Positions 1-64,000 of a DNA stretch of 64,000 nucleotides are shown here, piece by piece. A program made the translations under genes and the position numbers. This DNA is from a virus: IMG/VR virus record IMGVR_UViG_3300045970_000924, positions 1-64,000 of that record; one strand, 5' to 3'. The notes under the pieces are model-generated. The model saw nothing but the letters and a program-made list of their open reading frames with translations, did not search any database and was not told the DNA's origin. Position 1 is the stretch's first letter; each line of letters starts with the position of its first letter.

Positions 1-60
1 TCCGACCCCGTGGGCTGGGTGGACTGCATCGAGGAGAGCTACCGGACCATCCCTCAGTAG
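1..60 (+). CDS. C-terminal end of a gene entering from the left edge
   Basis: Frame 1 is open from the first base to a TAG at 58-60 and gives 19 residues ending SYRTIPQ. Only the tail is present, so the product cannot be named. It lies on the same strand as the genes that follow and is probably the last gene of the rightward early or replication block. If the genome is circular it could be close to the gene that runs off the right edge. That is inference. Confidence 0.45.
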   Translation, partial: SDPVGWVDCIEESYRTIPQ

Positions 61-215
61 CCCGGACACGTTCAACGTCCGCCCCTGTCCACCCTCGCCG
101 CCAACCTCCTCCACCCTCCGCATCCGAGGTGATTAGTGAATACGAATCAGGCAGATAAGCCCCGGACGTCCACCGTGTCCGCATCGCGTCCGCCCACGTC
201 CTACCAGGTACTCTG

Positions 216-842
216 ATGATTCTTAACGCGAGGCAGCAAGCCGACTTGATCTGGTTTTGTCGCTGGTCGGAAACGGACCTCGGCGGCATGAGGTCGGGAC
301 AGGCAAGCATCGAGGCCCAACTGGACTTGAGGATGTACCTGCGCCACCCGCGAACGGTGCACCTCGCCGGGCCGCTCGAGTGCCACCCGACCCCGAGCTG
401 GACGGACCACGACCAGGCCCACGACGAGATGCTCCGGCGCATCGGAGACGTCGGCAAGGAGCGGTGGGTGCGAGCGGCATGGCTGGGCTGCCCCGAGAAG
501 ACGCAGCAGCTGCTCTTCCTGGCGTTCGTGGCGAAGGAGGCCGTGCGGCCCGAGGTGGTGGCGCCGATGTGGAGCGCGCGAGGACGATTCGGGCCCTGGC
601 GCTTGCTGGCGGACCTGACGCCCGAGGCGCGGGAGGCGCATCGGAGAGAAGAGCAGCGGGCGCACCGCCGGGTGGACCTGACGGCGTTCCTCGACAAGCT
701 CGGCGGCGCGCCGAAGGTCCACCCCGAGCACGAGCTCGACGTGCGGCGCATCGCGCTCGGGTGCGAGCGGCTGGCCTCCGCGGCTGGGGACGAGTACTAC
801 CGGGCGCTGATGCGCGCGCCTGCGCCGAGGAGGGCTGCGTGA
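216..842 (+). CDS. Hypothetical phage protein, 208 aa
   Basis: I do not recognise this protein. It is rich in Arg, Glu and Trp and has no membrane segment. The stretch WVRAAWLGCPEKTQQLLFLA (about residues 87-106) looks like an amphipathic helix pair, and the C-terminal half is helical and basic. The ATG at 216 has only a weak ribosome site (AGGT). Its TGA overlaps the GTG of the next gene as GTGA, so the two are probably co-translated. Its place just ahead of terS would suit a late-gene regulator or a DNA-packaging accessory, but the sequence does not show which. Confidence 0.7.
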   Translation: MILNARQQADLIWFCRWSETDLGGMRSGQASIEAQLDLRMYLRHPRTVHLAGPLECHPTPSWTDHDQAHDEMLRRIGDVGKERWVRAAWLGCPEKTQQLLFLAFVAKEAVRPEVVAPMWSARGRFGPWRLLADLTPEAREAHRREEQRAHRRVDLTAFLDKLGGAPKVHPEHELDVRRIALGCERLASAAGDEYYRALMRAPAPRRAA

Positions 843-1054
843 AGAAGCTCAGGCTAGACCAGCGGGCGAGGATGACCATTGGCGACCTCGCACGCCTCTT
901 CGGGGAGGACATCGACAAGATGCGCCGGTGGCTCAAGCGCGAGCAGGTGAAGGTGCGCGGCGGTGGCGGCCGAGGCCTGCGCTGCTACGTCCTGCTTGAC
1001 GACCTCCGCGAGCAAGCCGACCACATCTACAAGGCGGTTGCAGTGCGGGATTAG
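839..1054 (+). CDS. Small helix-turn-helix protein (MerR/excisionase-like fold)
   Basis: This is a 71-residue basic protein. The segment MTIGDLARLFGEDIDKMRRW (residues 12-31) has the spacing of a winged helix-turn-helix of the MerR/excisionase type, followed by GGGGRGLRCYVLLDDL, which could form the wing. The GTG start is set by a GAGGAGG ribosome site and by the 4-nt overlap with the previous gene. Two candidate roles follow from position: controlling the late operon, or binding the 9-bp tandem repeats 30 bp downstream, ahead of terS. The fold is a moderately safe call; the role is not. Confidence 0.65.
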   Translation: MKKLRLDQRARMTIGDLARLFGEDIDKMRRWLKREQVKVRGGGGRGLRCYVLLDDLREQADHIYKAVAVRD

Positions 1055-1084
1055 CGGTTAATGAATCCGGTAGGTTGAAATCAT

Positions 1085-1119
1085 GTTGGCGCGTTTGGCG
1101 CGTTTGGCGCGCGCCCAAC
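1085..1119 (+). repeat. Three tandem 8-9 bp repeats closing in a dyad, upstream of terS
   Basis: GTTGGCGC is followed by two exact copies of GTTTGGCGC and then GCGCCCAAC, nearly the reverse complement of the repeat. The array sits in the 91-bp gap between the HTH gene and terS. Iterated short repeats beside terS are typical of terminase recognition (pac/cos) sites or of operators. Either is possible here. Confidence 0.75.
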
Positions 1120-1145
1120 AGCTACCTAAGTAGAGGCTCACGACG

Positions 1146-1808
1146 ATGGCAGGCTCCCTAACGCGAATCCCCGAATCCCTGCACGCAGCGGTGCGAGAGC
1201 GCGCCGGCCGTGGCGAGGGCGGAGAAGCGATTTCGGAGTGGCTGCGCGCGGAGCACAAGGTGCAGATCACCGGCCGGAGCGTCCGGCGGTTTCTGCAGAT
1301 CCACCGCGAAGAGCGGCGAGAGATCACCAAGGCCGCCCTCACGGAGGAGCTGGTCAAGAAGGCTCCGGCCTACCTGGACGCGCTCCAGGGAGTGCTGGAT
1401 AGGGCGCTCGCAGACGAGCGCGCAATCGGCGAGCGGTCGGACATGATCACCGAGACGGAGCGGGTAGCGCTCTCGGACATCGGCGAGGCGTTCGACGAGA
1501 AGGGCAAGCTGCTCCCGCTGGCGAGCATGAAGCCAGAAGTGCGCCGGGCGATCCGCTCGGTGAAGACGAATACGATCTACGGCGAAGACGGGGAGACCAT
1601 CCTCGTGACCGAGGTGACGTTCTGGGACAAGACGAAGGCGTTGGTGGACCTCGTCTCCGCTCGAGCGGCGCTGAAGGACAAGGAGATGGCCATCAAGGCG
1701 CGAGACCAAGTCCTGCGAGCGGTGGCGATGGGGCTGGGCCTCGACTCCGACAAGACGCCTCCCGGCAACCAGGGTGGGGTGATCGTCCTGCCCGAAGAGA
1801 AGGACTGA
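1146..1808 (+). CDS. terS: Terminase small subunit
   Basis: This is the DNA-recognition subunit of the packaging motor. It is 220 residues, slightly long for the family. The N-terminus (residues 1-65) carries a helix-turn-helix-like region ending in ITGRSVRRFL. The middle is coiled. Residues 113-170 hold the family pattern in which a segment like IGEAFDEKGKLLPLASM is followed by a predicted beta hairpin and FWDKTKALVDL. That last motif is shared by many phage small terminases. The large subunit lies 1.4 kb downstream, with the tmRNA and two small genes between, which is an uncommon separation. Confidence 0.8.
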   Translation: MAGSLTRIPESLHAAVRERAGRGEGGEAISEWLRAEHKVQITGRSVRRFLQIHREERREITKAALTEELVKKAPAYLDALQGVLDRALADERAIGERSDMITETERVALSDIGEAFDEKGKLLPLASMKPEVRRAIRSVKTNTIYGEDGETILVTEVTFWDKTKALVDLVSARAALKDKEMAIKARDQVLRAVAMGLGLDSDKTPPGNQGGVIVLPEEKD

Positions 1809-2016
1809 CAGCGCGCGGTGGCCCTGACGCGCGCCAGTAGCTCGCCCAGGGTCACGCTTTCATCGTCGCGGCCTCGGACTGCGCTTTGCGTATACGTCCG
1901 CACGGCGAGTGATTGGCCCGACGCCAGCCCCTCCTGGGGCTCATGTAGCAACCCCCGCGCGCCCAGCGCCGGGGCCTCTCACGGGCTCTCTGGGCGCGCC
2001 TGCGGGCCGCCGGAGG

Positions 2017-2484
2017 ATGTCCACTAACCAGGCCGACCGGAGCGCACTCGTGATCCCTCCCGTCAAGGTCGCGCTGGCGACGGGTGCGGCAGCGACCACG
2101 GCCGGGGCTGCGGTCTCGCAGTTGCTCGGGGCGGCGGTGCCCGACCAGATCGCGTGGGTGCTCGGCGGGCTGGTGGCGGTGGGCAGCGCGATCGCGGTGG
2201 TGCTCACCGGCTACAACAAGTTCACCGAGACGGTGGACCAGCGGGCCCGAGACCGAGCCCGCGAGGTGGTGCAGGAGAACGCGAAGGCAGCAGCCGAGAA
2301 GACCGAGGCGAGCATCGCGGCGGCCATCAAGGACCACTCCCACGAGCAGACCGCAGCGCTGCGCGAGCACATCCATGCTGAGGAGCGGAAGTTCGACGCC
2401 ATCCTCGCGGAGCTGAAGCTCCAGCGGGCGCAGAACGAAAGCATCATCGAGACCGTGAAGTACCTCCGGTCGCAGAAGACGTAA
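2017..2484 (+). CDS. Small membrane protein with C-terminal coiled coil (holin-like topology)
   Basis: The protein has two hydrophobic stretches near the N-terminus (VKVALATGAAATTAGAAVSQ and IAWVLGGLVAVGSAIAVVL). About 90 charged residues of coiled coil follow, rich in Ala, Glu, Lys and Arg. Two membrane spans plus a charged tail match class II holins or a membrane anchor, but the lysis cassette is at 27 kb, so a holin role is uncertain. The start is ambiguous: ATG 2017 has GGAGG abutting it with no spacer, GTG 2050 has GGAG at a better distance, and GTG 1909 would add a Pro-rich leader that looks non-coding. Confidence 0.6.
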   Translation: MSTNQADRSALVIPPVKVALATGAAATTAGAAVSQLLGAAVPDQIAWVLGGLVAVGSAIAVVLTGYNKFTETVDQRARDRAREVVQENAKAAAEKTEASIAAAIKDHSHEQTAALREHIHAEERKFDAILAELKLQRAQNESIIETVKYLRSQKT

Positions 2485-2492
2485 CACTCTTT

Positions 2493-2810
2493 GGGGATGA
2501 CTGGTTTCGACGAGGGCAGTGAGCAGTACGCAGCGCGCCCCGGGTCGCTCGGGACCGGGTCAACAAACCGAGCACCGCACAAAAGCCAACGACAACGTCG
2601 TTTCGCTCAAGTCGTACCGCAGCACCCGCATGGTGAAGCCCAGCGGCGTCGTTCGCAGCAACGCGTTCCAGCTCGCGGCAGCCTAGCTGGATGGTGGAGG
2701 CGGCTCTGGCCGCCCCGTAGTGCCCAGCCCGCGGGGTTCGCGGGACACGCGCGTAGACCCGTACCGCAAGCAGCTTTCGGACGGCGGTTCGAATCCGCCC
2801 ATCTCCACCA
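2493..2810 (+). ncRNA. ssrA: Transfer-messenger RNA (tmRNA)
   Basis: This is a complete 318-nt tmRNA, the RNA that frees stalled ribosomes and tags the nascent chain for proteolysis. The 5' end GGGGATG pairs with CATCTCC at the 3' end to form a 7-bp acceptor stem with one G-U pair, and ACCA follows, so CCA is encoded. Right after the 5' strand comes ACTGGTTTCGACG, the conserved tmRNA D-region. Near the 3' end GGCGG-TTCGAAT-CCGCC is a perfect T arm. The mRNA-like domain starts at GCC 2585 and ends at TAG 2684-2686. GC-rich pseudoknot-type pairings flank it. The gene lies in a protein-coding gap and overlaps none of its neighbours. Confidence 0.95.
2585..2686 (+). other. tmRNA proteolysis-tag reading frame, 33 codons
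   Basis: If the resume codon is the GCC at 2585, set by its position after ACAAAA, the tag starts ANDNVVSLK and ends NAFQLAAA before TAG. The beginning resembles standard tags (E. coli starts ANDENY) and the Leu-Ala-Ala-Ala end is a typical protease recognition tail. The insert of about 20 basic or polar residues makes the tag roughly three times the common length. No stop occurs earlier in this frame. Confidence 0.75.
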
Positions 2811-2880
2811 CCTCCCGATTCGTAGAGCACGGCTCCGCACGGCATCCGCCGTCGGTGAAGCGCAGAGCATTGGAGGAACT

Positions 2881-3213
2881 ATGGGCGACTTTTCCGTCAC
2901 GTTCGCTTCGCAGGGCGGCCACGGCTGCGAGCGCAAGGCGAAGGCCGGTGAGCAGTTCTACGGCTGTGGTCGGCTCGACTGCCCGGACTGCTACGCAGCC
3001 GAGCTGGTGCAGCAGTTCCACGCGCGCTTCCCGGTCCACTTCGCCACCTTCACGCACTGGCCCGTCTCGCTGAACGAGAAGATGGGGCGCAACTACCAGC
3101 CCGAGTCCGAGGTGGTGGACTCCATCGTCGAGACGGTGAACTACACCGGCCGGCAGCCGCTGGTGGTCCCGAACCTCCGCAAGCGGATCAAGGGTCGGTT
3201 CAATCCCTCATGA
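2881..3213 (+). CDS. Conserved hypothetical phage protein with Cys cluster, 110 aa
   Basis: The ATG follows a strong GGAGG ribosome site. Residues 14-37 contain C-x13-C-x4-C-x2-C (CERK, then GCGRLDCPDC), which could bind zinc. The C-terminus is basic (RKRIKGRFNPS). The final codons overlap the start of the large terminase as ATGA, so the two are translationally coupled. I see no homology to a named enzyme. A small Cys-bearing protein fused translationally to TerL may be a packaging accessory, but that rests only on position. Confidence 0.75.
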   Translation: MGDFSVTFASQGGHGCERKAKAGEQFYGCGRLDCPDCYAAELVQQFHARFPVHFATFTHWPVSLNEKMGRNYQPESEVVDSIVETVNYTGRQPLVVPNLRKRIKGRFNPS

Positions 3214-4631
3214 CCGCGGCGCCGGCGGTAGCTGGCGCGGTGAAGCCGCTGTGGAAGGCGAACAGCCCACCGCAGCGGCGGTTCCTCGAGACCGGCGCCT
3301 ACGAGGCGCTGTATGGAGGCGCAGCGGGTGGCGGCAAGTCCGACGCGCTCCTCGCGGCTGCGCTGCGGTTCGTCCACATCCCGACCTACTCGGCGCTGCT
3401 CCTGCGCCGGACGTTCCCCGAGCTCCGCCGCACGCTGATCAAGAAGTCTCGACTGCTCTACCCAGCTGCCTTCCCCGGCGCGAAGTACCGCAAGGACGAG
3501 GCCACCTGGACGTTCCCCTCCGGGGCTACGATCGAGTTCGGCCACGCGCAGACCGAAGAGGACGTGCACCAGTACCAGGGTGCGGAGTTCCAATTCGTCG
3601 GCTTCGATGAGCTCACGCACTTCACCGAGTACCAGTACAAGTACCTGCTCTCCCGTCTGCGCTCCGTGATGGGGCCAGACGGCAAGGGGCTCATCCCCGT
3701 GAGGGTGCGGGCTAGCACCAACCCGGGCGGCCCTGGGCACGAGTGGGTCATGCGCCGCTGGGCGCCGTGGCTCTGGCGAGAGCCGGGCACGCCCGAGATA
3801 CCGAAGTGGGACGGCCCGCGCGCGCAAAGCGGCGAGCTGCTCCGTTACAGGCTTGAGGAGAACGGCACCGAGACCTGGCTCGATCAGCCCGAGGAGGGCG
3901 CGTTCGGTCGGGTGTTCATTCGAGCACTGGCGAGCGACAACCCGGCACTGCCGAAAGAGTACCGCACCAGCCTCAACGCCCAGGACGCGCTCACCCGCGC
4001 GCAGCTCCGGGACGGCGACTGGCTGGCGCGGGCCGCTGCAGGGCTGCTCTTCAAGCGGGAGTGGTTCTCCGCGCAGCGAGAGCCGCCGGCGGACGTCGTG
4101 GCGCGGATCCGATACTGGGACCGCGCCAGCACCGAGCCGCACGAGAAGAACCGAGACCCGGACTGGACTGTCGGCGTGAAGCTGAGTCGCACCAGCGAAG
4201 GTGTCTACTTCGTGGAGGACGTCGTGCGCGTGCGCGCCCGGCCTCTCGAGGTGGAGCGGCTCATCCTCGCGACCGCGCTGGGCGACGGCGTCAAGTGCGC
4301 GGTGGGCATCGAGCAGGACCCCGGCCAGGCCGGCGTTGCCGACGCAGAGAACTACACGCGGCTGCTCTCCGGCTTCAACGTCCGGACCTTCAGGCCCACG
4401 GGCGACAAGGTGACAAGGGCGCAGCCGGTCTCCGCGCAGTGCGAGGCCAAGAACGTGAAGCTGGTCGCGGGAAGCTGGCACGGAGCGTTCCTCGGGGTGC
4501 TCGAGGAGTTCCCCGACGGCGCACACGACGACGATGTCGACGGCCTCAGCGGCGCATTCAACGCGATCACGCCCACCGTGGCGGGGCAGAAGCTCTCCCG
4601 GCGGCTCGCCCACTTCGCAGGGCAATCCTAG
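3210..4631 (+). CDS. terL: Terminase large subunit (packaging ATPase and nuclease)
   Basis: This motor ATPase drives DNA into the prohead and cuts the concatemer. Visible motifs are Walker A GGAAGGGKS (36-44), Walker B FVGFDE with catalytic Glu (129-134), and coupling motif RASTNPGG (168-174). The RNase H-like nuclease domain has acidic residues in YWDRAS (D304), IEQDPG (368-373) and the DDDVD cluster (440-444). At 473 residues it has the normal two-domain length. It is followed after 9 bp by the portal gene, the usual order. Confidence 0.96.
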   Translation: MTAAPAVAGAVKPLWKANSPPQRRFLETGAYEALYGGAAGGGKSDALLAAALRFVHIPTYSALLLRRTFPELRRTLIKKSRLLYPAAFPGAKYRKDEATWTFPSGATIEFGHAQTEEDVHQYQGAEFQFVGFDELTHFTEYQYKYLLSRLRSVMGPDGKGLIPVRVRASTNPGGPGHEWVMRRWAPWLWREPGTPEIPKWDGPRAQSGELLRYRLEENGTETWLDQPEEGAFGRVFIRALASDNPALPKEYRTSLNAQDALTRAQLRDGDWLARAAAGLLFKREWFSAQREPPADVVARIRYWDRASTEPHEKNRDPDWTVGVKLSRTSEGVYFVEDVVRVRARPLEVERLILATALGDGVKCAVGIEQDPGQAGVADAENYTRLLSGFNVRTFRPTGDKVTRAQPVSAQCEAKNVKLVAGSWHGAFLGVLEEFPDGAHDDDVDGLSGAFNAITPTVAGQKLSRRLAHFAGQS

Positions 4632-4640
4632 GAGCAGCTC

Positions 4641-6257
4641 ATGGCCAGCAGCCCCAAGCCTGCTGGCGCCGGCGAGAAGCTCAAGCTCCGTCTCGACTCG
4701 TTCGCCAACAGCCTCACCGGCCTCGGGCTCGCCCGGGACAAGCGCCAGGGCGGCTACGCTCGCGTCGTCACGGTCGACTACCAGGAGGCGACGGATCTCT
4801 ACCGCGGCAACGACATGGCCGCGCGCATCGTCGATGCCCTCCCCGAGAACTGTCTGCGCGAGGGGTTCGGTGTCTCCATCGAGGGCGACGACGGCCACCA
4901 GTTCGCCGAGGCGGTGCAGGCCGCGCTCGAGACGCTGAACGCCGAAGAGGCGCTCCTGCAGGCCCACAAGTGGAGCCGCGCCTACGGCGGTGCCGGAGTC
5001 TTCATCGGCGCCAACGACGGCCAGACGGCCGACCTTCCGCTGGACCTGAAGCGGGTCAAGAGCGTCGACTTCCTCCTGCCATTCGACACGCTCGAGTTGG
5101 TGCCCAACACGTTCTACTGGGACCCGAACCTCGGCGCGAAGTACGGCCAGCCGGAGACCTACCGCCTCAACCGCTTTGGCTCGATCGGCCTGATGCCCTC
5201 GGGTGTCGGCACCCCGCAGATGGGGGCAGGCGCTCTCTCGGCGGTCTCGGGCAACCCGGCCATCTTGGGCGGCCTGCCGACGATCGCGGCCAGCACCAAC
5301 TGGCAGTGGCTCCCGGTGGTGCACGAGAGCCGGATCATCCGGTTCGAGGGCAACTTCACCAACCGCCTCAGCCTGCGCCAGAACCGCTACTGGCCGGACT
5401 CGGTGTTCGTTCGCTGCGGCGAGGTGCTGCGAGACTTCGGCCTCTCGTGGAGCTCGGCCGCGCTGCTCATCCAGGACTTCGTGCAGCAGGTCTACAAGCT
5501 GCCTGGGTTCGCGGACATGCTCGCGCAGCAGGGTCCGACGGCGTACGTCACCGCGGCGTCGATGATCGAGCAGGGCAGGAGCCTGATCCACGCGCTGGTC
5601 CTCGACAAGGACGACGAGCTGATCCGGACGCCGCAGCCAGTCACGGGACTTCCGGACCTGCTGATCCAGATGGCCAAGCGGCTCGCCGCGGCGGCCGATA
5701 TGCCGGTGTCGCTCCTCTTCGGCGAGGCTCCGGCGGGCCTCAACGCGACTGGAGACACGGACGCGAAGTGGTGGGCGGACAAGTGCCGCGCGGCGCAGCG
5801 CAAGAAGCTGAAGCCTGCGATCCGGCGCATCTGCGAGGTGCTCTTCGCAGCCGCGGAAGGACCCACCAAGGGCAAGCCCATCGGGGGCGACAACTGGGCA
5901 GTGACCTTCCCCTCCCTGCTCCAGCTTGACGAGCAGCAGGAGGCGGACCTTCGCCAGAAGGTGGCCGCGTCCGACGAGATCTACCTCCGCAACGGGGTGG
6001 TCACGCCGGAGGAGGTGGCGATCACCCGGTTCGGCGGCGCCGAGTTCGATAGCGGCAAGATCAACCTGGTCGAGACGGACCCGGCCAAGCGCGCGGGGAT
6101 GGCTGCCGAGGCCGCGGCTGAAGCGGCTGCAGCGGCTGGGGGCGGGACCGGCGGAGACGAGCCGGACGGCGATGAAGAGCCGGACGGCGATGAAGAGCCG
6201 GACGAGGACGCTGAAGACGAGCCCGACGACGAGGAGGCCGACAAGCCCGGGAGCTGA
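4641..6257 (+). CDS. Portal protein (DUF1073-like)
   Basis: This is the predicted dodecameric portal through which DNA enters the head. The N-terminal third (VDYQEATDLYRGNDMAARIV, residues 49-68, then LPENCLREGF) and the stretch PVSLLFGEAPAGLNATGD near residues 355-372 match the DUF1073/HI1409-type portal family. The last 40 residues are an acidic low-complexity tail built on repeats of DEEPDG, encoded by near-identical 18-bp DNA repeats. It sits between TerL and the head morphogenesis gene, the standard portal position. Start: ATG with TAGGAG 7 bp upstream. Confidence 0.9.
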   Translation: MASSPKPAGAGEKLKLRLDSFANSLTGLGLARDKRQGGYARVVTVDYQEATDLYRGNDMAARIVDALPENCLREGFGVSIEGDDGHQFAEAVQAALETLNAEEALLQAHKWSRAYGGAGVFIGANDGQTADLPLDLKRVKSVDFLLPFDTLELVPNTFYWDPNLGAKYGQPETYRLNRFGSIGLMPSGVGTPQMGAGALSAVSGNPAILGGLPTIAASTNWQWLPVVHESRIIRFEGNFTNRLSLRQNRYWPDSVFVRCGEVLRDFGLSWSSAALLIQDFVQQVYKLPGFADMLAQQGPTAYVTAASMIEQGRSLIHALVLDKDDELIRTPQPVTGLPDLLIQMAKRLAAAADMPVSLLFGEAPAGLNATGDTDAKWWADKCRAAQRKKLKPAIRRICEVLFAAAEGPTKGKPIGGDNWAVTFPSLLQLDEQQEADLRQKVAASDEIYLRNGVVTPEEVAITRFGGAEFDSGKINLVETDPAKRAGMAAEAAAEAAAAAGGGTGGDEPDGDEEPDGDEEPDEDAEDEPDDEEADKPGS

Positions 6258-6259
6258 CC

Positions 6260-8128
6260 GTGACGACCACGCTCGAGCGAGTGAAGGCGCGGCGCCGGCA
6301 GATGGCGCGTCGGCGTCGGCTCCCTGAGCAGCGTCACCCGAACCACGTCGCGCTCGCCTACTCGCAGACCCTCAAGGGGATGCTGGCGCGGGCCCGCGCG
6401 CTGATCGAGGAGCACCTCGGCGCGCAGCTGCCCGAGCTGCTCAAGCAGGCCGCGGCGGTGCACCCCGAGGCGCACGGCCGTCAGGACGACGACTACGCGA
6501 CGGGCGTCTCTCGCGCGGTGGCCGAGGCGGCGCGCCGACTCTTCGCGGAGTTCAGCAACGAGCGGATGCGGGCGACCGCGGCGACAATGGGCGCCCGCGC
6601 GGCGGAGTTCCAGAAGGCGGAGCTCCAGCGCAACCTCGGCATCGACCTCGTGGGCTCCGAGCCGTGGCTGGCGCCCAAGATCGAGGCCTTCGCCGGGCAG
6701 AACGCGTCGCTCATCAAGTCGATCCCGACCCGCTACTTCAGCGAGATCGAGGCGTCGACCATCGAGGCCTTCCGGAGCGGCACCCGCGCCGAAGACCTCG
6801 CGGACGACTTGCAGGACCGCTACGGCGTCTCGGAGAGCCGCGCGGAGCTGATCGCCCGAGACCAGATCGGGAAGCTGAACGCCCAGGTGAACGAGACCCG
6901 CCAGCGAGAGCTCGGCGTGGAGCACTTCACCTGGCGGACCAGCAAGGACGAGCGGACGTGTCCGGTGTGCGCGCCGCTGGACGGCAAGGTGTTCTCCTGG
7001 GACAAGCCGCCTGCGAAGGGGCCGCCCGGCGAGATTCACCCCCGCTGCCGTTGCACCGGCGAGCCGATGGTCGACGAGGTGATCGACAAGCTCCTCGCCA
7101 AGCCCGGGGCGCCGCCCAAGCCGCAGGTGAAGCGCTCGCCGGCGGCAGTGCCCCGGCCGCCCAAGCCTCCGCCAGCACCAAAGCTGCCCCCGCGGCCAGA
7201 GCACACGGAGACGCATTGGGAGACGCACTACCAGGGCAACGGCTACGGCGAGGAGGCAGCGGTAAGCCTCGCAGCAGCCCGGGCCGCGCACGAGAAGTCA
7301 CTGGACCTGTCGGCGTTCGCGGTACAGCGCGAGGTCACCAAGATCCTGCCGCCCAGTATGGCGAACCGCTACCGCTCCTGGCTCTCGACGCTGGGGCTCG
7401 AGTTCCGCAAGAAGGCGACGCTGCGCGAGGTGATCGCGGAAGCGAAGAACGCGCTCATCAAGCACGAGCTGGAGACCATCGCCGCTGTGCACGGGCACGC
7501 CAAGGCGCTCAAGGGCAAGACGACGGCGCCGGACCTGAAAGAGGCCAAGCGGTACGGCATGGGGCCGACCGAGGAAGCTCGAGCGGACCGGATCATCAAG
7601 GAGACCAAGGAGGCGCTCGCTCCGCTCCTGTCATCGGTGGCAGCACCAGGGGAAGTCCACTTGGCTTTCCGTCCCGGCCGGGCGTACTACTCGCTGGCCA
7701 GTCGAGAAGTGGTGATGGAAGGCTCAGCGCACGACCTGTTTGAGGGGACGCTGGCTCACGAGGTGGGCCACGCGATCGAGCACGCAAGCCCGGCCCGAGC
7801 GAAGGCCGCGGCAGAGTTCCTGCTGAGGCGTACCAACGGCGGGGCGTCTCTCAAGAAGCTGAAGGACCTCGACCCAAGCAAGCCGTACGATCCGCACGAG
7901 GAGGCCCTCGAGGACGGGTTCCATGCGCCCTACGTCGGCAAGCTCTACCTGACGGGCGCAGGGCAACTGGCGCAGATGAACAGGGCCAAGATCGACCCGG
8001 CACACATCATGGCCACCGAGGTCACCAGCATGGGCATGCAGTGGTTGCTGAGCCCGCGGGCTTCCGAGTTCATGAAGAAGGACCCCGAGCACTTCTTCTT
8101 CACGCTGGGCCAGTTGGGCTTGCGCTAG
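6260..8128 (+). CDS. Head morphogenesis protein (SPP1 gp7/Mu gpF type) with C-terminal metallopeptidase-like domain
   Basis: Residues about 150-275 carry the phage head morphogenesis domain: ESRAELIARDQIGKLNAQ, then ERTCPVCAPLDGK (C-x2-C near 234) and HPRCRCTGEP near 262. Members ride inside the head with the portal. After a Pro-rich linker (280-320) there is a further 300-residue region absent from simple family members. It contains TLAHEVGHAIEHA with a zinc-protease HExxH at about 499-503, and a later TEVTSMG (near 586) that could give the third ligand Glu. The start is GTG 6260, two bases after the portal stop. The head-domain call is firm; peptidase activity is inferred from the motif alone. 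Confidence 0.85.
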   Translation: MTTTLERVKARRRQMARRRRLPEQRHPNHVALAYSQTLKGMLARARALIEEHLGAQLPELLKQAAAVHPEAHGRQDDDYATGVSRAVAEAARRLFAEFSNERMRATAATMGARAAEFQKAELQRNLGIDLVGSEPWLAPKIEAFAGQNASLIKSIPTRYFSEIEASTIEAFRSGTRAEDLADDLQDRYGVSESRAELIARDQIGKLNAQVNETRQRELGVEHFTWRTSKDERTCPVCAPLDGKVFSWDKPPAKGPPGEIHPRCRCTGEPMVDEVIDKLLAKPGAPPKPQVKRSPAAVPRPPKPPPAPKLPPRPEHTETHWETHYQGNGYGEEAAVSLAAARAAHEKSLDLSAFAVQREVTKILPPSMANRYRSWLSTLGLEFRKKATLREVIAEAKNALIKHELETIAAVHGHAKALKGKTTAPDLKEAKRYGMGPTEEARADRIIKETKEALAPLLSSVAAPGEVHLAFRPGRAYYSLASREVVMEGSAHDLFEGTLAHEVGHAIEHASPARAKAAAEFLLRRTNGGASLKKLKDLDPSKPYDPHEEALEDGFHAPYVGKLYLTGAGQLAQMNRAKIDPAHIMATEVTSMGMQWLLSPRASEFMKKDPEHFFFTLGQLGLR

Positions 8129-8151
8129 CCTCCCCGTTTCGGGGGCGCTAG
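8125..8151 (+). terminator. Stem-loop at the end of the head morphogenesis gene
   Basis: CTAGCCTCCCCG and CGGGGGCGCTAG form a 12-bp stem with one mismatch and one G-U around a TTT loop. The TAG stop is inside the left arm. No T-run follows, so it may slow or process the transcript rather than end it. Confidence 0.45.
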
Positions 8152-8172
8152 GGTGTGCGGTCGAGGTGGTCG

Positions 8173-8508
8173 ATGGCGACGTGGAGCTTCAGCGACGGGA
8201 CGGTCCTCCTCTCCGGCGGAGAGGTGGTGGGCGGTTCGGAGCTTGCCGACTCGCTCCGCCACGCCATCGCCTACGCTAAGAGCGGCGAAGGGTGGCCAGT
8301 CTCGGTGGCTCTGCCTCCGGGTGGCTCCTGGCCGCTGGACGTCCACAGCGACTTCACGCTGAACGCGCTGGCGCAGGAAGAGGCGTGGCGCCCCGTACGA
8401 CACCTCGCTGAGCCGAAGGTGATCACGGACTACGCCGAGGGCGACGACGTCCCGGCCGAGGTCCACACGATGCGGGCTCGCGAGTCAGTCGCCGGCCGCA
8501 TCTACTAG
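8173..8508 (+). CDS. Hypothetical protein, 111 aa
   Basis: This is a soluble acidic protein of mixed composition with no motif I recognise. The middle reads SVALPPGGSWPLDVHSDFTL. I chose ATG 8173 because GAGGTGG lies just upstream; the in-frame GTG 8155 would sit inside the preceding stem-loop region. Being in the head gene cluster it may be a minor virion or assembly protein. Confidence 0.6.
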   Translation: MATWSFSDGTVLLSGGEVVGGSELADSLRHAIAYAKSGEGWPVSVALPPGGSWPLDVHSDFTLNALAQEEAWRPVRHLAEPKVITDYAEGDDVPAEVHTMRARESVAGRIY

Positions 8509-8573
8509 CCTCAAAGCCTCACCCCACCAGCCACTCACCAGCACCGCGCCACCCGGCGCGGCGAGGTGCCGTC

Positions 8574-8813
8574 ATGCCTGCTGCCCAGACCTCTCGCATC
8601 GCGGGGCCGTGGGTGCGCGTCGTCTCTGGCGCGCTGCGCGGCCTCCGCTTCCGTGAGGTCGATGGCCTACCCGTCTTCGCCCGCAACGACGGAGAGAAGC
8701 TCGTCGTCGATGCCCTGCTGACGCAGCGGGGCCTGCTGCTCGTCAACGTGCCCGGAGCCCCCGAGTACCTCACCAGCAGCACCAGGGAGCCCGATGGCCC
8801 GCCGATTCGATGA
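8574..8813 (+). CDS. Hypothetical protein, 79 aa
   Basis: The short protein has a central beta-rich segment ([20 protein letters not shown], residues 16-35), which resembles a small barrel or KOW-like fold. It overlaps the next gene by 20 bp in another frame, so the two are expressed together. A head-module accessory is likely. The function is unknown. Confidence 0.6.
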
Positions 8814-10035
8814 AGGCCGCCTGGACGCTCCAGTGCGGACCCCGCAGGGCTTCCTGCGCGTCCCCGCCTCGATCGCCCGCATCGGCGTCCAGATGTACTC
8901 CCAGGACGACGGCACGGTCCGCCGCGAGTACCGACCGCCCGACGAGGTCTTCAAGGCCGACGCGCTCGCCTCGTTCGCACTGGCGCCCATCACGCTCACC
9001 CATCCGCCCGAGGCTGTCACCGCCGCCAATGTCGCCGAGTACGGCGTCGGGACGATGGGCGAGACGCTGGCCGCCAGCGGCGACCTCGTGTGCGGGACCG
9101 CGCTCATCACGCACGCGGACGCGATCGAGGCGGTGGAGCGGGGGCAGCGCGAGCTCTCCTGCGGCTACGAGTGCGACCTGGACTTCACCGCTGGGACCGC
9201 TCCCGACGGCCAGAAGTACGACGCGATCCAGCGGAACATCCGCGGCAACCACGTCGCGATCGTCCGCACCGGACGGGCTGGACCTGCTGTCCGGCTCCGG
9301 CTCGACGCCAACGACAACGCAGTCCCGGGCGACGACGCCCCATCCCACCAGCAGCAGCAGGAGAAGTCCATGGCCATCAAGATCAAGATCGACGGCGTCG
9401 AGGTCGAGGTTCCCGAGGTCGCCGCGCAGCTCATCAAGAAGCACGACGACGACAAGGACGAGGAGATCGCCAAGCTCAAGGCCCGCATCTCGGAGCTCGA
9501 GGGCGCGAAGAAGGACCTCGAGGAGCTGACGGCCAAGGAGAAGGAGGAGGCGAAGAAGGACGCCGCCGAGTCCAAGGCCACCGCGCAGAAGGAGGCCGCC
9601 CGCGCCGACACCGAGAAGGCGCGCGCCGACGCCGCGGAGAAGGCCCGCGCGGATGCCGCTGCTCCCGAGGCGCTGGCCAAGGTCGTGGCCGCCCGCGTGA
9701 AGCTGGAGAAGGCCTGCGCGCTGCTCGCCCCCGCGGTCAAGGCGGACGGCCTCGACGACATGGCGCTCCGCACCGCCGCGCTGAAGGCGGCCGGCGTGGA
9801 CGTCACCGGCAAGGCCCCCGCGTACATCGAGGCCCGGTTCGACGGCGCGCTCGAGCAGCTCGGCAAGACCAACCCCGCCGCGGCCGTGCTCGCGGCCGGC
9901 CCGACCGCCCCGCCCACCGCCGAGGAGAAGAAGAAGCAGGACGAGGCGGCGGCCAACGGCGGCGACGCGCGCGCCACCTTCATGGCGTCGCAGGCGGCGC
10001 GCTCGAAGAGCGTGTTCGAGAACATCGGCAAGTAG
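8794..10035 (+). CDS. Prohead protease-like protein (DUF2213) fused to a scaffold
   Basis: Residues 1-180 match the DUF2213 family found in the protease slot of phage head operons: [17 protein letters not shown], then LTHPP, then [15 protein letters not shown] and [13 protein letters not shown]. Residues about 193-300 form a highly charged coiled coil of Lys, Glu and Ala, as expected of a scaffold. The last 100 residues are helical. A fused protease-scaffold just before the capsid genes is a known arrangement. An internal ATG at 9370 with its own ribosome site would make the scaffold alone. Confidence 0.8.
9370..10035 (+). CDS. Candidate internally initiated scaffold protein (in frame with the protease)
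   Basis: ATG 9370 (codon 193 of the 413-residue gene) is preceded by AGGAG six bases upstream, a better ribosome site than that of the full gene. The product would start [17 protein letters not shown] and be 221 residues of coiled-coil scaffold. Lambda C/Nu3 is the classic parallel for such nested genes. This is inference from the ribosome site and the domain boundary. Confidence 0.45.
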
Positions 10036-10143
10036 TCGCAGCAGCAGGCGCTGACCCCGGCCGCTGCTCGGCGGCTCCCACACCACCCACTCACATCACC
10101 CAAACGCCTCGGCTCCGGTCGAGGCAGCAGGAGGCTATTCCCC

Positions 10144-11031
10144 ATGGCCCAGACCAGCTACAGCGGCTCGCCCTCGCCGGGCATCCCCGGCCAGCTCGCC
10201 GACACGGCGCCCAAGCGCGTCGTCACCCGCAACAACGAGAACGTCTCCGGCATCTCCGCCGGCATCTTCGTCAAGCACGGCACCGCCGTGAACGGCGCGG
10301 ACCTCCTCTCCCTCGTCACCGACGCCATCGACGGCATCGCCATCAAGAGCGACGCCAAGCCGGTGGACGGCCTCACCGGCACGCAGTCGGTGCCCGCGGG
10401 CTTCGACTTCGACTGCCTCGAGCAGGGCGCGGCCTGGATGCGCTCGGAGACCGGCTCCCAGCCGACGGTGGGCGACGAGGTGTTCGTGCGGTTCGTCGCC
10501 AACGGCGTGGGCAAGCTGGTGGTCGGCGCGGTCCGCAAGGACGTCGACAGCGGCACCGCTCGCCGGGTGAAGGGCGCCCGCGCGCTCGCCATCGGCACCG
10601 CCCCGGACGGCTCGAAGATGAGCCTCGTCTTCTTCGACAAGACCGTCGAGGCCGCGGCGGCCGATCCGGTGTTCCTCGCGTTCTCCAACGCGTCGATCTC
10701 GGCCACCGCCACCCAGAAGCTGCTCAACGTCCCGGCCGACAAGTTCTTCGTCGTGGACGAGGTGCAGTACGACAACATCACCGGCCTGGCCGCGGACGGC
10801 ACCAACTACTTCACGCTCTCGATCGACGCGGGCGCGCAGTCGACGGCGAAGTGGTCGACGCTCACCGGGCAGCAGGGCGCCCTCGCGGCCGACACGGTGG
10901 TGTCGTTCACCAACGACACCCAGGCCAACCGCGTGGCGGCCCCGGGCACGCAGCTGAAGTACAGCGCCACCAAGACCGGCACCCAGACCCTCCCGGTCGG
11001 CTCCGGCACCATCCGCGGGCGCTTCATCTAG
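10144..11031 (+). CDS. Capsid decoration/cement-type structural protein
   Basis: The N-terminal 110 residues (PGQLADTAPKRVVTRNNENV and ISAGIFVKHGTA, then VGDEVFVRFVANG) follow the pattern of the DUF2190/Gp24-like cement proteins that sit just ahead of major capsid genes. The C-terminal half is a Ser, Thr and Ala-rich beta domain. Start: ATG with AGGAGG 10 bp upstream. The position between scaffold and major capsid protein supports a decoration role. No catalytic motif is present. Confidence 0.75.
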   Translation: MAQTSYSGSPSPGIPGQLADTAPKRVVTRNNENVSGISAGIFVKHGTAVNGADLLSLVTDAIDGIAIKSDAKPVDGLTGTQSVPAGFDFDCLEQGAAWMRSETGSQPTVGDEVFVRFVANGVGKLVVGAVRKDVDSGTARRVKGARALAIGTAPDGSKMSLVFFDKTVEAAAADPVFLAFSNASISATATQKLLNVPADKFFVVDEVQYDNITGLAADGTNYFTLSIDAGAQSTAKWSTLTGQQGALAADTVVSFTNDTQANRVAAPGTQLKYSATKTGTQTLPVGSGTIRGRFI

Positions 11032-11067
11032 CGCTCGCTCGCAGTCCCGCAGTCGGCTTCACGGCTC

Positions 11068-11092
11068 GGCGCTGCCCCTCGCGGGGCGCGCC
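11068..11092 (+). other. Stem-loop in the leader of the major capsid gene
   Basis: GGCGC-T-GCCCC pairs with GGGGC-GCGCC around a TCGC loop, with the single T bulged. It lies 74 bp before the capsid start and has no T-run. It may stabilise or process the abundant capsid mRNA. Confidence 0.5.
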
Positions 11093-11165
11093 CGGGCCTC
11101 CCTCACAACCCACTCACCTACCAAGCCACTGCGCGGGCCTCCCGCGCGCCCTGGAGGCCTTCCCC

Positions 11166-12119
11166 ATGTCTCTCCGCACCTTCCGCTATGACCAGCTCGA
11201 CGCTGGCGAGAACGAGTTCTTCGCCCGCCAGCTCGAGGCCTTCCTCCCCGAGCTCTACAACACCAAGTACCCCGAGCTGATGGCTCGGCAGCTGCTCCCG
11301 ATCTCCTACGCGGCCGGCCCGGGCGCGAAGAAGATCACCTACCGCGCGTACACCCTCACGGGCCTCGCGCAGGCGATCAGCAACTACGGCAGCGACGCGC
11401 CGCGCGCCGACGCCTTCGGCCAGGAGTTCTCCAGCAACGTGCGCGACTACGGCCTCGCGTGGGGCTGGAACATCTCGGAGGTGCAGGCGAGCGCCCGCGC
11501 CGAGCGCAGCGGCATCGGCCCGGTCATGCCCCTCGACACCGCCCGGGCGATGGCCACCCGCCGCGGCCAGGAGGTCACCCTTGACAACGTGGCCTTCTCC
11601 GGTGACTCGCAGTACGGGATGATCGGCCTGAACAACATCCCGGGCGCGAACTCCTACTCGGTGCCGAACGGCGCCAGCGGGTCGGCGCTCTGGGCGAACA
11701 AGTCCCCCGACGAGATGCTGGCCGACCTCTTCGCGATGGAGAGCACCCCCCTCTCCAACACCAACGAGGTGGAGAGCGCCACCGTCCTCCTGCTGCCCCC
11801 GGCGAAGTACCGCGCGGCGCAGTTCACCCGCGTGTCCATCGCCTCGGACACCACCGTCCTCGACTTCTTCCTGAAGACGGCGAAGACCATCAAGAAGGTC
11901 GCCCCCTGGTGGAAGCTCACCGGCGCCGGCGCGGGCTCCCTCGACCGCATGATCTCCTACCGGCCCGACCTCCAGACCATCCGCCTGGAGATCCCGCAGG
12001 AGATGCTCACCCTCCCGCCCGAGGCGCGGAACTTCGAGTTCATCATCAACACGGTGATGAGCGTCGGCGGCGTCATCTGTCCTTTTCCGCTCAGCGTCAC
12101 GTACGGCGACGGGATCTAG
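11166..12119 (+). CDS. Major capsid protein (DUF2184-like)
   Basis: This 317-residue protein is the predicted HK97-fold shell subunit. Typical of the DUF2184 capsid family are an N-terminal LPELYNTKYPELMARQLLPI (residues 28-47), then AWGWNISEVQASARAERSG, LDTARAMATRRGQEVTLDNV and GMIGLNNIPG (about 148-157). The C-terminal part has LRLEIP-like strands ending PFPLSVTYGDGI. It has a strong start (CTGGAGG, 7 bp spacer) and is flanked on both sides by stable RNA hairpins, which suits the most heavily expressed virion gene. Confidence 0.9.
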   Translation: MSLRTFRYDQLDAGENEFFARQLEAFLPELYNTKYPELMARQLLPISYAAGPGAKKITYRAYTLTGLAQAISNYGSDAPRADAFGQEFSSNVRDYGLAWGWNISEVQASARAERSGIGPVMPLDTARAMATRRGQEVTLDNVAFSGDSQYGMIGLNNIPGANSYSVPNGASGSALWANKSPDEMLADLFAMESTPLSNTNEVESATVLLLPPAKYRAAQFTRVSIASDTTVLDFFLKTAKTIKKVAPWWKLTGAGAGSLDRMISYRPDLQTIRLEIPQEMLTLPPEARNFEFIINTVMSVGGVICPFPLSVTYGDGI

Positions 12120-12145
12120 GCCCCCAAGCCATCCCGCAGCACCCG

Positions 12146-12182
12146 GCGGCGCTCCCCTCCTGAGAAGGCGGGCGAGCGCCGC
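12146..12182 (+). terminator. Perfect 9-bp stem-loop after the capsid gene
   Basis: GCGGCGCTC and GAGCGCCGC are exact inverted repeats separated by 19 bp, 27 bp past the capsid stop. No T-run follows, so this is better read as an attenuating or mRNA-stabilising hairpin than a full terminator. Confidence 0.5.
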
Positions 12183-12220
12183 TGCCATTTCCAACCCCAG
12201 CAGTACCCACGAGGCACCTC

Positions 12221-12706
12221 ATGCAGCTGCACTGGCACGGCCGTGAAGGCAAGGCAGGCAAGGACAAGGGCATCCTGACCACGCACATCAACCCCGAAGT
12301 CACGGGGCCGGCGATGGTCGCCGTCAAGGACCCCAAGACCGGCGTCGAGTCGATGACGCAGAAAATCGAGGGCGGCAAGCCCGTCTTCCTGCCGCCGGCC
12401 AAGACGCTCAAGGTGCTGCCGGGCATCAACGGCTACACCCCGGAGCAGCTGTCCGAGGCCGAGTGGAAGAAGGTCTCCGCCTATCCGGCGATCAAGGCCC
12501 ACCTCGACGACGGCAACCTCGAAGTGATCGAGCTGCCCGACCTCCTGAAGCTGAAGGAGCCGCAGGCGAAGGCGGCCGTCACCGAGTGCATCGACACGGC
12601 GCTGCTGGCCGCGTGGCGCCGAGCCGACAACCGCTCTCCCATCCACGAGGCGATCGACAAGCAGCTCGAGTCGATGCGCGCCCCCTCCACCAAGCCCTCC
12701 AAGTAG
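12221..12706 (+). CDS. Hypothetical head-region structural protein, 161 aa
   Basis: This soluble protein has Lys-rich segments. It opens MQLHWHGREGKAGKDKGI and has a later VLPGINGYTPEQLSEAEWKK, reminiscent of short structural proteins placed between capsid and connector genes. No enzyme motif is visible. It is followed after 11 bp by a gene with a signal peptide. A minor capsid or connector role is inferred from position. Confidence 0.65.
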   Translation: MQLHWHGREGKAGKDKGILTTHINPEVTGPAMVAVKDPKTGVESMTQKIEGGKPVFLPPAKTLKVLPGINGYTPEQLSEAEWKKVSAYPAIKAHLDDGNLEVIELPDLLKLKEPQAKAAVTECIDTALLAAWRRADNRSPIHEAIDKQLESMRAPSTKPSK

Positions 12707-12717
12707 GAGCAACGCAC

Positions 12718-13467
12718 ATGAAGAAGATCCTCTACTCCGCCCTCGGCGTCCTCGCCGCACTCGCCCTGTTCGCCCTCCCTACCTTCGACGCGCACGCGGC
12801 CGCGCCGCCCGCGCTCACCGTCGGCGGACCCACCGCCACCGGCGTCGTCTCGACCGCAGCCCCCGTGCAGACCGGCGGCGTCGACTCCACCGGCAAGGTC
12901 CGCAAGGTCCTCACCGACGCGAGCGGCCGTGCCATCGCCGGCAACGTGGACCGCACCAGCTACACCGTCGCGACCGCCGAGGCGATCGGTGCGACCGCCA
13001 AGGCCCTGGGCGCCATCGAGGCGGACGGGACCAGCGTGCTGCGGCTCCGGTACATCAAGATCTGCCTCGACTCGACTGCGCTCCAGACGGCCGCCGGCAA
13101 CCGGACCCTCGTCCTCTACCCCACGACCGCGGCCAGCGCTTCCGGATCGACGGTGACGCCGGTGCCGCTGCAGTCGGGAGATGCCGCGTTCGCGGGCGTG
13201 GCCCGCACCGGAGCGCTGACCACGACCACGGCGATCGGCTCGGTGACCGCGGCCAACGCGCTCTGGCAGACCAACATCTTCATGCCGGCCGCCGCGACCA
13301 CCGCGACTGCCTGCGTGGAGAAGTACTTCGGCACCGGCGACGGCGTGAAGCCTCCGACCACGAGCTCCGCGGTGACGTCCGGGCTGGCTCTCGGTGACCT
13401 GACCGGCGGCGCGGGCGGGACCGGGAACTACCTCATCACCATGACGTTCGCCGTGGAGCCGAACTAG
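12718..13467 (+). CDS. Exported protein with Sec signal peptide, inside the head module
   Basis: Residues 1-28 are a textbook signal peptide: MKKI, then a 16-residue hydrophobic core, then a DAHAA cleavage site. The mature 220 residues are rich in Thr, Ala, Gly and Val, strongly beta, with two Cys and no recognised domain. The profile resembles a cell-surface or virion Ig-like or jelly-roll protein. A secreted product between capsid and connector genes is odd for a virion part, and it may instead act on the host envelope. Start: ATG with TAGGAG 9 bp upstream. Confidence 0.75.
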   Translation: MKKILYSALGVLAALALFALPTFDAHAAAPPALTVGGPTATGVVSTAAPVQTGGVDSTGKVRKVLTDASGRAIAGNVDRTSYTVATAEAIGATAKALGAIEADGTSVLRLRYIKICLDSTALQTAAGNRTLVLYPTTAASASGSTVTPVPLQSGDAAFAGVARTGALTTTTAIGSVTAANALWQTNIFMPAAATTATACVEKYFGTGDGVKPPTTSSAVTSGLALGDLTGGAGGTGNYLITMTFAVEPN

Positions 13468-13470
13468 GTC

Positions 13471-13803
13471 ATGGCCCCGACCCCCGCTGACGTCATCGGC
13501 ATCGCGCCGGAGCTGGCCAGGCTGAACACCACCGAGGTGCAGACGGCCATCGACGACGCGACGCTCGAGCTGAACGCGGAGGCGTGGGGTGCTCGACTGG
13601 ACCGCGGGGTGAAGCTCCTCGCGGCCCACCTGCTGGCCGTGACGCACCCAGAGCTCAGCGGGCCCGGCAACCGCGCGTACACCTACGAGACGCCCACCGA
13701 GGTGTCCGCCGGGGCATACGCGCGGAGCCGGTTCGGCCTGGAGTTCTGGCGCCTGCAGGAGCGCGTGAAGAAGAGCCTGCCCTTCGCCATCGTCACAACC
13801 TGA
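13471..13803 (+). CDS. Head-tail connector protein (gp6-like, DUF4054 type)
   Basis: This 110-residue helical protein begins PTPADVIGIAPELARL and has the pattern of an Asp-rich turn, DRGVKLLAAHLLAVTHPEL, then GPGNRAYTYETPTEVS and SRFGLEFWRL. That is the typical layout of the DUF4054/gp6-like adaptor ring between portal and neck. It starts three bases after the previous stop and is followed by two further neck genes, so the order supports the call. Confidence 0.75.
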   Translation: MAPTPADVIGIAPELARLNTTEVQTAIDDATLELNAEAWGARLDRGVKLLAAHLLAVTHPELSGPGNRAYTYETPTEVSAGAYARSRFGLEFWRLQERVKKSLPFAIVTT

Positions 13804-13811
13804 GGTGCTCC

Positions 13812-14345
13812 GTGAAGGTCAACGTCACCCTCGTCGACAACGACAAGGGGTGGCGAGAGCTCCAAGCAGTGCTCGCCAAGCTAGAGAACCGCACCGCCTA
13901 CGCGAAGGCCGGCGTCATCGGCGCGAAGGCGCAGGCGGGCCAGCACCCGACGCCGCAGGGCAAGAACCTCTCCAACGTGGACCTCGCGGTCACGCACGAG
14001 TTCGGCGTGCCTGGGCGCATCCCGCAGCGCTCGTTCATCCGGCGCGCCTTCGACGCCAACCGGGACCGCTACATCGAGATGATGACCAAGCTGGCCCAGG
14101 CCATCTACGACCGCAAGACGAGCGTGCGGCAGGCGCTGGGGCTGATGGGTCTCCAGGCCGCCAGCGACATCCGCAACATCGTGCGGCAGGGCGCGGGTAT
14201 CCCGCCGCCCAACAGCCCCGCGACCATCGAGCGCAAGGGCTCGAGCCGGCCGCTGATCGACACGGCCCAGATGATCGGCGCCGTCTCGCACGCCGTGGAC
14301 CTGACCGGCACACCGGACCCCGAGGGGTTCCGCGGGGGCAAGTGA
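13812..14345 (+). CDS. Neck/head completion protein (HK97 gp10/Mu gpG-like)
   Basis: This is a 177-residue protein. The segment LAVTHEFGVPGRIPQRSFIR (residues 58-77) is the signature of the virion morphogenesis/gp10 family, whose members cap the connector and join it to the tail. The C-terminus has PPNSPATIERKGSSRPLIDTA, also typical of that family. GTG 13812 is the only good start after the preceding stop at 13803. The stop overlaps the next start as TGATG. Confidence 0.8.
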   Translation: MKVNVTLVDNDKGWRELQAVLAKLENRTAYAKAGVIGAKAQAGQHPTPQGKNLSNVDLAVTHEFGVPGRIPQRSFIRRAFDANRDRYIEMMTKLAQAIYDRKTSVRQALGLMGLQAASDIRNIVRQGAGIPPPNSPATIERKGSSRPLIDTAQMIGAVSHAVDLTGTPDPEGFRGGK

Positions 14346-14878
14346 TGGCGATCGACTACGAGGCCGTCGAGGCGGCCATCCTCGGGTGGCTCGTCTCAGC
14401 CACAGGCCTGGACGCTGACTCCGTGCTCCTCGCCAACGACAAGTACCCGCAGCCGACGATGCCCTACGTCACGGCGAAGGTCCCGATCCCCCGCAACGCC
14501 GGCGGGCTCGACGAGCACCGCTACTCCTACGACGCCGCGCAGCCCAACGGGAAGCAGCTGACCACCACGGTGGTGGGCCAGCGAGAGACCGTGGTCGCCG
14601 TCGAGGCGTTCACGATGGGCACGGTGGGCCGGGGCAGCGCCAGAGAGCTGCTCTCGCGCGCAGAGACGTGCATCACGCTCCCGTCGATCCAGCAGGCGCT
14701 GGAGGCGGCGGGGCTCGCGTTCGTCAACGTGGACGGGCGCGGCGACTTCACCGCGCCGCTCGGGCCTGTCGGCCAGGGCCGCGCCACCCTCGATGTGCGG
14801 TTCCGCCTCGTCGACACCGCGTCCGAGCAGGGCACCTTCATCGAGTCGGTGCCGACTCCCACTGCAGTCTGGAGCTAG
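14345..14878 (+). CDS. Neck terminator protein (LIC_12616-like)
   Basis: This 177-residue protein matches the phage neck-terminator family found in phages with DUF3383 sheaths: YVTAKVPIPRNAGGLDEHRY, then VAVEAFTMGTVGRGSARELL, then DFTAPLGPVGQGRATLDVRF. It would seal the tail end to the connector. It overlaps the gp10-like gene by one base and is followed three bases later by the sheath gene. Confidence 0.75.
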   Translation: MAIDYEAVEAAILGWLVSATGLDADSVLLANDKYPQPTMPYVTAKVPIPRNAGGLDEHRYSYDAAQPNGKQLTTTVVGQRETVVAVEAFTMGTVGRGSARELLSRAETCITLPSIQQALEAAGLAFVNVDGRGDFTAPLGPVGQGRATLDVRFRLVDTASEQGTFIESVPTPTAVWS

Positions 14879-14881
14879 CCC

Positions 14882-16255
14882 ATGCCGCTTTCCGACTTCC
14901 TCAACGTCTCGATCAACCTGCAGGGCGCCAGCCCGTCGCAGCCCGGCTTTGGCGTTCCCATCATCCTCGGCAAGTGCGCGGCGTGGGGCGCGAGCACCGA
15001 CCGCATCCGCTACTACTCGGGCATCGCTGGCCTCACCTCCGACGGGTTCGTGACGACCGATCCCGAGTACCTCGCGGCCTCGGCGCTCTTCAGCCAGAAC
15101 CCCGCGCCGTCCTCCATCGCCCTCGGCAAGCGCGCCACCGCGAACCTGCCCACGATGAAGGTGGTCTTCACCGTCGTCCAGGCGGTGGTCGGCAAGGTCT
15201 ACAGCGTGGTCGTCAACGGCGTGGTGAAGAGCTTCACCGCCGTCGACACCGTGCCGGCCAATGTCGCCATCGGCCTCGCCACGGCCATCGGCACGCCGAC
15301 CGGGTTCGGCGCTGCGGTCGCCGCGACCAACACCGTCACCTGCACCGCCTCGGTCGCGGGCAACTGGGGACGGTTCGCGATCAACACCGCGCTCACCACG
15401 CCCAACACCGACCTTGACTGCCAGCAGACCCACGTCGACGCGGGGATCGTAACCGATGCCGCGGCCATCGCGACGATCGACTCCACCTGGTACGCGATCC
15501 TCTCGGTGTGGAACAGCAACGCTGAGGTCGCCGCGCTCGCCGGGTGGGCCGAGACGAACAACAAGCTCTACCTCGCCGACACGCAGGACTCGACCGTCCT
15601 CGGCTCGGGCACCGGCGACATCGCCAGCACGCTCAAGGCGAGCCTCTACGTCAACACGGCCGTGCTCTACAACCCGGACAACGGCGTCTTCGCCGCTGCG
15701 GCCTGGGCTGGTGCGCGGCTCCCCACACAGCCGGGCAGCGAGACGTGGAAGTTCGTCACCCTCGCGGGTGTCCCGGTCGTCACGCTGACGGCGACCCAGA
15801 TCACCAACCTCACCACCAAGCGGTGCAACTACTACTACTCGGTGGCGGGCATCGGCATGACGGCCGAGGGCATCACCCCGAGCGGCCAGTTCCTCGACGT
15901 CGTGCGCGGCCGCGCCTGGATGGTGGCGACGATCCAGACGGACGTCTTCACCGTGCTGACCTCACCGCCCTCGGGCGCGAACCCGGCGAACCCCGCGGGC
16001 TCGAGCCTGCTGACGAAGGTGCCGTTCACCGACACCGGGATCGCTGTGGTCGAGAACGCCCTGCGCGGTTCGCTGGCCAAGGGCGTGGCGGCTGGGCTGC
16101 TGGCCTCGAGCCCCGCGCCCTACGTCTCGGTCCCGAAGGCGGCGAGCGTCTCCACCGCCAACAAGACCAACCGCAAGCTCTCGCCCATCACCTGGGGCGC
16201 GACCATCGCGGGCGCGGTCCACTCCGTCGACATCACCGGCTCGCTCACGTTCTAA
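14882..16255 (+). CDS. Contractile tail sheath protein (DUF3383)
   Basis: This 457-residue protein has the order of the DUF3383 sheath-like family. It starts PLSDFLNVSINLQGASPSQPGFGVPIILG, then YLAASALFSQNP, a beta-rich insert (about 90-180), NNKLYLADTQDSTVLG, and a C-terminal AVENALRGSLAKGVA region. A sheath directly followed by a DUF3277 tube defines a contractile tail of this type. No protease or frameshift signature is seen. It is expressed in line with the neck genes. Confidence 0.88.
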   Translation: MPLSDFLNVSINLQGASPSQPGFGVPIILGKCAAWGASTDRIRYYSGIAGLTSDGFVTTDPEYLAASALFSQNPAPSSIALGKRATANLPTMKVVFTVVQAVVGKVYSVVVNGVVKSFTAVDTVPANVAIGLATAIGTPTGFGAAVAATNTVTCTASVAGNWGRFAINTALTTPNTDLDCQQTHVDAGIVTDAAAIATIDSTWYAILSVWNSNAEVAALAGWAETNNKLYLADTQDSTVLGSGTGDIASTLKASLYVNTAVLYNPDNGVFAAAAWAGARLPTQPGSETWKFVTLAGVPVVTLTATQITNLTTKRCNYYYSVAGIGMTAEGITPSGQFLDVVRGRAWMVATIQTDVFTVLTSPPSGANPANPAGSSLLTKVPFTDTGIAVVENALRGSLAKGVAAGLLASSPAPYVSVPKAASVSTANKTNRKLSPITWGATIAGAVHSVDITGSLTF

Positions 16256-16267
16256 CGAGGAACGCCA

Positions 16268-16696
16268 ATGCCTACGTATGACCCCAACAAGGTGGCCGTG
16301 GTGTTCAACGGCCACCAGTGCCACGGATTCGTCAAGGGCACCTTCGTCAAGGTGTCCCGGCACGAGGACGCGTTCAAGCTCCAGGTCGGCGCCGACGGCG
16401 AGGATGCCCGCGTGCGCAACCGGGACCGCTCGGGCCAGGTCGAGGTGACGCTGCAGCAGACCTCGATCTCCAACGATGTCCTCTCCGGGATGGCGGTGCT
16501 CGATGAGACCGCCTCGGGCGGCTACGGCTCGCTGATGATCAAGGACATCCAGGGCACCACGCTCTGCACCGCGGCGCGCGCCTGGATCAAGAAGATGGCC
16601 GACGAGGACCTTGGCGCCGAGCTCGGCCAGCGCACCTGGATCATCGAGACCGGCAACCTCGCGATGTTCGTCGGCGGCAACCCCACCGATTCGTAG
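16268..16696 (+). CDS. Tail tube protein (DUF3277)
   Basis: This 142-residue protein begins MPTYDPNKVAVVFNGHQCHG and continues with VSRHEDAFKLQVGADGEDAR, then SGQVEVTLQQTSISNDVLSG. This is the usual layout of the DUF3277 inner-tube family. The C-terminus, RTWIIETGNLAMFVGGNP, is equally typical. The stop is followed 8 bp later by a perfect hairpin. Confidence 0.88.
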   Translation: MPTYDPNKVAVVFNGHQCHGFVKGTFVKVSRHEDAFKLQVGADGEDARVRNRDRSGQVEVTLQQTSISNDVLSGMAVLDETASGGYGSLMIKDIQGTTLCTAARAWIKKMADEDLGAELGQRTWIIETGNLAMFVGGNPTDS

Positions 16697-16704
16697 TGTA
16701 CCCC

Positions 16705-16728
16705 GGGCGGTCCCGTGAGGGACCGCCC
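16705..16728 (+). terminator. Perfect 10-bp hairpin after the tube gene
   Basis: GGGCGGTCCC and GGGACCGCCC enclose a GTGA tetraloop. It is very stable, but AAGCACC follows instead of a T-run. It may reduce expression of the tail chaperone relative to the abundant tube protein. Confidence 0.55.
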
Positions 16729-16745
16729 AAGCACCGGAGTACCGG

Positions 16746-17180
16746 ATGGCGCTGCAGACGGTGGAGAAGGAGATCGGCGGCAGGGTCTACGCGGCCACGC
16801 AGCTGCCGGCGATGCGGTCGCTGAAGCTGCTCGCGCGGCTCGGCAAGGTGGCGGCGCCAGCGCTCGCGGCCGGGCTGGACTCGGACATGGGCAAGGCTGC
16901 CGGGCTCCTCTTCGAGAAGCTCGACGACAGCGAGGTGGAGCACCTGATCAAGGCGCTGCTCGAGCCGATGCTCGTCACCGATGGCGACACCCAGCGGCCG
17001 GTGCTGACGGGGTTCGACGCGGCGTATGCGGGCGATCGGCTGCCGGAGGTGTTCTCGCTGATCCGGTTCGCGCTGGAGGTGCAGTACGGCCCTACGCTCG
17101 CCGCGCTGGGCCCGCTGCTCGCCGCCCAGACGCGGCAGCAAGGCCCGGCGGGCGCGGCCCCCAAGCAGCCCGAGGCATAG
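16746..17180 (+). CDS. Tail assembly chaperone, short form
   Basis: This 144-residue protein lies between tube and tape measure, where tail chaperones are always found. It is helical, with MRSLKLLARLGKVAAPALAA and DSEVEHLIKALLEPML. A second open frame in -1 continues past its stop and has no start codon of its own. This is the hallmark of the G/GT-type programmed frameshift. The long product would coat the tape measure during tail assembly. Confidence 0.85.
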   Translation: MALQTVEKEIGGRVYAATQLPAMRSLKLLARLGKVAAPALAAGLDSDMGKAAGLLFEKLDDSEVEHLIKALLEPMLVTDGDTQRPVLTGFDAAYAGDRLPEVFSLIRFALEVQYGPTLAALGPLLAAQTRQQGPAGAAPKQPEA

Positions 17181-17341
17181 CGCTACCCGAGGAAGCTCAG
17201 GCGATCTGGCCCGCCCTGCGGCTCTGGGAGGCGGGCAAGGCGTCGCTGTCGGAGCTCGAGATGATGTCGATCGACGACTGCGCTCTCTTGAACTCGGTGC
17301 TGGACGTGGTGAACGCCGCGCGCGCGGGGTCCACCAAGTAA
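17162..17341 (+). CDS. -1 frameshift extension of the tail chaperone
   Basis: In the frame one base back, the code stays open to TAA at 17339-17341 and adds about 58 residues, including LPEEAQAIWPALRLWEAGKA and ELEMMSIDDCALL. There is no ATG, GTG or TTG before residue 40 or so, so it needs ribosomes from the short form. CCCCC at 17158-17162, read GCC CCC AAG in frame 0, is the candidate slip site. It is not a perfect XXXYYYZ heptamer, so the exact slip point is unsure. Confidence 0.65.
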   Translation, partial: QAARGIALPEEAQAIWPALRLWEAGKASLSELEMMSIDDCALLNSVLDVVNAARAGSTK

Positions 17342-17368
17342 TACCCAAACCCAATCCCGAGGTGTTCG

Positions 17369-17986
17369 ATGCGCGCCCGCCCGCTCGCCGAACGCTTCTG
17401 GGAGAAGGTCAGCCGGAGCCAGCCAACCGAGTGTTGGTCCTGGCTTGGGGCAAGGAACCGAGACGGCTACGGCCACATCCTGGGCGATCGCGGCGACGGG
17501 ACGGGTGCCAGGACGATCGCGGCTACTCACGTGGCGTGGTTCCTTGCGCACGGAGAGTGGCCCGCGCGAGGGCTCGAGGTCTGCCACACCTGCGACAATC
17601 CTCCCTGCCAGAACCCGGCCCACCTCTTCCTCGGCACGCACCGGCAGAACATGGCCGACGCGGCAGCAAAGAAGCGGATGCCTCACGGGGACAATGCCAC
17701 CGCTAAACGCTTTCCCCGCAAGCGTGTGCGAGGAGAAGAGCACCCACGACGGCGGCACCCAGAGAAGTTCCAAAGGGGCGCCGCCCATCGATGGGCCAAG
17801 CTCTCCGGCGAGCAGGTCATAGAGATTCGTCGCCGGATTGCGGATGCGAAGTCGGCCTTCGGAATCAAGTCACTGCTCGCGCGCGAATACGGCATCAGCC
17901 ACTCCGGGATCTGCCAGATCGCCAGCGGGCGCTCCTGGAAACACATTCTCCCGGTCGTGCCATGGGCCACCGAGAAGGCAGCGTAA
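17369..17986 (+). CDS. Free-standing HNH homing endonuclease
   Basis: This 205-residue protein has a classic HNH_3 core. It reads [23 protein letters not shown], then [22 protein letters not shown] (about residues 68-92). The C-terminal third contains a helix-turn-helix ([13 protein letters not shown], then [21 protein letters not shown]) for target recognition. It interrupts the normally adjacent tail chaperone and tape measure genes, a sign of mobile insertion. The family nicks or cuts related phage genomes at the vacant site. Confidence 0.88.
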
Positions 17987-17989
17987 GTT

Positions 17990-19531
17990 ATGGTAATCCG
18001 GGAACTTCTGGCGCGTCTTGGGCTCTCCGTCGACTCCGCGTCGTTCAAGGCCGCCGGCTCCGCCATGTCCGGCGTCATGGAGGGCTTCGCCAAGCTGAAG
18101 GTCTACGGCGAGATGGCCAACGGCGCCCTCAAGGCGATGGTGGTCAATCTCGCCGGCAACGCGAAGGAGCTGGACCAGTTCTCGCGCCGCACGGGCATCT
18201 CCACGGACACGATCCAGGAGATGGGCCACGCGGCTGCAGTCGCAGGCGTGAGCAGCGACGCGTTCCTCGCCGGGCTCTCGACGCTGGCCACGGGCGTGAC
18301 CCAGGCAGCGCTCGGGGGCGGCTCGGCGGCAGAGGCCTTCTACCGGCTCGGGATCAACTTCCGCGACGCGGGCGGCAAGGCCAAGCCGCTCGAGGCCCTG
18401 ATCGGCGAGGTGGCCGACAAGGTCTCGACGCTTCCGGACAGCCTCCAGAAGAGCCGCGTCATGGTGCAGCTCTTCGGGGAGTCGGGCGCGAAGATGCTCG
18501 GGCTCTTCAACCAAGGAGCGCCGGGGATTGCCCGGGCCGCGGCCGAGGCGCACAAGCTCGGCGTCGTCCTCGACACGAAGCTGATCAAGGCCGGCGTCGC
18601 GATGGACGACGAGATCAAGAAGATGCTCGCCTCCATCGTCGGCGTGAAGAACTCGATCGCCGCCAGCCTGCTGCCCGAGGTGATGCGCGGGGTGCGCGCC
18701 TTCCGCGACTGGATGGCGGTGCATCGCCAGTGGATCGCGCTGCGATTGCACCAAGCCTTCAACATCGTGGCGCAGGTGCTCCACGGGCTAGGGAAGTCGC
18801 TGGAGTGGATTGTCGGGCTCCTGCAAAGGTTCTGGAACATGGGCGCCGCCGCGAAGGCGATTCTCTTGGGCCTCGGGGCGGCGGTGCTCTACGCGACTGC
18901 GCCATGGACGGCATTGGCCGCGGTGATCTCGTTGGTGGCTGAGGACGTCTATCTATTCTTTGCGTCTGGCGGAAAGTCGAAGACGCTCACGGGGGAGCTG
19001 GTCAAGCTCTTCAACCTGCTCAAAGAGAAGGCTGCAGCGCTCTGGGACGGGTTCAAGAAGGACCCGTTCGGAATGCTCTACAAGTGGGCCTCGGACTTCT
19101 TCGCCTGGGTGGTGAAGGAGGCCGCAGGTCTGGGCGACCGCATCGCCACCGCAGTCAAGGGGACGGCACCCACTGGGGGCGGAGACAGCACCAAGGCCGG
19201 AGTGGGCACATTCCTCGGGCACGGCCTGGCGCAGATGCTCGAGACGATCCACATGCTGCCGAAGGGCACGGCGTCAGCGTTCCTCGACGAGCGGATGGAC
19301 AAGCTCGAGGGCTGGGGATCAGGCAAGGAAGGCGACATCCGGGCGCTGCGCTCTACGGATGCCGGGCCTGCACCCATCACGATCAGCATCGGGGCGCTCA
19401 CCCTCTCGGGCGCCGATGGCAATGGCGACCCGGTGGCATTCGCCAAGCAGCTTGCGGCCTCAGTGGGTCCGATGATCGAAGAGAAGCTGAACACGCTCCT
19501 GCGCGAGTCGCACGCCGCCGCCAACCAGTGA
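17990..19531 (+). CDS. Tape measure protein
   Basis: This 513-residue protein has an N-terminal minor-tail region (LGLSVDSASFKAAGSAMSGV, then RTGISTDTIQEMGHAAAVAG), a helical body, and hydrophobic segments at about 285-320 (LLGLGAAVLYATAPWTALAAVISLV). Tape measures set tail length at about 0.15 nm per residue, which would predict a tail near 75 nm. Its place after the chaperone and before the baseplate genes is standard. Short for a tape measure, but complete. Confidence 0.85.
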   Translation: MVIRELLARLGLSVDSASFKAAGSAMSGVMEGFAKLKVYGEMANGALKAMVVNLAGNAKELDQFSRRTGISTDTIQEMGHAAAVAGVSSDAFLAGLSTLATGVTQAALGGGSAAEAFYRLGINFRDAGGKAKPLEALIGEVADKVSTLPDSLQKSRVMVQLFGESGAKMLGLFNQGAPGIARAAAEAHKLGVVLDTKLIKAGVAMDDEIKKMLASIVGVKNSIAASLLPEVMRGVRAFRDWMAVHRQWIALRLHQAFNIVAQVLHGLGKSLEWIVGLLQRFWNMGAAAKAILLGLGAAVLYATAPWTALAAVISLVAEDVYLFFASGGKSKTLTGELVKLFNLLKEKAAALWDGFKKDPFGMLYKWASDFFAWVVKEAAGLGDRIATAVKGTAPTGGGDSTKAGVGTFLGHGLAQMLETIHMLPKGTASAFLDERMDKLEGWGSGKEGDIRALRSTDAGPAPITISIGALTLSGADGNGDPVAFAKQLAASVGPMIEEKLNTLLRESHAAANQ

Positions 19532-19541
19532 GGTCTCCCCG

Positions 19542-20291
19542 ATGGCCGTGAGCGACTACCTGGCGAACCCGACGGACATCATCCCGCAGGGCGGCAGCGC
19601 GCTGGCCGTCGCGCAGTCGATCTCGCTTGCGTTCAATGCTGGCCTGCTAGCAGAGGGGGCGCTGCGGCCCAACTTCCGGGTCCGGATCAACCCGCCAGGA
19701 GAGCAGCAGGTCATCCAGATCGACGTCACGGTCTCGGAGGTCCACTCGCTGCAGGCAGAGGTGACGCAGCACCCGGTGGAGTCGGGCGCGGACATCGCGG
19801 ACCACTACCGGCCCAAGCCGGCAGAGCTGCGCATCCAGGGGATCGTCACCGACACGCCGATCGACGGCTCGCTCGGCTTGGCGGTGACGCGGGCGCTCGC
19901 GGGGCCGATCGGGACGGCGATCGGCGCCGTGCAGGGCGTGGCGCAGACGTTCCGTCCGAGCGTCCTGCGGACCGCGTTCGACGCGCTACGGGCCCTGCAC
20001 GATAACGCCGTGCCCGTCCAGATCTTCACGCCCTACAAGACCTACGTGAACATGCTGATGACCGATCTCCAGGTCACCCGCGACAGGGCCGGAGGGGAGG
20101 CGCTCTACTTCACATCGACCTTCCGCGAGGTCTTCCTCGCTAGCTCGAGCACCACGAGCATCAACGTGCCTCCGGCGAATCAGGTGCCCATCGACATGGG
20201 CACGCAGACCGGCAAGACGGCGCCGGACAAGCTCGCCAAGCAGAGCGTCGCCTACGCAGGCGCCAAGCAGTTCGGATGGGTCAAGCCATGA
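19542..20291 (+). CDS. Baseplate hub-distal protein (Dit-like)
   Basis: This 249-residue protein contains TVSEVHSLQAEVTQHPVESG followed by ADHYRPKPAELRIQGIVTDT, the core of the phage Dit/DUF6046-like family that links tape measure tip to baseplate. FTPYKTYVNMLMTDLQVTRD is another conserved segment. No enzyme motif is seen. It lies 10 bp after the tape measure gene and 25 bp before the next baseplate gene. Confidence 0.75.
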   Translation: MAVSDYLANPTDIIPQGGSALAVAQSISLAFNAGLLAEGALRPNFRVRINPPGEQQVIQIDVTVSEVHSLQAEVTQHPVESGADIADHYRPKPAELRIQGIVTDTPIDGSLGLAVTRALAGPIGTAIGAVQGVAQTFRPSVLRTAFDALRALHDNAVPVQIFTPYKTYVNMLMTDLQVTRDRAGGEALYFTSTFREVFLASSSTTSINVPPANQVPIDMGTQTGKTAPDKLAKQSVAYAGAKQFGWVKP

Positions 20292-20316
20292 GCGCCGGGC
20301 GCGCACGGAGTCCATA

Positions 20317-20646
20317 GTGGCCACCATCGTCATCCCGACCCGCACCGACGGGACGCAACTCTACTCGATGCGGATGACCCTGGGCGGCGTGGGCTTCACG
20401 CTCGGCCTCCAGTGGAACGACCGCGACGCCTCCTGGTCGCTGGCGATCTCCGACTCGAGCGGAGCGCTGCTGCTGGTCAAGAAGGTCACCGTGGGCACGC
20501 CGCTCACGAAGAACTACGCCACCGCCACCCTCCCCTCCGGCGAGTTCATCGCGATCGATACCTCGGGCGCAGACATCGACCCCGGCCTGACCGACCTCGG
20601 CTCGCGCGTGCTGCTCACGTTCACCGACGCTGCGGACCTACCGTGA
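20317..20646 (+). CDS. Small baseplate-associated protein, 109 aa
   Basis: This all-beta protein opens with a GTG start and a motif TLGGVGFTLGLQWNDRDASW (residues 21-40). It resembles a family of short proteins encoded between the Dit-like and hub genes in DUF3383-sheath phages. Its stop overlaps the next start as GTGA. A baseplate assembly role is inferred from that conserved placement. Confidence 0.6.
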   Translation: MATIVIPTRTDGTQLYSMRMTLGGVGFTLGLQWNDRDASWSLAISDSSGALLLVKKVTVGTPLTKNYATATLPSGEFIAIDTSGADIDPGLTDLGSRVLLTFTDAADLP

Positions 20647-21629
20647 GCGGGGCGCGGCTCTGGCGCCGACGCGCGCGCCTGCTGGTGCAGTTGAAGGGTG
20701 AGCCAGTCCCTCTTTCTGTGAACCTCGGGCCTGGAGATGTGACGGGCACCATCGGGGTATCGGACGGGTTCGTGCTCGCGCAGAAGTTCGACGGACTGCA
20801 CATGCGCTTCCGCGCGGAGAAGCACTCCCTCGGGCAGCCGAACACCCTGGACCTCGAGGTGTTCAACATCGCGGCCAGCACCCGGAAGAAGCTGCAGACC
20901 TCGCAGGCGTGGGTGCAGCTGCTCGCGGGGTACGAGAGCGACGGAGAGAACCTGCCGCTGGTCTTCCAGGGAAACGCGCGGACGATCGACCACATCCGCA
21001 ACGGGGCCGACTGGATCACGCGCATCCAGTGCGGCGACGGGGAGAACGGCTACCGATTCGGCGTGGCCTCGCTCAACTTCCAGGCGGGCACCCGGGCATC
21101 GGAGATCGCGATCGCCCTCGCGCAGCAGGTGCAGCTCGCCGAGAAGAACCCAGACACCAACAGCAGCCGCCTGGACATCAGCGACTTCAAGCGGCGGGCC
21201 CCGACGCTCGACTATCCGCAGGCCGTCTACGTGAACGGGCACGCGGCTTGGGGCAACGCCTTCGCGGAACTCCAGAAGGTCGTCGGCTCCAAGTACGAGC
21301 TGTCGATCCAGGACGGCGCACTGCGCTGCCTCAAGGCCACCGAGGGCGTACTGACCACGCTGCTCATCTCGCCCAAGACGGGGATGATCGGCTCGCCCGA
21401 GCACGGCACTCCGCCCAACCCGGGCCTGCCGTCGGTGCTCCGAGTTCGCTGCTTGATGGACCAGCGCATCCGGCCGGGCGACATCATCGCGATCGAGTCG
21501 CAGGCGGTCGAGAAGGCGGGCTACCGCGTGATGCGGGTGATCCACAGCGGAGACCTCGGCGGCAACGACTGGCAGTCCGAGATCGAGGCGCTGCCGGCCA
21601 CCCTCACCACGGCTCAAATCCTCCAATGA
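20643..21629 (+). CDS. Baseplate hub protein (gp27/gpD-like)
   Basis: This 328-residue protein has the hub layout of two barrel-type domains: KFDGLHMRFRAEKHSLGQPN, then LDLEVFNIAASTRKKL and VQLLAGYESDGENLPLVFQG, and a C-terminal MDQRIRPGDIIAIES. The segment QCGDGENGYRFGVASLNFQA is typical of Mu gp44/P2 gpD relatives. The GTG start overlaps the previous stop and its stop overlaps the spike start as ATGA. It would trimerise with the spike that follows. Confidence 0.75.
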   Translation: MSGARLWRRRARLLVQLKGEPVPLSVNLGPGDVTGTIGVSDGFVLAQKFDGLHMRFRAEKHSLGQPNTLDLEVFNIAASTRKKLQTSQAWVQLLAGYESDGENLPLVFQGNARTIDHIRNGADWITRIQCGDGENGYRFGVASLNFQAGTRASEIAIALAQQVQLAEKNPDTNSSRLDISDFKRRAPTLDYPQAVYVNGHAAWGNAFAELQKVVGSKYELSIQDGALRCLKATEGVLTTLLISPKTGMIGSPEHGTPPNPGLPSVLRVRCLMDQRIRPGDIIAIESQAVEKAGYRVMRVIHSGDLGGNDWQSEIEALPATLTTAQILQ

Positions 21630-22339
21630 CCACTCCCCGCACACCGACGCTCGCAGAGGTCATCAGGGTGGCGCTGGAGCGGCGCGTCTCCGACCTCTTC
21701 GTCTCGATGCCGGGGAGGGTGCAGACCTACTACCCCGCCACGCAGACGGCAGACGTGCTGCCTCTCTTGCGGAAGACGCGGCCGAACCCAAGCCCCGGGC
21801 CAGACGACGCGGACGACGTCGCGGTGCCGCTGCCGGTGCTGGTGGGCGTGCCGGTGGTGTTCCCAGGCTCGGGGGCATGGAGGCTGACGTTCCCGGTCTC
21901 GGCTGGGGATGAGGTGCTGCTGGTCTGGTCCGACCGCTCGCTGGACTCGTGGAAGAGCAACGGCGCCGAGGGCGACCCGGGCGGCGGCAACCACAGCCTG
22001 GGAGACGCGGTGGCGCTGGTGGGGCTGGTGGCGCCGGGCGTGCCCCGAGCGGCCACGGCGACCGACCGGCTGAGCCTCGGGCAGGACGGCGGGACGGCGG
22101 TGGAGGTACTGCCCGCCCGCATCAACCTGGGCGTGGGGGCCTCGCAGGCGCTGGTGCTTGGAGGGTCATTCTCGACGCACATGACCGCTCTGGCGACGGC
22201 CCTCCAGGCGCTCCAGACGGCGATCACCCCGCTGATGCTCCCGCCAGCAGCTGCAGCAGCAAAGGCCGCCGCGTTGGCCGCCTACAACGCAGCGACGCAG
22301 CTCGCGAACGACATCAGCTCCAACAACTTCACCACCTGA
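21626..22339 (+). CDS. Membrane-puncturing baseplate spike (Gp138-like)
   Basis: This 237-residue protein holds the Gp138-type oligosaccharide-binding N-terminus: LFVSMPGRVQTYYPATQTAD, then VAVPLPVLVGVPVVFPGSGAW, then FPVSAGDEVLLVWSDRSLDSWK. The helical Ala-rich C-terminus (residues about 190-225) could form a trimeric coil. Gp138-type proteins tip the tail tube and pierce the outer membrane. Gene order (hub, then spike, then gp25, then baseplate J) agrees. Confidence 0.85.
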   Translation: MTTPRTPTLAEVIRVALERRVSDLFVSMPGRVQTYYPATQTADVLPLLRKTRPNPSPGPDDADDVAVPLPVLVGVPVVFPGSGAWRLTFPVSAGDEVLLVWSDRSLDSWKSNGAEGDPGGGNHSLGDAVALVGLVAPGVPRAATATDRLSLGQDGGTAVEVLPARINLGVGASQALVLGGSFSTHMTALATALQALQTAITPLMLPPAAAAAKAAALAAYNAATQLANDISSNNFTT

Positions 22340-22346
22340 GGCACCG

Positions 22347-23468
22347 ATGACGATCGTCGCCGGAGACGTGGCCTGCTCCACAGGCCTCGCGGCGCGCATC
22401 TTCAACAACCTCCGCTACGACAACCCGTGGCAGGCCTCGACGGCCGGCGTTGCGGTTGGCGCGGTGTGCTGCCCGACCACGCCCAACGGCATCGGCTACA
22501 GGTGCTCGGCGATCACCACCGGCATCACGGGCTCGAGCGAGCCGACGTGGCCGCTGGTGCTCACCAACACGGTTGTGGACGGCGGGGTCACCTGGACCGC
22601 GCAGGACGTCGCCAGCCCGAGCGGCAAGGCGCATCCGCCGCCGGCTGTCGGCGCGATCCCCTCCTACTTCGGCTACGTCCAAACCTCATCCGACCTCGAC
22701 GGGTTCAGGCTCCTGGCGTGGGATATCGCGAAGGGCGTGATCGACGAGGTCAACGCGAATAGGTGGGACGGCACCTCGCAGGTCAGCGGCGGAGGTGGCG
22801 GCGGCGGGGGAACATGGTCCCTCGCGACGAAGCCGGCTTCGCCCGACTCGCGGGACGAGGAGTTTGAAGGCGCGGCGTTCTCGGGCTGGACCATCGTGGG
22901 GACGCAGGACTCGACCCCCATCGATCCCGACGTCAGCTTCAGCACAGCGAACCTGTGGCGGCACTCGTGGAACAGCGAGCGGCCCTCATGGCTGATGCTC
23001 CAGACCACCAATGCTAGCTCTCTGGTCGGAATCGCGAAGTCCATCACCATGGGCACCAACGACATGGTGTGGTGCGGCTTCTCGACCAACGGCGCGGCTG
23101 GCTCCGTTGATGGCACCGTAGTTCTCCAGATTGCTACCGCAGGAGGGGCCGCGAATGTCGCCGGTATTCGCGTCAACCAAATCGCCAACTCTGTATCGTA
23201 CTTCCTGGGTGGCGGCTCCGACGTAGGGGTGGGCTATACCAGGATGACGGCGGTGAGCCTTTGCCCGATCCACTTCATGGGAATCCGGAAGATCGGAACC
23301 ACCTACCGATTCGTGGTGGCGGACGAGTTCGGTAGTTGGTATGAAATCGGCAACGGCAGCAACGCCAGCACGCCGGGCGAACTGCGCGTGCGGTCTGCCA
23401 ACTCGTTGACCAATGCCATCACCGGCGTTGACTTCGTCAGATTCCGAGCGGGCGCTGGATATCCATGA
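22347..23468 (+). CDS. Virion protein with Gly8 hinge and C-terminal beta-sandwich-like domain
   Basis: This 373-residue protein is unrecognised in its N-terminal 140 residues. They include two short Cys-bearing stretches (VGAVCCPTTPNG and GYRCSA). A run of eight Gly near residue 150 forms a hinge. The C-terminal 200 residues are beta-rich, with LWRHSWNSERPSWLMLQ and GIRKIGTTYRFVVADEFGSW, in the style of concanavalin-like binding domains. Between spike and gp25 this is likely a baseplate-attached, possibly carbohydrate-binding protein. Confidence 0.6.
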   Translation: MTIVAGDVACSTGLAARIFNNLRYDNPWQASTAGVAVGAVCCPTTPNGIGYRCSAITTGITGSSEPTWPLVLTNTVVDGGVTWTAQDVASPSGKAHPPPAVGAIPSYFGYVQTSSDLDGFRLLAWDIAKGVIDEVNANRWDGTSQVSGGGGGGGGTWSLATKPASPDSRDEEFEGAAFSGWTIVGTQDSTPIDPDVSFSTANLWRHSWNSERPSWLMLQTTNASSLVGIAKSITMGTNDMVWCGFSTNGAAGSVDGTVVLQIATAGGAANVAGIRVNQIANSVSYFLGGGSDVGVGYTRMTAVSLCPIHFMGIRKIGTTYRFVVADEFGSWYEIGNGSNASTPGELRVRSANSLTNAITGVDFVRFRAGAGYP

Positions 23469-23516
23469 TCGGCGTTCTTTGTCAGATGAAGACGACCCCA
23501 ATCCCTGAGGTGGTGA

Positions 23517-23870
23517 ATGACGGTCCGCAACCTCAAACTGGGCCTGACCGGGGACCTCTCGTTCTCCGGCGGCAACTTCGCGATGGTCTCCGACAACGAG
23601 GCGATCGGGCAGGCCTGCAACTGCGCTCTCCGCCTCGTGCAGGGAGAGTGGTTCCTCGACCCCTCGATCGGCGTGCCCTACCGGACCGCCGTCTTCGTCA
23701 AGGCCCCCTCGACAGCCAGGATGAAGCAGGTCTTCACCAACGCGCTCCTCTCGGTGAAGGGCGTCGCCTCGGTGGCGACGCTGGACCTCGCGGTGAGCAA
23801 GGACCGCAAGCTGACGGTGGCCTATACCGCGCTCGGTAGCTCCGGTGCGCTCATCACTGGGGGCATCTAA
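23517..23870 (+). CDS. Baseplate wedge protein (gp25/W-like)
   Basis: The 117-residue protein contains FAMVSDNEAIGQACNCALRL and GEWFLDPSIGVPYRTAVF, the gp25-like lysozyme-fold signature found in all contractile baseplates. It is immediately followed, with no gap, by the baseplate J gene. A short ribosome site (GAGGTG) precedes ATG 23517. The function is structural despite the lysozyme-related fold. Confidence 0.85.
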   Translation: MTVRNLKLGLTGDLSFSGGNFAMVSDNEAIGQACNCALRLVQGEWFLDPSIGVPYRTAVFVKAPSTARMKQVFTNALLSVKGVASVATLDLAVSKDRKLTVAYTALGSSGALITGGI

Positions 23871-25259
23871 ATGGCGTACGGTCTCCTCTCGACGGGGTAC
23901 CTCCCCGAGCCTCTCGCGGCGCTCGTGGCCGATCTCGAGGCCGACTTCCAAGCGGCATTCGGCGCCGACTTCGACCTCAGCGCCGAGGGGCCTGCCGGGC
24001 AGTTCATCGGCATCCTCGCAGAGCGTCTTGCTACCGTCTGGCAGCTCGGGGGCGCGGTCTACAACGCGGGCTACCCCGACACCGCCAGCGGGAGCGCGCT
24101 GGACGACCTCTGCGCGATCACCGGCTGCTTCCGCCTCCCCGCCACCAAGAGCACCGACGTCGTGGTGGGCATCGGCACCAACGGCACCGTGCTGGCCCCG
24201 GGCCTCGCGCTGAAGACCGGCGCGAACGGCAACAGCTTCGCCAGCTCCGCCAGCGCGACGATCGCCACGCTCTCGGCCTGGGCAGGTGGTGGCTCCTACT
24301 CCGCGTTCTCTTCGATCGCGGTGGGCGCGCTGGTAACGAACGCGGGCAACATCTACGCGTGCACCGCGGCCATCGCGGTGGCCACCTCGGCGCCCACGGG
24401 CACCGGCGCGAGCATCGCGGACGGCACGGGCACCTGGCGCTACATTGGCGCGGGCAGCGCGGCCGCGGGCATCCTCGTGCTCGGCGCGGCGACCGGCCCG
24501 CTCACCGCGCCGGCCGGGACCATCACCACGATCTCGACGCCAGTTGTGGGCCTCACCTCGGTGAGCAACCCGATCGACGCGGTGCCCGGAACGAACATCG
24601 AGACCGACGCGGCCCTGCGCATCCGGCGCGCCGCCTCGCTGCAGCAGTCGGGCACGGCGCCCGTGCAAGCCCTCCGCGCGGCCCTTCTTCAGGTATCAGG
24701 GGTGACGGCCGCCTACGCATACGAGAACCCCACGGATGCCGTGGACGGTTCTGGTCGCCCGCCGCACTCGGTGGAGTGTCTCGTGCAGGGTGGCACCGAT
24801 GCTGCCGTGGCGATGGCGATCTGGAATGCAAAGGCGGCGGGGATCGCCTCCACGGGTGGCTCGATCGAGACCGTCACCGACCCGGTCACGGGCGCGGCCT
24901 ACAGCGTCTGGCTCTCGCGTCCAGTGGTGACGCCGATCTACGTGGAAGTCACCGTGAAGAAGGGCAGCACCTACGCGACGGGCGGCGTCGGCGCGGCGGC
25001 GGTGAAGGCGGCGATCGTCGCCTACGCCAATGGTCTCGTCTCGGCGCTGGGAGGCACGGCCTACACCGTGGGGCAGACCGTCTATGCCGGCCCGCTGGCG
25101 GCGGCAGTTCTCGACGCGCTCCCGCCTCCGTACCTGCTGGACGTCACCTCCCTCTTCATCGGGACTTCGCCAGGGCCCACAACCAGCACGCCGCTGACGA
25201 TGCTCTACTCGCAGCTGCCCGACTTCCAGACCGCGAACATCACCGTCATCGAGACCTAG
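23871..25259 (+). CDS. Baseplate J-like protein
   Basis: This 462-residue protein opens YLPEPLAALVADLEADFQAA and has GPAGQFIGILAERLATVWQL followed by YPDTASGSALDDLCAITGC, the fixed N-terminal pattern of the gpJ family. Later there is a Ser, Thr and Gly-rich beta domain, then PVQALRAALLQVSGVTAAYA and PPHSVECLVQGG. Such proteins form the outer baseplate ring that joins the tail fibre proteins. It is the largest baseplate subunit here. Confidence 0.9.
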   Translation: MAYGLLSTGYLPEPLAALVADLEADFQAAFGADFDLSAEGPAGQFIGILAERLATVWQLGGAVYNAGYPDTASGSALDDLCAITGCFRLPATKSTDVVVGIGTNGTVLAPGLALKTGANGNSFASSASATIATLSAWAGGGSYSAFSSIAVGALVTNAGNIYACTAAIAVATSAPTGTGASIADGTGTWRYIGAGSAAAGILVLGAATGPLTAPAGTITTISTPVVGLTSVSNPIDAVPGTNIETDAALRIRRAASLQQSGTAPVQALRAALLQVSGVTAAYAYENPTDAVDGSGRPPHSVECLVQGGTDAAVAMAIWNAKAAGIASTGGSIETVTDPVTGAAYSVWLSRPVVTPIYVEVTVKKGSTYATGGVGAAAVKAAIVAYANGLVSALGGTAYTVGQTVYAGPLAAAVLDALPPPYLLDVTSLFIGTSPGPTTSTPLTMLYSQLPDFQTANITVIET

Positions 25260-25263
25260 CGCC

Positions 25264-25839
25264 ATGGCCTACGGCAACGTCACGCAGGTCACCACTCACG
25301 CGGTGGCCGCGCAGGGGCGTCTCGTCTCGCAGTACGTGGACAAGCCGAACCTGCTGGCGCTGATCGGCATCGTCGGGGCTCGAGTCCAGGCGGTGGAGAA
25401 CACGCTTTGGGACGTGCTCACGCTGCGGTCCCTGGCGAGCGCCACGGGGCAGCAGCTCGACAACATCGGCAAGCTGGTGGGGCTGGCGCGGGGCAGCGTC
25501 GTCGGCGGCGAGGATGACGCGGTCTACCGGACGTGGCTCCGGGTGCAGGTGCTCATCAACGCGAGCCGGGGCACGGCGCCTGACCTCCTCGGGATCGTGC
25601 TGGCGGCGTTCCCCTTGGTCACGGTGCGAGCCATCGACTCTGGCCCCGCGTCGGTGGTGGTGCGGGTGGTCGGCGCGGTGTCGCAGCCCACGGCGCTCTC
25701 GGCGGCGCTCCAACTTGCGAAGGCGGGCGGCGTGAAGCTGCTCACCGAGTACTTCACGGTCGACCCCGCGCTCGCGTTCACCCTTGACGGCACGAGCGCA
25801 CAAGCTCTCGACGCTGGCCTCTTCTCAGGAGCTATCTGA
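25264..25839 (+). CDS. Baseplate/tail protein (gpI or DUF2612-like)
   Basis: This 191-residue protein carries ALIGIVGARVQAVENTLWDVL and TGQQLDNIGKLVGLARGSVV, then AVYRTWLRVQVLINASRGTA. This N-terminal helical pattern is shared by gpI/DUF2612 proteins that follow baseplate J and precede the tail fibre. The stop overlaps the next ATG by one base. A wedge or fibre adaptor role follows from position. Confidence 0.75.
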   Translation: MAYGNVTQVTTHAVAAQGRLVSQYVDKPNLLALIGIVGARVQAVENTLWDVLTLRSLASATGQQLDNIGKLVGLARGSVVGGEDDAVYRTWLRVQVLINASRGTAPDLLGIVLAAFPLVTVRAIDSGPASVVVRVVGAVSQPTALSAALQLAKAGGVKLLTEYFTVDPALAFTLDGTSAQALDAGLFSGAI

Positions 25840-26582
25840 TGGCGACCAAGCCGAGCACGACCCCGCGGTTTGCAGAGACGGCCGGAGGGGCTCCCGCGAC
25901 GAACATCGCCACGCCTTCGTCGGGCCAGCAGGACACCGGCTGGACGGTCGGGCAGGCCCCGCCGTCCTCGTACTTCAACTGGTGGATGCGGCTGGTCTAC
26001 GACTGGATCCTCTACCTGAAGGACGCGGTGTTCACGGCGACCCCGTCGAGCGGGCTCGCGGGCGTCTCGGGCACGGGCGACGGCGCGGCGGCTGGCGTCT
26101 CGGGCACGGGTGGCAGCACCAGCGGGACCGGTGGTGCGTTCACCGGCGGCGCTACCAACGGCCGGGGTGTCACCGGGCAGGGCACCGGGAGCGGCGACGG
26201 CGCTGCGTTCACCGGCGGGGCCACTGGCAACGGCGTGACGGGCTCGGGCGGTGCGACGAGCGGCTACGGCGGCCAGTTCACGGGCAACAGCGCTGGCGTG
26301 AGCGCCACCGGGCAGGGCACTGCGCCAGGCGTCGTCGGATCTGGCAGCACCACTGGTGCAGGCGGTGCATTTACCGGTGGAGGCGGTCTTACCGGCGGCC
26401 CAGGCGTAAGCGCCGCGGCCGGTGCCGGCACGCTCTCAGGCGGCAGGGGCGCGATCCATCTCGTGGCCTCGACCGGAGCGGCCGCAGGCGTCGGGTACGG
26501 CTGCCAGCCTGGCGACATCACCTGGAACGGAACCAACTTCCTCGTGTGCAAGACCGCCGGCACTTGGACGGTCCTGATCTAG
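25839..26582 (+). CDS. Tail fibre protein with Gly-rich repeats
   Basis: After an N-terminal adaptor with SSGQQDTGWTVGQAPPSSYFNWWMRLVYDW, residues 65-200 are built from short repeats such as GGAFTGG, TGQGTGS and GVSGTG. These probably fold as a thin triple-stranded rod. The last 45 residues (YGCQPGDITWNGTNFLVCKT) form a compact tip with two Cys. That is a usual tail-fibre plan. It sits directly after the baseplate genes, and its end overlaps the converging lipoprotein gene by 4 bp. Confidence 0.8.
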   Translation: MATKPSTTPRFAETAGGAPATNIATPSSGQQDTGWTVGQAPPSSYFNWWMRLVYDWILYLKDAVFTATPSSGLAGVSGTGDGAAAGVSGTGGSTSGTGGAFTGGATNGRGVTGQGTGSGDGAAFTGGATGNGVTGSGGATSGYGGQFTGNSAGVSATGQGTAPGVVGSGSTTGAGGAFTGGGGLTGGPGVSAAAGAGTLSGGRGAIHLVASTGAAAGVGYGCQPGDITWNGTNFLVCKTAGTWTVLI

Positions 26583-26974
26583 CTGCACCGACCATCGCGC
26601 CTGCACAGCAACCCTGCGCCGGCACAGACCCAGGGCTCCGCGCGGCAGTCGGGCACGCAGCCCGCGCCGTTGCAGATCGCCCCCGGTGAGCAGTCGATGT
26701 CGCTGCGGCACTGCTTCACGCAAAGCCCGGCGTCGGTGCAGTCGGCGCCAGTCGGGCAGGGCGTAGATGTCGAACACTGGACGGAGCAGAAGACGAACTG
26801 CGACGTGAGCGTGTAAGCGCAGACCATCGCCGGGCCGCAGACGTTGGGATCGCGCAGGCTGCACGGCGCACCCATCCGCCACACCATCGGGTCGGCTGGC
26901 TCAGGGAGCGGAGCCAGCGACTCTGCTCCGCACGCCGCCAGCACCATCAGCATCCCCACCAGAATCACTCGCAT
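26579..26974 (-). CDS. Cys-rich lipoprotein on the opposite strand
   Basis: This 131-residue protein starts with a short lipoprotein signal: a hydrophobic core, then the lipobox LAAC with the modified Cys at 15. The mature part has 16 more Cys with spacings like C-x5-C-x4-C and C-x4-C-x5-C, indicating a small disulfide-knotted module outside the cytoplasm. It runs against the late operon between fibre and lysis genes, a typical spot for a moron. It is likely expressed from the lysogen and may alter the cell surface or block superinfection. Function is inferred. Confidence 0.75.
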   Translation of the reverse strand: MRVILVGMLMVLAACGAESLAPLPEPADPMVWRMGAPCSLRDPNVCGPAMVCAYTLTSQFVFCSVQCSTSTPCPTGADCTDAGLCVKQCRSDIDCSPGAICNGAGCVPDCRAEPWVCAGAGLLCRRDGRCS

Positions 26975-27053
26975 GGCTACCCTCCCCGCTTTCTGCGCCG
27001 CACCCTAGGCAACGCGGAAACACCGAGGCAATCACCGCCAGCGGAGCCCTCTC

Positions 27054-27557
27054 ATGATGACCCCCCTCAGCGCCCACTGGTCGCTCGAGCAACTCTGCGC
27101 GACCTCGCACGGCCCCAACCCGCTCACCGCCTGCGCCCGCTACGGTGCCCGCGTCGAGCTCGACGAGCTGCGGGCGAACGCCGAGCACCTCGCGAGGGGG
27201 ATCCTCGATCGGCTCGCAGACCATTTCGGCTGGCGAGTGAGCAGCTGCTACCGCTCACCTCCGGTGAACGCAGCCGTGGGCGGCTCCCCCAGCAGCGCCC
27301 ACCTCGTCTTCCTCGCCTGCGACGGCGCGCCGGGAGAAGGGCGGGGCTCCTTCGCCGACGTCATCCGCAACCTCTCCGCGGCCCCGCCTGCCTGCCTCGA
27401 CCGGGTGATCTACGAGGTCCGCGGCAAGACGAAGTGGCTCCACGTACAGGCCACACCTCCCGGGCTCCGCGTGCATCCGCCGCTCTTCTTCCACTCGCCC
27501 AAGCCCGGGCAGTACCTCCCCACCACCGCTGCAGTCCTGGCCGGCATCGCGGCCTGA
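27054..27557 (+). CDS. Endolysin, peptidase M15 type
   Basis: This 167-residue protein has the M15/D-Ala-D-Ala carboxypeptidase-like zinc fold. WSLEQLCATSHGPNPLT opens it, SSCYRSPPVNAAVGGSPSSAH gives the first His ligand (about residue 83), ACDGAPGEG gives the Asp, and TKWLHVQATP gives the C-terminal His. Such phage enzymes cut the peptide cross-links of peptidoglycan. No signal peptide is present, so it depends on the holin encoded next. A weak ribosome site precedes ATG 27054; 27057 is also possible. Confidence 0.8.
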   Translation: MMTPLSAHWSLEQLCATSHGPNPLTACARYGARVELDELRANAEHLARGILDRLADHFGWRVSSCYRSPPVNAAVGGSPSSAHLVFLACDGAPGEGRGSFADVIRNLSAAPPACLDRVIYEVRGKTKWLHVQATPPGLRVHPPLFFHSPKPGQYLPTTAAVLAGIAA

Positions 27558-27568
27558 AGGAGCGCGTC

Positions 27569-27862
27569 ATGTTCCGAGCGATCTACAACTTCCTCGCCGC
27601 GTTCTTCTTCGACGAGTCCGAGTTCGTCAAGATGTCCTCCAAGCTCGTGGCGAAGGTGCGCGGCGTGCTGATGATCGCGGGCCTCTCGGCCACCGCGCTC
27701 TCGGGCGAGATCATCGAGTCGGGCGGTCTCGACCCCAAGTACGCGGGCAAGATCAAGCTCGCGGGGATCATCGTCGCGGGCCTCTCGGTCATGCTGCGCG
27801 CTGGCGACAAGACGCCGGAGAGCGTGAAGGCGCTCGCGGCCGAGACCCCGAGCGCGCAGTGA
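27569..27862 (+). CDS. Holin-like small membrane protein
   Basis: The 97-residue product has a hydrophobic patch at the N-terminus (IYNFLAAFFF) and two candidate spans, VLMIAGLSATALSGEII and KLAGIIVAGLSVMLRAG. A charged Lys-rich turn separates them and a polar tail follows. Its position between the M15 endolysin and a spanin makes it the best holin candidate. Start ATG 27569 has GAAGGAG upstream. Confidence 0.7.
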   Translation: MFRAIYNFLAAFFFDESEFVKMSSKLVAKVRGVLMIAGLSATALSGEIIESGGLDPKYAGKIKLAGIIVAGLSVMLRAGDKTPESVKALAAETPSAQ

Positions 27863-28464
27863 GAGCGTTCCTCCGCCGAACCATCGCGCTGGTCTGCCTG
27901 CTCTTCGGCTGCACCACCACCTCCGCCACCGAGCGGCGCGCCGACCTCACCACCAGCGCCCGCGAGGTCACGGCCTCCGCCACCAGCACCCACGACGTCG
28001 AGACCCGTGACGTGGAGCAGGGGCCGACGATCGAGACCTCCTGCGAGGGCAGGGCGGACGACTGCGCCCGGGCGCTCCTCGACGCGCTGGCGACCCAGCC
28101 CCCCGAGGCCGACTCGGGGCAGGCAGATGCCGGCGCGCCGCGCGCGAGCGGCCCGGTGAAGGTGACGCGCAAGGTGACGCTGCCCATCGGCGCCGACCCC
28201 CGCCTGCCTCCCGCGCCCGGGCCCACCGCGCCAGCCTTCCGCGAGACCGAGCGCATCGACCACTCGGCCAGCAGCACCGCGGCCAGCGAGAAGGACGACG
28301 ACTCGCACCTGAAAGACGAGCAGGAGACCACCCGTACGACCGACCTCGGATTCTCGTGGCAGGTCAAGGCGGGCATCCTCGCAGCGGTCCTGCTCGCGCT
28401 CTTCCTCGCCTACCGCTTCACGCCGCCCGGGCGCTCGCTGGCAGCGCTCATCAGCAAGGCTTGA
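27859..28464 (+). CDS. Unimolecular spanin (u-spanin) candidate
   Basis: This 201-residue protein has an N-terminal signal ending in a lipobox-like LLFGC (Cys18) and a single C-terminal membrane span (KAGILAAVLLALFLAYRF, about 169-186). Between them is a 150-residue polar, Pro and Ala-rich linker. One protein carrying both an outer-membrane lipid anchor and an inner-membrane span is the u-spanin design, which fuses the two membranes in the last lysis step. It overlaps the holin stop as GTGA. Lipobox position -2 is Phe, which is unusual. Confidence 0.75.
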   Translation: MRAFLRRTIALVCLLFGCTTTSATERRADLTTSAREVTASATSTHDVETRDVEQGPTIETSCEGRADDCARALLDALATQPPEADSGQADAGAPRASGPVKVTRKVTLPIGADPRLPPAPGPTAPAFRETERIDHSASSTAASEKDDDSHLKDEQETTRTTDLGFSWQVKAGILAAVLLALFLAYRFTPPGRSLAALISKA

Positions 28465-28497
28465 GCAGAGCCACCCTCACCGCCGTGTTGAGGCCTC

Positions 28498-29763
28498 ATG
28501 TCCCTCCTGTGGACGCCAGAGCGTGTTGCTGAGGCGCGTGGGCTCGTTGACGCGCACCTTGGCGACCGGAAGAAGGCCGCCGCCGCCATCACCTCCCGCT
28601 GGCGCCACATCGTCACCGTCAACGCGCTCAACAAGGCGCTGCGCAACGCGACCGAGCGAGAGACGCTGAGCAACCTTCCGGCGTCTCCGGATAGTTGGCC
28701 GGACAACGACCCCCTCGATCGCACGGACGAGATGCTGCCGCTCACCGCGGAGCAGCTTGAAGTAAGCGATCAAAGGGCGCAGCCAAACCCCGCCCTTCGT
28801 CCGTTGGAATCGAGAAGTGAAGCCGTAAAAGACCCACCGGAAGAACCGGAGCCGCGCAAAGCCCAGGCATCCAGCGCCGCCCGGGCTCGAGTGATCCACC
28901 CGCCCGAGGGTGGCCTTCCGCTGGCAGACCTGATCAGCCACCGCATCGCCCGCTACGACGCGAAGGCGCGACAGGAGCGGGGCCGGCGCCTCATCCCGGT
29001 GGTGATGCCCGACGATCAGCCGGTCGGCATCCTCCACCTGGGCGACCCACACCTCGATGACGACGGCTGCGACCTGCGCAAGGTGCAGGCCCACGCCGAG
29101 ATCGTCCGCTCCACGCCCGGGCTCTACGCCGCGTGCGTTGGCGATTTCTCGAATAATTGGATCGGTCGCCTCCAGGCGCTCTACGGGGCGCAGGCGACCA
29201 CCGAGGGCGAGAGCTGGCGGCTGGTGGAGTGGTTCGTGCGGGACCTGCTTGGACCGCACTGGCTCTACGCCATCGGCGGCAACCACGACGCGTGGTCCGG
29301 CGCAGGCGACCCGCTGCAGTGGATCTGCGGTGCAGCGGGCGTGCTCTACCAAGACTCGGAGGTGCGGCTCGAGCTCCGGCTGCCCGGCGGCCACCGCATC
29401 CGCATCCACGGCCGGCACGAGTTCAAGGGCCGCTCGATGTACAACGACACGCACGCGCAGATGCGGGCGCTCATCTTCGGCAACCGCGACCACATGGCCA
29501 TCAGCGGCCACACGCACAAGAGCGGCTACTCGACGCTCAAGTGCCCCGAGACCGGGATCGCGATGCACGCGCTCCAGGTCGCTGCCTACAAGGACTTCGA
29601 CCACTACGCGAGGGAGCAGGGCTTCCCCGACAAGGCGCTCGGTCCTTGCGCGGTCACGGTGATCAACCCGCGCCTCGACCCGCTCCACCCCGACCTGGTC
29701 AAGGTGTTCTGGGACCCTACCGAGGGCGCCGACTACCTCACCTTCCTGCGAGGCCGCAAGTGA
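28498..29763 (+). CDS. Calcineurin-like metallophosphoesterase
   Basis: This 421-residue protein carries all metal-binding motifs of the family. They are GDPHLDDDG (about 182-190), GDFSNNW (215-221), GGNHDAW (259-265), HGRHEF (303-308) and SGHTHKSG (334-341). The N-terminal 150 residues look like an HTH or oligomerisation region followed by a disordered linker (DPPEEPEPRKAQASS). Substrates could be nucleic acid ends, cyclic nucleotides or other phosphoesters. In the late region after the lysis genes, a nuclease or counter-defence role is possible but unproven. Confidence 0.85.
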   Translation: MSLLWTPERVAEARGLVDAHLGDRKKAAAAITSRWRHIVTVNALNKALRNATERETLSNLPASPDSWPDNDPLDRTDEMLPLTAEQLEVSDQRAQPNPALRPLESRSEAVKDPPEEPEPRKAQASSAARARVIHPPEGGLPLADLISHRIARYDAKARQERGRRLIPVVMPDDQPVGILHLGDPHLDDDGCDLRKVQAHAEIVRSTPGLYAACVGDFSNNWIGRLQALYGAQATTEGESWRLVEWFVRDLLGPHWLYAIGGNHDAWSGAGDPLQWICGAAGVLYQDSEVRLELRLPGGHRIRIHGRHEFKGRSMYNDTHAQMRALIFGNRDHMAISGHTHKSGYSTLKCPETGIAMHALQVAAYKDFDHYAREQGFPDKALGPCAVTVINPRLDPLHPDLVKVFWDPTEGADYLTFLRGRK

Positions 29764-29846
29764 GCGCGCATCCCTGCCAGGGCGGCTCCGAGAATGGGTG
29801 CCAGTGGTGCGCGGGCGGATGCATGACCGGGCGAGGCCATGGCTAG
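29760..29846 (+). CDS. Very small Cys-rich ORF, 28 aa
   Basis: A GTG overlaps the previous stop as GTGA and gives 28 residues with four Cys (HPCQGG, then GCQWCAGGCMTG). It ends inside the start of the next gene. The overlaps at both ends copy the style of real genes here, but the size leaves doubt. Confidence 0.35.
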   Translation: MSAHPCQGGSENGCQWCAGGCMTGRGHG

Positions 29847-30075
29847 CCGCAAGCGCAGGCCAGATCCAGCGGCTCCAGCCTCCCCCGAGGACATCTGGCA
29901 CCTCGCCAGCGCCTACGGCTACCTCTTCGATGCTGACGCCCCGAGCGGCCTCCTTCTGGCTCTAGAGGCCCTGCTTCGGCGCGCCACCCGCCTCCCCGAC
30001 GACCCGGACCAGCTGCTCGAGCAAGGCCTCGAGGCCCCGCGCAACGTCCGCCCCCTGCGCCGCAAGCGCACCTAG
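29839..30075 (+). CDS. Hypothetical protein, 78 aa
   Basis: The protein is small and has basic ends. SPEDIWHLASAYGYLFDAD and LLLALEALLRRATRLPDDPDQ suggest helices, and RPLRRKRT is a basic tail. ATG 29839 has GAGG 5 bp upstream. No function can be assigned. Confidence 0.55.
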   Translation: MASRKRRPDPAAPASPEDIWHLASAYGYLFDADAPSGLLLALEALLRRATRLPDDPDQLLEQGLEAPRNVRPLRRKRT

Positions 30076-30137
30076 CCCCTCCCCATCACCCGCAGTCCAC
30101 CACCACCCCTCCCGCACTGGGAGAGGAAGGCATCGCC

Positions 30138-30545
30138 GTGGCCAACTTCACGAACGAAGGCTCGAACTACCTCCTCAACGCGATGGCCAAGGGCGCGACC
30201 ATCGCCGCCGACACGCTCTACATCGCCCTCTGCACCGCCGCTCCGACCGCCACCTCGACGCTCGCGACGATCAGCGAGCACACGACCGTGGGCGGCTACG
30301 CCCGCAAGCAGTGGACGAGCGCGAACGCCAACCTGGGTGGCACCGGCAACTCGGTGCTCTCGATGGGCGCGGCGGTCCAGTGGGGCACCGGCATCACGCT
30401 GACCGCGGCCACGCACTGGGTGCTCTGCACCACGGCGTCGGGCACGGCGGGCAAGTGCATCGCCTGGGGCGCGCTCTCGGCCACGCGCAGCCTGACGACG
30501 GCTGACACGCTCACCGAGAACATCACCTCGATCGCGATCACCTAA
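30138..30545 (+). CDS. Small virion or fibre-type protein, 135 aa
   Basis: This beta-rich, Thr and Ala-rich protein has a GTG start and a strong GAGAGGAAGG ribosome site upstream. NFTNEGSNYLLNAMAKGATI and LYIALCTAAPTATSTL match the N-terminus of a family of short phage virion proteins that start NxxEGxxxLL and bind at the fibre region. It is followed 4 bp later by another small gene. Confidence 0.65.
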   Translation: MANFTNEGSNYLLNAMAKGATIAADTLYIALCTAAPTATSTLATISEHTTVGGYARKQWTSANANLGGTGNSVLSMGAAVQWGTGITLTAATHWVLCTTASGTAGKCIAWGALSATRSLTTADTLTENITSIAIT

Positions 30546-30549
30546 GCCG

Positions 30550-30819
30550 ATGGACCCCGCGCTCGCTGCTGTCTTCATCGAGGCCGCTGTCCGATTCGCC
30601 TACGACGCGGCGCCGGACGAGGTGTTCGACCTAGCCGTCAGCGGCGACGACGCCAGCGGCTACGTCCTGAGCTACTCGCTCTATCCCCGGATGTCGTCAC
30701 AGCACGAATCCCCGACGCACCTCGGCGCGTTCGGGGATGCCGTGTCCACGCTGCTCGCTGCCATCGCAGACCACGGCGGCGACAACGCAGCCCTGCTCGC
30801 GCAGGGACAGTCGCTCTAG
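30550..30819 (+). CDS. Hypothetical protein, 89 aa
   Basis: This is a small acidic protein with GYVLSYSLYPRMSSQHESP in the middle and helices at both ends (LAAVFIEAAVRFAYDAA). There is no motif. It sits between two tail-type proteins and may be a fibre chaperone. That is a positional guess. Confidence 0.55.
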   Translation: MDPALAAVFIEAAVRFAYDAAPDEVFDLAVSGDDASGYVLSYSLYPRMSSQHESPTHLGAFGDAVSTLLAAIADHGGDNAALLAQGQSL

Positions 30820-30828
30820 GAGGCTACG

Positions 30829-31761
30829 ATGACCCTCAAGCACGCCTTCGTCAGCGCGAAGTCGGACAGCGCCGATGCCACGATCGTCAACGCCTCCAAC
30901 TGGAACGCGGAGCACATTCCCGACGCTGACGGCATCGTGTTCACGGCGGGCAGCACCGACCCGGCAACTCCGGCGAGCGGCTTCCTCAACCTCTACGCCA
31001 AGCTCATCGCGGGCAGGGCGATGGCAAAGTGGATCGGTCCGGCCGGCGTGGACACCCCGATCCAGCCGTTCCTCGGAATGAACCACATCCGATCGCTGGT
31101 CGTGGGCGGCGCTGCGGCAGCCACGACGCTCTACAGCGCCATTGCCAGCGGATACACGCTGACGGCAACGACCTACGCGATGGTCACGCCGACCACCGGG
31201 TCCGTGCGGTCCAAGGCGCGCATGGGGACGCAGGCGACGAACGCCACGGCGGGGCAGCTCGCCACGCTGCGATGGAACTACCTCGAGTGCGCGGCAGAGA
31301 CGGGCTACTTCTTCGTCGCCAGGTTCGGCATCGCGGGCACGATGCAGGCGGGCCAGCGCGGCTTCTTCGGACTCTGGGACGCCGTCTCGACCCCGACCAA
31401 CATCGTCATCAGCACGGAGACGACGCGCCGCAAGGTGGGTCTGGGGTTCGAGCTGAACACCGGCAACTGGAAGCTCTACAACAGCAATGCGGCGGCGGCG
31501 ACCGTGCTCGACCTCGGCGGAAGCTTCCCGCTCAACACCACCGATCTAATCGAGTTGATCCTGTACTCGCCGCCCGGCGGAACGACCGTCCAGTATCGGG
31601 TCACGAACCTATCGTCTGGGGCGGTTGCCAGCGGAACGCTCTCGTCCAACATCCCCGTCACCTCGACGTACCTTGCCCCGGTGATGTGGATCACCAACAA
31701 CGCAACTGCGGGCATCAGCACGATGACGGTCAAGAGCATCTACCTAGAGACCGACACCTAG
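30829..31761 (+). CDS. Tail fibre/receptor-binding type protein, 310 aa
   Basis: Residues 1-45 (LKHAFVSAKSDSADATIVNAS, then NWNAEHI) match the N-terminal adaptor found in many phage fibre and head-decoration proteins. The remaining 260 residues are a beta-rich jelly-roll-like domain: GYFFVARFGIAGTMQAGQRG, then GLGFELNTGNWKLYNSN and LIELILYSPPGGTTVQYRV. Such domains recognise surface glycans. Start ATG 30829 has TAGGAGG 6 bp away. Confidence 0.65.
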   Translation: MTLKHAFVSAKSDSADATIVNASNWNAEHIPDADGIVFTAGSTDPATPASGFLNLYAKLIAGRAMAKWIGPAGVDTPIQPFLGMNHIRSLVVGGAAAATTLYSAIASGYTLTATTYAMVTPTTGSVRSKARMGTQATNATAGQLATLRWNYLECAAETGYFFVARFGIAGTMQAGQRGFFGLWDAVSTPTNIVISTETTRRKVGLGFELNTGNWKLYNSNAAAATVLDLGGSFPLNTTDLIELILYSPPGGTTVQYRVTNLSSGAVASGTLSSNIPVTSTYLAPVMWITNNATAGISTMTVKSIYLETDT

Positions 31762-31776
31762 CGAAGGAGGTGGCTA

Positions 31777-33900
31777 GTGGCGATCACCTTCGTAGCGGTT
31801 GGCACTGAGGGCTTTCCGGGGTTTTCGATCAACCCCGGAATCCCTGCGGGCATCGCCAGCGACGACATTCTGATCCTGCAAATCTTCTCGCCAGACAACG
31901 TCGCGCACACGGTATCTGACGGGGCGTATACCAAGTTCATTGACGTATCTCCGACCGCAGCCTCACACCTCACGGTTTGGTGGAAGAGGACAAACGGCAC
32001 CGAGAGCGCGCCGTCGTGCGGCGGTGCGGTAAATCAGGGATCCATCTCCGCAATCACTGCGTGGCGGGGCTGCGCCACGAGCGGATCCCCCATCGGCGTG
32101 GTGAGTAGCAGCGCCTCGACTGCTACGCTCACATCAACCCCGACGATCACTGGCGTCACAACGACCGCAGCAAATGACATGGTCGTCGCGGTTGCTTGGG
32201 CGAGCAACATACAGAATATAATCACCGGTTTCAGTGGCGGTGTCACGACGCTCGCTACGAACCAGGGCAACGGAAACGGGATCAGCAGCGACACGGGAAC
32301 CGGCTACGCGACACAGGCGAGCGCAGGGGCGACCGGCACGGTCACGGTCAGCCTCGCTGGCTCCAACTCCGTGGACATCGGAGGGGTGCTGTTTTCGTTG
32401 AGTTTGTCGGGGGCCTACACCGAGACGGGCACTGTCGCTGCTGTTGCGACGGTCGTCGGGACCGACATCCTTGTAGCGCCCGGTCCATCGCTCGACGGCG
32501 GCGCGTTCGACGTTGGCGCATTCGACGCGACGGGCGGCGGTGGCAGCACCTTCACCGAGACGGGCACGGTCGCGGCCTCGGCCAGCGTCGCTGCCTCGGA
32601 TGCAGAGCAACTGGTCGAGAGCGGGACCGCCGCGGCCTCGGGCAGCACGGCTGGAACCGATGCGGCCGGCCGGGTCGAGAGCGGGACCGTCGCGGCTGCC
32701 GCCGCCGTAGCTGGCTCCGACAGCGAGGCGCTCGGGGAGACCGGCGCCGTCGCCGCGGCTGCATCGGCCACCGGCACCGACGCCGAGCAGCTCTCGGAGA
32801 GCGGCACCGCCGCACCTGCTGTCGCTGCTGCGGGCGCAGATGCGGCGCAGATGGTCGAGAGCGGCACGGTCGCTGCCGCCGGATCGACCGCCGGGACGGA
32901 CACGCTCACCTCCGGCGGCGTGTTCACCGAGACGGGTTCCGTCGCCGCCACGGCGAGCGTCACGGGCGCGGACGCAGAGGCGCTCGCCGAGACCGGCGCC
33001 GTCGCTGCATCGGCCGCTGTGGCTGGGTCCGATGCCGGGCAGCTTACCGAGAGCGGGACGGTCGCTGCGTCTGGTGCCACGACCGGCACCGATGCCGAGC
33101 AGCTCGCGGAGACCGGCGCGGTTGCCGCTGCCGCCACCTCCGCTGGCTCCGACGCCGGGCAGGGAGTCGAGACCGCCACCGTCGCCGCGACGGCCTCCTC
33201 GACGGGCAGCGATGCCGGCGCGGGCGCGGAGACGGGCACCACCGCCGCCGGCGCGAGCATCTCCGGCGCCGATGCAACTGCGCTCACCGAGGCTGGCACA
33301 GTGGCGGCCAGCGCCGCCATCGCCGCCACGGATACTCTGTCCGCGGGCGGGGTCATCACCGAGACGGGCTCCGTCGCTGCCACGGCCTCGGCCGCAGGCA
33401 CCGACGCGCTCACGGCTGCCGACAGCGGCAGCGTTGCGGCCTCTGCCTCGGCCGCCGGTGGCGACGGCCTCGGTCTGGGCGAGAGCGGGACGACCGGCGC
33501 CGCTGCGAGCACCTCCGCGGCAGATGCGGTGCAGCGGGGGGAATCAGGAGCAGTTGCAGCTGCAGCGTCCATCTCCGGAACGGACGCAGGGGCGTTCGCG
33601 CAGTCCTCCACCGCAGCGCCGACGTGGGGCAGCACCGGCCTCGATGCGGCGCTGTTCAGCGAACTCGGCACCGGCGTTCTTGTCGTCGTCGTCGCCGCGA
33701 CCGACACGTTCGCCGAGAACATGCTGGCGCCGATCGTGGTCGTGCACCTCGGTGGCCTGCGCGACTCGATCGGCCTGCTGGGGCTGCATGACGCCACTGT
33801 GCTTGTGGGGACTCGAGCCACCACCACCGTGGCAGGACTCCACGACCAGACCTCCGCTGCTGGTCTCGCCACCCTCACCGCCCTCACCGGGAGGACCTAG
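31777..33900 (+). CDS. Long repeat-containing tail protein, 707 aa
   Basis: Residues 1-210 form a beta-sandwich-like domain: VAVGTEGFPGFSINPGIPAG, then TVWWKRTNGTE and NDMVVAVAWASN. Residues 216-648 are 20 repeats of mostly exactly 20 residues with consensus ETGTVAASASVAGTDAEQL. The last 58 residues form a small tip (VVVHLGGLRDSIGLLGLHDA). Such Ala, Ser and Thr-rich repeats make thin shafts. GTG 31777 has AAGGAGG 7-8 bp upstream. It is likely an adsorption fibre. Confidence 0.75.
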   Translation: MAITFVAVGTEGFPGFSINPGIPAGIASDDILILQIFSPDNVAHTVSDGAYTKFIDVSPTAASHLTVWWKRTNGTESAPSCGGAVNQGSISAITAWRGCATSGSPIGVVSSSASTATLTSTPTITGVTTTAANDMVVAVAWASNIQNIITGFSGGVTTLATNQGNGNGISSDTGTGYATQASAGATGTVTVSLAGSNSVDIGGVLFSLSLSGAYTETGTVAAVATVVGTDILVAPGPSLDGGAFDVGAFDATGGGGSTFTETGTVAASASVAASDAEQLVESGTAAASGSTAGTDAAGRVESGTVAAAAAVAGSDSEALGETGAVAAAASATGTDAEQLSESGTAAPAVAAAGADAAQMVESGTVAAAGSTAGTDTLTSGGVFTETGSVAATASVTGADAEALAETGAVAASAAVAGSDAGQLTESGTVAASGATTGTDAEQLAETGAVAAAATSAGSDAGQGVETATVAATASSTGSDAGAGAETGTTAAGASISGADATALTEAGTVAASAAIAATDTLSAGGVITETGSVAATASAAGTDALTAADSGSVAASASAAGGDGLGLGESGTTGAAASTSAADAVQRGESGAVAAAASISGTDAGAFAQSSTAAPTWGSTGLDAALFSELGTGVLVVVVAATDTFAENMLAPIVVVHLGGLRDSIGLLGLHDATVLVGTRATTTVAGLHDQTSAAGLATLTALTGRT
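32422..33720 (+). repeat. 20 in-frame tandem repeats of about 60 bp within the tail protein gene
   Basis: Protein units start with E-T-G or E-S-G and hold G-T-D or G-S-D near position 14. Most are 20 residues; unit 1 is 45, and units 7 and 14 have a 4-residue insert. The DNA copies have diverged, so the repeat is old, though some neighbouring units are close in sequence. Confidence 0.85.
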
Positions 33901-34256
33901 TGCCCGCCTCGACCAAGCTCACGATCCCGCTCGGCCGCACCTGCCCCATCGCCTGGAGCTACACCAGCGACGGCACCACCCCCGTGTCGATCGCCAGCGT
34001 CACCGACATCGTCCTGACGATCCGCGCCGGCGCCAGCGTCTCGAGCGCGCTGCTGGTCCAGAAGTCGCTACTCGGCGGCGGGGTGACGATCAGCGACGCG
34101 GCCGCAGGGCTGGCGACCATCACCCTGGCCGCTGGCGACACCGCGGGCCTCACGCCCGGCACCTACGCCTACGACGTCAAGGTGCTCTTCGTCGACGGCT
34201 CGATCGACTTCCCTTCGATCGGCTCGGTGGTGCTGACGGACCACCCTGGACGGTAG
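33900..34256 (+). CDS. Small beta-sandwich virion protein, last late gene
   Basis: This 118-residue protein has the Ig-like or BppU N-terminal look: LGRTCPIAWSYTSDGTTPVS, then TDIVLTIRAGAS and VTISDAAAGLATITLAAGDT. Its GTG overlaps the preceding TAG by one base. An intrinsic terminator begins 25 bp after the stop, so this closes the late operon. A baseplate or fibre accessory is the probable role. Confidence 0.65.
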   Translation: MPASTKLTIPLGRTCPIAWSYTSDGTTPVSIASVTDIVLTIRAGASVSSALLVQKSLLGGGVTISDAAAGLATITLAAGDTAGLTPGTYAYDVKVLFVDGSIDFPSIGSVVLTDHPGR

Positions 34257-34280
34257 CCGCTCGCCAGACCTGACGCCTGC

Positions 34281-34316
34281 GCCCCGCTCTGCCCTTCGGG
34301 GTTGGGCGGGGCTTTT
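34281..34316 (+). terminator. Intrinsic terminator ending the late operon
   Basis: GCCCCGC pairs perfectly with GCGGGGC, the inner arms add GCCC/GGGT-type pairs around a TTCG loop, and TTTT follows. The stem, UUCG loop and T-run make this the clearest Rho-independent terminator in the window. Confidence 0.85.
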
Positions 34317-34414
34317 GGCCGTTCAGCGCCGGGGAGCCCTCCGCTCCCGCCCCGGCCCGGGTGGATCAGCAGCGCTGCCCGGAGAGAGGCCGCGCCACCG
34401 TGCGTGTAGCCACT

Positions 34415-34993
34415 CTACTCCGGCGGGCTCCACTGCCACACGGGGGCCGTCCCGCGCGCTCCGAGCCAGCGGTTGGCTTCCTCGAGCGAGTACGCCTCCT
34501 CGCCAGCCCGGCGCAGCTCGCCCTGACGCGCCAGCAGCCGCACGTGCTCCGGTGAGCAGGACCCCAGCGCGGCTAGCTCGCGCGAGGTGAGCGCGTCGAG
34601 CTCCGCGTTGCTCGCGCGGGTCCGCGCCCACGCGGCGACGAGCACCACATCGAGGTCGGTGTCGAGAGGCCGATCGAGTTGGTAGACGGGGTTCGGCGCC
34701 CAGTCGTCGCCCCCGAGGGTGCTGTAGAGCGTGGTGCAGATCGAGAGCATCCGGTCGCGGGCGTAGGAGCCGGCCACCGCGGGATCGTCCGTCTCGCCAT
34801 CGCGGCCGGTCTGCGCGTAGAGGCAGAGGGCCTGCAACGAGTAGGTCAGGTCGCTCGGCCCCATCTCTGCCGCCGTGCGCCCGAGAGGGAAGAGAAGCGA
34901 GGCGAGGCGCTGCAGCACGCGCTCCTCGGTCTCGCGGGCAAGGGCGGCGGGGTCGATCTTGTCGAGTCGGGGCTTGTCGGTGGGGGGTGACAT
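34415..34993 (-). CDS. Hypothetical protein, 192 aa, last gene of the leftward accessory operon
   Basis: This soluble, helical acidic protein contains DPAALARETEERVLQRLASL, LTYSLQALCLYAQTGRDGE and a C-terminal LARQGELRRAGEEAYSLEEA with helix-turn-helix-like spacing, ending WQWSPPE. I do not recognise it. ATG 34993 was chosen over longer starts because the upstream extension reads as low-complexity Pro and Arg. It converges on the late operon. Confidence 0.6.
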   Translation of the reverse strand: MSPPTDKPRLDKIDPAALARETEERVLQRLASLLFPLGRTAAEMGPSDLTYSLQALCLYAQTGRDGETDDPAVAGSYARDRMLSICTTLYSTLGGDDWAPNPVYQLDRPLDTDLDVVLVAAWARTRASNAELDALTSRELAALGSCSPEHVRLLARQGELRRAGEEAYSLEEANRWLGARGTAPVWQWSPPE

Positions 34994-34997
34994 TGTG

Positions 34998-35198
34998 TTA
35001 GATGCAGGCGGCGCAGACGTGCGTCGAGCTCGGGGCGCGCACGCGGTTCTGCCCGGTGAAACTGGCGCCGCTCCATTTCTCGACCGGCATCCCCGAGGTG
35101 GCGGGTGAGCCGCAGACCCAGCAGAGACAGGCGCAGGGCTCGCAGTCCTCAACGGCTGGACTGCCAACATGGCGATGAATCAGTTGAGACGCGCTCAT
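34998..35198 (-). CDS. Small Cys-rich protein, 66 aa
   Basis: Seven Cys in 66 residues appear as CEPCACLCWVC (about residues 19-29) and CAAC at the C-terminal end, a plausible two-knuckle zinc site. The central part reads SGASFTGQNRVRAPSSTHVC. It lies 4 bp upstream of the 192-residue gene. The function is unknown; small zinc-binding proteins of this type are common in phage accessory operons. Confidence 0.5.
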   Translation of the reverse strand: MSASQLIHRHVGSPAVEDCEPCACLCWVCGSPATSGMPVEKWSGASFTGQNRVRAPSSTHVCAACI

Positions 35199-35249
35199 TC
35201 GTACGGTGTGCGCGTTGAAAGTCGGGGAGGGAAGAGGGGGCTGCTTCCG

Positions 35250-35597
35250 TCACTTCACCGGGCAGGTCCCGCCCCCGGCGTGCACGTACTCCCACTCCTC
35301 GGGGCTGCTCGAGCGGATGCCGGGTTTGGCGAGCCGCTTCCCGCAGGCGGGGCACGAGGTGAGCACCGCAGACGCGGGCGCCGAGACCACGGGTGCTGCC
35401 GGGTGTCGCAGGCACTTCGGAGGCACTCCATGCGCCGGGCGGTTGCACCGTGAGCAGCGGAAGGGCACCTCCTTGAGCGGGCGCCCTCCCAGCAGCGCGT
35501 TCGCGCGCACGGCCTTCGTCTTTGCGGGGCTCTTCACCTTGCCTCCGCGACGGCCGAGGGCTGCAGCTGCCTCGCTGATCTCCTTCTTGGTGGCCAT
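35250..35597 (-). CDS. Zinc-ribbon protein, 115 aa
   Basis: The N-terminal 45 residues are basic and helical (ATKKEISEAAAALGRRGGKV, then SPAKTKAVRANALLGGRP), a segment seen in small DNA-associated phage and plasmid proteins. CSRCNRPAHGVPPKC and SCPACGKRLAK are two zinc knuckles. It ends TCPVK. No catalytic site is visible. DNA or RNA binding is likely. Confidence 0.6.
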   Translation of the reverse strand: MATKKEISEAAAALGRRGGKVKSPAKTKAVRANALLGGRPLKEVPFRCSRCNRPAHGVPPKCLRHPAAPVVSAPASAVLTSCPACGKRLAKPGIRSSSPEEWEYVHAGGGTCPVK

Positions 35598-35698
35598 GGC
35601 TGAACTCTACCCCGCGACCCGGGCGATGAGATCGAGCCAGTGGGCGGTCGTGAAGACCTCGCACCCGCAGTCCTTCGCGAAGGGGCCGGTCGCGGTGG

Positions 35699-36778
35699 TC
35701 ACGCGGCCTCCGCGAGTCGAGCCTTCGCCTTGATGCGCTCGACGGTGCGGGAGGTGATCCCGAACTCCTCCGCGATCTGCGCTGCGCTGCGCTCGCCAGC
35801 GCGCACGGCAGCGAGCACGTCGTCGCTGCGGTGGTCATGCGTGTCGCTAGGCAGGGCCTCGCCCTCGGCGGTGATCTCCTCGTACCAGGAGGCGACGGCA
35901 TTCTCCGTTGAGAGGCGCACGAACCGGGCGCGCATCATCTTGACGTCCACCGTGACGCCCAGGCGAGCCGTCATCGCCTTCTTGGTGAAGCCCTCGGCGA
36001 CCATCTCGCGGAGCTTCCGCTGCGTCGGGCCGGCTGGGACGAGCCCCTTGAACGGCGGCGGGACGATCTTCTCCTCTTCGACCCGGCGCACGAGGCGGGC
36101 GATCTTGGCGGCGCTTGCGGCGGTGACACGTGCGGGCTTCACCGTGAACCACGAGGCACTGTCCTTGTAGCCGAGGGAGGTGGCGATCCATGTCTGGGAG
36201 AAGCCGCGCTCCTTCAGGCTCGCGAGCAGCGCGTACGTCGGCGCGCCGTCCACCAGCCCGTGGTCCGCGCGAGCACCCTCATCGACCGCGAGGATGCGCC
36301 GGGAGGTGTTGCCGCGGATGCGCGGGGTCCGTCCGCTGATGATCCCGCAGAGGGTCGTCGCGCTGATGTCGCACGCCGCAGCGACGGCCTTGTACCCAAC
36401 GCCCGCGGCCGAGAGCTTGGCGAGGTGCTCGCGCGCGGGGCTGGCGTCCACCAGCCCGTTCCACACGGCCGCCCGGTCCACGCAAGCGAGGCAGACCGGC
36501 TGACCACGGAGCCACGCCCCGCCCTTCACGCAGGGCTTCCCGTTGCAGCCCAGGCAGAGCCTCACCCTGTGAGCCTTGCCCGCCCGCATGAGCACGCCGA
36601 ACGACTCGCCAGGGTTGGGCACCACCTCGGATACCGCCGCCCGGATGCGCCGCACCCGCTCGCGCTCGTAGGCGCTGCGAGCGTCCCGGCAGGGCTGGCA
36701 GTGGCACCCGCAGGTGTAGCGCCCGCGTGTCCCGTGGGGGAAGTGCTCGGCCGGCGGCAGGTCGATGGGGCGGCCCAT
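35699..36778 (-). CDS. Multi-helix-turn-helix DNA-binding protein with Cys cluster
   Basis: This 359-residue protein opens with HGTRGRYTCGCHCQPCRDAR, a compact Cys-Cys-Cys-Cys knuckle also found in many actinophage proteins, and later has CLGCNGKPC and CLAC. Several HTH units follow: GVGYKAVAAACDISATTLCG, GFSQTWIATSLGYKDSASWF, GFTKKAMTARLGVTVDVKMM and RSAAQIAEEFGITSRTVERI at the C-terminus. It is probably a transcription factor or a site-specific DNA binder of the accessory operon. The target is not apparent. Confidence 0.7.
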   Translation of the reverse strand: MGRPIDLPPAEHFPHGTRGRYTCGCHCQPCRDARSAYERERVRRIRAAVSEVVPNPGESFGVLMRAGKAHRVRLCLGCNGKPCVKGGAWLRGQPVCLACVDRAAVWNGLVDASPAREHLAKLSAAGVGYKAVAAACDISATTLCGIISGRTPRIRGNTSRRILAVDEGARADHGLVDGAPTYALLASLKERGFSQTWIATSLGYKDSASWFTVKPARVTAASAAKIARLVRRVEEEKIVPPPFKGLVPAGPTQRKLREMVAEGFTKKAMTARLGVTVDVKMMRARFVRLSTENAVASWYEEITAEGEALPSDTHDHRSDDVLAAVRAGERSAAQIAEEFGITSRTVERIKAKARLAEAA

Positions 36779-36781
36779 GGC

Positions 36782-37132
36782 TCAGGCCGCCTTCAGCGCC
36801 CGGCGCGCGGCGTTGCGGTGCTTGCGGCAGAGCAGCTGCTCCTCGTCGCCCGTCTCGCTCTCGCAGGCCGCGATCACGCACACGAGCGGCAGCCGGGGCG
36901 TGTCGTAGACCGGGCGGTAGGCCCGCTGCGGCATACCCAGCGCGGCCGCCTCGGCGTCGAAGAGGTCGGCGATCTGGGTATACCGCTCGTCGAGGTCGAC
37001 CCGGCAGGTCGGGCGGTAGCTCGGGTGCTGGACGATGTTCTGGCGCATCGCCTCGACGTTGAGCCACCCGGTGAGCAGGCGGACCAGAGCGTCCATCGGG
37101 TGAGGCTTGGTCATGGTCATGGTCATGGTCAT
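36782..37132 (-). CDS. Hypothetical protein, 116 aa, with repeated ATGACC start
   Basis: The reading frame begins with four tandem ATGACC units, giving MTMTMTMTKPHPMDALVRLL. Any of four ATG codons could start translation; GGAG lies 9-10 bp before the first. The body has NVEAMRQNIVQHPSYRP, then DLDERYTQIADLFDAEAAAL and CESETGDEEQLLCRKH. It stops 4 bp before the start of the multi-HTH gene, consistent with co-transcription. Function unknown. Confidence 0.65.
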   Translation of the reverse strand: MTMTMTMTKPHPMDALVRLLTGWLNVEAMRQNIVQHPSYRPTCRVDLDERYTQIADLFDAEAAALGMPQRAYRPVYDTPRLPLVCVIAACESETGDEEQLLCRKHRNAARRALKAA

Positions 37133-37176
37133 GGTGGTCTCCAGGGAACGGATTGGAAGTCGGGGAGGGAAGGGGC

Positions 37177-37482
37177 CTAGAAGCTGCCGAGGCGCTCGAG
37201 CTGCCCGCTCGGGAGGTGCACCACGGCCGCGGGCTGGCCCGGGTCCGGGTAGAGCAGCCACCCACGGGCGACCTCGCGCGAGGCGGTGACGGCGACGAAG
37301 TGCGCCTCCGTCCGGTTGCCCACCGGGAAGGCCCGCAGGCCCCAGCAGGCGGGGCCCTGCTCGCGCCCTTGGTGCGGAGCCACCCGGAGGGACTCGGCGA
37401 GGGCGGCGGCCTTCGCCCGGGCGTCTGCGGCCCAGCCTGCGCGAACTTCGTTGCGGAGGCGGATGGTGGAGGCGCTGTCCAT
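37177..37482 (-). CDS. Hypothetical protein, 101 aa
   Basis: The protein opens MDSASTIRLRNEVRAGWAAD. Its central part, GPACWGLRAFPVGNRTEAHF, leads into strands VAVTASREVARGWLLYPD and a C-terminus PAAVVHLPSGQLERLGSF. It looks like a small alpha-beta protein with no catalytic motif. It lies 2 bp downstream of the 62-residue gene. Confidence 0.6.
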   Translation of the reverse strand: MDSASTIRLRNEVRAGWAADARAKAAALAESLRVAPHQGREQGPACWGLRAFPVGNRTEAHFVAVTASREVARGWLLYPDPGQPAAVVHLPSGQLERLGSF

Positions 37483-37484
37483 GG

Positions 37485-37673
37485 CTAGAACGCCACCGCG
37501 CCGGCCTTGACGGCCTCGTCGTAGGCCCAGAGGTAGTCCTTGCGGGCCTGCGCCACCTCGGCCTCGGGGCAGGTCTCCAGGAACCGCTGCGCCTTGTTCA
37601 GCGTGCGCAGCGCGGAGGCCTTGGCCGAGAGATTCAGAACCGAGGGCTGCTGGGTAGCGGCGGTGGTGGTCAC
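37485..37673 (-). CDS. Hypothetical protein, 62 aa, first gene of the accessory operon
   Basis: This helical protein has KASALRTLNKAQRFLETCPE and VAQARKDYLWAYDEAVKAG. It is the first gene after the strong leftward promoter at 37704-37732, with a leader of about 25 nt. Its size and lead position fit an operon regulator or an anti-defence peptide, but nothing in the sequence decides this. Confidence 0.6.
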   Translation of the reverse strand: MTTTAATQQPSVLNLSAKASALRTLNKAQRFLETCPEAEVAQARKDYLWAYDEAVKAGAVAF

Positions 37674-37703
37674 TTGCGCTCCGTGTGCTGCGAGGGTGAG
37701 AAG

Positions 37704-37732
37704 ACAATACCTAGACGCTTTGGTTTTGTCAA
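37704..37732 (-). promoter_or_regulatory. Sigma70-type promoter for the leftward accessory operon
   Basis: On the minus strand TTGACA (37727-37732) is followed by exactly 17 bp and TATTGT (37704-37709). A perfect -35 and optimal spacing in a local AT-rich dip make this the best promoter in the window. Transcription would start near 37697, about 24 nt before the first gene. Confidence 0.8.
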
Positions 37733-37894
37733 CACAGGAACGAGCACGACCTGTCGATTCCTGGCCCGTGTGCGAACTGTGTGCGCCGCCCGGTTCGGCT
37801 CCCTCTGGAGACTGCCGCGCGTTACCGAGCTGTCGGCCACCCCGAAAACAGACCTAACCAGTTGTCTGCGCTCACGAATCTAGGAATAGAACAG

Positions 37895-37944
37895 GCCGAT
37901 TCGTAATCAGCAGGTCATCGGTTCAAATCCGATTGTCGGCTCCA
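37895..37944 (+). other. attP: attP core: 3' half of a tRNA-Thr(CGU) gene
   Basis: The 50-bp segment reads as a tRNA from the anticodon arm to the 3' end. It has the loop TTCGTAA (anticodon CGT), a five-base variable loop, a perfect T arm ATCGG-TTCAAAT-CCGAT, the acceptor strand TGTCGGC, discriminator T and CCA. There is no 5' half, so it is not a functional tRNA gene. It lies 46 bp past the integrase stop, the usual place for attP. On integration it would restore the host tRNA gene. The flanking gap 37674-37990 otherwise holds only the promoter. Confidence 0.88.
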
Positions 37945-37990
37945 CTTTTTCCCGGCCCACCGCAGCACTGTGCGAACCGTGTGCGGATTT

Positions 37991-39049
37991 TCAGCCCCGG
38001 CCACGCAACCCGATGTAGCCCTCGGTGGTCTTCAGGTCGGCGTGCCCAAGCCACGCCTGGATCTGGCGCAGAGGGATGCCCTGCTCGTGCCAGCGCGTCG
38101 CGGCTCCATGCCGCAGGTCGTAGCTGGTGAAGCGTCGAACACCGGCTTTGCGGCAGGCCCTGGTGAGCGCCCGGCCGAGCTGCTGCGCCTCATCGTCCGG
38201 GTAGCGCCGGCCGCAGCACCGGATCGCCGCGTCGATCGCCTCCTTCGGAACGTGCGTCACCTCGATCGCTCGCAGCGTCTTGCCGTCTGGGTCGCGCAGG
38301 ATGCCGCGGGCCTTGTCGATGCTGGCGAGGTTGAGCCGCGCGAACGAGCCCCACCGGAAGCCAGAGCCGCGCAGGACGATCGCGGCGTCCGCCCACTTCG
38401 CCGAGAGGAACGGAAGCACGGCGTCGAGCTCCTCGTCCGTCGCCGGACGGTGCGGGCGGATGTCCCGGTGCTCCTTGAGCAGATGGACCTTGCGCATCGG
38501 GTTCGCGTCCTCAGCGATCTTCTCCAGCCGCACCGCCCACGACATGAGCGACATCATCGCGGCCAGGTCGCGGTTGACGGCTGCCTCGCCCACCGGGCGC
38601 AGCGCATTCGGCAGGGGCAGTCCGTCGGGTCCGCGCTTGGGGCGCTTGCGCGGGGCCTCGTGCAAGGCGGCGTTGCCTGCCCGGCGCCACGCAATGAACC
38701 CGTCGGCGATCGCGACCGTGAACGCCTCCACGGTGGCCACGCCGAGCGGCGAGAGGTACGCGCCCCAACGCAGGTAGGCCGCCCGCTGCTGGTCGACGTG
38801 CTTCTCGCCGTTGGTCGCCTCGCTGTGGACCAGGTAGTCCTTGATCAGCCCTGCGATGCCGGTGGCGGCTTTTTCGTCGCTTCCCGGAACGTATCCATCA
38901 GGGTCTCGCTCGAACCGGGCGAGCTGCTCAAGCGCGCCGGGGAGCGTGTGGCAGCGCGTCGTCTCGCGATACTCGCGGCCGCTGATCGAGAGGCTGATGT
39001 GGTAGACGCGGCCCCGGATGATGCCCCCGACCCACTTCTTGCTTTGCAC
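37991..39049 (-). CDS. int: Tyrosine-recombinase integrase
   Basis: This 352-residue protein carries out site-specific integration at the tRNA-Thr site. An arm-binding N-terminus (SKKWVGGIIRGRVYHISLSI) is followed by a SAM-like core domain (about 60-195). Catalytic residues are Arg232 in GFRWGSFARL, Arg313 in SYDLRHGAAT, His336 in AWLGHADLKTTEGY, and nucleophile Tyr345. The usual first His of the HxxR box is Tyr310 here. I placed the start at GTG 39049, with GGAGG 5 bp upstream, because longer versions have low-complexity leaders. It overlaps the end of the excisionase gene. Confidence 0.92.
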   Translation of the reverse strand: MQSKKWVGGIIRGRVYHISLSISGREYRETTRCHTLPGALEQLARFERDPDGYVPGSDEKAATGIAGLIKDYLVHSEATNGEKHVDQQRAAYLRWGAYLSPLGVATVEAFTVAIADGFIAWRRAGNAALHEAPRKRPKRGPDGLPLPNALRPVGEAAVNRDLAAMMSLMSWAVRLEKIAEDANPMRKVHLLKEHRDIRPHRPATDEELDAVLPFLSAKWADAAIVLRGSGFRWGSFARLNLASIDKARGILRDPDGKTLRAIEVTHVPKEAIDAAIRCCGRRYPDDEAQQLGRALTRACRKAGVRRFTSYDLRHGAATRWHEQGIPLRQIQAWLGHADLKTTEGYIGLRGRG

Positions 39050-39216
39050 AGGTACGCCTCCACATCTTCGCGCTGGTAGCGGATCTGAGCGCCAACCTTC
39101 ATCCCGGTCAACTGCCCGTGCCTGCGCAGCGAGCGCACGGTGTCTACGCTCACCGAGAGCCACTCGGCGACATCGGCGCTGGTGAGAAGCGCGTGCAGGG
39201 GTCTGGCTGCGCTCAC
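38845..39216 (-). CDS. Excisionase-like HTH protein
   Basis: Residues 7-58 form an excisionase/AlpA-type HTH: LLTSADVAEWLSVSVDTVRS, then GQLTGMKVGAQIRYQREDVEAYL. It should bend DNA at att and steer the integrase. GTG 39216 has GAGGAG about 7 bp upstream and overlaps the previous stop (GTGA). The frame continues about 200 bp into the integrase gene with a low-complexity tail, so the functional protein may be shorter than 123 residues. Overlapping int and xis are common. Confidence 0.75.
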   Translation of the reverse strand: MSAARPLHALLTSADVAEWLSVSVDTVRSLRRHGQLTGMKVGAQIRYQREDVEAYLCKARSGSGASSGAASTTSASRSAAASIARRRAATRSPARLSSSPGSSETLMDTFREATKKPPPASQG

Positions 39217-39488
39217 GGACTGCTCCTCTTGGCACGGATAGCTCGCAGGACCCCGGTCTTGACCGGCAGATCGTGCTTGCCCATCCGGAAGCCCATCCCG
39301 TCGAGCACGCGGGCAACGGCAGCGCGGACGCGCCTTCGCTCGGCGGCTCGAGCCCGCTGGGCAACGGTGGCGATGATGGTCGGGCGCACCTCGGCAACGA
39401 GTGCCCGGTTGCAGGCAGCGCAGCAGTCGACGTACGTCGCGTCCTTGCTGCGGGGGCGGGACTGGCAGACCTCGCAGGGCCGCTTCAC
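39213..39488 (-). CDS. Small Cys-motif protein, 91 aa
   Basis: CEVCQSRPRS and CCAACNRALV (residues 5-31) form a likely zinc knuckle. A basic helix (RARAAERRRVRAAVARV) and GMGFRMGKHDLPVKTGVL follow. The GTG start and the stop both overlap neighbours by 4 bp. Probably nucleic-acid binding; unassigned. Confidence 0.6.
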   Translation of the reverse strand: MKRPCEVCQSRPRSKDATYVDCCAACNRALVAEVRPTIIATVAQRARAAERRRVRAAVARVLDGMGFRMGKHDLPVKTGVLRAIRAKRSSP

Positions 39489-39682
39489 GGGATGCTCCAG
39501 ATCGTCTCGCCCGTCGACAGCGTGCGCCGGCAGACGCAGATGCGGTCCCGATGCCCGACGAACTTGTAGTCACCGGGGGCGCAGGCGCGGGCGCACTCCT
39601 GCTCGATCCTGTGCCCGCTTCGGATGGTCGCCGCAATGAGCAGGGCCCCGAACGCCACGATGATGCAGACGATCGTCTTCAT
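39485..39682 (-). CDS. Small membrane or secreted protein, 65 aa
   Basis: One hydrophobic segment at the very N-terminus (IVCIIVAFGALLIAAT) is followed by 45 polar residues with four Cys (ECARAC, then RICVCRR). It looks like a signal anchor with a disulfide loop outside. ATGA overlaps set both ends. Function unknown. Confidence 0.6.
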   Translation of the reverse strand: MKTIVCIIVAFGALLIAATIRSGHRIEQECARACAPGDYKFVGHRDRICVCRRTLSTGETIWSIP

Positions 39683-40470
39683 GGCCGCCCCGCCCCCAGC
39701 CGCACCAGCAGCGGAGCCAGCCGAAGGGGGCAGTCTGGCGGCGCGGAGCCGTCAGAGTGCACCTGCTCGGCTTGAGCCCCAGGCGCGGCGCAGGCGTAGG
39801 TGTCGTAGAGGAACGGGCAGTCCCGGCACCCCGCCACCTCCACGACCCGCTCCGGCGCAGCGAGCGCAGCGCGGGCGGCGTCTAGCGCGGCCTCGATGGC
39901 GTCGATCATCTTCGCCTTGTCGGTGAACGCGGGGTAGTCGTCGCGCAGCGCCAGCAGCGCCCGCAGCGCCTCGGTGGGGGTCTGGCTCATGGGTACTCCC
40001 TCCTTGCGTGGGCGCGCACCATCGCGCGCGAGATCGCCCCCCAGCGCCTCGCCCTCGGCAGCGATGGGCGCGGCCATCCACCGCTTCGCCTGCGCGCACT
40101 TGTGCTTGGCGTGGTGCGTGCCGCTGCGGGCGCATCCCTCGGTCACGCTGCCGGTCGGGGTGCAGTCACCGAGCGGGATCGCAGCGACGGGCGCGGCAGC
40201 GGCCTCCTCCAGAGCGCATTCGAGCCGCTTGCCGCCGCGCCTGCGCAGGAACTCCGTCGCGGCAGCAGGCGCGGGGAGCGGGGCGGCGAGGCGAGCGCGG
40301 ATCTCGTCCACGAGCGCCACGGTCGCGTCGTTGTGCGCAGCCGCGCGCACGCTCCACTCCGCGTGCAGGACCGCCGCCGCCTCCTGCGCAGCAACCACCC
40401 TCCGGAGCAGCGTCGTCGCCTCGTCCAACTTGGTCTGCAACGTCGCCACCACGTAGTCGTCGGTGCTCAC
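39679..40470 (-). CDS. Hypothetical protein, 263 aa, with a strong internal start
   Basis: Residues 1-90 form a coiled coil (LQTKLDEATTLLRRVVAAQE). The middle has TPTGSVTEGCARSGTHHAKHKC. Residues 161-263 start at MSQTPTEALRALLALRDDYP and end in a Cys-rich part (CRDCPFLYDTYACA, then DCPLRL). The internal ATG at 39990 has AAGGAGGG at ideal spacing, so a separate 103-residue product is likely. GTG 40470 has AGGAGG and overlaps the previous stop. No function assigned. Confidence 0.6.
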   Translation of the reverse strand: MSTDDYVVATLQTKLDEATTLLRRVVAAQEAAAVLHAEWSVRAAAHNDATVALVDEIRARLAAPLPAPAAATEFLRRRGGKRLECALEEAAAAPVAAIPLGDCTPTGSVTEGCARSGTHHAKHKCAQAKRWMAAPIAAEGEALGGDLARDGARPRKEGVPMSQTPTEALRALLALRDDYPAFTDKAKMIDAIEAALDAARAALAAPERVVEVAGCRDCPFLYDTYACAAPGAQAEQVHSDGSAPPDCPLRLAPLLVRLGAGRP

Positions 40471-40649
40471 TTCCCACCTCCTGCGCCGGGGGCGCTCGCG
40501 CGGCGTCCGTAAATGATGCCGTACCAATCTCCGGTGCGGCGGCAGAGGCGAGCCATTGCGCGCTGCCCGCGATTCCAGCGCCGCCCAACCAACACCGACC
40601 GTCGCGCCCACTTCACGAACCGACGCCGAACCCATGCGCGGGCGCTCAC
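40467..40649 (-). CDS. Small basic protein, 60 aa
   Basis: The protein has about 16 Arg and Lys in 60 residues and a hydrophobic-basic pattern (RRRFVKWARRSVLVGRRW, then YGIIYGRR). GTGA overlaps tie it to both neighbours. It might bind nucleic acid or membranes. Real but unassigned. Confidence 0.5.
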   Translation of the reverse strand: MSARAWVRRRFVKWARRSVLVGRRWNRGQRAMARLCRRTGDWYGIIYGRRASAPGAGGGK

Positions 40650-41593
40650 TTGCCGACCTCCCCGCTGCCTGCGCCCTGGTGCGCGGGGCCGGTGCCGTCG
40701 CAGATGAACGACAGGCGCGGGTTGCCGCACAGGTCGCGCTCGTGAACGGCCTCGACGTTGTCGCACTGGCCCGGCGCAGAGCAGGTGCCGGTGCAGTCGC
40801 CGTCGCACGCGCCCTGCGGCGGGGCCTCGGGGACATGAGCGGTGCAGTGCGGGCACGCCGTCCACCGCTGGCGACCGTGCGGGCAGGACATGGCATCCGG
40901 TGCCTGCTCCGTCCGCGCCGCTGCCTCGGGCATCCCTGCCGCCTCCAACTCCACCGCGATCAGCGACTCGCGGGCGACCGTCCGCGCCGCTGCCTGCTGC
41001 GCCTTCACTTCGGCGCACGCCTCGTCGTACCAATCCGCTGCCTGCGCCGTCGCGGACGCTGCCTCGACCAGCCCCGTGCCGTTGCAGTCGGGGCACGGTC
41101 CCTGCTCCACATCGGAGCCGTTCATGTACTCGGGGCCGTAGCCGCTGCCGCCACAGTCGGGGCACTCCTTCTTGCCCGCCGGGATGCCCGTCGCGGGCGC
41201 TGCCGTGGGGGCGGGGCCGAGCGCGTGCGCGGTAACGTGGTACTCGCACATGGAACACTCGCAGCGGTTGCCCTGAGGCGCTGCCGTGGGGGCGGGCTGG
41301 GCCGTCGGCGCACCACAGGACGAGCACGGGCCGATGCGACGGCAAGACGGCAGGTGCCAAGTCACGCCCGCAATCTGGTCCTCCGGCTCCTTCAGCGCCG
41401 CGTCGGCGGCGTCGAGGGCGGTGCGGAGGTCCTGCTGCATGACCCGCGCGTGCGCCTGGATCGTCGGTGCCCAAAGATCCAGCGGCGCGCCCTGAAGCAG
41501 CGCCGTCGCGTTGGCGTCAACGCGGGCGAGCAGTTCCAGGGACTGGACAGCCGCGTCCCGCATCAGGCGCAGGGCTTCCAGGGCGCTAGCCAC
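40646..41593 (-). CDS. Zinc-finger rich protein, 315 aa
   Basis: The N-terminal 90 residues are helical (SALEALRLMRDAAVQSLELL). Then come CGAPTAQ and CECSMCEYHV, and two DnaJ-type CxxCxGxG knuckles (CPDCGGSGYG, then CPDCNGTG). Near the C-terminus are CPHGRQRWTACPHC and GACDGDCTGTC. I placed the start at GTG 41593, where GTGGCTAG overlaps the previous stop. An open frame also runs up through the hexamer repeat as Ala-Thr-Ala-Pro, so a longer form cannot be excluded. Confidence 0.65.
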   Translation of the reverse strand: MASALEALRLMRDAAVQSLELLARVDANATALLQGAPLDLWAPTIQAHARVMQQDLRTALDAADAALKEPEDQIAGVTWHLPSCRRIGPCSSCGAPTAQPAPTAAPQGNRCECSMCEYHVTAHALGPAPTAAPATGIPAGKKECPDCGGSGYGPEYMNGSDVEQGPCPDCNGTGLVEAASATAQAADWYDEACAEVKAQQAAARTVARESLIAVELEAAGMPEAAARTEQAPDAMSCPHGRQRWTACPHCTAHVPEAPPQGACDGDCTGTCSAPGQCDNVEAVHERDLCGNPRLSFICDGTGPAHQGAGSGEVGK

Positions 41594-41927
41594 GGGGCAC
41601 CCGTCCGCCGGAGCCGTCGCCGTAGCCGTCGCCGGAGCCGTCGCCGTAGCCGTAGCCGTAGCCGTAGCCGTAGCCGTCGCCGTAGCCGTCGCCGGAGCCG
41701 TAGCCGGAGCCGTCGCCGTAGCCGTAGCCGTAGCCGTAGCCGTAGCCGTAGCCGGAGCCGTCGCCGTAGCCGTAGCCGTAGCCGGAGCCGTAGCCGTAGC
41801 CGTAGCCGGAGCCGTCGCCGTAGCCGTAGCCGTAGCCGGAGCCGTCGCCGTCGCCGTAGCCGTAGCCGTAGCCGTAGCCGGAGCCGTCGCCGTAGCCAAA
41901 TGCGGGCACGGCTCCGCGCAGCACCAC
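41586..41927 (-). CDS. Gly-Tyr/Gly-Asp/Gly-Ser repeat protein, 113 aa
   Basis: GTG 41927 overlaps the stop of the gene before it, and the TAG overlaps the next gene's GTG; both fit the operon style. After VVLRGAVPAF come 48 consecutive Gly-X dipeptides: 28 Gly-Tyr, 11 Gly-Asp and 9 Gly-Ser, ending GGRVPRG. Such Tyr-rich, disordered repeats are known to drive phase separation or adhesion in other proteins. All six frames of the repeat are open, so the coding choice is uncertain, but this frame alone has both overlaps and no low-quality junction. Confidence 0.45.
   Translation of the reverse strand: MVLRGAVPAFGYGDGSGYGYGYGYGDGDGSGYGYGYGDGSGYGYGYGSGYGYGYGDGSGYGYGYGYGYGYGDGSGYGSGDGYGDGYGYGYGYGYGDGSGDGYGDGSGGRVPRG
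41608..41897 (-). repeat. Hexanucleotide tandem repeat, 48 units
   Basis: Read on the minus strand, about 290 bp consist of GGCTAC, GGCGAC and GGCTCC only. GGC and the final C are invariant; only the two middle bases vary. A 6-bp unit keeps every reading frame when copies are gained or lost. This is the longest simple repeat in the window. Confidence 0.97.
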
Positions 41928-42229
41928 TACTTGGCCCACGGGCTTGACTCCCACGCCGCCACGGCCTCCGGCGAGCACTCAGCCACGCAGGTGATCCCGC
42001 GCAACTCGATCCCCGGCGCAGCCGGGCCGATCTTCGCGCCCGCCTTCGGGCCGTCGCTCGCCAGGCCGAGGAAGCCGCGGTTCTCGATGGGCCAGTAGAG
42101 GCAGTTGCGCGCCCGCCTCAGCCGGATCGTCGGGCCGTCCGTCTCCGTCGCGTAGCCGAAAAACACGCCCCGGTCCGTCGTCACCAGCACCGCCCGCTCC
42201 TTGACCGCTGCCATCTTCTTGCTTGCCAT
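41927..42229 (-). CDS. Conserved phage protein of DUF6948 type, 100 aa
   Basis: The protein reads ERAVLVTTDRGVFFGYATETDG, then LRRARNCLYWPIENRGFLGLA, then APGIELRGITCVAECSPEAV. This is the compact beta fold found in many phage early operons. ATG 42229 has AAGGAG 7 bp upstream, one of the best ribosome sites here. Function is not known in the family. Confidence 0.75.
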   Translation of the reverse strand: MASKKMAAVKERAVLVTTDRGVFFGYATETDGPTIRLRRARNCLYWPIENRGFLGLASDGPKAGAKIGPAAPGIELRGITCVAECSPEAVAAWESSPWAK

Positions 42230-42232
42230 GTG

Positions 42233-42622
42233 TTACTCCTTGTTGGGTGCTGCGTTGGGATCCTGCGCCGCGCTCGCGGCGTCCTTTGCGGCCCCGGCGA
42301 GTTGCCAGGACCGGACCTTGTTGGTGCTCCTCACTCCCTCGGCGGCGTTGCGCATCTCGCGCGCGGCGGCACGCAGCGCCTCCCGCAGCCTCCCCGCCTC
42401 CGCGCGCGCGGCCTCTAGATCCCGCCGCTGGCGCTCTGCCGCGGTCGCGATGCTGCGCAGGCTGCCCGCCTCCTCCCGCAGCGCCGCCACCTCCCGCGCG
42501 TGCGCGGCGTCCTGCCCCGCTGCGCGCGTCTCCGCGGCGGCGGCGCGGGCGTGGGCGGCGTCACGCTCGGCCACCAGCGCGGCCAGGGCGTCTAGGTCGA
42601 GCGGGGTTTGCGTCGTCGTCAT
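42233..42622 (-). CDS. Alanine-rich coiled-coil protein, 129 aa
   Basis: Residues 10-110 are an almost continuous heptad coil of Ala, Glu and Arg (LVAERDAAHARAAAAETRAA, then LREALRAAAREMRNAAEG). Start ATG 42622 follows GAGGAGAGG. Its stop lies 3 bp before the DUF6948 start. It is probably a structural or adaptor protein. No motif for an activity. Confidence 0.6.
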   Translation of the reverse strand: MTTTQTPLDLDALAALVAERDAAHARAAAAETRAAGQDAAHAREVAALREEAGSLRSIATAAERQRRDLEAARAEAGRLREALRAAAREMRNAAEGVRSTNKVRSWQLAGAAKDAASAAQDPNAAPNKE

Positions 42623-42810
42623 CGCCTCTCCTCGAAGTCGAACCGCTCCCCTGCCTGCTCCATCACCGCTCGGTAGATCTCCTGCTGCACCAGCTGTGGG
42701 CTCGGGCGGGAGGTGTGCTTGCGCGCCCGGCGCCACCCTTGAGCGATCCCGATCTCCACCGCCTCGCTGAGCAGCTCGTAGACGCGAGGGCGCAGGCGGG
42801 CCTTAGCCAC
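42619..42810 (-). CDS. Small hypothetical protein, 63 aa
   Basis: This short helical protein reads RPRVYELLSEAVEIGIAQGW, then QLVQQEIYRAVMEQAGERF. GTG 42810 overlaps the stop of the upstream gene (GTGGCTAA) and its stop overlaps the next ATG. Its fold resembles small phage proteins of unknown function beside PUA-like genes. Confidence 0.6.
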   Translation of the reverse strand: MAKARLRPRVYELLSEAVEIGIAQGWRRARKHTSRPSPQLVQQEIYRAVMEQAGERFDFEERR

Positions 42811-43534
42811 GGGGCACCGCCTTGAACGACACCGCCCAGCACCAAGGGTTCGCGACCCAGCTGTCGGCGCCGTTGATGGCGCCCCAGACGAGCCGGAAGC
42901 AGTCGCGCGCCGCCCAGTCGCCGGAGTTGCGGGGCGCATCAGGGAAGCCCACTCGCGCGCAACCCTCCATGGACGCCGAGCCCCCGTGGAGCATCCCGGC
43001 CGCCAGCGCTGACGTCACTCCCTCGGCAGCTGCCTCCTCCTCGGTGATCGCCTGCAGCCGCTCGGCGCGCACGGCCGTCACTTCCAGCGTGAGGCGCGAG
43101 GCCCATCGGGGCATATGAATCGAGGGGGACTGCCTCACCCCGTAGCCCTTTGCTGCCCGCACGGAATCGCCGTCCATCGTCGCCGAGTAGCCAACGATCC
43201 TCGGGCGGCCTTCGTAGTCGCGGGGCGAGTCGGCCGGTTCGTCGCCAAAGTCGGGCGGCGCGATCCAGCAGTTCTCCTTCACCCAGAGGCGATCGCCGGG
43301 CGCGCCGTAGGGGCACGCGATCTGGTACTCGCCCTGCTCCGGCTTCAGCTTCATCCACTCCGCGTCGGGCGTCTCCCAGCCCCAGCAGGACGGGTCGTTC
43401 CAGCTTGGGCTCTTGTCGCCGCCCGGCCCGACGTAGTCGATCGGCGCCTTCACCACCCGGCGGGTCTGCGTCTTCTGGCCAGCCAGGAGCGCGCGTACCA
43501 TCGGCGCGCTGAAGAGGATCGGGCGCTCAGCCAC
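42803..43534 (-). CDS. PUA/ASCH-like phage protein, 243 aa
   Basis: The conserved layout is RPILFSAPMVRALLAGQKTQTRRV at the start, CPYGAPGDRLWVKENCW in the middle, HMPRWASRLTLEVTAVRAER, and LVWGAINGADSWVANPWCWAV at the end. This family is common in phage early operons and carries a PUA-like RNA or modified-base binding fold. It is typically next to a Gp37/Gp68 gene, as here. The activity is unknown. Confidence 0.8.
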   Translation of the reverse strand: MAERPILFSAPMVRALLAGQKTQTRRVVKAPIDYVGPGGDKSPSWNDPSCWGWETPDAEWMKLKPEQGEYQIACPYGAPGDRLWVKENCWIAPPDFGDEPADSPRDYEGRPRIVGYSATMDGDSVRAAKGYGVRQSPSIHMPRWASRLTLEVTAVRAERLQAITEEEAAAEGVTSALAAGMLHGGSASMEGCARVGFPDAPRNSGDWAARDCFRLVWGAINGADSWVANPWCWAVSFKAVPRG

Positions 43535-44369
43535 GGCTCACCTCGGGGAACTCGCGGATATGGAGGTCCGGTGCAAGCTCGTCGAGGATGCCGCCCTTCG
43601 TGTCGACAAGGTTGTTGGCCTTGGCGAATGCCGAGCCCGTCTGCTTGAAGAACGCGGGGACGCCGGCCGCCTTGCACTGAGCGAGGATCGAGCGCGCCCG
43701 TTCGATCTCCATCGGTCGCGCGCCTGGGCCGGACTCGCCACCCACGATCACCCAGCCGATGTGCGGGCACCCCTTGGGGTGGCGGTCGCAGTCGCCGTCG
43801 CGGTTGTAGTCGCGGGGGCAGCGGAGGTGCTCGGCGAGGTCCACCGGCCCGAGGAGCGGCTCCACAGAGAGGAAGCGCACGGCCGCAGGCGTGCGCTTCA
43901 GGTGTTCGATGCGCTCGGTGCGCTGCTGGTCCTCGACGGTGGTTCCCGCCCAGACGTTGCTCGGCCAACCCGATGCCCAGATCGGTGGCGCCAGGCGCAC
44001 CATGTTCTCGGGCCGCTTGGTGAGGATCTGCCAGTCGAGGTTCGGCGTCTTGGCGATGAGGTCCCAGAGCCGCTCGCGCTGCTCGTCCAGGTCGCGACGG
44101 TCCTCGAAGACGTCAGCCATCGACGAGCAGAAGACGCGGGCCCGCACGCCGGCGGCGGCCGCCGCGCGCTCCCACTTCAGGGGCTCGTTCCAGTGGGCGT
44201 CTCCGAAGAAGCGGCGCGGAGCGACCGGCCCCCAGTGCTTCTCGGGGCCGCCGCGGAACTTGTCCCAGGCCTCGGCGTAGCAGTTCGTGCAGCCCGGTGA
44301 GACGCGCTGGCACCCCCACCACGGATTGAACGTGTGGTCCGTCCAGGCGATCGCGGTCTCAGTGCCCAC
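43527..44369 (-). CDS. Phage Gp37/Gp68 family protein (DUF5131), radical-SAM-like
   Basis: This 280-residue protein starts TAIAWTDHTFNPWWGCQRVS, then PGCTNCYAEAWDKF with a Cys-x2-Cys-Tyr motif. It continues SSMADVFEDRRDLDEQRERL, LTKRPENM, and WVIVGGESGPGARPM. This is the standard Gp37/Gp68 sequence plan. The Cys group resembles a radical-SAM cluster, though a reaction has not been fixed for the family. It overlaps the PUA-like gene by 8 bp, a pairing repeated in many phages. Confidence 0.88.
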   Translation of the reverse strand: MGTETAIAWTDHTFNPWWGCQRVSPGCTNCYAEAWDKFRGGPEKHWGPVAPRRFFGDAHWNEPLKWERAAAAAGVRARVFCSSMADVFEDRRDLDEQRERLWDLIAKTPNLDWQILTKRPENMVRLAPPIWASGWPSNVWAGTTVEDQQRTERIEHLKRTPAAVRFLSVEPLLGPVDLAEHLRCPRDYNRDGDCDRHPKGCPHIGWVIVGGESGPGARPMEIERARSILAQCKAAGVPAFFKQTGSAFAKANNLVDTKGGILDELAPDLHIREFPEVSRG

Positions 44370-44547
44370 GGCTGAACTCCTTGGCGGTAGCGTTGTGGTG
44401 AGCGAGCCGGACGGCCCGGCGGAGCGCCGGCGGGAGCGCGTTGATCTCGGGCTCGTGCTTGGCGAGCCAGTTGGCCCATTCGAACTCGTTGGCGAACCCG
44501 CCCTCGCAGCGGCGCAGCAGCTCGTCTGCCTTCTCTTGGACGGTCAC
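44359..44547 (-). CDS. Small hypothetical protein, 62 aa
   Basis: The product is helical: VQEKADELLRRCEGGFANEF, then EWANWLAKHEPEINALPPALR and VRLAHHNATAKEF. GTG 44547 overlaps the previous stop (GTGA), and its end overlaps the Gp37/Gp68 gene. Unassigned. Confidence 0.6.
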   Translation of the reverse strand: MTVQEKADELLRRCEGGFANEFEWANWLAKHEPEINALPPALRRAVRLAHHNATAKEFSRGH

Positions 44548-44804
44548 GGCTCGACCGCCTTGCCGGGCCGGAGGAGAGAGCGCGCGCGATCGAGTCGGGC
44601 CTTCTCTTCTTCCTCGGTCTCGAGCTTCTCGATAACCACCGACACCGCCAGCTCCGGCACGAGGAACCACTCGGCGCCGTGCACCAACCACGGCCGCCCG
44701 TCGATGTGCACGATGTCGCCGCGGGGCGGAACGCTCGGGAGCATCCGCTCGAGCAACCGCTTTCGCTCCATGCCGTAGAACCGCACCAGCACCTCACCGG
44801 GCAT
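44544..44804 (-). CDS. Hypothetical protein, 86 aa
   Basis: The N-terminal half is beta (VLVRFYGMERKRLLERMLPS, then RGDIVHIDGRPWLVHGAEWF) and the C-terminal half is a charged helix (EKLETEEEEKARLDRARSLL). It resembles a small SH3-like barrel. It overlaps both neighbours. Function unknown. Confidence 0.6.
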   Translation of the reverse strand: MPGEVLVRFYGMERKRLLERMLPSVPPRGDIVHIDGRPWLVHGAEWFLVPELAVSVVIEKLETEEEEKARLDRARSLLRPGKAVEP

Positions 44805-46749
44805 CGGAGGCCCCCGCGCCCAGCGCCAGCTTGTTGCGGCGCGCCTCGGCCTTCGAGGCCTTCTCCGCCGCCTTCGTTCGCAGGTTCGTCGCCCGACGCT
44901 CGTCGTAGGAGATGGCCGCGTTGTGCTCTTCGCACCACAGGCCCGTGCCGTCCTTCACTCCGAGCTGGTTCTTGCCGGGCGAGCCCTTCTCTCCACAGCC
45001 AACCACCTGGCAAAGCCGGGGGCGCCGGGCGTAGGTCCGCGGGGCCTTGATGCTCCCCGAGGTGGGCAAGGGCTCCTGGGTCGCTGCCGCGGGCTCGTCC
45101 TCCTCGCCTTCGATCTCTGGGGCTGCGTCGTTCGCCAGCCCGAGCCGCTGCGCGATCGCCTCGCAGTCCCCGCCTGCAGGGGGCTCAGCCGGTGCGGCGG
45201 CGGGCACCGGAGCGTGCTTGGCGCACCACCTTCCCGCGTCGGGGTCGCAGTCGTAGCAGGCGAACGCCCCAAGCGACGGCAGCGGCTCCCCCTCCTTGAA
45301 CGCTCCGGCCGGCGTCCCCTGCGCTTTCGACAGCTGCTCGCACTCGAAGCAGCACGGCTTGCCGTCCACCTTCCGTTTGGTCGGCTTCTCCCCGCAGGCC
45401 GTGCAGAGCTCGAGCCCGAGCGCCAGAGCCCGAGTGCACTTCTCGCAGCGCGCCACCGGCGAAGTCTCGGGCGCCTTCCACACCTGCCCGCCCACCGAGA
45501 AGCCGAACCCGCAGAGCGACGACCCGATGACGCCGTCGGGGAAGCAGTGCGCCTCCGGGTTCGCCATCGGGTTGTAGAGCCAGTCCGGCGAGTGAACGAC
45601 AGGCGCTGACTGCGGCTCCAGCGCGCCCACCTGGTCCACGGCATCGGGCCTCAGCTGCTCCTGCGTGGGCAGGCCCTCTCCGTGGTCGACCGGCGACGAT
45701 CCGAGGTCTCCACTGCTCGCCTCGCCCGGCCGGGTGTCGCCTTCGGCCGCACTTCCGCCCTTGGGGGCAACGTCGAAGAACTCGGACAGCTCCTTGACCA
45801 GCACGTCCGCGAACGCGGCCTGCGCGTTGCCGACTGCTCCGACCTCCGCCGCCAGGGTCTCGGGAACTCCGGTCGGCGGGGTCGGCTCACCAGTCCCCGG
45901 GGCAGCATCGCCGGGGCCGTCCAAGGATTGCACCGCGCTGGTGTCCGCGGGCTTCTCCTGCTTCACGGCGAGGCTCGCCTTGAGCGCCGCCATCAGGTCG
46001 GTCACGGGCTCCGCGGGCTTCTCCTCCGCGGGCCAGTCCTCGCTCGAGCCCGGCGCAGGTACCTCCCCGGGCGGCTTGAGGCGGTCGAGCGCTGCGGCCT
46101 TCACCACCGGCCGCCCGTACTCCGCCTCCATCTCCACCAGCTTCACGCACGAGGTGCCGCCCACCATGAACGGCGCGCCTTCGATCTTGCCCGTGAAGCC
46201 GCGCGGTCCCTTGTGCGGTTGGTAGATGGCCAGCGCGCCCGGTTGGGGCCACGCCGTCGTATTGGAGACAAGCCCCACCACCGCCACCGAGGAGGGAGTG
46301 GCCTCGATGTGCGGGGTGGGCTCAACCACGGCGGGTGTCGGGGCCGCCGCGGTCGTTTCGGTGGAAGGCCCGATGGGGACAGCCTTGACCTCGGCCTCCC
46401 GCGTCGGCTCGGCCGGTGCACCAGCCTCCTCGACGTGCCCGGGTTCAGTCCCGGCGCCCACGGATGAAGTCTCGGAGTGGTGCGCGTTCGCCCCGATGTC
46501 CGTCATCGTCGTGTTCACGATCTCGCGCATCAGCGGGAGCAGGGCCCGCGCCAGGCGCTCCTCGTCGAAGCCGGGTGCGGTGACGCACATCCCCCAGCGG
46601 ATCGCGCCGGGCTCCTGCTCGCACCGAACCTCGAGCCGCAGCGCCGTCACATTGTCATCGGCGGCGAGGTAGCGAACCAGCTCGCGCAGGCGGTCCACCT
46701 CGGCGGCGCTGTCGTGGTCCATCGGGGTCGCCTCGGCTGCGGGGTTCAT
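44794..46749 (-). CDS. Large hypothetical protein with disordered middle and Cys-rich C-terminus, 651 aa
   Basis: Residues 1-75 form a small alpha-beta domain (LRELVRYLAADDNVTALRLE). Residues about 80-150 are disordered, rich in Pro, Ala and Glu. Residues 160-240 hold a compact domain (NTTAWPQPGALAIYQPHKGP). Another disordered stretch follows to about 390. From 400 on come CEKCTRALALGLELCTACGE, CCFECEQL, CYDCDPDAGRWCAKH and CQVVGCGEKG, a row of zinc knuckles. I cannot name it. ATG 46749 has GGAGGAAG upstream. Confidence 0.6.
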   Translation of the reverse strand: MNPAAEATPMDHDSAAEVDRLRELVRYLAADDNVTALRLEVRCEQEPGAIRWGMCVTAPGFDEERLARALLPLMREIVNTTMTDIGANAHHSETSSVGAGTEPGHVEEAGAPAEPTREAEVKAVPIGPSTETTAAAPTPAVVEPTPHIEATPSSVAVVGLVSNTTAWPQPGALAIYQPHKGPRGFTGKIEGAPFMVGGTSCVKLVEMEAEYGRPVVKAAALDRLKPPGEVPAPGSSEDWPAEEKPAEPVTDLMAALKASLAVKQEKPADTSAVQSLDGPGDAAPGTGEPTPPTGVPETLAAEVGAVGNAQAAFADVLVKELSEFFDVAPKGGSAAEGDTRPGEASSGDLGSSPVDHGEGLPTQEQLRPDAVDQVGALEPQSAPVVHSPDWLYNPMANPEAHCFPDGVIGSSLCGFGFSVGGQVWKAPETSPVARCEKCTRALALGLELCTACGEKPTKRKVDGKPCCFECEQLSKAQGTPAGAFKEGEPLPSLGAFACYDCDPDAGRWCAKHAPVPAAAPAEPPAGGDCEAIAQRLGLANDAAPEIEGEEDEPAAATQEPLPTSGSIKAPRTYARRPRLCQVVGCGEKGSPGKNQLGVKDGTGLWCEEHNAAISYDERRATNLRTKAAEKASKAEARRNKLALGAGASDAR

Positions 46750-47351
46750 GCTTCCTCCGGCCAGAGCGTCTTGAACTCGGTCTTGAAGAGCAGCTCCGCA
46801 TCCACCCAGAACAGCGGCGCGACGTTGATGTGCCCGCAGCGGGCGCCGGTGAGGTTCCACGCCATCGGCCGCTCGCGAGGCGGGAAGAAGAAGCCCGCCT
46901 CCGTCGCCAGCAGGTCGTTGTCGGCGCGCTTCACCACCGCGGGCTCGAATCCCTTGAGCTGGAACCGGGTGGCGATCACCTCCATCACCAGCTTCTCAGC
47001 GTCGCGGTAGGCGGCCATCTGCGGCGCGATCTTCAGCGGCCGCACCATGTCGCCCACGTAGGCTTCAGCGGCGTCGTGCAGGAGCGCCCATCGCTCGATG
47101 TTCAGCCGCTCGTCGGGAGGCAGCGGCAGGTCTTCCGCCAGGATCTCGCGGACCCGCTTCAGCACCAGCGCCGAGTGCTGCGCCACCGAGTACGGCGCCG
47201 GCGTGTGGCCCCCGTAGCGGTTCACCAGCGCGAGCGAGTGCGCGATGTCGTGGAGCCGCACCTCCTCCACGCGGGGCTTGAGCGGAAAGAAGGCCACGCC
47301 GCTCGCCGTCTGCTGCCAGTCTGCGCGGCCGTTGTTCGCTGCTTCCGCCAT
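46746..47351 (-). CDS. HD-domain phosphohydrolase (YfbR-like)
   Basis: The metal ligands of the HD superfamily are all visible: YSVAQHSALV (His59), LLHDAAEAYVGDM (His92, Asp93) and VVKRADNDLLATEAG (Asp near 144). It is 201 residues, the size of YfbR-type 5'-nucleotidases that dephosphorylate dNMPs. In phages such proteins adjust nucleotide pools. ATGA overlap with the 651-residue gene. Confidence 0.85.
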   Translation of the reverse strand: MAEAANNGRADWQQTASGVAFFPLKPRVEEVRLHDIAHSLALVNRYGGHTPAPYSVAQHSALVLKRVREILAEDLPLPPDERLNIERWALLHDAAEAYVGDMVRPLKIAPQMAAYRDAEKLVMEVIATRFQLKGFEPAVVKRADNDLLATEAGFFFPPRERPMAWNLTGARCGHINVAPLFWVDAELLFKTEFKTLWPEEA

Positions 47352-47431
47352 GGTGCTGCTCCTCTCAGGTGTTCAGGCGGGGCCGGGCGTGATGCCCAGC
47401 CCTCCGGGTGCTGCGGAACTGCGGGGCTGGG

Positions 47432-47617
47432 CTACGCGGGCTCGAGGGCGGCCACGCCGATGACGGCGCCGGACAGCGAGGCGGTGCCGTTCTCGCTGTG
47501 CTCGTTGAACCACGCGATCTCGACGTTGCCGTCCGCCAGCTCGCGCACGACCGTGACGTCCGGCCCGCCGCTCTTCAGCTTCACGACGTCGCCGGCCTTG
47601 ATCTTCTCTTCGTCCAT
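47432..47617 (-). CDS. YodC-like DUF2158 protein, 61 aa
   Basis: This single small beta domain reads KIKAGDVVKLKSGGPDVTVV, then ELADGNVEIAWFNEHSENGT. That is the DUF2158 fold and its usual length. ATG 47617 has AGGAGC upstream. It stands alone with about 80-bp gaps on both sides. The family has no assigned role. Confidence 0.8.
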   Translation of the reverse strand: MDEEKIKAGDVVKLKSGGPDVTVVRELADGNVEIAWFNEHSENGTASLSGAVIGVAALEPA

Positions 47618-47713
47618 TGCTTGCTCCTGGTGCTGCGGGTTATCGAATCGGTAATGGGTATGAAGCGGGGAGGAAAGGGTCGCCGGGGTTCGACGCTGGG
47701 GAAGTGGCAGCGC

Positions 47714-48751
47714 CTAGAAGTGGATTTCCGCGTCCTTCACCGCGATGGCGATCGCCTGTTCCATCTGCTTGAGGTCGGCCTCGGTCAGGTCGCTGCTCTT
47801 CGCCTTGCCGGTGGTGGCCTTGACCAGCGCCACGAGGTGCTCGTCCTTCTCGCCGCGCTCGTACTCGTAGTCCGCGGCGATCGCCTGGATGCGCGCCCAG
47901 ATCGACGGGCCACCCGCGGCCGGCGCCGAGACGCCTGCGCCCTTGTTCGCCCGGCGCGCCAACTCCGCGTCGATGGCCGCCACGCCCTTCTCGTTGCTCG
48001 CCTTGAACTTCGCCTTCGCCGGGTCCGCGAGGCTCTCGGTGAAGCACTTGCGGTACCAAGCCAGGTCGCTCTCGCCGACCGTCTCGGGAGACGCGCCCTT
48101 GTTCTTCCCGAAGGCGAAGGTGAAGCCGCTGGACGCCGACCCGCCGCCCTTCGCCCCGGCCTTGTATTCGACCTTCGTGGCGCCGTCGGGCGTGATGTTG
48201 AACTGCGAGAGGAACGCCCACGAGAGCCCGCGCAGACCCAGCAGTGAGGTGACGCCGTTCACCTTGCAGTTGGAGTAGGCGGCCTTGAGGATGTTGCCCG
48301 AGTCGATCTCGTAGAGCTCCCGGCCCGCGTTCGTCTCGGTCCCGAGGAACACATCGCGCGAGCTGCAGGTGCCCATTCCCTCCACCGAGTCGAGCCCACC
48401 CGGCAGCGAGAACGTCGCCTCCACGATCCAGTCGTAGAAGCTCCCCTTCTCGTCGTGCCCCTCGATGCGCTGGCGCCGCGTGTTCGTGATCGAGACCCCG
48501 CAGCGCCGGGCCACGCTCTCCGACCCAGCCGCGCCCAGGTAGGGCTTGCCGTTCTGGTCGAACCAGTGCTCCGGCCGCGTGGCCGAGATCGCGTAGCGAA
48601 TGACGTTCTCGAACGCCTTGTTCCGCTGCTCGATGATGACCAGCGGGTCGACGCCGCGCACCCGAGGCGTGTCGTTCGGCGCCACCAGCGGCGCAGAGCC
48701 CACCACCTCGCCCTCGATGATCACACCGCTCGTCTGCTTTGCCGTGCTCAT
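47714..48751 (-). CDS. Conserved phage protein paired with the exonuclease (candidate recombination partner)
   Basis: This 345-residue protein contains SATRPEHWFDQNGKPYLGAAG, then SVARRCGVSITNTRR, then IDSGNILKAAYSNCKVNGVT followed by SLLGLRGLSWAFLSQF. I recognise this order from proteins encoded next to Cas4-like nucleases in phages. A role as single-strand annealing or DNA-binding partner is plausible but not shown. The C-terminal 50 residues are helical. ATG 48751 has GAGGGAGAG upstream. Confidence 0.65.
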   Translation of the reverse strand: MSTAKQTSGVIIEGEVVGSAPLVAPNDTPRVRGVDPLVIIEQRNKAFENVIRYAISATRPEHWFDQNGKPYLGAAGSESVARRCGVSITNTRRQRIEGHDEKGSFYDWIVEATFSLPGGLDSVEGMGTCSSRDVFLGTETNAGRELYEIDSGNILKAAYSNCKVNGVTSLLGLRGLSWAFLSQFNITPDGATKVEYKAGAKGGGSASSGFTFAFGKNKGASPETVGESDLAWYRKCFTESLADPAKAKFKASNEKGVAAIDAELARRANKGAGVSAPAAGGPSIWARIQAIAADYEYERGEKDEHLVALVKATTGKAKSSDLTEADLKQMEQAIAIAVKDAEIHF

Positions 48752-48774
48752 TGTCTCTCTCCCTCTGTGTTTGG

Positions 48775-49737
48775 CTATTGCCCGATACGGCGGATAGACC
48801 GCCGCCAATAGCTGCCCGGCTTCACTTCGTAGCCGCGCCGTTGAACTTCCTTGCTCGTGATCACGTAGTCGCCCAGCAGCACTTCCTCGGCCCGCGGAAG
48901 CGCGTCCTTCAGCTCCTCGTCGAGCGCCTTGAACTCCTTCGCGGCCTCGGCCAACTCCTCGCGGCGCTCGAGCATCACCAGCAGCTCAGCGTCATCGACC
49001 ACCTGCACGCCAGGCCCGAACGAGACGTCCGGCAGGCAGACGGTCGCGAACTGGCACCGGCCGCAGTCCTTGCTCTGCGTCCGCGAGGGCGGCTCGTCGT
49101 TCAGCACCGCGAGTTGCACGCGGTCCGCCTTGGCGAGCAGCTCCGCGATCCGCGCGTCGTCGCGGGGCACCGCGATGATCGTGGGCCACCCGCTCGCCTT
49201 GCTGAAGAGCACGAAGAGGTGGATCTCTTCGTCCGCCAGGAAGAGGTACGTGAGCGCCTGATCGACGTAGCGGCGGATGTGAGCGGCCTGATGGTGCCGC
49301 ATATCGTCCAGCGTCTTGATCCGCTCGCCAACCAAACCAAGACCTTTCACCTCACAAGAGACCGCCCGCGGCCATCCCGGCATCCGCACGCGCACGTCGG
49401 TGTGCCCACTGATCTGGTGCGCGCGATCCACGTAGTCGCGGCCGCGCTGCACGATCTCGCAGCCCATGTCCTCGAGCCGGCGGACGACGATCCGCTCCAT
49501 GTCCTTGCCCAACTCGAAGATCGCCTGAAGCTCCGGCTGGTGCGCCACACGCTCCTCGGCCGGCACCGTCCGCTCGTAGAAGAGAGCGCGCTCGCAGTCG
49601 TTGCCGATCGAGCTGGCGCGCGTGTTCGCGCTCGGGCCGTTCTTCTTCACCAGCGACTGCATGTAGCGCTGGTACGCGCGCGCCAGGTCGCTCGCGGGGT
49701 CGAACGCGGGAGCCTCCATCACGCTGGCCTCGCTCAT
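48775..49737 (-). CDS. Cas4/RecB-like PD-(D/E)XK exonuclease
   Basis: This 320-residue protein has the nuclease core GHTDVRVRMPG (Asp near 110) and VSCEVKGLGL (Glu-x-Lys near 128). It has a Cas4-type cysteine set: Cys46 in SIGNDCERALFY, then CGRCQFATVC (224-233, C-x2-C-x5-C). Those four Cys would hold an iron-sulfur cluster. This suggests a phage recombination exonuclease. It overlaps the HNH gene upstream by 4 bp and is followed by the partner gene after 23 bp. Confidence 0.85.
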   Translation of the reverse strand: MSEASVMEAPAFDPASDLARAYQRYMQSLVKKNGPSANTRASSIGNDCERALFYERTVPAEERVAHQPELQAIFELGKDMERIVVRRLEDMGCEIVQRGRDYVDRAHQISGHTDVRVRMPGWPRAVSCEVKGLGLVGERIKTLDDMRHHQAAHIRRYVDQALTYLFLADEEIHLFVLFSKASGWPTIIAVPRDDARIAELLAKADRVQLAVLNDEPPSRTQSKDCGRCQFATVCLPDVSFGPGVQVVDDAELLVMLERREELAEAAKEFKALDEELKDALPRAEEVLLGDYVITSKEVQRRGYEVKPGSYWRRSIRRIGQ

Positions 49738-50354
49738 AGCGAGATCCCGGTGAGGCGAGTGCGCGCGTACTCGCGGTCGCGGTTGCAGGTAGAGCAATAG
49801 CGGCCGCGTGCCTTGCCGTACACGAAGTGACGACTGTCGAGGAGGTGTCCGCGCCGACAGTGGGTCTTTTTGGCGTTCAGCGCAGGGGGCGAGAATCCAC
49901 GGAACCAATTCACTTTCTGCGTCACCGCCTCGAGGTGCTGCGGGTTGATGCAGGAGCGAACCCTGCACAAATGGTCGATCTGGAGACCGCTCGGGATTGG
50001 CCCTTTCGCCAATTCAAAGGCGACCCGGTGCGCGTACCGAACACGCCCGCCGACAGCGACCGTCCCGTATCCGTTGGGGGCGAGGTGCTTCAACCAGAGC
50101 GTGCAGCCCGTGTTGGGCTCCGGGATCGAGAAGAGTTCCATCTTGGCGGCCAACTTCGCCGTGTCGATGACCCCCTTGGGGTGGGCGCTGCATCCGCAGG
50201 ACAACACGCTGTTCGGCTTGAACTTGGAGGCGTAGAGGTCCCGCTCGGTCCCGCACGCGCAGCGGCAGCGCAGCAGGCGGCCCTTCATGCCGATGACGGT
50301 GAGCTGCCCGTTGACCGCCCCGATCGCGATGGTGCTCTTCACGGCCGCACCCAT
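49734..50354 (-). CDS. HNH homing endonuclease, 206 aa
   Basis: The core reads RYAHRVAFELAKGPIPSGLQ, then IDHLCRVRSCINPQHLEAVT, a clear HNH_3 motif. Upstream is a Cys knuckle region (CRCACGTERDLYASKF, then CGCSAHPKG). Downstream is THCRRGHLLDSRHFVYG with CSTCNRDREYAR, a zinc module common at the C-end of phage HNH enzymes. ATG 50354 is the likely start; GTG 50345 is also possible. Inserted ahead of the exonuclease, with a 4-bp overlap. Confidence 0.85.
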   Translation of the reverse strand: MGAAVKSTIAIGAVNGQLTVIGMKGRLLRCRCACGTERDLYASKFKPNSVLSCGCSAHPKGVIDTAKLAAKMELFSIPEPNTGCTLWLKHLAPNGYGTVAVGGRVRYAHRVAFELAKGPIPSGLQIDHLCRVRSCINPQHLEAVTQKVNWFRGFSPPALNAKKTHCRRGHLLDSRHFVYGKARGRYCSTCNRDREYARTRLTGISL

Positions 50355-50488
50355 GCGCCGATCTTGCCGCCTGCGAGCACCCGGAACCCATGGCGCAGCA
50401 CCACCGCCAGCGAGCACCATCGGCAGGTGTAGCGAGTACCCTGCGCGACCGGGGCCGCGACCATCTCGTGCGCGTGGGCGGGGCTCAA
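50339..50488 (-). CDS. Very small Cys-motif protein, 49 aa
   Basis: A TTG overlaps the preceding TGA (TTGA) and opens MSPAHAHEMVAAPVAQGTRY, then CRWCSLAVVLRHGFRVLAGG. One C-x2-C motif is visible. It overlaps the HNH start by 16 bp in another frame. It may be real because the overlap pattern matches the operon. Confidence 0.4.
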   Translation of the reverse strand: MSPAHAHEMVAAPVAQGTRYTCRWCSLAVVLRHGFRVLAGGKIGAWVRP

Positions 50489-50817
50489 AACAGCACCTCG
50501 CCTTCGGTCGCGACCGGCGTGAAGTTGCACGGGTAGGCGGGCTCGCTCTCGGTCCCGAGGCAGTGCGGGCAGAGGCCCTCCACCACCGCGAGCACGCTCT
50601 TCGCCAACCGGGCCAGGGCGACGTCCGCCTCGTTGAGCCGCGTGCACGCCTCGGCGGCGTTGCCGGTGAGGTGGCCCTCGGCATCGTGAAGCGAGCGGGT
50701 CGCGTCCTGCTCGTAGTAGGCGGCGTCAAAGTCTCGGCTCGCCCGCGCTCGCACCAGCAGCGCCTCGCGGATCGTCTCTGCAGTGAGCGGAGCGCCGCTC
50801 TCCATGTGCGTGGCCAT
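50485..50817 (-). CDS. Hypothetical protein, 110 aa
   Basis: The protein is helical, with LTAETIREALLVRARASRDF, ATRSLHDAEGHLTGNAAEAC and a C-terminal CPHCLGTESEPAYPC. Single-turn zinc binding at the C-end is likely. ATG 50817 shares its last base with the previous stop (TAATG type). Unassigned. Confidence 0.6.
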   Translation of the reverse strand: MATHMESGAPLTAETIREALLVRARASRDFDAAYYEQDATRSLHDAEGHLTGNAAEACTRLNEADVALARLAKSVLAVVEGLCPHCLGTESEPAYPCNFTPVATEGEVLF

Positions 50818-51074
50818 TAGCCTTCCCCCTTCGTGGTCTGGAACTCGCTGCGCAGCTCGGCGATCCGAGCGCGCCACGCCACGCCGTCCTTGGCCGCGGC
50901 GAGGTAGTCCTTCTGCGCCTGCGTGAGGTGGATGCCCTCGATCACCGCGACGTACTGCGGCTGGGGCAGGGCGCAGTCGGCGCTGAACCCGCCGAGGCTG
51001 CGCTTGTAGTTGCCGGCAGCGCTGCTCTTCACGACCCGGCTGGAGGTGGTGCCCGTGAACCTGCGCGGAGCCAT
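50817..51074 (-). CDS. Hypothetical protein, 85 aa
   Basis: The basic N-terminus APRRFTGTTSSRVVKSSAAG leads into GGFSADCALPQPQYVAVIEG and a helical C-terminus THLTQ-like QKDYLAAAKDGVAWRARIAE. It is tightly packed between neighbours. No motif points to a function. Confidence 0.55.
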   Translation of the reverse strand: MAPRRFTGTTSSRVVKSSAAGNYKRSLGGFSADCALPQPQYVAVIEGIHLTQAQKDYLAAAKDGVAWRARIAELRSEFQTTKGEG

Positions 51075-51526
51075 TACCGAGCCTCCCCGTCCGCCCCACG
51101 GCAGTCGTAGTGGTCGGGCCGCGCGGGGACGCGATCCATCTGCTCGGCCTCTTCCGCGAGCGCGCAGGCCGCGCGGTGGAACCCATGCCCGTCGCAGACC
51201 GGGCAGGTGCCCGAGTGATCGACGCCGCAGGCGACGCACTGGTCGTTCGCGTCGAGGGTGCAGTCGGAGTCTTGGGAGTGCGCCTCCGTCGCGCAGCGCC
51301 GGCAGAACACCTCTCCCTCGGGCACCCGCTCGCCGCACCGCTGGTCGCCCTTCCGGCTGGCGTTGGCGCAGGCGTAGGTGATCCCGCCCGTGCTGGTCTT
51401 GCAGACGAGGCAGGTGCCGCGGTCGTCGAACCGCTGGCAGGCGCAGGTGCGCGGGTCGCGGTCCACCACCGCCCGGACCAGTTCGTTGCCAGCCGCGAAG
51501 AGGGCGCGCGAGAAGAGAGTCGTCAT
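51074..51526 (-). CDS. Cys-rich multi-zinc-knuckle protein, 150 aa
   Basis: There are at least 15 Cys, in pairs such as CACQRF, CLVCKTS, CGERVPEGEVFCRRC, CVACGVDHSGTCPVC and CALAEE. The N-terminal 25 residues are helical (LFSRALFAAGNELVRAVV). It is a probable zinc-binding protein of the early operon. No recognised family. The stop and the next start overlap as TAATG. Confidence 0.6.
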   Translation of the reverse strand: MTTLFSRALFAAGNELVRAVVDRDPRTCACQRFDDRGTCLVCKTSTGGITYACANASRKGDQRCGERVPEGEVFCRRCATEAHSQDSDCTLDANDQCVACGVDHSGTCPVCDGHGFHRAACALAEEAEQMDRVPARPDHYDCRGADGEAR

Positions 51527-51528
51527 GG

Positions 51529-51954
51529 CTAGCTCCCGCTCTGCGCGCAGGCCGCGGTCTGCGCGGTGGTGTGGACGGTGCCGCAGCGGAGGCAGACGCC
51601 GTGCCGACCGGCGCGGTAGGCCAACTGCGCCTTGGTCGCCTTCTTCTGCTTGCTGGACTTGGTGGGCTCGACGTAGCTCGGGTCCGCGTCGAGCATCGCC
51701 GCGCGGTCGAGGTGCTTCTGCGCCATCTGGCGCAGCGCCTTGCTCGGCTGCCCGGCGCACTCCGCGCGAGCCTGGAGGCCAGCCGCCAGCGCCCGGTACT
51801 CCTCCGCCGTCTTGCCCTCGAAGGTGGCCGGCTTGCTGAACCGCGCGATCGCTGCCCGGCCCTTCACCTGGAGCATGTCCACGGTGATCGGCTCGGACTC
51901 GGTGGTAGCTGCCTCGAACTCCGCCTGTGCTGCCGTCATCTCCTGGTAGGTCAT
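51529..51954 (-). CDS. Hypothetical protein, 141 aa, first gene of the leftward early operon
   Basis: The helical protein reads TYQEMTAAQAEFEAATTESE, then VKGRAAIARFSKPATFEGKT, and ends in a basic stretch (PTKSSKQKKATKAQLAYRAG) and a C-x2-C (CLRCGTVH). ATG 51954 has GGGAGAG upstream. It is the first gene behind the leftward promoter at 52006-52034, with a leader of about 45 nt. A regulator is possible; not shown. Confidence 0.6.
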   Translation of the reverse strand: MTYQEMTAAQAEFEAATTESEPITVDMLQVKGRAAIARFSKPATFEGKTAEEYRALAAGLQARAECAGQPSKALRQMAQKHLDRAAMLDADPSYVEPTKSSKQKKATKAQLAYRAGRHGVCLRCGTVHTTAQTAACAQSGS

Positions 51955-52005
51955 CTGCTCTCCCTGGCCCCGACAGGCCCTCGGCGGTAGCGCCGAACAA
52001 GAGAG

Positions 52006-52034
52006 AGTGTGCCCGACCGGGAACAACTTGTCAA
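52006..52034 (-). promoter_or_regulatory. Leftward early promoter with operator in its spacer
   Basis: On the minus strand TTGACA (52029-52034) is followed by a 17-bp spacer ending GTTCCCGGTCGGG (52012-52024), then CACACT at the -10 place. The 13-bp spacer element is repeated exactly in the promoter of the Cro-like gene. The -10 box is weak, so repression or activation probably matters. Start of transcription would be near 51999. Confidence 0.7.
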
Positions 52035-52070
52035 CAGGAGGATCGAAGAAAAGGTACACGCGGGGAACCG

Positions 52071-52097
52071 AACGGGAACAAGCGTCTGGTTCCCGTT
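52071..52097 (+). promoter_or_regulatory. Perfect 9-bp inverted repeat, likely operator
   Basis: AACGGGAAC (52071-52079) and GTTCCCGTT (52089-52097) are exact reverse complements 9 bp apart. Another GGGAAC half-site sits at 52063-52068. The core GTTCCC is the same as in the early-promoter operators. It lies just upstream of the rightward gene at 52142, whose promoter it may control. Confidence 0.7.
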
Positions 52098-52141
52098 GAG
52101 ATTTCCCCGCGACAGAGAGAGACTACGGATCGGGGTGACTC

Positions 52142-52549
52142 ATGGGCATGCTTGCCGTCGTGGTGGTGATCGGACTTGGCGCCGTGTACGTGGGGCTGAT
52201 GCGCCCTCAGCGAACGGCCGCCGCCAGTTTCGAGCCGGCCGCCGAGCCGGGCGCGTCGGGCCTGATCAAGTGCCCCGACTGCGGCACCGGGGTCTCGCGG
52301 ATGGCCCCGGCCTGCGTCCGCTGCGGCCGGCCGATGCAGGCGCGCACGATCCTGCCATCATCCGGCCGCGTTCAGGCGATAGAGCAGACGGGCAAGACGT
52401 GGAAGTCGATGCAACTACTCAGCGGACTGGCGGTATTCGTCGGCGCGGTGATGTTCTTCGCGCAGCAACCATCTGGCCCGTTCGTTCTTCTGCTTGGGCT
52501 CTGCGGGTTCTTCCTCGCGAGGTTTGGCGCGTGGTGGAATCACGGCTAG
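52142..52549 (+). CDS. Membrane protein with cytoplasmic zinc ribbon, 135 aa
   Basis: The N-terminal hydrophobic stretch (MLAVVVVIGLGAVYVGLM) is a probable signal anchor. Then comes CPDCGTGVSRMAPACVRCGR (residues 44-63), a zinc ribbon of the double-knuckle type, and two more spans (LLSGLAVFVGAVMFFAQ and FVLLLGLCGFFLARFGAW). It is divergent from the leftward early operon and convergent on the ImmA-like gene. A lysogen-expressed membrane protein such as a superinfection-exclusion factor would fit. Inference only. Confidence 0.7.
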   Translation: MGMLAVVVVIGLGAVYVGLMRPQRTAAASFEPAAEPGASGLIKCPDCGTGVSRMAPACVRCGRPMQARTILPSSGRVQAIEQTGKTWKSMQLLSGLAVFVGAVMFFAQQPSGPFVLLLGLCGFFLARFGAWWNHG

Positions 52550-53151
52550 ACGCTGATGACGGTCGCTCGACCTCTCGAAAGCCTCCACGCTCGAGCCCCT
52601 GCAACCCACCCGCGGCCCCGCCTACGCGCCTGCCGGAGCGCTGCGCCCTCTGAGGGGTGCTCCTCGCCGCCGTAGCGCCAGGCCAGCGACTCCGAATCCC
52701 ATCCGCTCGCCGTGCTCGCGGCGCCGAGGTCCACCAGCCGGTGCGCGATGGTAGCCCAGCTCGCCAGCCGCCAGCGCCGCCGGAGCGCGGCAAGGTCAAT
52801 GCCGTGCTCGCGCACCGCTATCTTGAACGGCAGGGCAGGGAGCAGGAGCGCAGCTGCCCCGCGATCGCAGATGGCTTCCTTGGTCTCGCGAGGTAGCGTG
52901 TTCCACTCGGCCGGCGCGAAGTACTCCAAGACCTCATGGGCCAGCGTAAACTCATCTCGGGCCGCGTAGCCCGATGGGCTCAGCACGATCGTCTCGATTG
53001 ACCGGAGCGTACAGCCGAGGACGCCCGCGCCCATCCAGCGCTCAACCAGCCGGATGCCCAGGCTATCGATCAGGCCTCGCATGGAGCATCCCGGCTGGTG
53101 CCGCCCGCGGCGGAGCAGCTCGTCAGCGACCTCCTCCCCCCTGGCCAGCAA
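52546..53151 (-). CDS. ImmA/IrrE-like protein beside the repressor
   Basis: The family plan is visible: EEVADELLRR near the start, SLGIRLVERWMG, then SPSGYAARDEFTLAHEVLEYFAP. ImmA proteins cut phage repressors. Here the zinc motif reads HEVLE, so the second His of HExxH is Glu. KEAICDRGAAALLLP follows as expected. The start is uncertain: TTG 53151 covers the whole domain, ATG 53082 would lose the first helices. It overlaps the repressor by about 29 bp and is co-transcribed with it. Confidence 0.65.
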   Translation of the reverse strand: MLARGEEVADELLRRGRHQPGCSMRGLIDSLGIRLVERWMGAGVLGCTLRSIETIVLSPSGYAARDEFTLAHEVLEYFAPAEWNTLPRETKEAICDRGAAALLLPALPFKIAVREHGIDLAALRRRWRLASWATIAHRLVDLGAASTASGWDSESLAWRYGGEEHPSEGAALRQARRRGRGWVAGARAWRLSRGRATVISV

Positions 53152-53638
53152 GGAGGAGCGACACGATGACGTCGGCAGCCGTGTCGGCCGCAGCAGCGTC
53201 GAAGGCCTTCCCTCGAAGGCGGCGGGCCTCGCCGCGGATGCGTTGGAGCTGTTCACCAGAGAGGTTGAGCCCAGCCGTTCGCTTGCCAATTGCTTCCCCC
53301 AGAAGCAGCAGATCGTCGTCTGGGCTGGTTGTAGCAGGCGGCCCCGACAACGGGCGCGCCCCCGCGTCTTCTGCCAGGAATTCGTAGCCCGGAGCCGGCG
53401 GGAACCCCTTCGGGCGGATCTTCATGATCGCTAGCACCGCGTCCCTGCCAGGGTTCTGTCGGCCCGCGCCCGCCATGCTCCACCGGGCGACGCCGCTACG
53501 CCCCTTGTGCCCGAGGCGAGCCGCGAACTCGTCTTGGTCAAGCTTCAGCGCATCGCAGACGGACATCGCCCACTCGGCCAGCGCGAAATTCTTCTGCTTG
53601 GTCGGCATGCCATCGGTTGTACTTGTTTGAAGCATCAC
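53123..53638 (-). CDS. cI-like repressor
   Basis: This 171-residue protein has an N-terminal HTH: FALAEWAMSVCDALKLDQDE, then FAARLGHKGRSGVARWSMAG and GRDAVLAIMKI. A linker and a helical C-terminus follow (LNLSGEQLQRIRGEARRLRG, then DTAADVIVSLLLAGQ). No LexA-type Ser-Lys peptidase is visible, so cleavage by the adjacent ImmA-like protein would be the induction route. It is divergent from the Cro-like gene across 89 bp of operator DNA. ATG 53638 has AGGAGGG 11 bp upstream; ATG 53608 is the alternative. Confidence 0.75.
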   Translation of the reverse strand: MMLQTSTTDGMPTKQKNFALAEWAMSVCDALKLDQDEFAARLGHKGRSGVARWSMAGAGRQNPGRDAVLAIMKIRPKGFPPAPGYEFLAEDAGARPLSGPPATTSPDDDLLLLGEAIGKRTAGLNLSGEQLQRIRGEARRLRGKAFDAAAADTAADVIVSLLLAGQGGGGR

Positions 53639-53653
53639 AGGAAATGCCCTCCT

Positions 53654-53719
53654 GGGAACACGAATCCGGGAACGCCGCCGAAACGGGTTGTTGACTCCAT
53701 GTTCCCGGTCGGGTACTTA
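53654..53719 (+). promoter_or_regulatory. Divergent operator region and rightward (cro) promoter
   Basis: TTGACT (53691-53696), a 17-bp spacer containing GTTCCCGGTCGGG (53701-53713), and TACTTA (53714-53719) form a promoter toward the Cro-like gene. Two further GGGAAC half-sites (53654-53659 and 53668-53673) lie toward the repressor. Arrangement and sequence match the leftward early promoter. Confidence 0.78.
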
Positions 53720-53727
53720 TCCTGGCC

Positions 53728-53967
53728 ATGGTTCCTTCGTCTTGGCGCAAGCAACGCGAGTTGTCTCTCCGGGCGGTGGCGCAACTGCTCGGCGTTGAGT
53801 CGCCTTCGTCGGTGCTGCGCTACGAGCGCGGCGAGCGCGAGGCTCCCAACTCCATCGCTCTCGCCTACGAGCGGATCAGCGCCGGAGCCGTGACCAGCGA
53901 AGACCTCGCCCGCGCTCACCGCGCCTTCCACGGCAAGCCCACCAGCAAGCGCTCTCGCGCCGCCTGA
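53728..53967 (+). CDS. Cro-like HTH protein
   Basis: This is a 79-residue protein with a cro/cI-type HTH: WRKQRELSLRAVAQLLGVES, then PSSVLRYERGEREAPNSIAL, and a basic tail (KPTSKRSRAA). Size, divergent orientation and operator make it the Cro counterpart. No ribosome site precedes ATG 53728, and the promoter -10 is only about 8 bp upstream, so the mRNA would start about 2 nt before the ATG. Confidence 0.8.
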   Translation: MVPSSWRKQRELSLRAVAQLLGVESPSSVLRYERGEREAPNSIALAYERISAGAVTSEDLARAHRAFHGKPTSKRSRAA

Positions 53968-53975
53968 TCTGCCTC

Positions 53976-54006
53976 GCCCGTGCCCGCTTTTCGGCATGGG
54001 CTTTTT
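53976..54006 (+). terminator. Intrinsic terminator after the Cro-like gene
   Basis: GCCCGTGCC pairs with GGCATGGGC (9 bp, one G-U) around CGCTTTTC, then TTTTT. It separates cro from the rest of the rightward early operon, much as lambda tR1 does. Read-through or antitermination would control the downstream genes. Confidence 0.78.
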
Positions 54007-54062
54007 CATGCGCCGCGCAAAGCCGGAAAGCCCGGAAACAGATTTGCCAGTCGGAGGTCAAA

Positions 54063-54494
54063 GTGGACGAAGAGACGCAGAACGACAACCTTTCCGGCTT
54101 CACCGATCCGGCCGCGGACGAGGTGGCGCGCTGGGAGCGTGTCGAGCGTGAGGCGCTGATCCTCTGCGACCCGTTGGCGCGGATGATCGGGCACAAGAAC
54201 ATCACCCACCCGCTCGGCATGTCGGCGGGCCAGCTCTCCAAGGAGCTGAGCGCATCCGACGACAAGCGCCTCAGCCTGGCTGTCGGGCTCTGCATCCTCA
54301 ACAAGAGCCAGAACGACAAGCTGGCCCGGCTGCTGATCTGCGACGCCGCGGGCTACCGCCTGCCCGAGCCGCAAAAGCGCAAGGCCACGGCGGAGGAGGA
54401 GTTGAAGGCGCTGAAAGAGGAGCTGCGGCAGGCGGGCTCCGTCGGCAGCGCGATCATCGGCCTCGCGCAGGCGCGGTTGAGGGCCGGTCGATGA
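54063..54494 (+). CDS. Putative early regulator, 143 aa
   Basis: A helical protein with ERVEREALILCDPLARMIGH, then HPLGMSAGQLSKELSASDDK, then LNKSQNDKLARLLICDAAGY. The central part has HTH-like spacing and recalls CII-type phage regulators. The C-terminus is a charged coil (ATAEEELKALKEELRQAG). The GTG start follows a CGGAGGT site. It lies just past the terminator, so it could be a delayed-early regulator. Fold call moderate, role inferred. Confidence 0.6.
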   Translation: MDEETQNDNLSGFTDPAADEVARWERVEREALILCDPLARMIGHKNITHPLGMSAGQLSKELSASDDKRLSLAVGLCILNKSQNDKLARLLICDAAGYRLPEPQKRKATAEEELKALKEELRQAGSVGSAIIGLAQARLRAGR

Positions 54495-54610
54495 GCGGCG
54501 CGGCTGTGTTTTCCGTGAGGCCTCTCGTCGCGTGGCCGATCGTCATGGGGACGTACTACGCGGACGTCGACGCCCTCGTTCGTAAGCGCAAGAAGGGCGG
54601 CAACCGATGA
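54491..54610 (+). CDS. Very small basic protein, 39 aa
   Basis: ATGA overlaps join it to both neighbours (54491-54494 and 54607-54610). It reads SVRPLVAWPIVMGTYYADVD, then ALVRKRKKGGNR. The double overlap supports translation. Function unknown. Confidence 0.55.
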   Translation: MSGAAVFSVRPLVAWPIVMGTYYADVDALVRKRKKGGNR

Positions 54611-55053
54611 GCGCCCTCGCCTTCATCGCTGGATGCGTGGTCGCGACCGGAGTGGTGCTGTTCACTCTCCTGGCGACGCTCCTGACGGACGAGCCTGCGC
54701 CGACCACCGAAGGCGCAGCATCGGCGCAGGGCTCCTGGCTCGCTGCTCTGTTCAACCCGCCAGCGCGCGCGTGCGTCTGGATCATCCGCTCGTTCGGCTG
54801 GTTGGTTGGTATGGGGTCGGCCCAGCCGCTCACGGCCGAGATGATGATGCGGCGGATACAGGCGGCGGCGCTTCCTCTCGCCGCCGCCACGCTCATGTGG
54901 CCGGGCGTCTTTGTTGTTGGCGTCGCGCTGGCGATCACCTTTCGCATGCCTCCCGTGAAGAGGTGGTTCTTCGCCCCGTTTGTGGGCGCGATCCTCTATT
55001 GGGCGCTGTCCTTCTATCTGGTCGCGCGCGCGCTGGAGGTCCTGTGGACCTAG
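54607..55053 (+). CDS. Multi-span membrane protein, 148 aa
   Basis: There are about four hydrophobic segments: ALAFIAGCVVATGVVLFTLL, CVWIIRSFGWLVGMG, AAALPLAAATLMWPGVFVVG and FAPFVGAILYWALSFYLVAR. A polar loop (LLTDEPAPTTEGAASAQ) sits between the first two. No transporter motif is seen. It belongs to the cluster of small membrane proteins in this early operon and overlaps a convergent gene by 4 bp. Confidence 0.65.
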   Translation: MSALAFIAGCVVATGVVLFTLLATLLTDEPAPTTEGAASAQGSWLAALFNPPARACVWIIRSFGWLVGMGSAQPLTAEMMMRRIQAAALPLAAATLMWPGVFVVGVALAITFRMPPVKRWFFAPFVGAILYWALSFYLVARALEVLWT

Positions 55054-55364
55054 CGCTTGCTGGTCTTGTCGGGCTTGAAGCCCATCGTGGGTCTGGGCTT
55101 GAAGTCGGGTGGCGGCGGGGCAGCGTCAACGAGAGTCGGAGCCTCAAGGGCCTCGAGCATCGCGAGAACCCGCTGCGCCTCGGGTCCGGTGAGGCGCCTG
55201 CGGAGGTCGTCTACCCACTCCTTCGCGGCGCGGCCCTCCGGGCTTGCGAGGAAGGCCTTGTGTCTCGGGTTCAGCGTGAGGCTGGCGGCCTGCAGTTGCT
55301 TCAGAAGTTGCACGACATCTTCGACGCCCAAAGCGGGCGCCTGAGGCGCAAGGCGATTCTGCAC
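55050..55364 (-). CDS. Hypothetical protein on the opposite strand within the early operon, 104 aa
   Basis: The protein reads VVQLLKQLQAASLTLNPRHK, then AFLASPEGRAAKEWVDDLRR, then RVLAMLEALEAPTLVDAA, and ends in a basic tail (FKPRPTMGFKPDKTSKR). GTG 55364 is the best start I see, without a clear ribosome site. A TACAAT box about 100 bp upstream could be its -10. Leftward transcription here would oppose the operon. Confidence 0.45.
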   Translation of the reverse strand: MQNRLAPQAPALGVEDVVQLLKQLQAASLTLNPRHKAFLASPEGRAAKEWVDDLRRRLTGPEAQRVLAMLEALEAPTLVDAAPPPPDFKPRPTMGFKPDKTSKR

Positions 55365-55609
55365 GGTAACCGTCCATACGTGCGGGCGCCCGGTTCGTCG
55401 GTGCTGGATACACCGGCGAGGCCCGCGGTTCAGGCGCCCACTTTGAGCGCCGAGGCGTCGGCATTGTACCGCGCCCCTCCGACACTCCCGGCGTTGCGGC
55501 TCTCGGCTGGGGGCTCGCGATGAGCCTCCCCGACCGCACCGCCGAAGAGCGCAAGGCCCTGCTCTGGCGCCTAGCTCTTTCGGCAAACCCCCAACACCAG
55601 GAGGAATCC

Positions 55610-55894
55610 ATGAGCACCGAGAAGTGCCACCGCGGTTGTGGACGCCCCGACGGCCTCCACGTCTGCCCGAAGGTTCCGCCCGTTCCTGCGGGCGTCGGTC
55701 CTCTCCTCCGCGCCGCCCAGGCCCGTGTCGTGGAGCTCGAGTCCGAACTCGCCACATCGCAGCAGCTGCTCCGCGAGGCGTTCGCGCGCGAGGCGCACAC
55801 CGACGCGCTGCTGGAGAAGGCGCACCGGGAGATCGTGGGCCTCCGCAAGCTCTACGAGGCGCCGCTCGAGATCGTGGTCGGGAGGCTCGAGTGA
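55610..55894 (+). CDS. Small Cys-knuckle plus coiled-coil protein, 94 aa
   Basis: ATG 55610 has AGGAGG at ideal spacing, much better than the in-frame ATG at 55520 that would add 30 residues. It has CHRGCGRPDGLHVC at the start, then a coil (AAQARVVELESELATSQQLL, then REIVGLRKLYE). Its stop overlaps the next GTG. Function unknown. Confidence 0.6.
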   Translation: MSTEKCHRGCGRPDGLHVCPKVPPVPAGVGPLLRAAQARVVELESELATSQQLLREAFAREAHTDALLEKAHREIVGLRKLYEAPLEIVVGRLE

Positions 55895-56007
55895 CCGCGC
55901 CCATCCTGCCGACGTTCGCGCGGCTGCTGGCGTTCGTGGTGCTGGTCCCGTTCGCCGTCGGCGCGGGGCTCGTGAAGCGGCTCGGCCGCAAGTTGAGGGC
56001 GCTGTGA
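55891..56007 (+). CDS. Tiny single-span membrane peptide, 38 aa
   Basis: GTGA overlaps the previous stop. The peptide is TAPILPTFARLLAFVVLVPF, then AVGAGLVKRLGRKLRAL: one hydrophobic helix and a basic end. It is the first of three tiny membrane ORFs in a row. Confidence 0.5.
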   Translation: MTAPILPTFARLLAFVVLVPFAVGAGLVKRLGRKLRAL

Positions 56008-56168
56008 TCGCCGCGGGGTTCTCGCTGCACACCTCCGAGTTCCTCGGGCTGGTGGCGTTCGTCGGCGTGGTCGCGGGGATGATCGGCAGCGCGTGGCGGA
56101 CGTTCACCGCGCCTGCGCCGCTGCCCTATGTCGAGCAAGCAGAGCAGCTCGCCCGGAGCCGCCGATGA
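56004..56168 (+). CDS. Tiny membrane protein, 54 aa
   Basis: GTGA overlap start. It has one span (FLGLVAFVGVVAGMIGSAW) and a polar C-terminus (YVEQAEQLARSRR). The stop overlaps the next ATG. Second of the three tiny membrane ORFs. Confidence 0.55.
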   Translation: MIAAGFSLHTSEFLGLVAFVGVVAGMIGSAWRTFTAPAPLPYVEQAEQLARSRR

Positions 56169-56347
56169 AGGCGCACGTCGAGGCGATGGGCTCGGTGCTG
56201 GTTGCCGCTGCCCTGGCTGTGGGGCTGCTGTTGATGACGGGCTGGGCCGCGGGGCTCGAGTTGTCCAAGCAGGACGGGGCGACGCTCCTCGTGCTGGTGG
56301 GCGTGGTGGCGATCGTGCGGACGGGCAACGTGAAGGGGGCGCGATGA
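56165..56347 (+). CDS. Small membrane protein, 60 aa
   Basis: Two hydrophobic segments (SVLVAAALAVGLLLMTGWAA and GATLLVLVGVVAIVRTG) give a hairpin topology like a small holin or antiholin. ATGA overlaps at both ends. Its function in an early operon is unclear; the late lysis cassette has its own holin. Confidence 0.6.
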   Translation: MKAHVEAMGSVLVAAALAVGLLLMTGWAAGLELSKQDGATLLVLVGVVAIVRTGNVKGAR

Positions 56348-57006
56348 AGCGCGGCCCTCACCACTCTTGGACCCGGGCGATCGACAACGCGGCCCCCGAC
56401 GGGCGTGAGCGGCGGTGCCTGCTCTGCGATGCGCGGGTGAGCCGCCACCGGATCACCGCGCTGCAGATCCCGACCGAGTCGCTCTCCATGGGGCTCGACG
56501 GCAAGCGCGTGAGCGTCGAGGCCTGGCGCTTCCGCGGTGACGACACCTGCCCGTGGGTCTGGTGCTGGGAGTTGCCCTCCTGCGCTCCGAAGGCGGGCAG
56601 GGCACAGGCGCTCCGCGCGGGGCCGGAGGGGCTCGCCTTGCCCAAGCCGGTCCGGCTCGCGGTGCTGAAGGTGCGCCGGGAGAAGGCCCACCGGCAGAGC
56701 ACCAACGAGATCCGCACGGCGGTCATGCAGCGCGCACAGGGCCGCTGCGAGGGCTGCGGGCGGGTCTGCTCGGTGTTCGACCTGCAGATGGATCACTTCT
56801 TCGGGGGCTCGGGCCGGCGGCGCCAGCAGCAGTCGGTGGAGACCTGCTGGGCGCTGGGGCGGCTCTGCTGCCACCCCGACAAGACCGACAACAAGCCCAA
56901 CGCTGCCCACTGGCGTGCGAAGTGGCGGGAGCACTGCCGCACGCACGGCTACTCGGCTGAGGTCCCCTCGCTGCGCAAGGCGGTGCCGATGCGGAGGGCG
57001 TCTTGA
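56344..57006 (+). CDS. HNH nuclease, 220 aa
   Basis: The zinc and HNH parts read CEGCGRVCSVFDLQMDHFFG (about residues 133-152), then WALGRLCCHPDKTDNKPNAA. An earlier CLLCDARVSRHR adds a knuckle. The DH, then N, then H order is HNH-like but the family is not one I can place precisely. The placement inside the early operon allows either a homing role or a DNA-processing role. ATGA start overlap, TTGA end overlap. Confidence 0.72.
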   Translation: MKRGPHHSWTRAIDNAAPDGRERRCLLCDARVSRHRITALQIPTESLSMGLDGKRVSVEAWRFRGDDTCPWVWCWELPSCAPKAGRAQALRAGPEGLALPKPVRLAVLKVRREKAHRQSTNEIRTAVMQRAQGRCEGCGRVCSVFDLQMDHFFGGSGRRRQQQSVETCWALGRLCCHPDKTDNKPNAAHWRAKWREHCRTHGYSAEVPSLRKAVPMRRAS

Positions 57007-57230
57007 GCGCGCTCTCCGCTCTCGCCTGCGCGCACCTCCGCGCCGCGGGGATGCTCGACGCTGCAGACCTCGCCGAAGAGCAGGCGTGGGCGCACGCGCT
57101 GGAGTGCCCGCCCCGCGAGTCCAACGCCATCGCTCGGCTCGTCGCAATCGCTCGCGTGGAGACGCTCTGCACGCATGCCGAGTCCCTCCGCATCCTGGCG
57201 GCTGGACTGCTGGAGGTCCCCAATGGTTAG
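57003..57230 (+). CDS. Small hypothetical protein, 75 aa
   Basis: TTG overlaps the previous TGA. The protein is helical and Ala-rich (CAHLRAAGMLDAADLAEEQA, then LVAIARVETLCTHAESLRIL), ending EVPNG. Unassigned. Confidence 0.5.
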   Translation: MSALSALACAHLRAAGMLDAADLAEEQAWAHALECPPRESNAIARLVAIARVETLCTHAESLRILAAGLLEVPNG

Positions 57231-57441
57231 CGAGGCCCTGCTGCAGCGGCTCACGCTGGTAGCGACCCAGGAGGCCGAGGCAGAGCGCGGCCCGGTGGAC
57301 TGCCTCGCGGGGCACCAGTCGTTCGGCGTGCCGGGCACCGCCTGCACCTGCGGGCTCACGCGGCTGCCGCCGAGCACCGCGTATTACTTCAACGCCGTCT
57401 TTTTCTGCGGTGTCGAGCGGCGCCGGAAGGCGGGGCTCTGA
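57223..57441 (+). CDS. Small hypothetical protein, 72 aa
   Basis: ATG 57223 has CTGGAGG 6-7 bp upstream. Sequence: LLQRLTLVATQEAEAERGPV, then DCLAGHQSFGVPGTACTCGL and a Tyr and Phe-rich end. The 135-bp gap after it to 57576 contains no gene I can support. Confidence 0.5.
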   Translation: MVSEALLQRLTLVATQEAEAERGPVDCLAGHQSFGVPGTACTCGLTRLPPSTAYYFNAVFFCGVERRRKAGL

Positions 57442-57576
57442 TGGCGTGCACTCGAACCCTCCGTAGTTCTCAAGTCGCCGCCAGAGGAGAAGCGGCTCTC
57501 GCGCGGGGTGCCTCTTTCGGCCGTTCTGAGACCTGCGTCGGCATCCGCCGCGGGCTCGCGCTGTACGGAGCCCTCC

Positions 57577-58182
57577 ATGCGTAAGCGCTTCCGTGCCTCC
57601 GCCATCGCCAAGCCCCGCTCCAAGCGGCGCGCCCGCGGGGCCTACTTCACCCCTGATGCGCTGGCCGCCGCGATCTGCCGCTCTCTCGCTGACGAGATCG
57701 GCGCGCCTCGCGACGTCCTCGAGCCCGGCTGTGGCGGCGGCGCCTTCTTGCGCGCCGCCCGCGCGGTGTGGCCCGGCGTGGATCTCGATGGCGTGGATCT
57801 CGTGCCGAAGTGCGAAGGGCCGGGCGCCATCTGGCCCGGGAGCATCTTCGACCTCTGCGAAGGGAAGCTGCGCGCCGAAGACGGCTGGGCGTTGATCGTC
57901 GGCAACCCCGACTTCTTGCACGCCGAGAAGATCGTGCGGCACTGCCTCTCGCTGCTCGCGCCGGGCGGTCACCTGGCCTTCCTTCTTCCGCTCTCGTTTG
58001 CAGCGAGCAAGCAGCGTCGGGCGCTATTCGTCACCTATCCCTGCCGGTATCAGCAGCCTATCGCGGGCCGCCCGGCGTTCATCGGCAAGACCACCGGCTC
58101 CCAGGAGTACGGCCTCTTTGTCTGGAGGCAGGGCTTCAAGGGCCGCGGGCAGATCCTTCCTCCGCTGGAGTGGAAGCCATGA
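57577..58182 (+). CDS. Class I methyltransferase, probable N6-adenine DNA type
   Basis: A 201-residue protein. GAYFTPDALAAAICRSLADE is a typical N-terminus of adenine methyltransferases, DVLEPGCGGGAFLRAARAVW is SAM-binding motif I (about 45-62), and LIVGNPDFLHAEK holds an NPxF variant of catalytic motif IV (near 109). APGGHLAFLLPLSF follows. It is short, and the target-recognition part is small. ATG 57577 has CGGAG upstream. It is likely part of the phage self-modification set with the cytosine enzyme downstream. Confidence 0.78.
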   Translation: MRKRFRASAIAKPRSKRRARGAYFTPDALAAAICRSLADEIGAPRDVLEPGCGGGAFLRAARAVWPGVDLDGVDLVPKCEGPGAIWPGSIFDLCEGKLRAEDGWALIVGNPDFLHAEKIVRHCLSLLAPGGHLAFLLPLSFAASKQRRALFVTYPCRYQQPIAGRPAFIGKTTGSQEYGLFVWRQGFKGRGQILPPLEWKP

Positions 58183-58553
58183 GCACCAAGAACGCGACGC
58201 ACTGCAAGCGCGGCCACGAGTGGGCGGTCTACGGGAAGCTCGGGAGCCAGGGCTACCGGGTCTGCGGGAAGTGCAAGGCCGAAGGGATGAAGCGCTGGCG
58301 GTCTGAGCAGGGAGACGACCGCGCGGTGATCCGGGCTCAGGCGAGGATGATGCGGATCATCCTTCACGAGTGCGGCTACTCGTGGGCGACCGCTGGGCAG
58401 TTCCGAATCGACCTTCGCGAGACGACGATCCATGAGCGCAGCGCTCCGGCCACTGGAGCAGCTCGACGCGACTTCAACCGCTGCCCGGCAAAGCGCTCCA
58501 CCACCATCTCGATCGCGGACCACGCGGTCGCTCGCCTTAATGAGGCCGCCTGA
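58179..58553 (+). CDS. Small zinc-knuckle protein, 124 aa
   Basis: It opens NATHCKRGHEWAVYGKLGSQ, then YRVCGKCKAEGMKRW, the zinc module seen at the tail of phage HNH enzymes but here on its own. A basic middle and VIRAQARMMRIILHECGYSW follow. ATGA overlap with the methyltransferase ahead and one-base overlap with the one behind. It may be a remnant of an HNH gene or an accessory to the modification genes. Confidence 0.55.
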   Translation: MSTKNATHCKRGHEWAVYGKLGSQGYRVCGKCKAEGMKRWRSEQGDDRAVIRAQARMMRIILHECGYSWATAGQFRIDLRETTIHERSAPATGAARRDFNRCPAKRSTTISIADHAVARLNEAA

Positions 58554-59794
58554 TGGGCCTCCGGTTCGGCAGCGTATGCAGTGGTATCGAGGCCGCCAGC
58601 GTGGCCTGGTCTCCGCTTGGATGGGAGGCCGCGTGGCTCGCGGAGATCGAACCGTTTCCCTCTCGGGTGCTCGCGCACCACTACCCCGAGGTGCCGAATC
58701 TCGGCGACATGACCACCATCGCCGCGCGCATCCTCGCGGGTGAGGTGGAGGCGCCCGACCTGCTCTGCGGCGGCACCCCTTGTCAGTCCTTTTCCGTCGC
58801 CGGGCTCCGCAAGGGGCTCGCAGACGAGCGCGGCAACCTCGCGCTCGAGTTCGTGAGGCTCGCAGATGCCATCGACCAGAAGCGCAGCGACCCAGCTTGG
58901 ATTCTTTGGGAGAACGTCCCCGGAGTCCTCTCCAGCGCCGAGGGTCGCGACTTCGGATGCCTCTTGGCGGGCCTGGTCGGAGAGGATGCCCCACTCCTTC
59001 CGCCACGGGATGGGTGGACGGACGCGGGTGTGGTTGCTGGACCAACGCGAGTCGCTGCGTGGCGCATCCTCGATGCCCAATACTTCGGAGTGGCCCAGCG
59101 CCGCCGACGTGTCTTTGTGCTCGCTCGCGGAGGTGCTGGAGGTTGGGCCGCACCTGACGCGCTACTGCCTATCGGCCCGCGCCTGTCTCGGAATCCTCCG
59201 ACGCGCGCAGAAGCGCGGCAAGGAGCTGCCCGAGGCGCTGCGGAACGCGCTGGAAGCGGCATCGAGGGGCTAGCGCATTCCCTGCGGGCGCGGGCGAACA
59301 GCGCGCACCGCGAGGATGCGGAGACTTACGTCCCTTGCATTTCTCCTGCGCTCAAGGCGCGCGACTGCAAGGGGCCATCAAGCGACGGCGACGGCGACGG
59401 CGCGACGCTCGTCGCTCAGCTCGTCAGCGGCAACCAAGGGGGGGGGGCAACCGTAGTTGGCTCGGCATCGAAGAGCCGCACCAGACCCTCACTCGCAACC
59501 ACAAGCCCAACGCCATCGTCGCGCTGCCCGGAGATCGGGGGCGGCTTTGACGAACCGCTCGCCATCCAGGGCACGATGATCGGGCGCGGCGATACCGCGG
59601 GGCCGCAGGGCATGGGCGTGGGCGTGGGCGTGGGCGTGGGCGTTCAGTTCACACTCACAAAGACGGACGTTCACGCGGTGCTCGCCTTCGACCCACGCCA
59701 GGTCACCAGCAAGACCAACCGCAGCAATCCGCAGCCCGGTGACCCTGCGCCCACGCTTGCGACTACCCCCCCCCCTGATCGGGGGTTTCTTTGA
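58553..59794 (+). CDS. C5-cytosine DNA methyltransferase, N-terminal part (frame-disrupted)
   Basis: Catalytic motifs are intact: motif I RFGSVCSGIEAASVAW (4-19), motif IV GGTPCQSFSVAG with catalytic Cys (near 76), motif VI WENVPGV, and motif VIII QRRRRVFVLA. Then a long variable target-recognition region follows, with GVGVGVGVGV from a GGGCGT repeat. The frame ends at 59794 just after C10 at 59766-59775. The missing C-terminal motif resumes in the +1 frame at once. One base less in the C-run would join them. The protein as read lacks motif X and is probably inactive. Confidence 0.85.
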   Translation: MGLRFGSVCSGIEAASVAWSPLGWEAAWLAEIEPFPSRVLAHHYPEVPNLGDMTTIAARILAGEVEAPDLLCGGTPCQSFSVAGLRKGLADERGNLALEFVRLADAIDQKRSDPAWILWENVPGVLSSAEGRDFGCLLAGLVGEDAPLLPPRDGWTDAGVVAGPTRVAAWRILDAQYFGVAQRRRRVFVLARGGAGGWAAPDALLPIGPRLSRNPPTRAEARQGAARGAAERAGSGIEGLAHSLRARANSAHREDAETYVPCISPALKARDCKGPSSDGDGDGATLVAQLVSGNQGGGATVVGSASKSRTRPSLATTSPTPSSRCPEIGGGFDEPLAIQGTMIGRGDTAGPQGMGVGVGVGVGVQFTLTKTDVHAVLAFDPRQVTSKTNRSNPQPGDPAPTLATTPPPDRGFL

Positions 59795-59851
59795 CGCTGC
59801 GCCTACGGCGTTCCATCTCACGCAAGACCCCATCTCTGAGACGGGGGGGGG
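59438..59851 (+). repeat. Homopolymer tracts and a GGGCGT repeat in the methyltransferase gene
   Basis: G10 at 59438-59447, five GGGCGT units at 59614-59643, C10 at 59766-59775 and G9 at 59843-59851. Long homopolymers of this kind are otherwise absent from the window. They are classic slippage sites for phase variation. Confidence 0.95.
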
Positions 59852-60122
59852 CACGCCTGCGATGTCGGCGGGGAACCGGCAGGGCTGCGCAACGCTCGGA
59901 GTGATGCACCCCGGAGGCGGCTTTGACGCCCCTGCGGCGGCGGTCAGGCGGCTGACTCCCCGCGAGTGCGAGCGCCTTCAGGCGTTCCCCGACGATTACA
60001 CGCTGATACCCGGCGCTGCGGATGGTCCGCGATACCGGGCGCTCGGCAACTCGATGGCGGTGGTGGTTATGGCCTGGATTGGTCGGCGTATCGCTGCGGT
60101 CATCGCCTCGGAGGTCAAATGA
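59739..60122 (+). pseudogene. C-terminal part of the cytosine methyltransferase in a shifted frame
   Basis: This frame supplies TAFHLTQDPISETGGGTPAM, then RRLTPRECERLQAFPDDYTL and GPRYRALGNSMAVVVM (motif X). All are expected near the end of a C5 methyltransferase. It has no proper start and ribosome site; it is the second half of the gene above. It contains G9 at 59843-59851. Either a phase-off state, a decayed gene or an assembly slip in the homopolymer. Confidence 0.82.
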
Positions 60123-60553
60123 CGTCCCTTCTCCCTGCCCACGCTCTCCCTGCTGAAGACCTCCCGTCCGAGGTCCGCTGCCCGCAGCGCCTCTACTCGA
60201 TGATGGGGGCTGAGCGTTGCCTGGGCTGGCAGCGCGAGAACGGCTGTGGAAAGGCCTGCAGCGCGAAGGCAAGCCCGGTGGTGGTGAAGCTGGCGCGCTC
60301 GGGGCCACCGCCGGCGCGCCGCCGCGGCGAGGGCTACCTCGGCAAGAGCAACGAGCAGGTGCCCATCCTCCAGCGGATCCAGAAGCTCATGGATGAGGAC
60401 CTCGAGATCGAGGCGATGCAGGAGCGGCTCGGACTGACGAAGGGCGAGCTCCGCGGCTTCATCGACAGGCTCACCGGGTCGTCAAAGGGGCGGACGAATC
60501 GCCGTGCATGGAGGCACCCCGTGCAGCTGGGCCTCTTCCGGAGGCGGGCGTGA
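60119..60553 (+). CDS. Hypothetical protein with Cys pair and HTH-like end, 144 aa
   Basis: ATGA overlap with the methyltransferase end. SEVRCPQRLYSMMGAERCLG and GCGKACSAKAS suggest a zinc knuckle; RIQKLMDEDLEIEAMQERLG followed by LTKGELRGFIDRLTG looks like a helix-turn-helix. It ends in a basic tail. Perhaps a regulator of the early operon. Unassigned. Confidence 0.6.
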   Translation: MTSLLPAHALPAEDLPSEVRCPQRLYSMMGAERCLGWQRENGCGKACSAKASPVVVKLARSGPPPARRRGEGYLGKSNEQVPILQRIQKLMDEDLEIEAMQERLGLTKGELRGFIDRLTGSSKGRTNRRAWRHPVQLGLFRRRA

Positions 60554-61629
60554 ACGAGACCCCGAGCAGCCGCGACCTGGCCGCGCGCTCCGATGGCTGT
60601 CGCGTGCTCGTCTGCATGGTGAAGGCCGGGCCCATCGCCGCGCAGAGGTGCGTGGAGCAGCAGGCAGAGGGCTGCTACTGCCCGCAGGGCGCCCGGGCGC
60701 TCAAGGGTGTGGAGCAGGCCGCCGCCGAGAACCTGACGCAGAGCCAGCGGGCGCAGCTCGTGGAGCTGAAGGCGAGGGCGGACGGGCTCACGCGCCAGTC
60801 CGCGGAGAGGCAGTTCGCAGGGCTCGCGCTGCGCGTGGAGAACGAGCGCCGGGCGAAGGGCCATCCGGCGACCACGCTTCCCGAGCCGGTGAAGCTGGCG
60901 CCGGTGGTGGTGCCGCCGAAGGTGCGGCCGCCCGCGCCCGCGCCTGCTGTCCAGACTTCGGGACTGTCGCTCGCGCCCGTGCAGCCAACGGCGCCTGCAG
61001 CCCCCGCGGCAGCGGCTCCAGCAGTCCCCGCACCCCCCGTGATCAAGCGCTTCTGCCTCTGCGGATGCGGCCGTGAGATCGCCTTCTTCAATCGCTCTGG
61101 CATCAGCGGCTACTGCAACCGAGGCAGCAAGGTCGCCAGCAAGGGGGAGGGCGGCCGCGCGCCGTGCCCGAAGTGCCAGCGGCCGGCGAACCCCTCTGGC
61201 TGGGTGCCGCACGCGAAGTTCAACGACGGCAAGACGCCGGTCTGCGGGCGGTGCGTCTACTCGCTCAACCACATCGGCGTGCCGAAGCCGGGGCCGATCG
61301 CTGCGGCGCCCGCACCTGCCGCCGCTCCCAGCCCCGCGCCCTTCGCCGAGCACCTCGACACGCTCCTCGTGACCTCCGAGGAGATGCGCGTCCTCCGCGC
61401 CACTAACGAGGCCCTGGCCTCCGCTGGGCTGCGCGCCAAGAGCGAGATCGACAAGCTGCTCGCAGAAAACGCAGCCCTTCGTCTCCAGGTTGGTGCCTCC
61501 CCGTCTGAGGCTGGTCAGGATGACGAGATCGACACCATCCGAGCCCTACTGAAGTCCATCGCGAAGCTGACGAGCGCAGGCCGTCTCTACCTCGCCGGGC
61601 GCATCGGCGAAGAGCGGAGGGTCGCTTGA
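60550..61629 (+). CDS. Hypothetical protein with zinc knuckles and Pro-Ala linkers, 359 aa
   Basis: GTG 60550 overlaps the previous stop. The N-terminus has CRVLVCMVKAGPIAAQRC and GCYC, a coil follows (LTQSQRAQLVELKARADGLT), then a Pro-Ala rich linker (about 120-170). CLCGCGREIAFFNRSGISGYC and CPKCQRPANPSGWVPHAKF with CGRC form zinc sites. A second Pro-Ala linker and a coiled C-terminus complete it. It is modular and unlike any enzyme I know. Confidence 0.6.
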   Translation: MNETPSSRDLAARSDGCRVLVCMVKAGPIAAQRCVEQQAEGCYCPQGARALKGVEQAAAENLTQSQRAQLVELKARADGLTRQSAERQFAGLALRVENERRAKGHPATTLPEPVKLAPVVVPPKVRPPAPAPAVQTSGLSLAPVQPTAPAAPAAAAPAVPAPPVIKRFCLCGCGREIAFFNRSGISGYCNRGSKVASKGEGGRAPCPKCQRPANPSGWVPHAKFNDGKTPVCGRCVYSLNHIGVPKPGPIAAAPAPAAAPSPAPFAEHLDTLLVTSEEMRVLRATNEALASAGLRAKSEIDKLLAENAALRLQVGASPSEAGQDDEIDTIRALLKSIAKLTSAGRLYLAGRIGEERRVA

Positions 61630-61988
61630 GCTACGTCGGCAAGCACCCCGAGTGCATCCACTGCGCCCACGTAGCGCAGAACGTGGCGGGCATCTTCACG
61701 CACCACGAGCCGGGTATCGTTCACTGCGAGTTCCACCCGAGCCACAGGGAGACGGAAGCGCCGATCGAGGTGGCGCAGTGCCTCGCCTTCTTCGCGCACT
61801 ACCTGAAGGTCGGCATCGAGGCTTCCCGGGGCCGCGGGTTCGACATCGACGATGCCGCGCGCGATGAGGCGCGCCGCTGGATGGAGGAGCCGCACGGGCT
61901 CTTCGCGTTCGCCTGCGAGCTGTTCGACGTGGACGCGCAGCGCCTGCTGGAGCAGGAGCGCCGCCGGTGGCGCAGGAGGGCGGCGTGA
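61626..61988 (+). CDS. Hypothetical protein, 120 aa
   Basis: TTG overlaps the previous stop. HPECIHCAHVAQNVAGIFTH, then HEPGIVHCEFHPSH show Cys and His that may bind metal. A helical C-terminus follows (EVAQCLAFFAHYLKVGIEAS). The segment FDIDDAARDEARRWMEEPHG is also helical. Unassigned. Confidence 0.6.
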   Translation: MSYVGKHPECIHCAHVAQNVAGIFTHHEPGIVHCEFHPSHRETEAPIEVAQCLAFFAHYLKVGIEASRGRGFDIDDAARDEARRWMEEPHGLFAFACELFDVDAQRLLEQERRRWRRRAA

Positions 61989-62281
61989 CGCGCCCCCTCT
62001 CCGCCGAGCGGCAGGCCCAACGTGCCGTCGAACTCGAAGTGGTTCGCCGTTGTCTGGAGTGCGGCCGCCTGCATGATCAGGCGGTGCGGAGCCGCGTGCT
62101 GCGCCGACTGCTCCCCTCCTCCGCGCAGGGGATCCGGGAGGCGCTCAGCGAAGGCTGGCCCTGCTTCTACGGCGAGACGCTCGGCAACAACGCTGGCGCC
62201 CGCCGGTTGCAGCGGGACCTTCACTCGATGGGCGCTGTGGTCGTGGGGCTGGGAAACGCCGCGATGTGGAGCCTCCGATGA
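61985..62281 (+). CDS. Hypothetical protein, 98 aa
   Basis: GTGA overlap start. Basic and helical (LSAERQAQRAVELEVVRRCL, then ECGRLHDQAVRSRVLRRL), then EGWPCFYGETLGNNAGARRL and a beta C-terminus (GAVVVGLGNAAMWSL). The small alpha-beta plan does not match a family I know. Confidence 0.55.
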   Translation: MTRPLSAERQAQRAVELEVVRRCLECGRLHDQAVRSRVLRRLLPSSAQGIREALSEGWPCFYGETLGNNAGARRLQRDLHSMGAVVVGLGNAAMWSLR

Positions 62282-63315
62282 TCGGTCCATTCGCAGCACG
62301 CGATTGCGTCGTCTGCGCCAACGTCTTTGCGCCGCCCAAGGGCAACAGCTCCGCTGATGCCGCCCGGCGCACGACTTGTTCGCGCAAGTGCACCTACGCC
62401 GCCAAGGCCCGCGGGCTCTATCTGCCGCGTCCCGAACCCACGCAAGGTCAGGCGGCACACCGCCCTTGGTCGGCGAGCGAGTTGGATCGCCTGCGGGCCG
62501 TCTACCGGCACGAGGCCACGCCCTTCATCACCATCAAGCAATTGGCCGAGGAACTCGGCAGGGAAGAGGGGAACCTTTCGCGCAAGGCGCGCGAACTCGG
62601 GCTGGCCAATCCCCACCGCAAGAGGGTCGAGAAGCGCGTCGTGCAGGAGCGGAAGTTCGCCACCGACGATGAGCGCCGCGAGTGGCAGTCCCAGGATGCC
62701 AAGCGACGTATCGCGGACCTTGGCCACCCTCGCGGGATGGCAGGAAAGCACCACCCCGAATCTGCCAAGGCTCGGATCTCCGCCGCCAGCCGCGCGCGGT
62801 GGGCCGATCCGGCGTCCCGCGAGAACTCCGACGAAGTGCGACAGGCGATGTCCGACAACATGCAGAGGCGCGTCCTAACTGATCCCCGGCTCCGCCATGG
62901 GTACTCACGCTCGGCGGGCGGCCGTCGCGCCGACCTCGACAACGCCTACTTTCGTTCTTCGTGGGAGGCGAACTACGCCCGCTATCTCCGCTTCCTCGTG
63001 GGCCAGTCGCAGATCCGCGCGTGGGAGTATGAACCGCATACCTTCTACTTCGAGTCCATCAAGCGCGGGACCCGCTCTTACACACCCGACTTCAGGGTGA
63101 CGCTGCCCGATGGCCGCGTGGAGTGGCACGAGGTCAAGGGCTGGATGGACGACAAGAGCCGCGTCCGGCTCGCTCGCATGGCGAAGTTCTACCCGGCCGA
63201 GAAGATTGTCCTGATCGACGAGAAGTGGTTTCGCAGCGCCAACCGCGGTGGTCTCGCTGCAGTGATCCCCGGCTGGGAGAAGAAGCGCCGTGCCGAATCG
63301 ACGGTTCTCCCTTGA
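62278..63315 (+). CDS. Modular nuclease: zinc knuckle, HTH, NUMOD3-like motif and PD-(D/E)XK domain
   Basis: Residues 10-40 hold CVVCANVFAPPKG and CSRKC. WSASELDRLRAVYRHEATPF and IKQLAEELGREEGNLSRKAR form an HTH. GKHHPESAKARISAASRARW (about 160-179) is NUMOD3-like, the DNA-binding motif of homing enzymes. The nuclease core reads RSYTPDFRVTLPDGRVEWHE, then VKGWMDDKSRVRLARM, giving Asp then Glu-x-Lys. This combination marks a homing-type endonuclease or a Holliday or VSR-like enzyme. ATGA overlap at the start. Confidence 0.75.
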   Translation: MIGPFAARDCVVCANVFAPPKGNSSADAARRTTCSRKCTYAAKARGLYLPRPEPTQGQAAHRPWSASELDRLRAVYRHEATPFITIKQLAEELGREEGNLSRKARELGLANPHRKRVEKRVVQERKFATDDERREWQSQDAKRRIADLGHPRGMAGKHHPESAKARISAASRARWADPASRENSDEVRQAMSDNMQRRVLTDPRLRHGYSRSAGGRRADLDNAYFRSSWEANYARYLRFLVGQSQIRAWEYEPHTFYFESIKRGTRSYTPDFRVTLPDGRVEWHEVKGWMDDKSRVRLARMAKFYPAEKIVLIDEKWFRSANRGGLAAVIPGWEKKRRAESTVLP

Positions 63316-63542
63316 CCGCCTACGCCCCCGACGAGCCCAGCACGGGCCGGAGCTACGCGTGGTGCGACAAGCCCCCGGCAGGGACCCGGAAGCCCAGCCC
63401 CAAGCACGCTGACGAGGTGGACGCAGCCTGGGTCCTGGACTTCCTCGGGCAGCCCGGCTGCAACAAGCCCTGCTGCGGACGCCTGCTGGGCTTCAAGATC
63501 GGCGCCGGCGGGTTCCGCCTCGTCACGGTGGGCCGCCCGTGA
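63312..63542 (+). CDS. Small hypothetical protein with CC pair, 76 aa
   Basis: TTG overlaps the preceding stop. SYAWCDKPPAGTRKPSPKHA, then WVLDFLGQPGCNKPCCGRLL, then GFKIGAGGFRLVTVGRP. The Cys trio may bind metal. Unassigned. Confidence 0.5.
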   Translation: MTAYAPDEPSTGRSYAWCDKPPAGTRKPSPKHADEVDAAWVLDFLGQPGCNKPCCGRLLGFKIGAGGFRLVTVGRP

Positions 63543-63766
63543 GAGCCCTCGGGAAGAACACCGCCCGGCGCTGTGAAGAGGGCCAGGGCAAGAGGTGCAG
63601 GTGTCGCTGCCGGGGCGCTCGTCATGGGGCCAACCGCGGCGACGTCGCTGCCCTCGCGCCTTGGGACGTTCATTCGCCGCAGAACCGCGCTGAGCCGGCG
63701 CAGCTCGTCCTCTTCGACCGGCCCACCAAGACCCGCACCACGATCAGCGCCAGCAAGGAGGGATGA
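63539..63766 (+). CDS. Small basic Cys-rich protein, 75 aa
   Basis: The N-terminal half, ALGKNTARRCEEGQGKRCRC, then RCRGARHGANRGD, is basic with four Cys. The end reads AEPAQLVLFDRPTKTRT. GTGA start overlap and ATGA end overlap. Unassigned; possibly nucleic-acid binding. Confidence 0.5.
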   Translation: MRALGKNTARRCEEGQGKRCRCRCRGARHGANRGDVAALAPWDVHSPQNRAEPAQLVLFDRPTKTRTTISASKEG

Positions 63767-63768
63767 CG

Positions 63769-64000
63769 ATGCCCCCGCGAGAGATGTGGCTCAAGCTGGC
63801 CGTCGAAGTCGCCGACGACCCTAAGTTGCTCGCCCTGCCCGAGGCCGAGCGGTGGCTTTGGATCTGCCTGCTCTGCCTCGCCAAGCGGCGCGAGAGCGCG
63901 ACCCTCACCGGCTACACCGCCAAGATGTTGGTGCAGGTGTTCGCGCTCACCATCAAGGTGCCGCGGGCGCAGGCCGCGCTCGAGCACTTCGAGCGGCAGG
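63769..64000 (+). CDS. Replication initiator/replisome-organiser type protein, N-terminal part
   Basis: The protein starts PPREMWLKLAVEVADDPKLL, then ALPEAERWLWICLLCLAKRR, and runs off the window. The N-terminal winged-helix pattern (segment of about 40 residues with a Leu-Trp core) resembles the N-terminus of phage replisome organisers and DnaD/O-type proteins. ATG 63769 has AAGGAGG at 7-bp spacing; ATG 63763 overlaps the previous stop but sits right on the ribosome site. The call is tentative because most of the protein is missing. Confidence 0.55.
   Translation, partial: MPPREMWLKLAVEVADDPKLLALPEAERWLWICLLCLAKRRESATLTGYTAKMLVQVFALTIKVPRAQAALEHFERQ

What the first reader, a model, noticed from the sequence alone, without database searches (positions are those of the whole stretch)
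2493..2810. Phage-encoded tmRNA with an unusually long 33-codon tag frame
Acceptor stem, D-region, T arm, CCA and a tag frame are all directly readable. Phage tmRNAs are known but uncommon. This tag keeps the usual start (ANDN) and a Leu-Ala-Ala-Ala end but inserts about 20 mostly basic or polar residues. It could free stalled ribosomes under heavy late translation, redirect tagged proteins, or compete with host tmRNA. It lies between terS and terL, so it could be made with the late transcript. I infer an advantage to the phage; nothing here proves it.
Basis: partly seen in the sequence, partly recalled or inferred. Interest (0 to 1): 0.9.

Follow-up and report, generated by a model that had tools for sequence, protein, structure and literature searches.

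The report
Phage tmRNA with 33-residue tag frame
A temperate, contractile-tailed phage carries its own gene for tmRNA, the RNA that frees stuck ribosomes and tags the unfinished protein; the gene looks intact, but its tag is about three times the usual length and the rest of the RNA has been cut short, an unusual variant of a known molecule.

Summary
Confirmed. Window 2493-2810 (+) is a complete one-piece tmRNA gene (ARAGORN; Rfam RF00023 at 76.6 bits against a threshold of 47). Its tag frame, 2585-2686, reads ANDNVVSLKSYRSTRMVKPSGVVRSNAFQLAAA*. Conserved parts are present: acceptor stem with the G3-U alanine pair, D-loop, T-arm, encoded CCA, a perfect pseudoknot 1, a resume codon 11 nt downstream of it, and helix 5 holding the stop codon. 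The 25-codon interior uses phage-like codons (third-position GC 0.92), so the long frame looks selected for translation. Tags in 79 one-piece viral ARAGORN calls and 84 bacterial ones (mostly Myxococcota) are nearly all 8-15 residues. Phages with permuted tmRNA genes reach 28, and the published range is 8-35, so this is extreme but not outside what is known. The stop-to-3'-end part is 124 nt (usually 210-240), so the pseudoknot 2-4 region is stripped down. The gene is not an attachment-site remnant: the integrase lies 35 kb away, beside a tRNA-Thr(CGT) 3' half. Over 100 viral TerL relatives have no tmRNA near terL: a lineage-specific accessory gene. No SmpB gene was found, so host SmpB is needed. 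Most likely a working ribosome-rescue RNA appending a long, basic, degradable tail; advantage to the phage is not shown.

The parts
2493..2810 (+). one-piece tmRNA (ssrA) gene, 318 nt, CCA encoded
   Evidence: ARAGORN; Infernal RF00023 76.6 bits, full-length match
2493..2499 (+). acceptor stem 5' strand GGGGATG; pairs with CATCTCC 2800-2806 and contains G3-U (alanine identity pair)
   Evidence: sequence reading and coordinate script
2500..2511 (+). D-loop segment ACTGGTTTCGAC
   Evidence: aligned to the RF00023 consensus
2539..2573 (+). pseudoknot 1: CCCGG 2539-2543 with CCGGG 2555-2559, and GCTCGG 2547-2552 with CCGAGC 2568-2573
   Evidence: perfect pairing in canonical order; second helix also in the MFE fold
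2585..2686 (+). tag reading frame, 33 codons plus TAG, resume codon GCC at 2585
   Evidence: codon statistics
2597..2671 (+). 25-codon interior VVSLKSYRSTRMVKPSGVVRSNAFQ between ANDN and LAAA
   Evidence: third-position GC 0.92, P 2e-4; CAI 0.75
2667..2691 (+). helix 5: TCCAGCT 2667-2673 with AGCTGGA 2685-2691, enclosing the tag end and stop codon
   Evidence: MFE and centroid folds, coordinates
2699..2744 (+). shortened pseudoknot 2-4 region: hairpin GGCGGC/GCCGCC 2699-2714 and hairpin CCCGCG/CGCGGG from 2728
   Evidence: folds; stop to 3' end 124 nt against medians 238 and 213
2783..2810 (+). T-arm GGCGG-TTCGAAT-CCGCC, acceptor 3' strand, discriminator A and CCA
   Evidence: 94% identical to the 3' part of a Myxococcota tRNA-Ala(CGC)
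1146..1808 (+). terminase small subunit-like gene
   Evidence: Pfam Terminase_2 E 1.9e-5, 25.8 bits, just below cut-off
2017..2484 (+). ORF with hydrophobic segments, ends 8 bp before the tmRNA; family unknown
   Evidence: no PHROG hit, only chance-level Pfam hits
2881..3213 (+). short ORF between tmRNA and terL, unknown
   Evidence: ORF list; no family hit
3210..4631 (+). terminase large subunit
   Evidence: phrog_979 E 1.1e-121
37880..37945 (+). tRNA-Thr(CGT)-like 3' half beside the integrase: probable attP
   Evidence: sequence; 2-3 mismatches to complete tRNA-Thr(CGT) genes of Myxococcota
37991..39397 (-). tyrosine integrase
   Evidence: Pfam PF00589 E 1.3e-12; phrog_1 E 3.3e-32

Best explanation
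It is a functional phage-borne one-piece tmRNA. Shown by sequence: an alanine-type acceptor end, pseudoknot 1, a resume codon at normal spacing, a 33-codon open and codon-adapted frame, and helix 5 with the stop. Inferred: it is cut from the packaging-gene transcript, charged with alanine, bound by the host's SmpB, enters ribosomes stalled on truncated mRNA, and adds a 34-residue tail (Ala plus 33 encoded residues). The tail ends in ...AFQLAAA, like native tags in Myxococcota, so it should mark the product for a ClpXP-type protease after the ribosome is released. The extra 22 or so residues act as a flexible, basic tether between the stalled protein and the degradation signal. The longer mRNA-like part has been accommodated by stripping the pseudoknot 2-4 region, which is known to be replaceable. 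The phage gains extra rescue capacity while packaging and head genes are being expressed.
For: Full-length covariance match over threshold. Conserved parts at expected places. Coding-like statistics confined to the tag frame. Ala-Ala-Ala-stop end is rare by chance, and -LAAA ends occur in Myxococcota host tags such as ANNNDSFALAAA and ANNNSNFEMLAAA. Position 8 bp after a same-strand CDS in the packaging block. attP lies elsewhere, so it is not an integration scar. Pseudoknots other than PK1 are replaceable in E. coli tmRNA (PMC3968760, PMC4236655). Many other phages carry complete tmRNA genes (402 of 18,146 genomes in PMC9004378).
Against: No transcript, charging or tagging data exist. The score is lower than all 93 Myxococcota host matches, 91.8-199.3 bits, because of the shortened ring. 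No relative with this long tag was found, so conservation of the tag cannot be tested. No SmpB gene found in the 65.7 kb record. The host is not identified.
Confidence: 0.68

Rival explanations
1. The tag has been repurposed: the long basic tail changes the fate of rescued proteins (slower or different proteolysis, another protease or partner), so the phage redirects rather than copies host trans-translation.
For: 33 residues is about three times the common length; the interior has 5 K/R and a single D in the whole tag; the interior codons are kept translatable.
Against: The C-terminus keeps a normal degradation-signal shape, and -LAAA also occurs in native tags of likely hosts. No homologue of the interior in phages or elsewhere in the window.
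Confidence: 0.14
2. Neutral or decaying passenger: a host ssrA copy picked up by the phage whose ring and tag have drifted under no selection.
For: Pseudoknot 2-4 region lost; none of over 100 viral TerL relatives examined has a tmRNA near terL, so the gene is not needed by the lineage; open frames are cheap at 68% GC.
Against: Intact acceptor stem, T-arm, PK1 and helix 5; no internal stop; significant codon bias in the tag frame; C-terminal Ala-Ala-Ala.
Confidence: 0.1
3. Decoy or inhibitor that titrates SmpB or competes with host tmRNA, as reported for the tRNA-like-domain-only RNA of mycobacteriophage DS6A.
For: The tRNA-like domain is well preserved; a DS6A-type molecule inhibits host tmRNA (PMC4131195, PMC11915505).
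Against: Unlike DS6A it keeps PK1, a long codon-adapted tag frame, helix 5 and a stop, none of which a decoy needs.
Confidence: 0.05
4. The tag is mis-read: translation resumes elsewhere or the tag is shorter.
For: ARAGORN misplaced some tags in my own survey (L191, L204, L196).
Against: ANDN is the commonest start in related Myxococcota tags; it sits 11 nt after PK1; nucleotides 1-92 have normal length; helix 5 and LAAA-stop coincide at the end.
Confidence: 0.03

Closest known systems
Bacterial one-piece tmRNA (ssrA, Rfam RF00023), Myxococcota type, e.g. tag ANDNVELALAA (L217)
   Same: Acceptor end, D-loop, PK1, spacing to the resume codon, ANDNV start, helix 5 with stop; 72% and 75% identity over the 5' and 3' conserved ends
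   Different: Tag 33 instead of 9-14 residues; stop-to-3'-end 124 nt instead of a median of 238; total 318 nt instead of 364
Phage-encoded one-piece tmRNAs (viral contigs L116-L161, L365-L430; Streptomyces phages such as Pepperwood, tag ANSKFAFALAA)
   Same: Complete tmRNA gene in a phage genome, often shortened to 289-350 nt
   Different: Their credible tags are 8-17 residues, often next to tRNA arrays; here there is no tRNA array and the gene sits in the packaging block
Phage permuted tmRNA genes with long tags (L164: ANDNAFDFTAMSFTGNTVANDSKFALAA, 28; L431: 28; L179: 25)
   Same: ANDN- or ANE-type start, long interior, degradation-type end (...ALAA or ...AMAA)
   Different: Circularly permuted gene order, different interior, shorter than 33
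Methylophilales phage Melnitz tmRNA (PMC9004378)
   Same: Complete tmRNA in a myophage genome; function inferred only
   Different: Two-piece, controlled by a glutamine riboswitch, related to alphaproteobacterial ssrA
Mycobacteriophage DS6A tmRNA-like RNA (PMC4131195)
   Same: Phage RNA with a tmRNA tRNA-like domain
   Different: DS6A has little more than the tRNA-like domain and no tag frame

Membership tests
tmRNA (RF00023) | Covariance score over the curated threshold | tested here: met
   76.6 bits, gathering 47, model 1-374
tmRNA (RF00023) | tRNA-like domain: 7-bp acceptor stem with G3-U, T-arm, short D-loop, CCA | tested here: met
   T-arm and acceptor end resemble tRNA-Ala
tmRNA (RF00023) | Pseudoknot 1 upstream of the resume codon | tested here: met
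   Two perfect stems in pseudoknot order, 2539-2573
tmRNA (RF00023) | Alanine-type resume codon at normal spacing and an open tag frame ending in a hydrophobic/alanine-rich tail | tested here: met
   GCC at nucleotide 93 (host median 93); ends AFQLAAA-stop
tmRNA (RF00023) | Helix 5 carrying the stop codon | tested here: met
   TCCAGCT/AGCTGGA around TAG
tmRNA (RF00023) | Pseudoknots 2-4 (usual, but variable in number and replaceable) | tested here: inconclusive
   Only hairpins seen; 124 nt from stop to 3' end. No relatives for a covariation test
tmRNA (RF00023) | Alanylation, SmpB binding and peptide tagging | not testable with these tools
   No SmpB gene found in the phage record; host SmpB assumed
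Prophage attachment-site ssrA fragment | Partial ssrA next to the integrase | tested here: not met
   Complete gene; integrase 35 kb away beside a tRNA-Thr(CGT) 3' half
DS6A-type decoy RNA | tRNA-like domain only, no tag frame | tested here: not met
   Tag frame with significant codon bias

The most novel reading that the evidence does not exclude
The phage has evolved a recoded trans-translation system: a stripped ring and a long, selected, basic tag give rescued proteins a fate different from that set by the host tag, so that infection redirects quality control instead of merely boosting it.
Probability: 0.12. Interest if true: 0.75.

Novelty: new variant of a known kind. Interest (0 to 1): 0.42.

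Why it matters
Why phages keep tmRNA genes is unexplained. A natural tmRNA whose tag is about three times the usual length, with codon use suggesting that the extra length is kept translatable, gives a direct handle: swapping this tag for the host tag in a laboratory strain tests whether the peptide, rather than only ribosome release, matters. It also documents a natural trade between a long mRNA-like region and a reduced pseudoknot ring, in line with laboratory evidence that pseudoknots 2-4 can be replaced.

Tried and rejected
attP remnant: rejected, because a tRNA-Thr(CGT) 3' half lies beside the integrase. Stop-codon loss from a normal short tag: unlikely, because there is no internal LAA and the frame ends in LAAA inside helix 5. 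Capture of a phage gene fragment: no match to the tag elsewhere in the window, and one chance hit (E 9) among 50,697 phage records. Close relatives of this tmRNA: none by exact 5' or tag patterns in IMG/VR; in 379 Myxococcota-phylum genomes the only match was a tRNA-Ala 3' end. Long ANDN tags in 284 Myxococcota genomes: one pattern hit, an ordinary 12-residue tag. Host by attB: no exact match, best 2 mismatches. RNA folding energy is uninformative (z 0.23). Promoter scan found nothing. One genome search failed for a wrong handle.

Full report
Observation. ARAGORN finds one RNA gene in the window, a tmRNA at 2493-2810 (+) with tag ANDNVVSLKSYRSTRMVKPSGVVRSNAFQLAAA. Infernal matches the complete RF00023 model at 76.6 bits, E 5.3e-28, threshold 47. 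The record is a linear virus record of 65,748 bases with this single tmRNA.

Anatomy. The acceptor stem GGGGATG/CATCTCC has G at position 3 opposite U, the alanine identity pair, then discriminator A and an encoded CCA. The T-arm is a perfect 5-bp stem with TTCGAAT. Pseudoknot 1 is formed by CCCGG/CCGGG and GCTCGG/CCGAGC at 2539-2573, and the resume codon GCC follows 11 nt later. The last codons and the stop lie in helix 5, TCCAGCT/AGCTGGA, which appears in both the MFE and the centroid fold. After helix 5 there are only two hairpins before the long closing helix. Stop to 3' end is 124 nt, against medians of 238 nt in bacterial genomes and 213 nt in viral one-piece genes.

The long frame. Being open for 33 codons is cheap at this composition (47% of random frames), but ending in three alanines before the stop is not (0.14%). 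The 25 interior codons have GC 0.52/0.48/0.92 by codon position (third-position shuffle P 1.8e-4) and a CAI of 0.75, near the median of the phage's own genes, while the other five frames give 0.26-0.52. I take this as the best sequence evidence that the insert is translated and maintained. It cannot show why.

Survey of tags. I scanned 46 viral contigs with the same 5' end, 24 with an ANDN...AA-stop pattern, 59 with a Myxococcota-type 5' end and 8 more. Among 79 one-piece calls nearly all tags are 8-15 residues. The longest credible one is 17 (L408); an 18-residue call (L383, frame at nucleotide 203) and two 28-residue calls (L388, L390, frame at 211) look like misplaced frames. Permuted genes reach 23-28 (L164, L431, L179, L416). 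Of 84 one-piece calls in bacterial genomes, mostly Myxococcota, tags are 9-14, with one convincing 19 (L195) and two misplaced frames. Reviews give 8-35 residues as the known range (PMC8012679, PMC3968760). The 97,179-sequence database paper gives 10 as the commonest length and 2 as the shortest, and the passages I read do not state a maximum (PMC11915505). So 33 is extreme in my sample but within the published range.

Phage and host. TerL, portal, head morphogenesis protein, head protease, tail sheath, tape measure and baseplate genes make it a contractile-tailed phage. It has a tyrosine integrase. Beside the integrase, at about 37880-37945, is the 3' half of a tRNA-Thr(CGT) with no complete tRNA. 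Close matches (2-3 mismatches) occur in 12 of 379 Myxococcota-phylum genomes, and those checked are mostly complete tRNA-Thr(CGT) genes. The best genome hits of TerL are two contigs of a Deltaproteobacteria MAG at 55% identity, with a Myxococcales MAG at 49%, and the closest sampled tmRNA ends are Myxococcota. The host is therefore probably in Myxococcota, by inference only.

Accessory status. None of 103 viral TerL loci or of 19 genome-derived ones scanned has a tmRNA near terL, and each of 93 Myxococcota genomes with a strong match showed a single tmRNA. The gene is thus a lineage-specific insertion in the packaging block, 8 bp after a same-strand CDS and in the direction of terL. Without a promoter signal (a scan that does not cover all promoter types) read-through from upstream is the simplest source of RNA.

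Mechanism. Trans-translation needs a tmRNA with a charged tRNA-like domain, SmpB, a resume codon and a stop. All RNA features are present; no SmpB gene was found in the phage, so host SmpB is required. I infer ordinary rescue with a 34-residue tail whose -LAAA end is shared by some native Myxococcota tags. The extension acts as a basic flexible tether and the lost pseudoknots are compensated by the longer mRNA-like strand. Literature says only PK1 is needed for tagging among the pseudoknots and that even PK1 can be swapped for a hairpin (PMC3968760), and that ORF length is variable (PMC4236655). Repurposing of the tag is possible but has no positive evidence beyond length and charge.

Known or new. 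Phage tmRNAs are known (402 of 18,146 genomes, PMC9004378; mycobacteriophages and phage G, PMC4131195). No paper retrieved treats long phage tags, within the limits of the library. I file this as a tmRNA by sequence and structure, a new variant in tag length and ring reduction, with function untested.

Noticed in passing
window 37880-37945: 3' half of a tRNA-Thr(CGT) directly beside the integrase gene: probable attP of a temperate phage.
   Followed up: yes
window 2779-2810; L432 about 1501-1532: The T-arm and acceptor 3' end of the phage tmRNA are 94% identical over 32 nt to a tRNA-Ala(CGC) in a Myxococcota-phylum genome; possible patching from tRNA-Ala.
   Followed up: partly
L164, L178, L182, L183 (tag of 28); L431 (28); L179 (25); L416 (23): Other viral contigs with permuted tmRNA genes carry long tags, so long tags recur in phages.
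   Followed up: partly
L388, L390, L391: L388 and L390 get overlapping ARAGORN calls, a standard tmRNA (28-residue tag) and a permuted one (ANNIVAFSR-like tag); L391 gets the permuted call only. The standard calls look misplaced.
   Followed up: no
L166 1068-1446: tmRNA with tag ANDNHFVEEIRAAA inside an array of 31 tRNA genes in a 137 kb viral contig.
   Followed up: no
window 43527-44369 (-): DUF5131 family protein (PF07505, E 4e-73; phrog_2045), unknown function.
   Followed up: no
window 44794-46860 (-): 688-residue ORF without Pfam or PHROG match, near a Cas4/RecE-like exonuclease (48775-49968) and a further unmatched 364-residue ORF (47714-48808).
   Followed up: no
window 57508-59794: Methyltransferase and C5-cytosine DNA methylase genes.
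   Followed up: no
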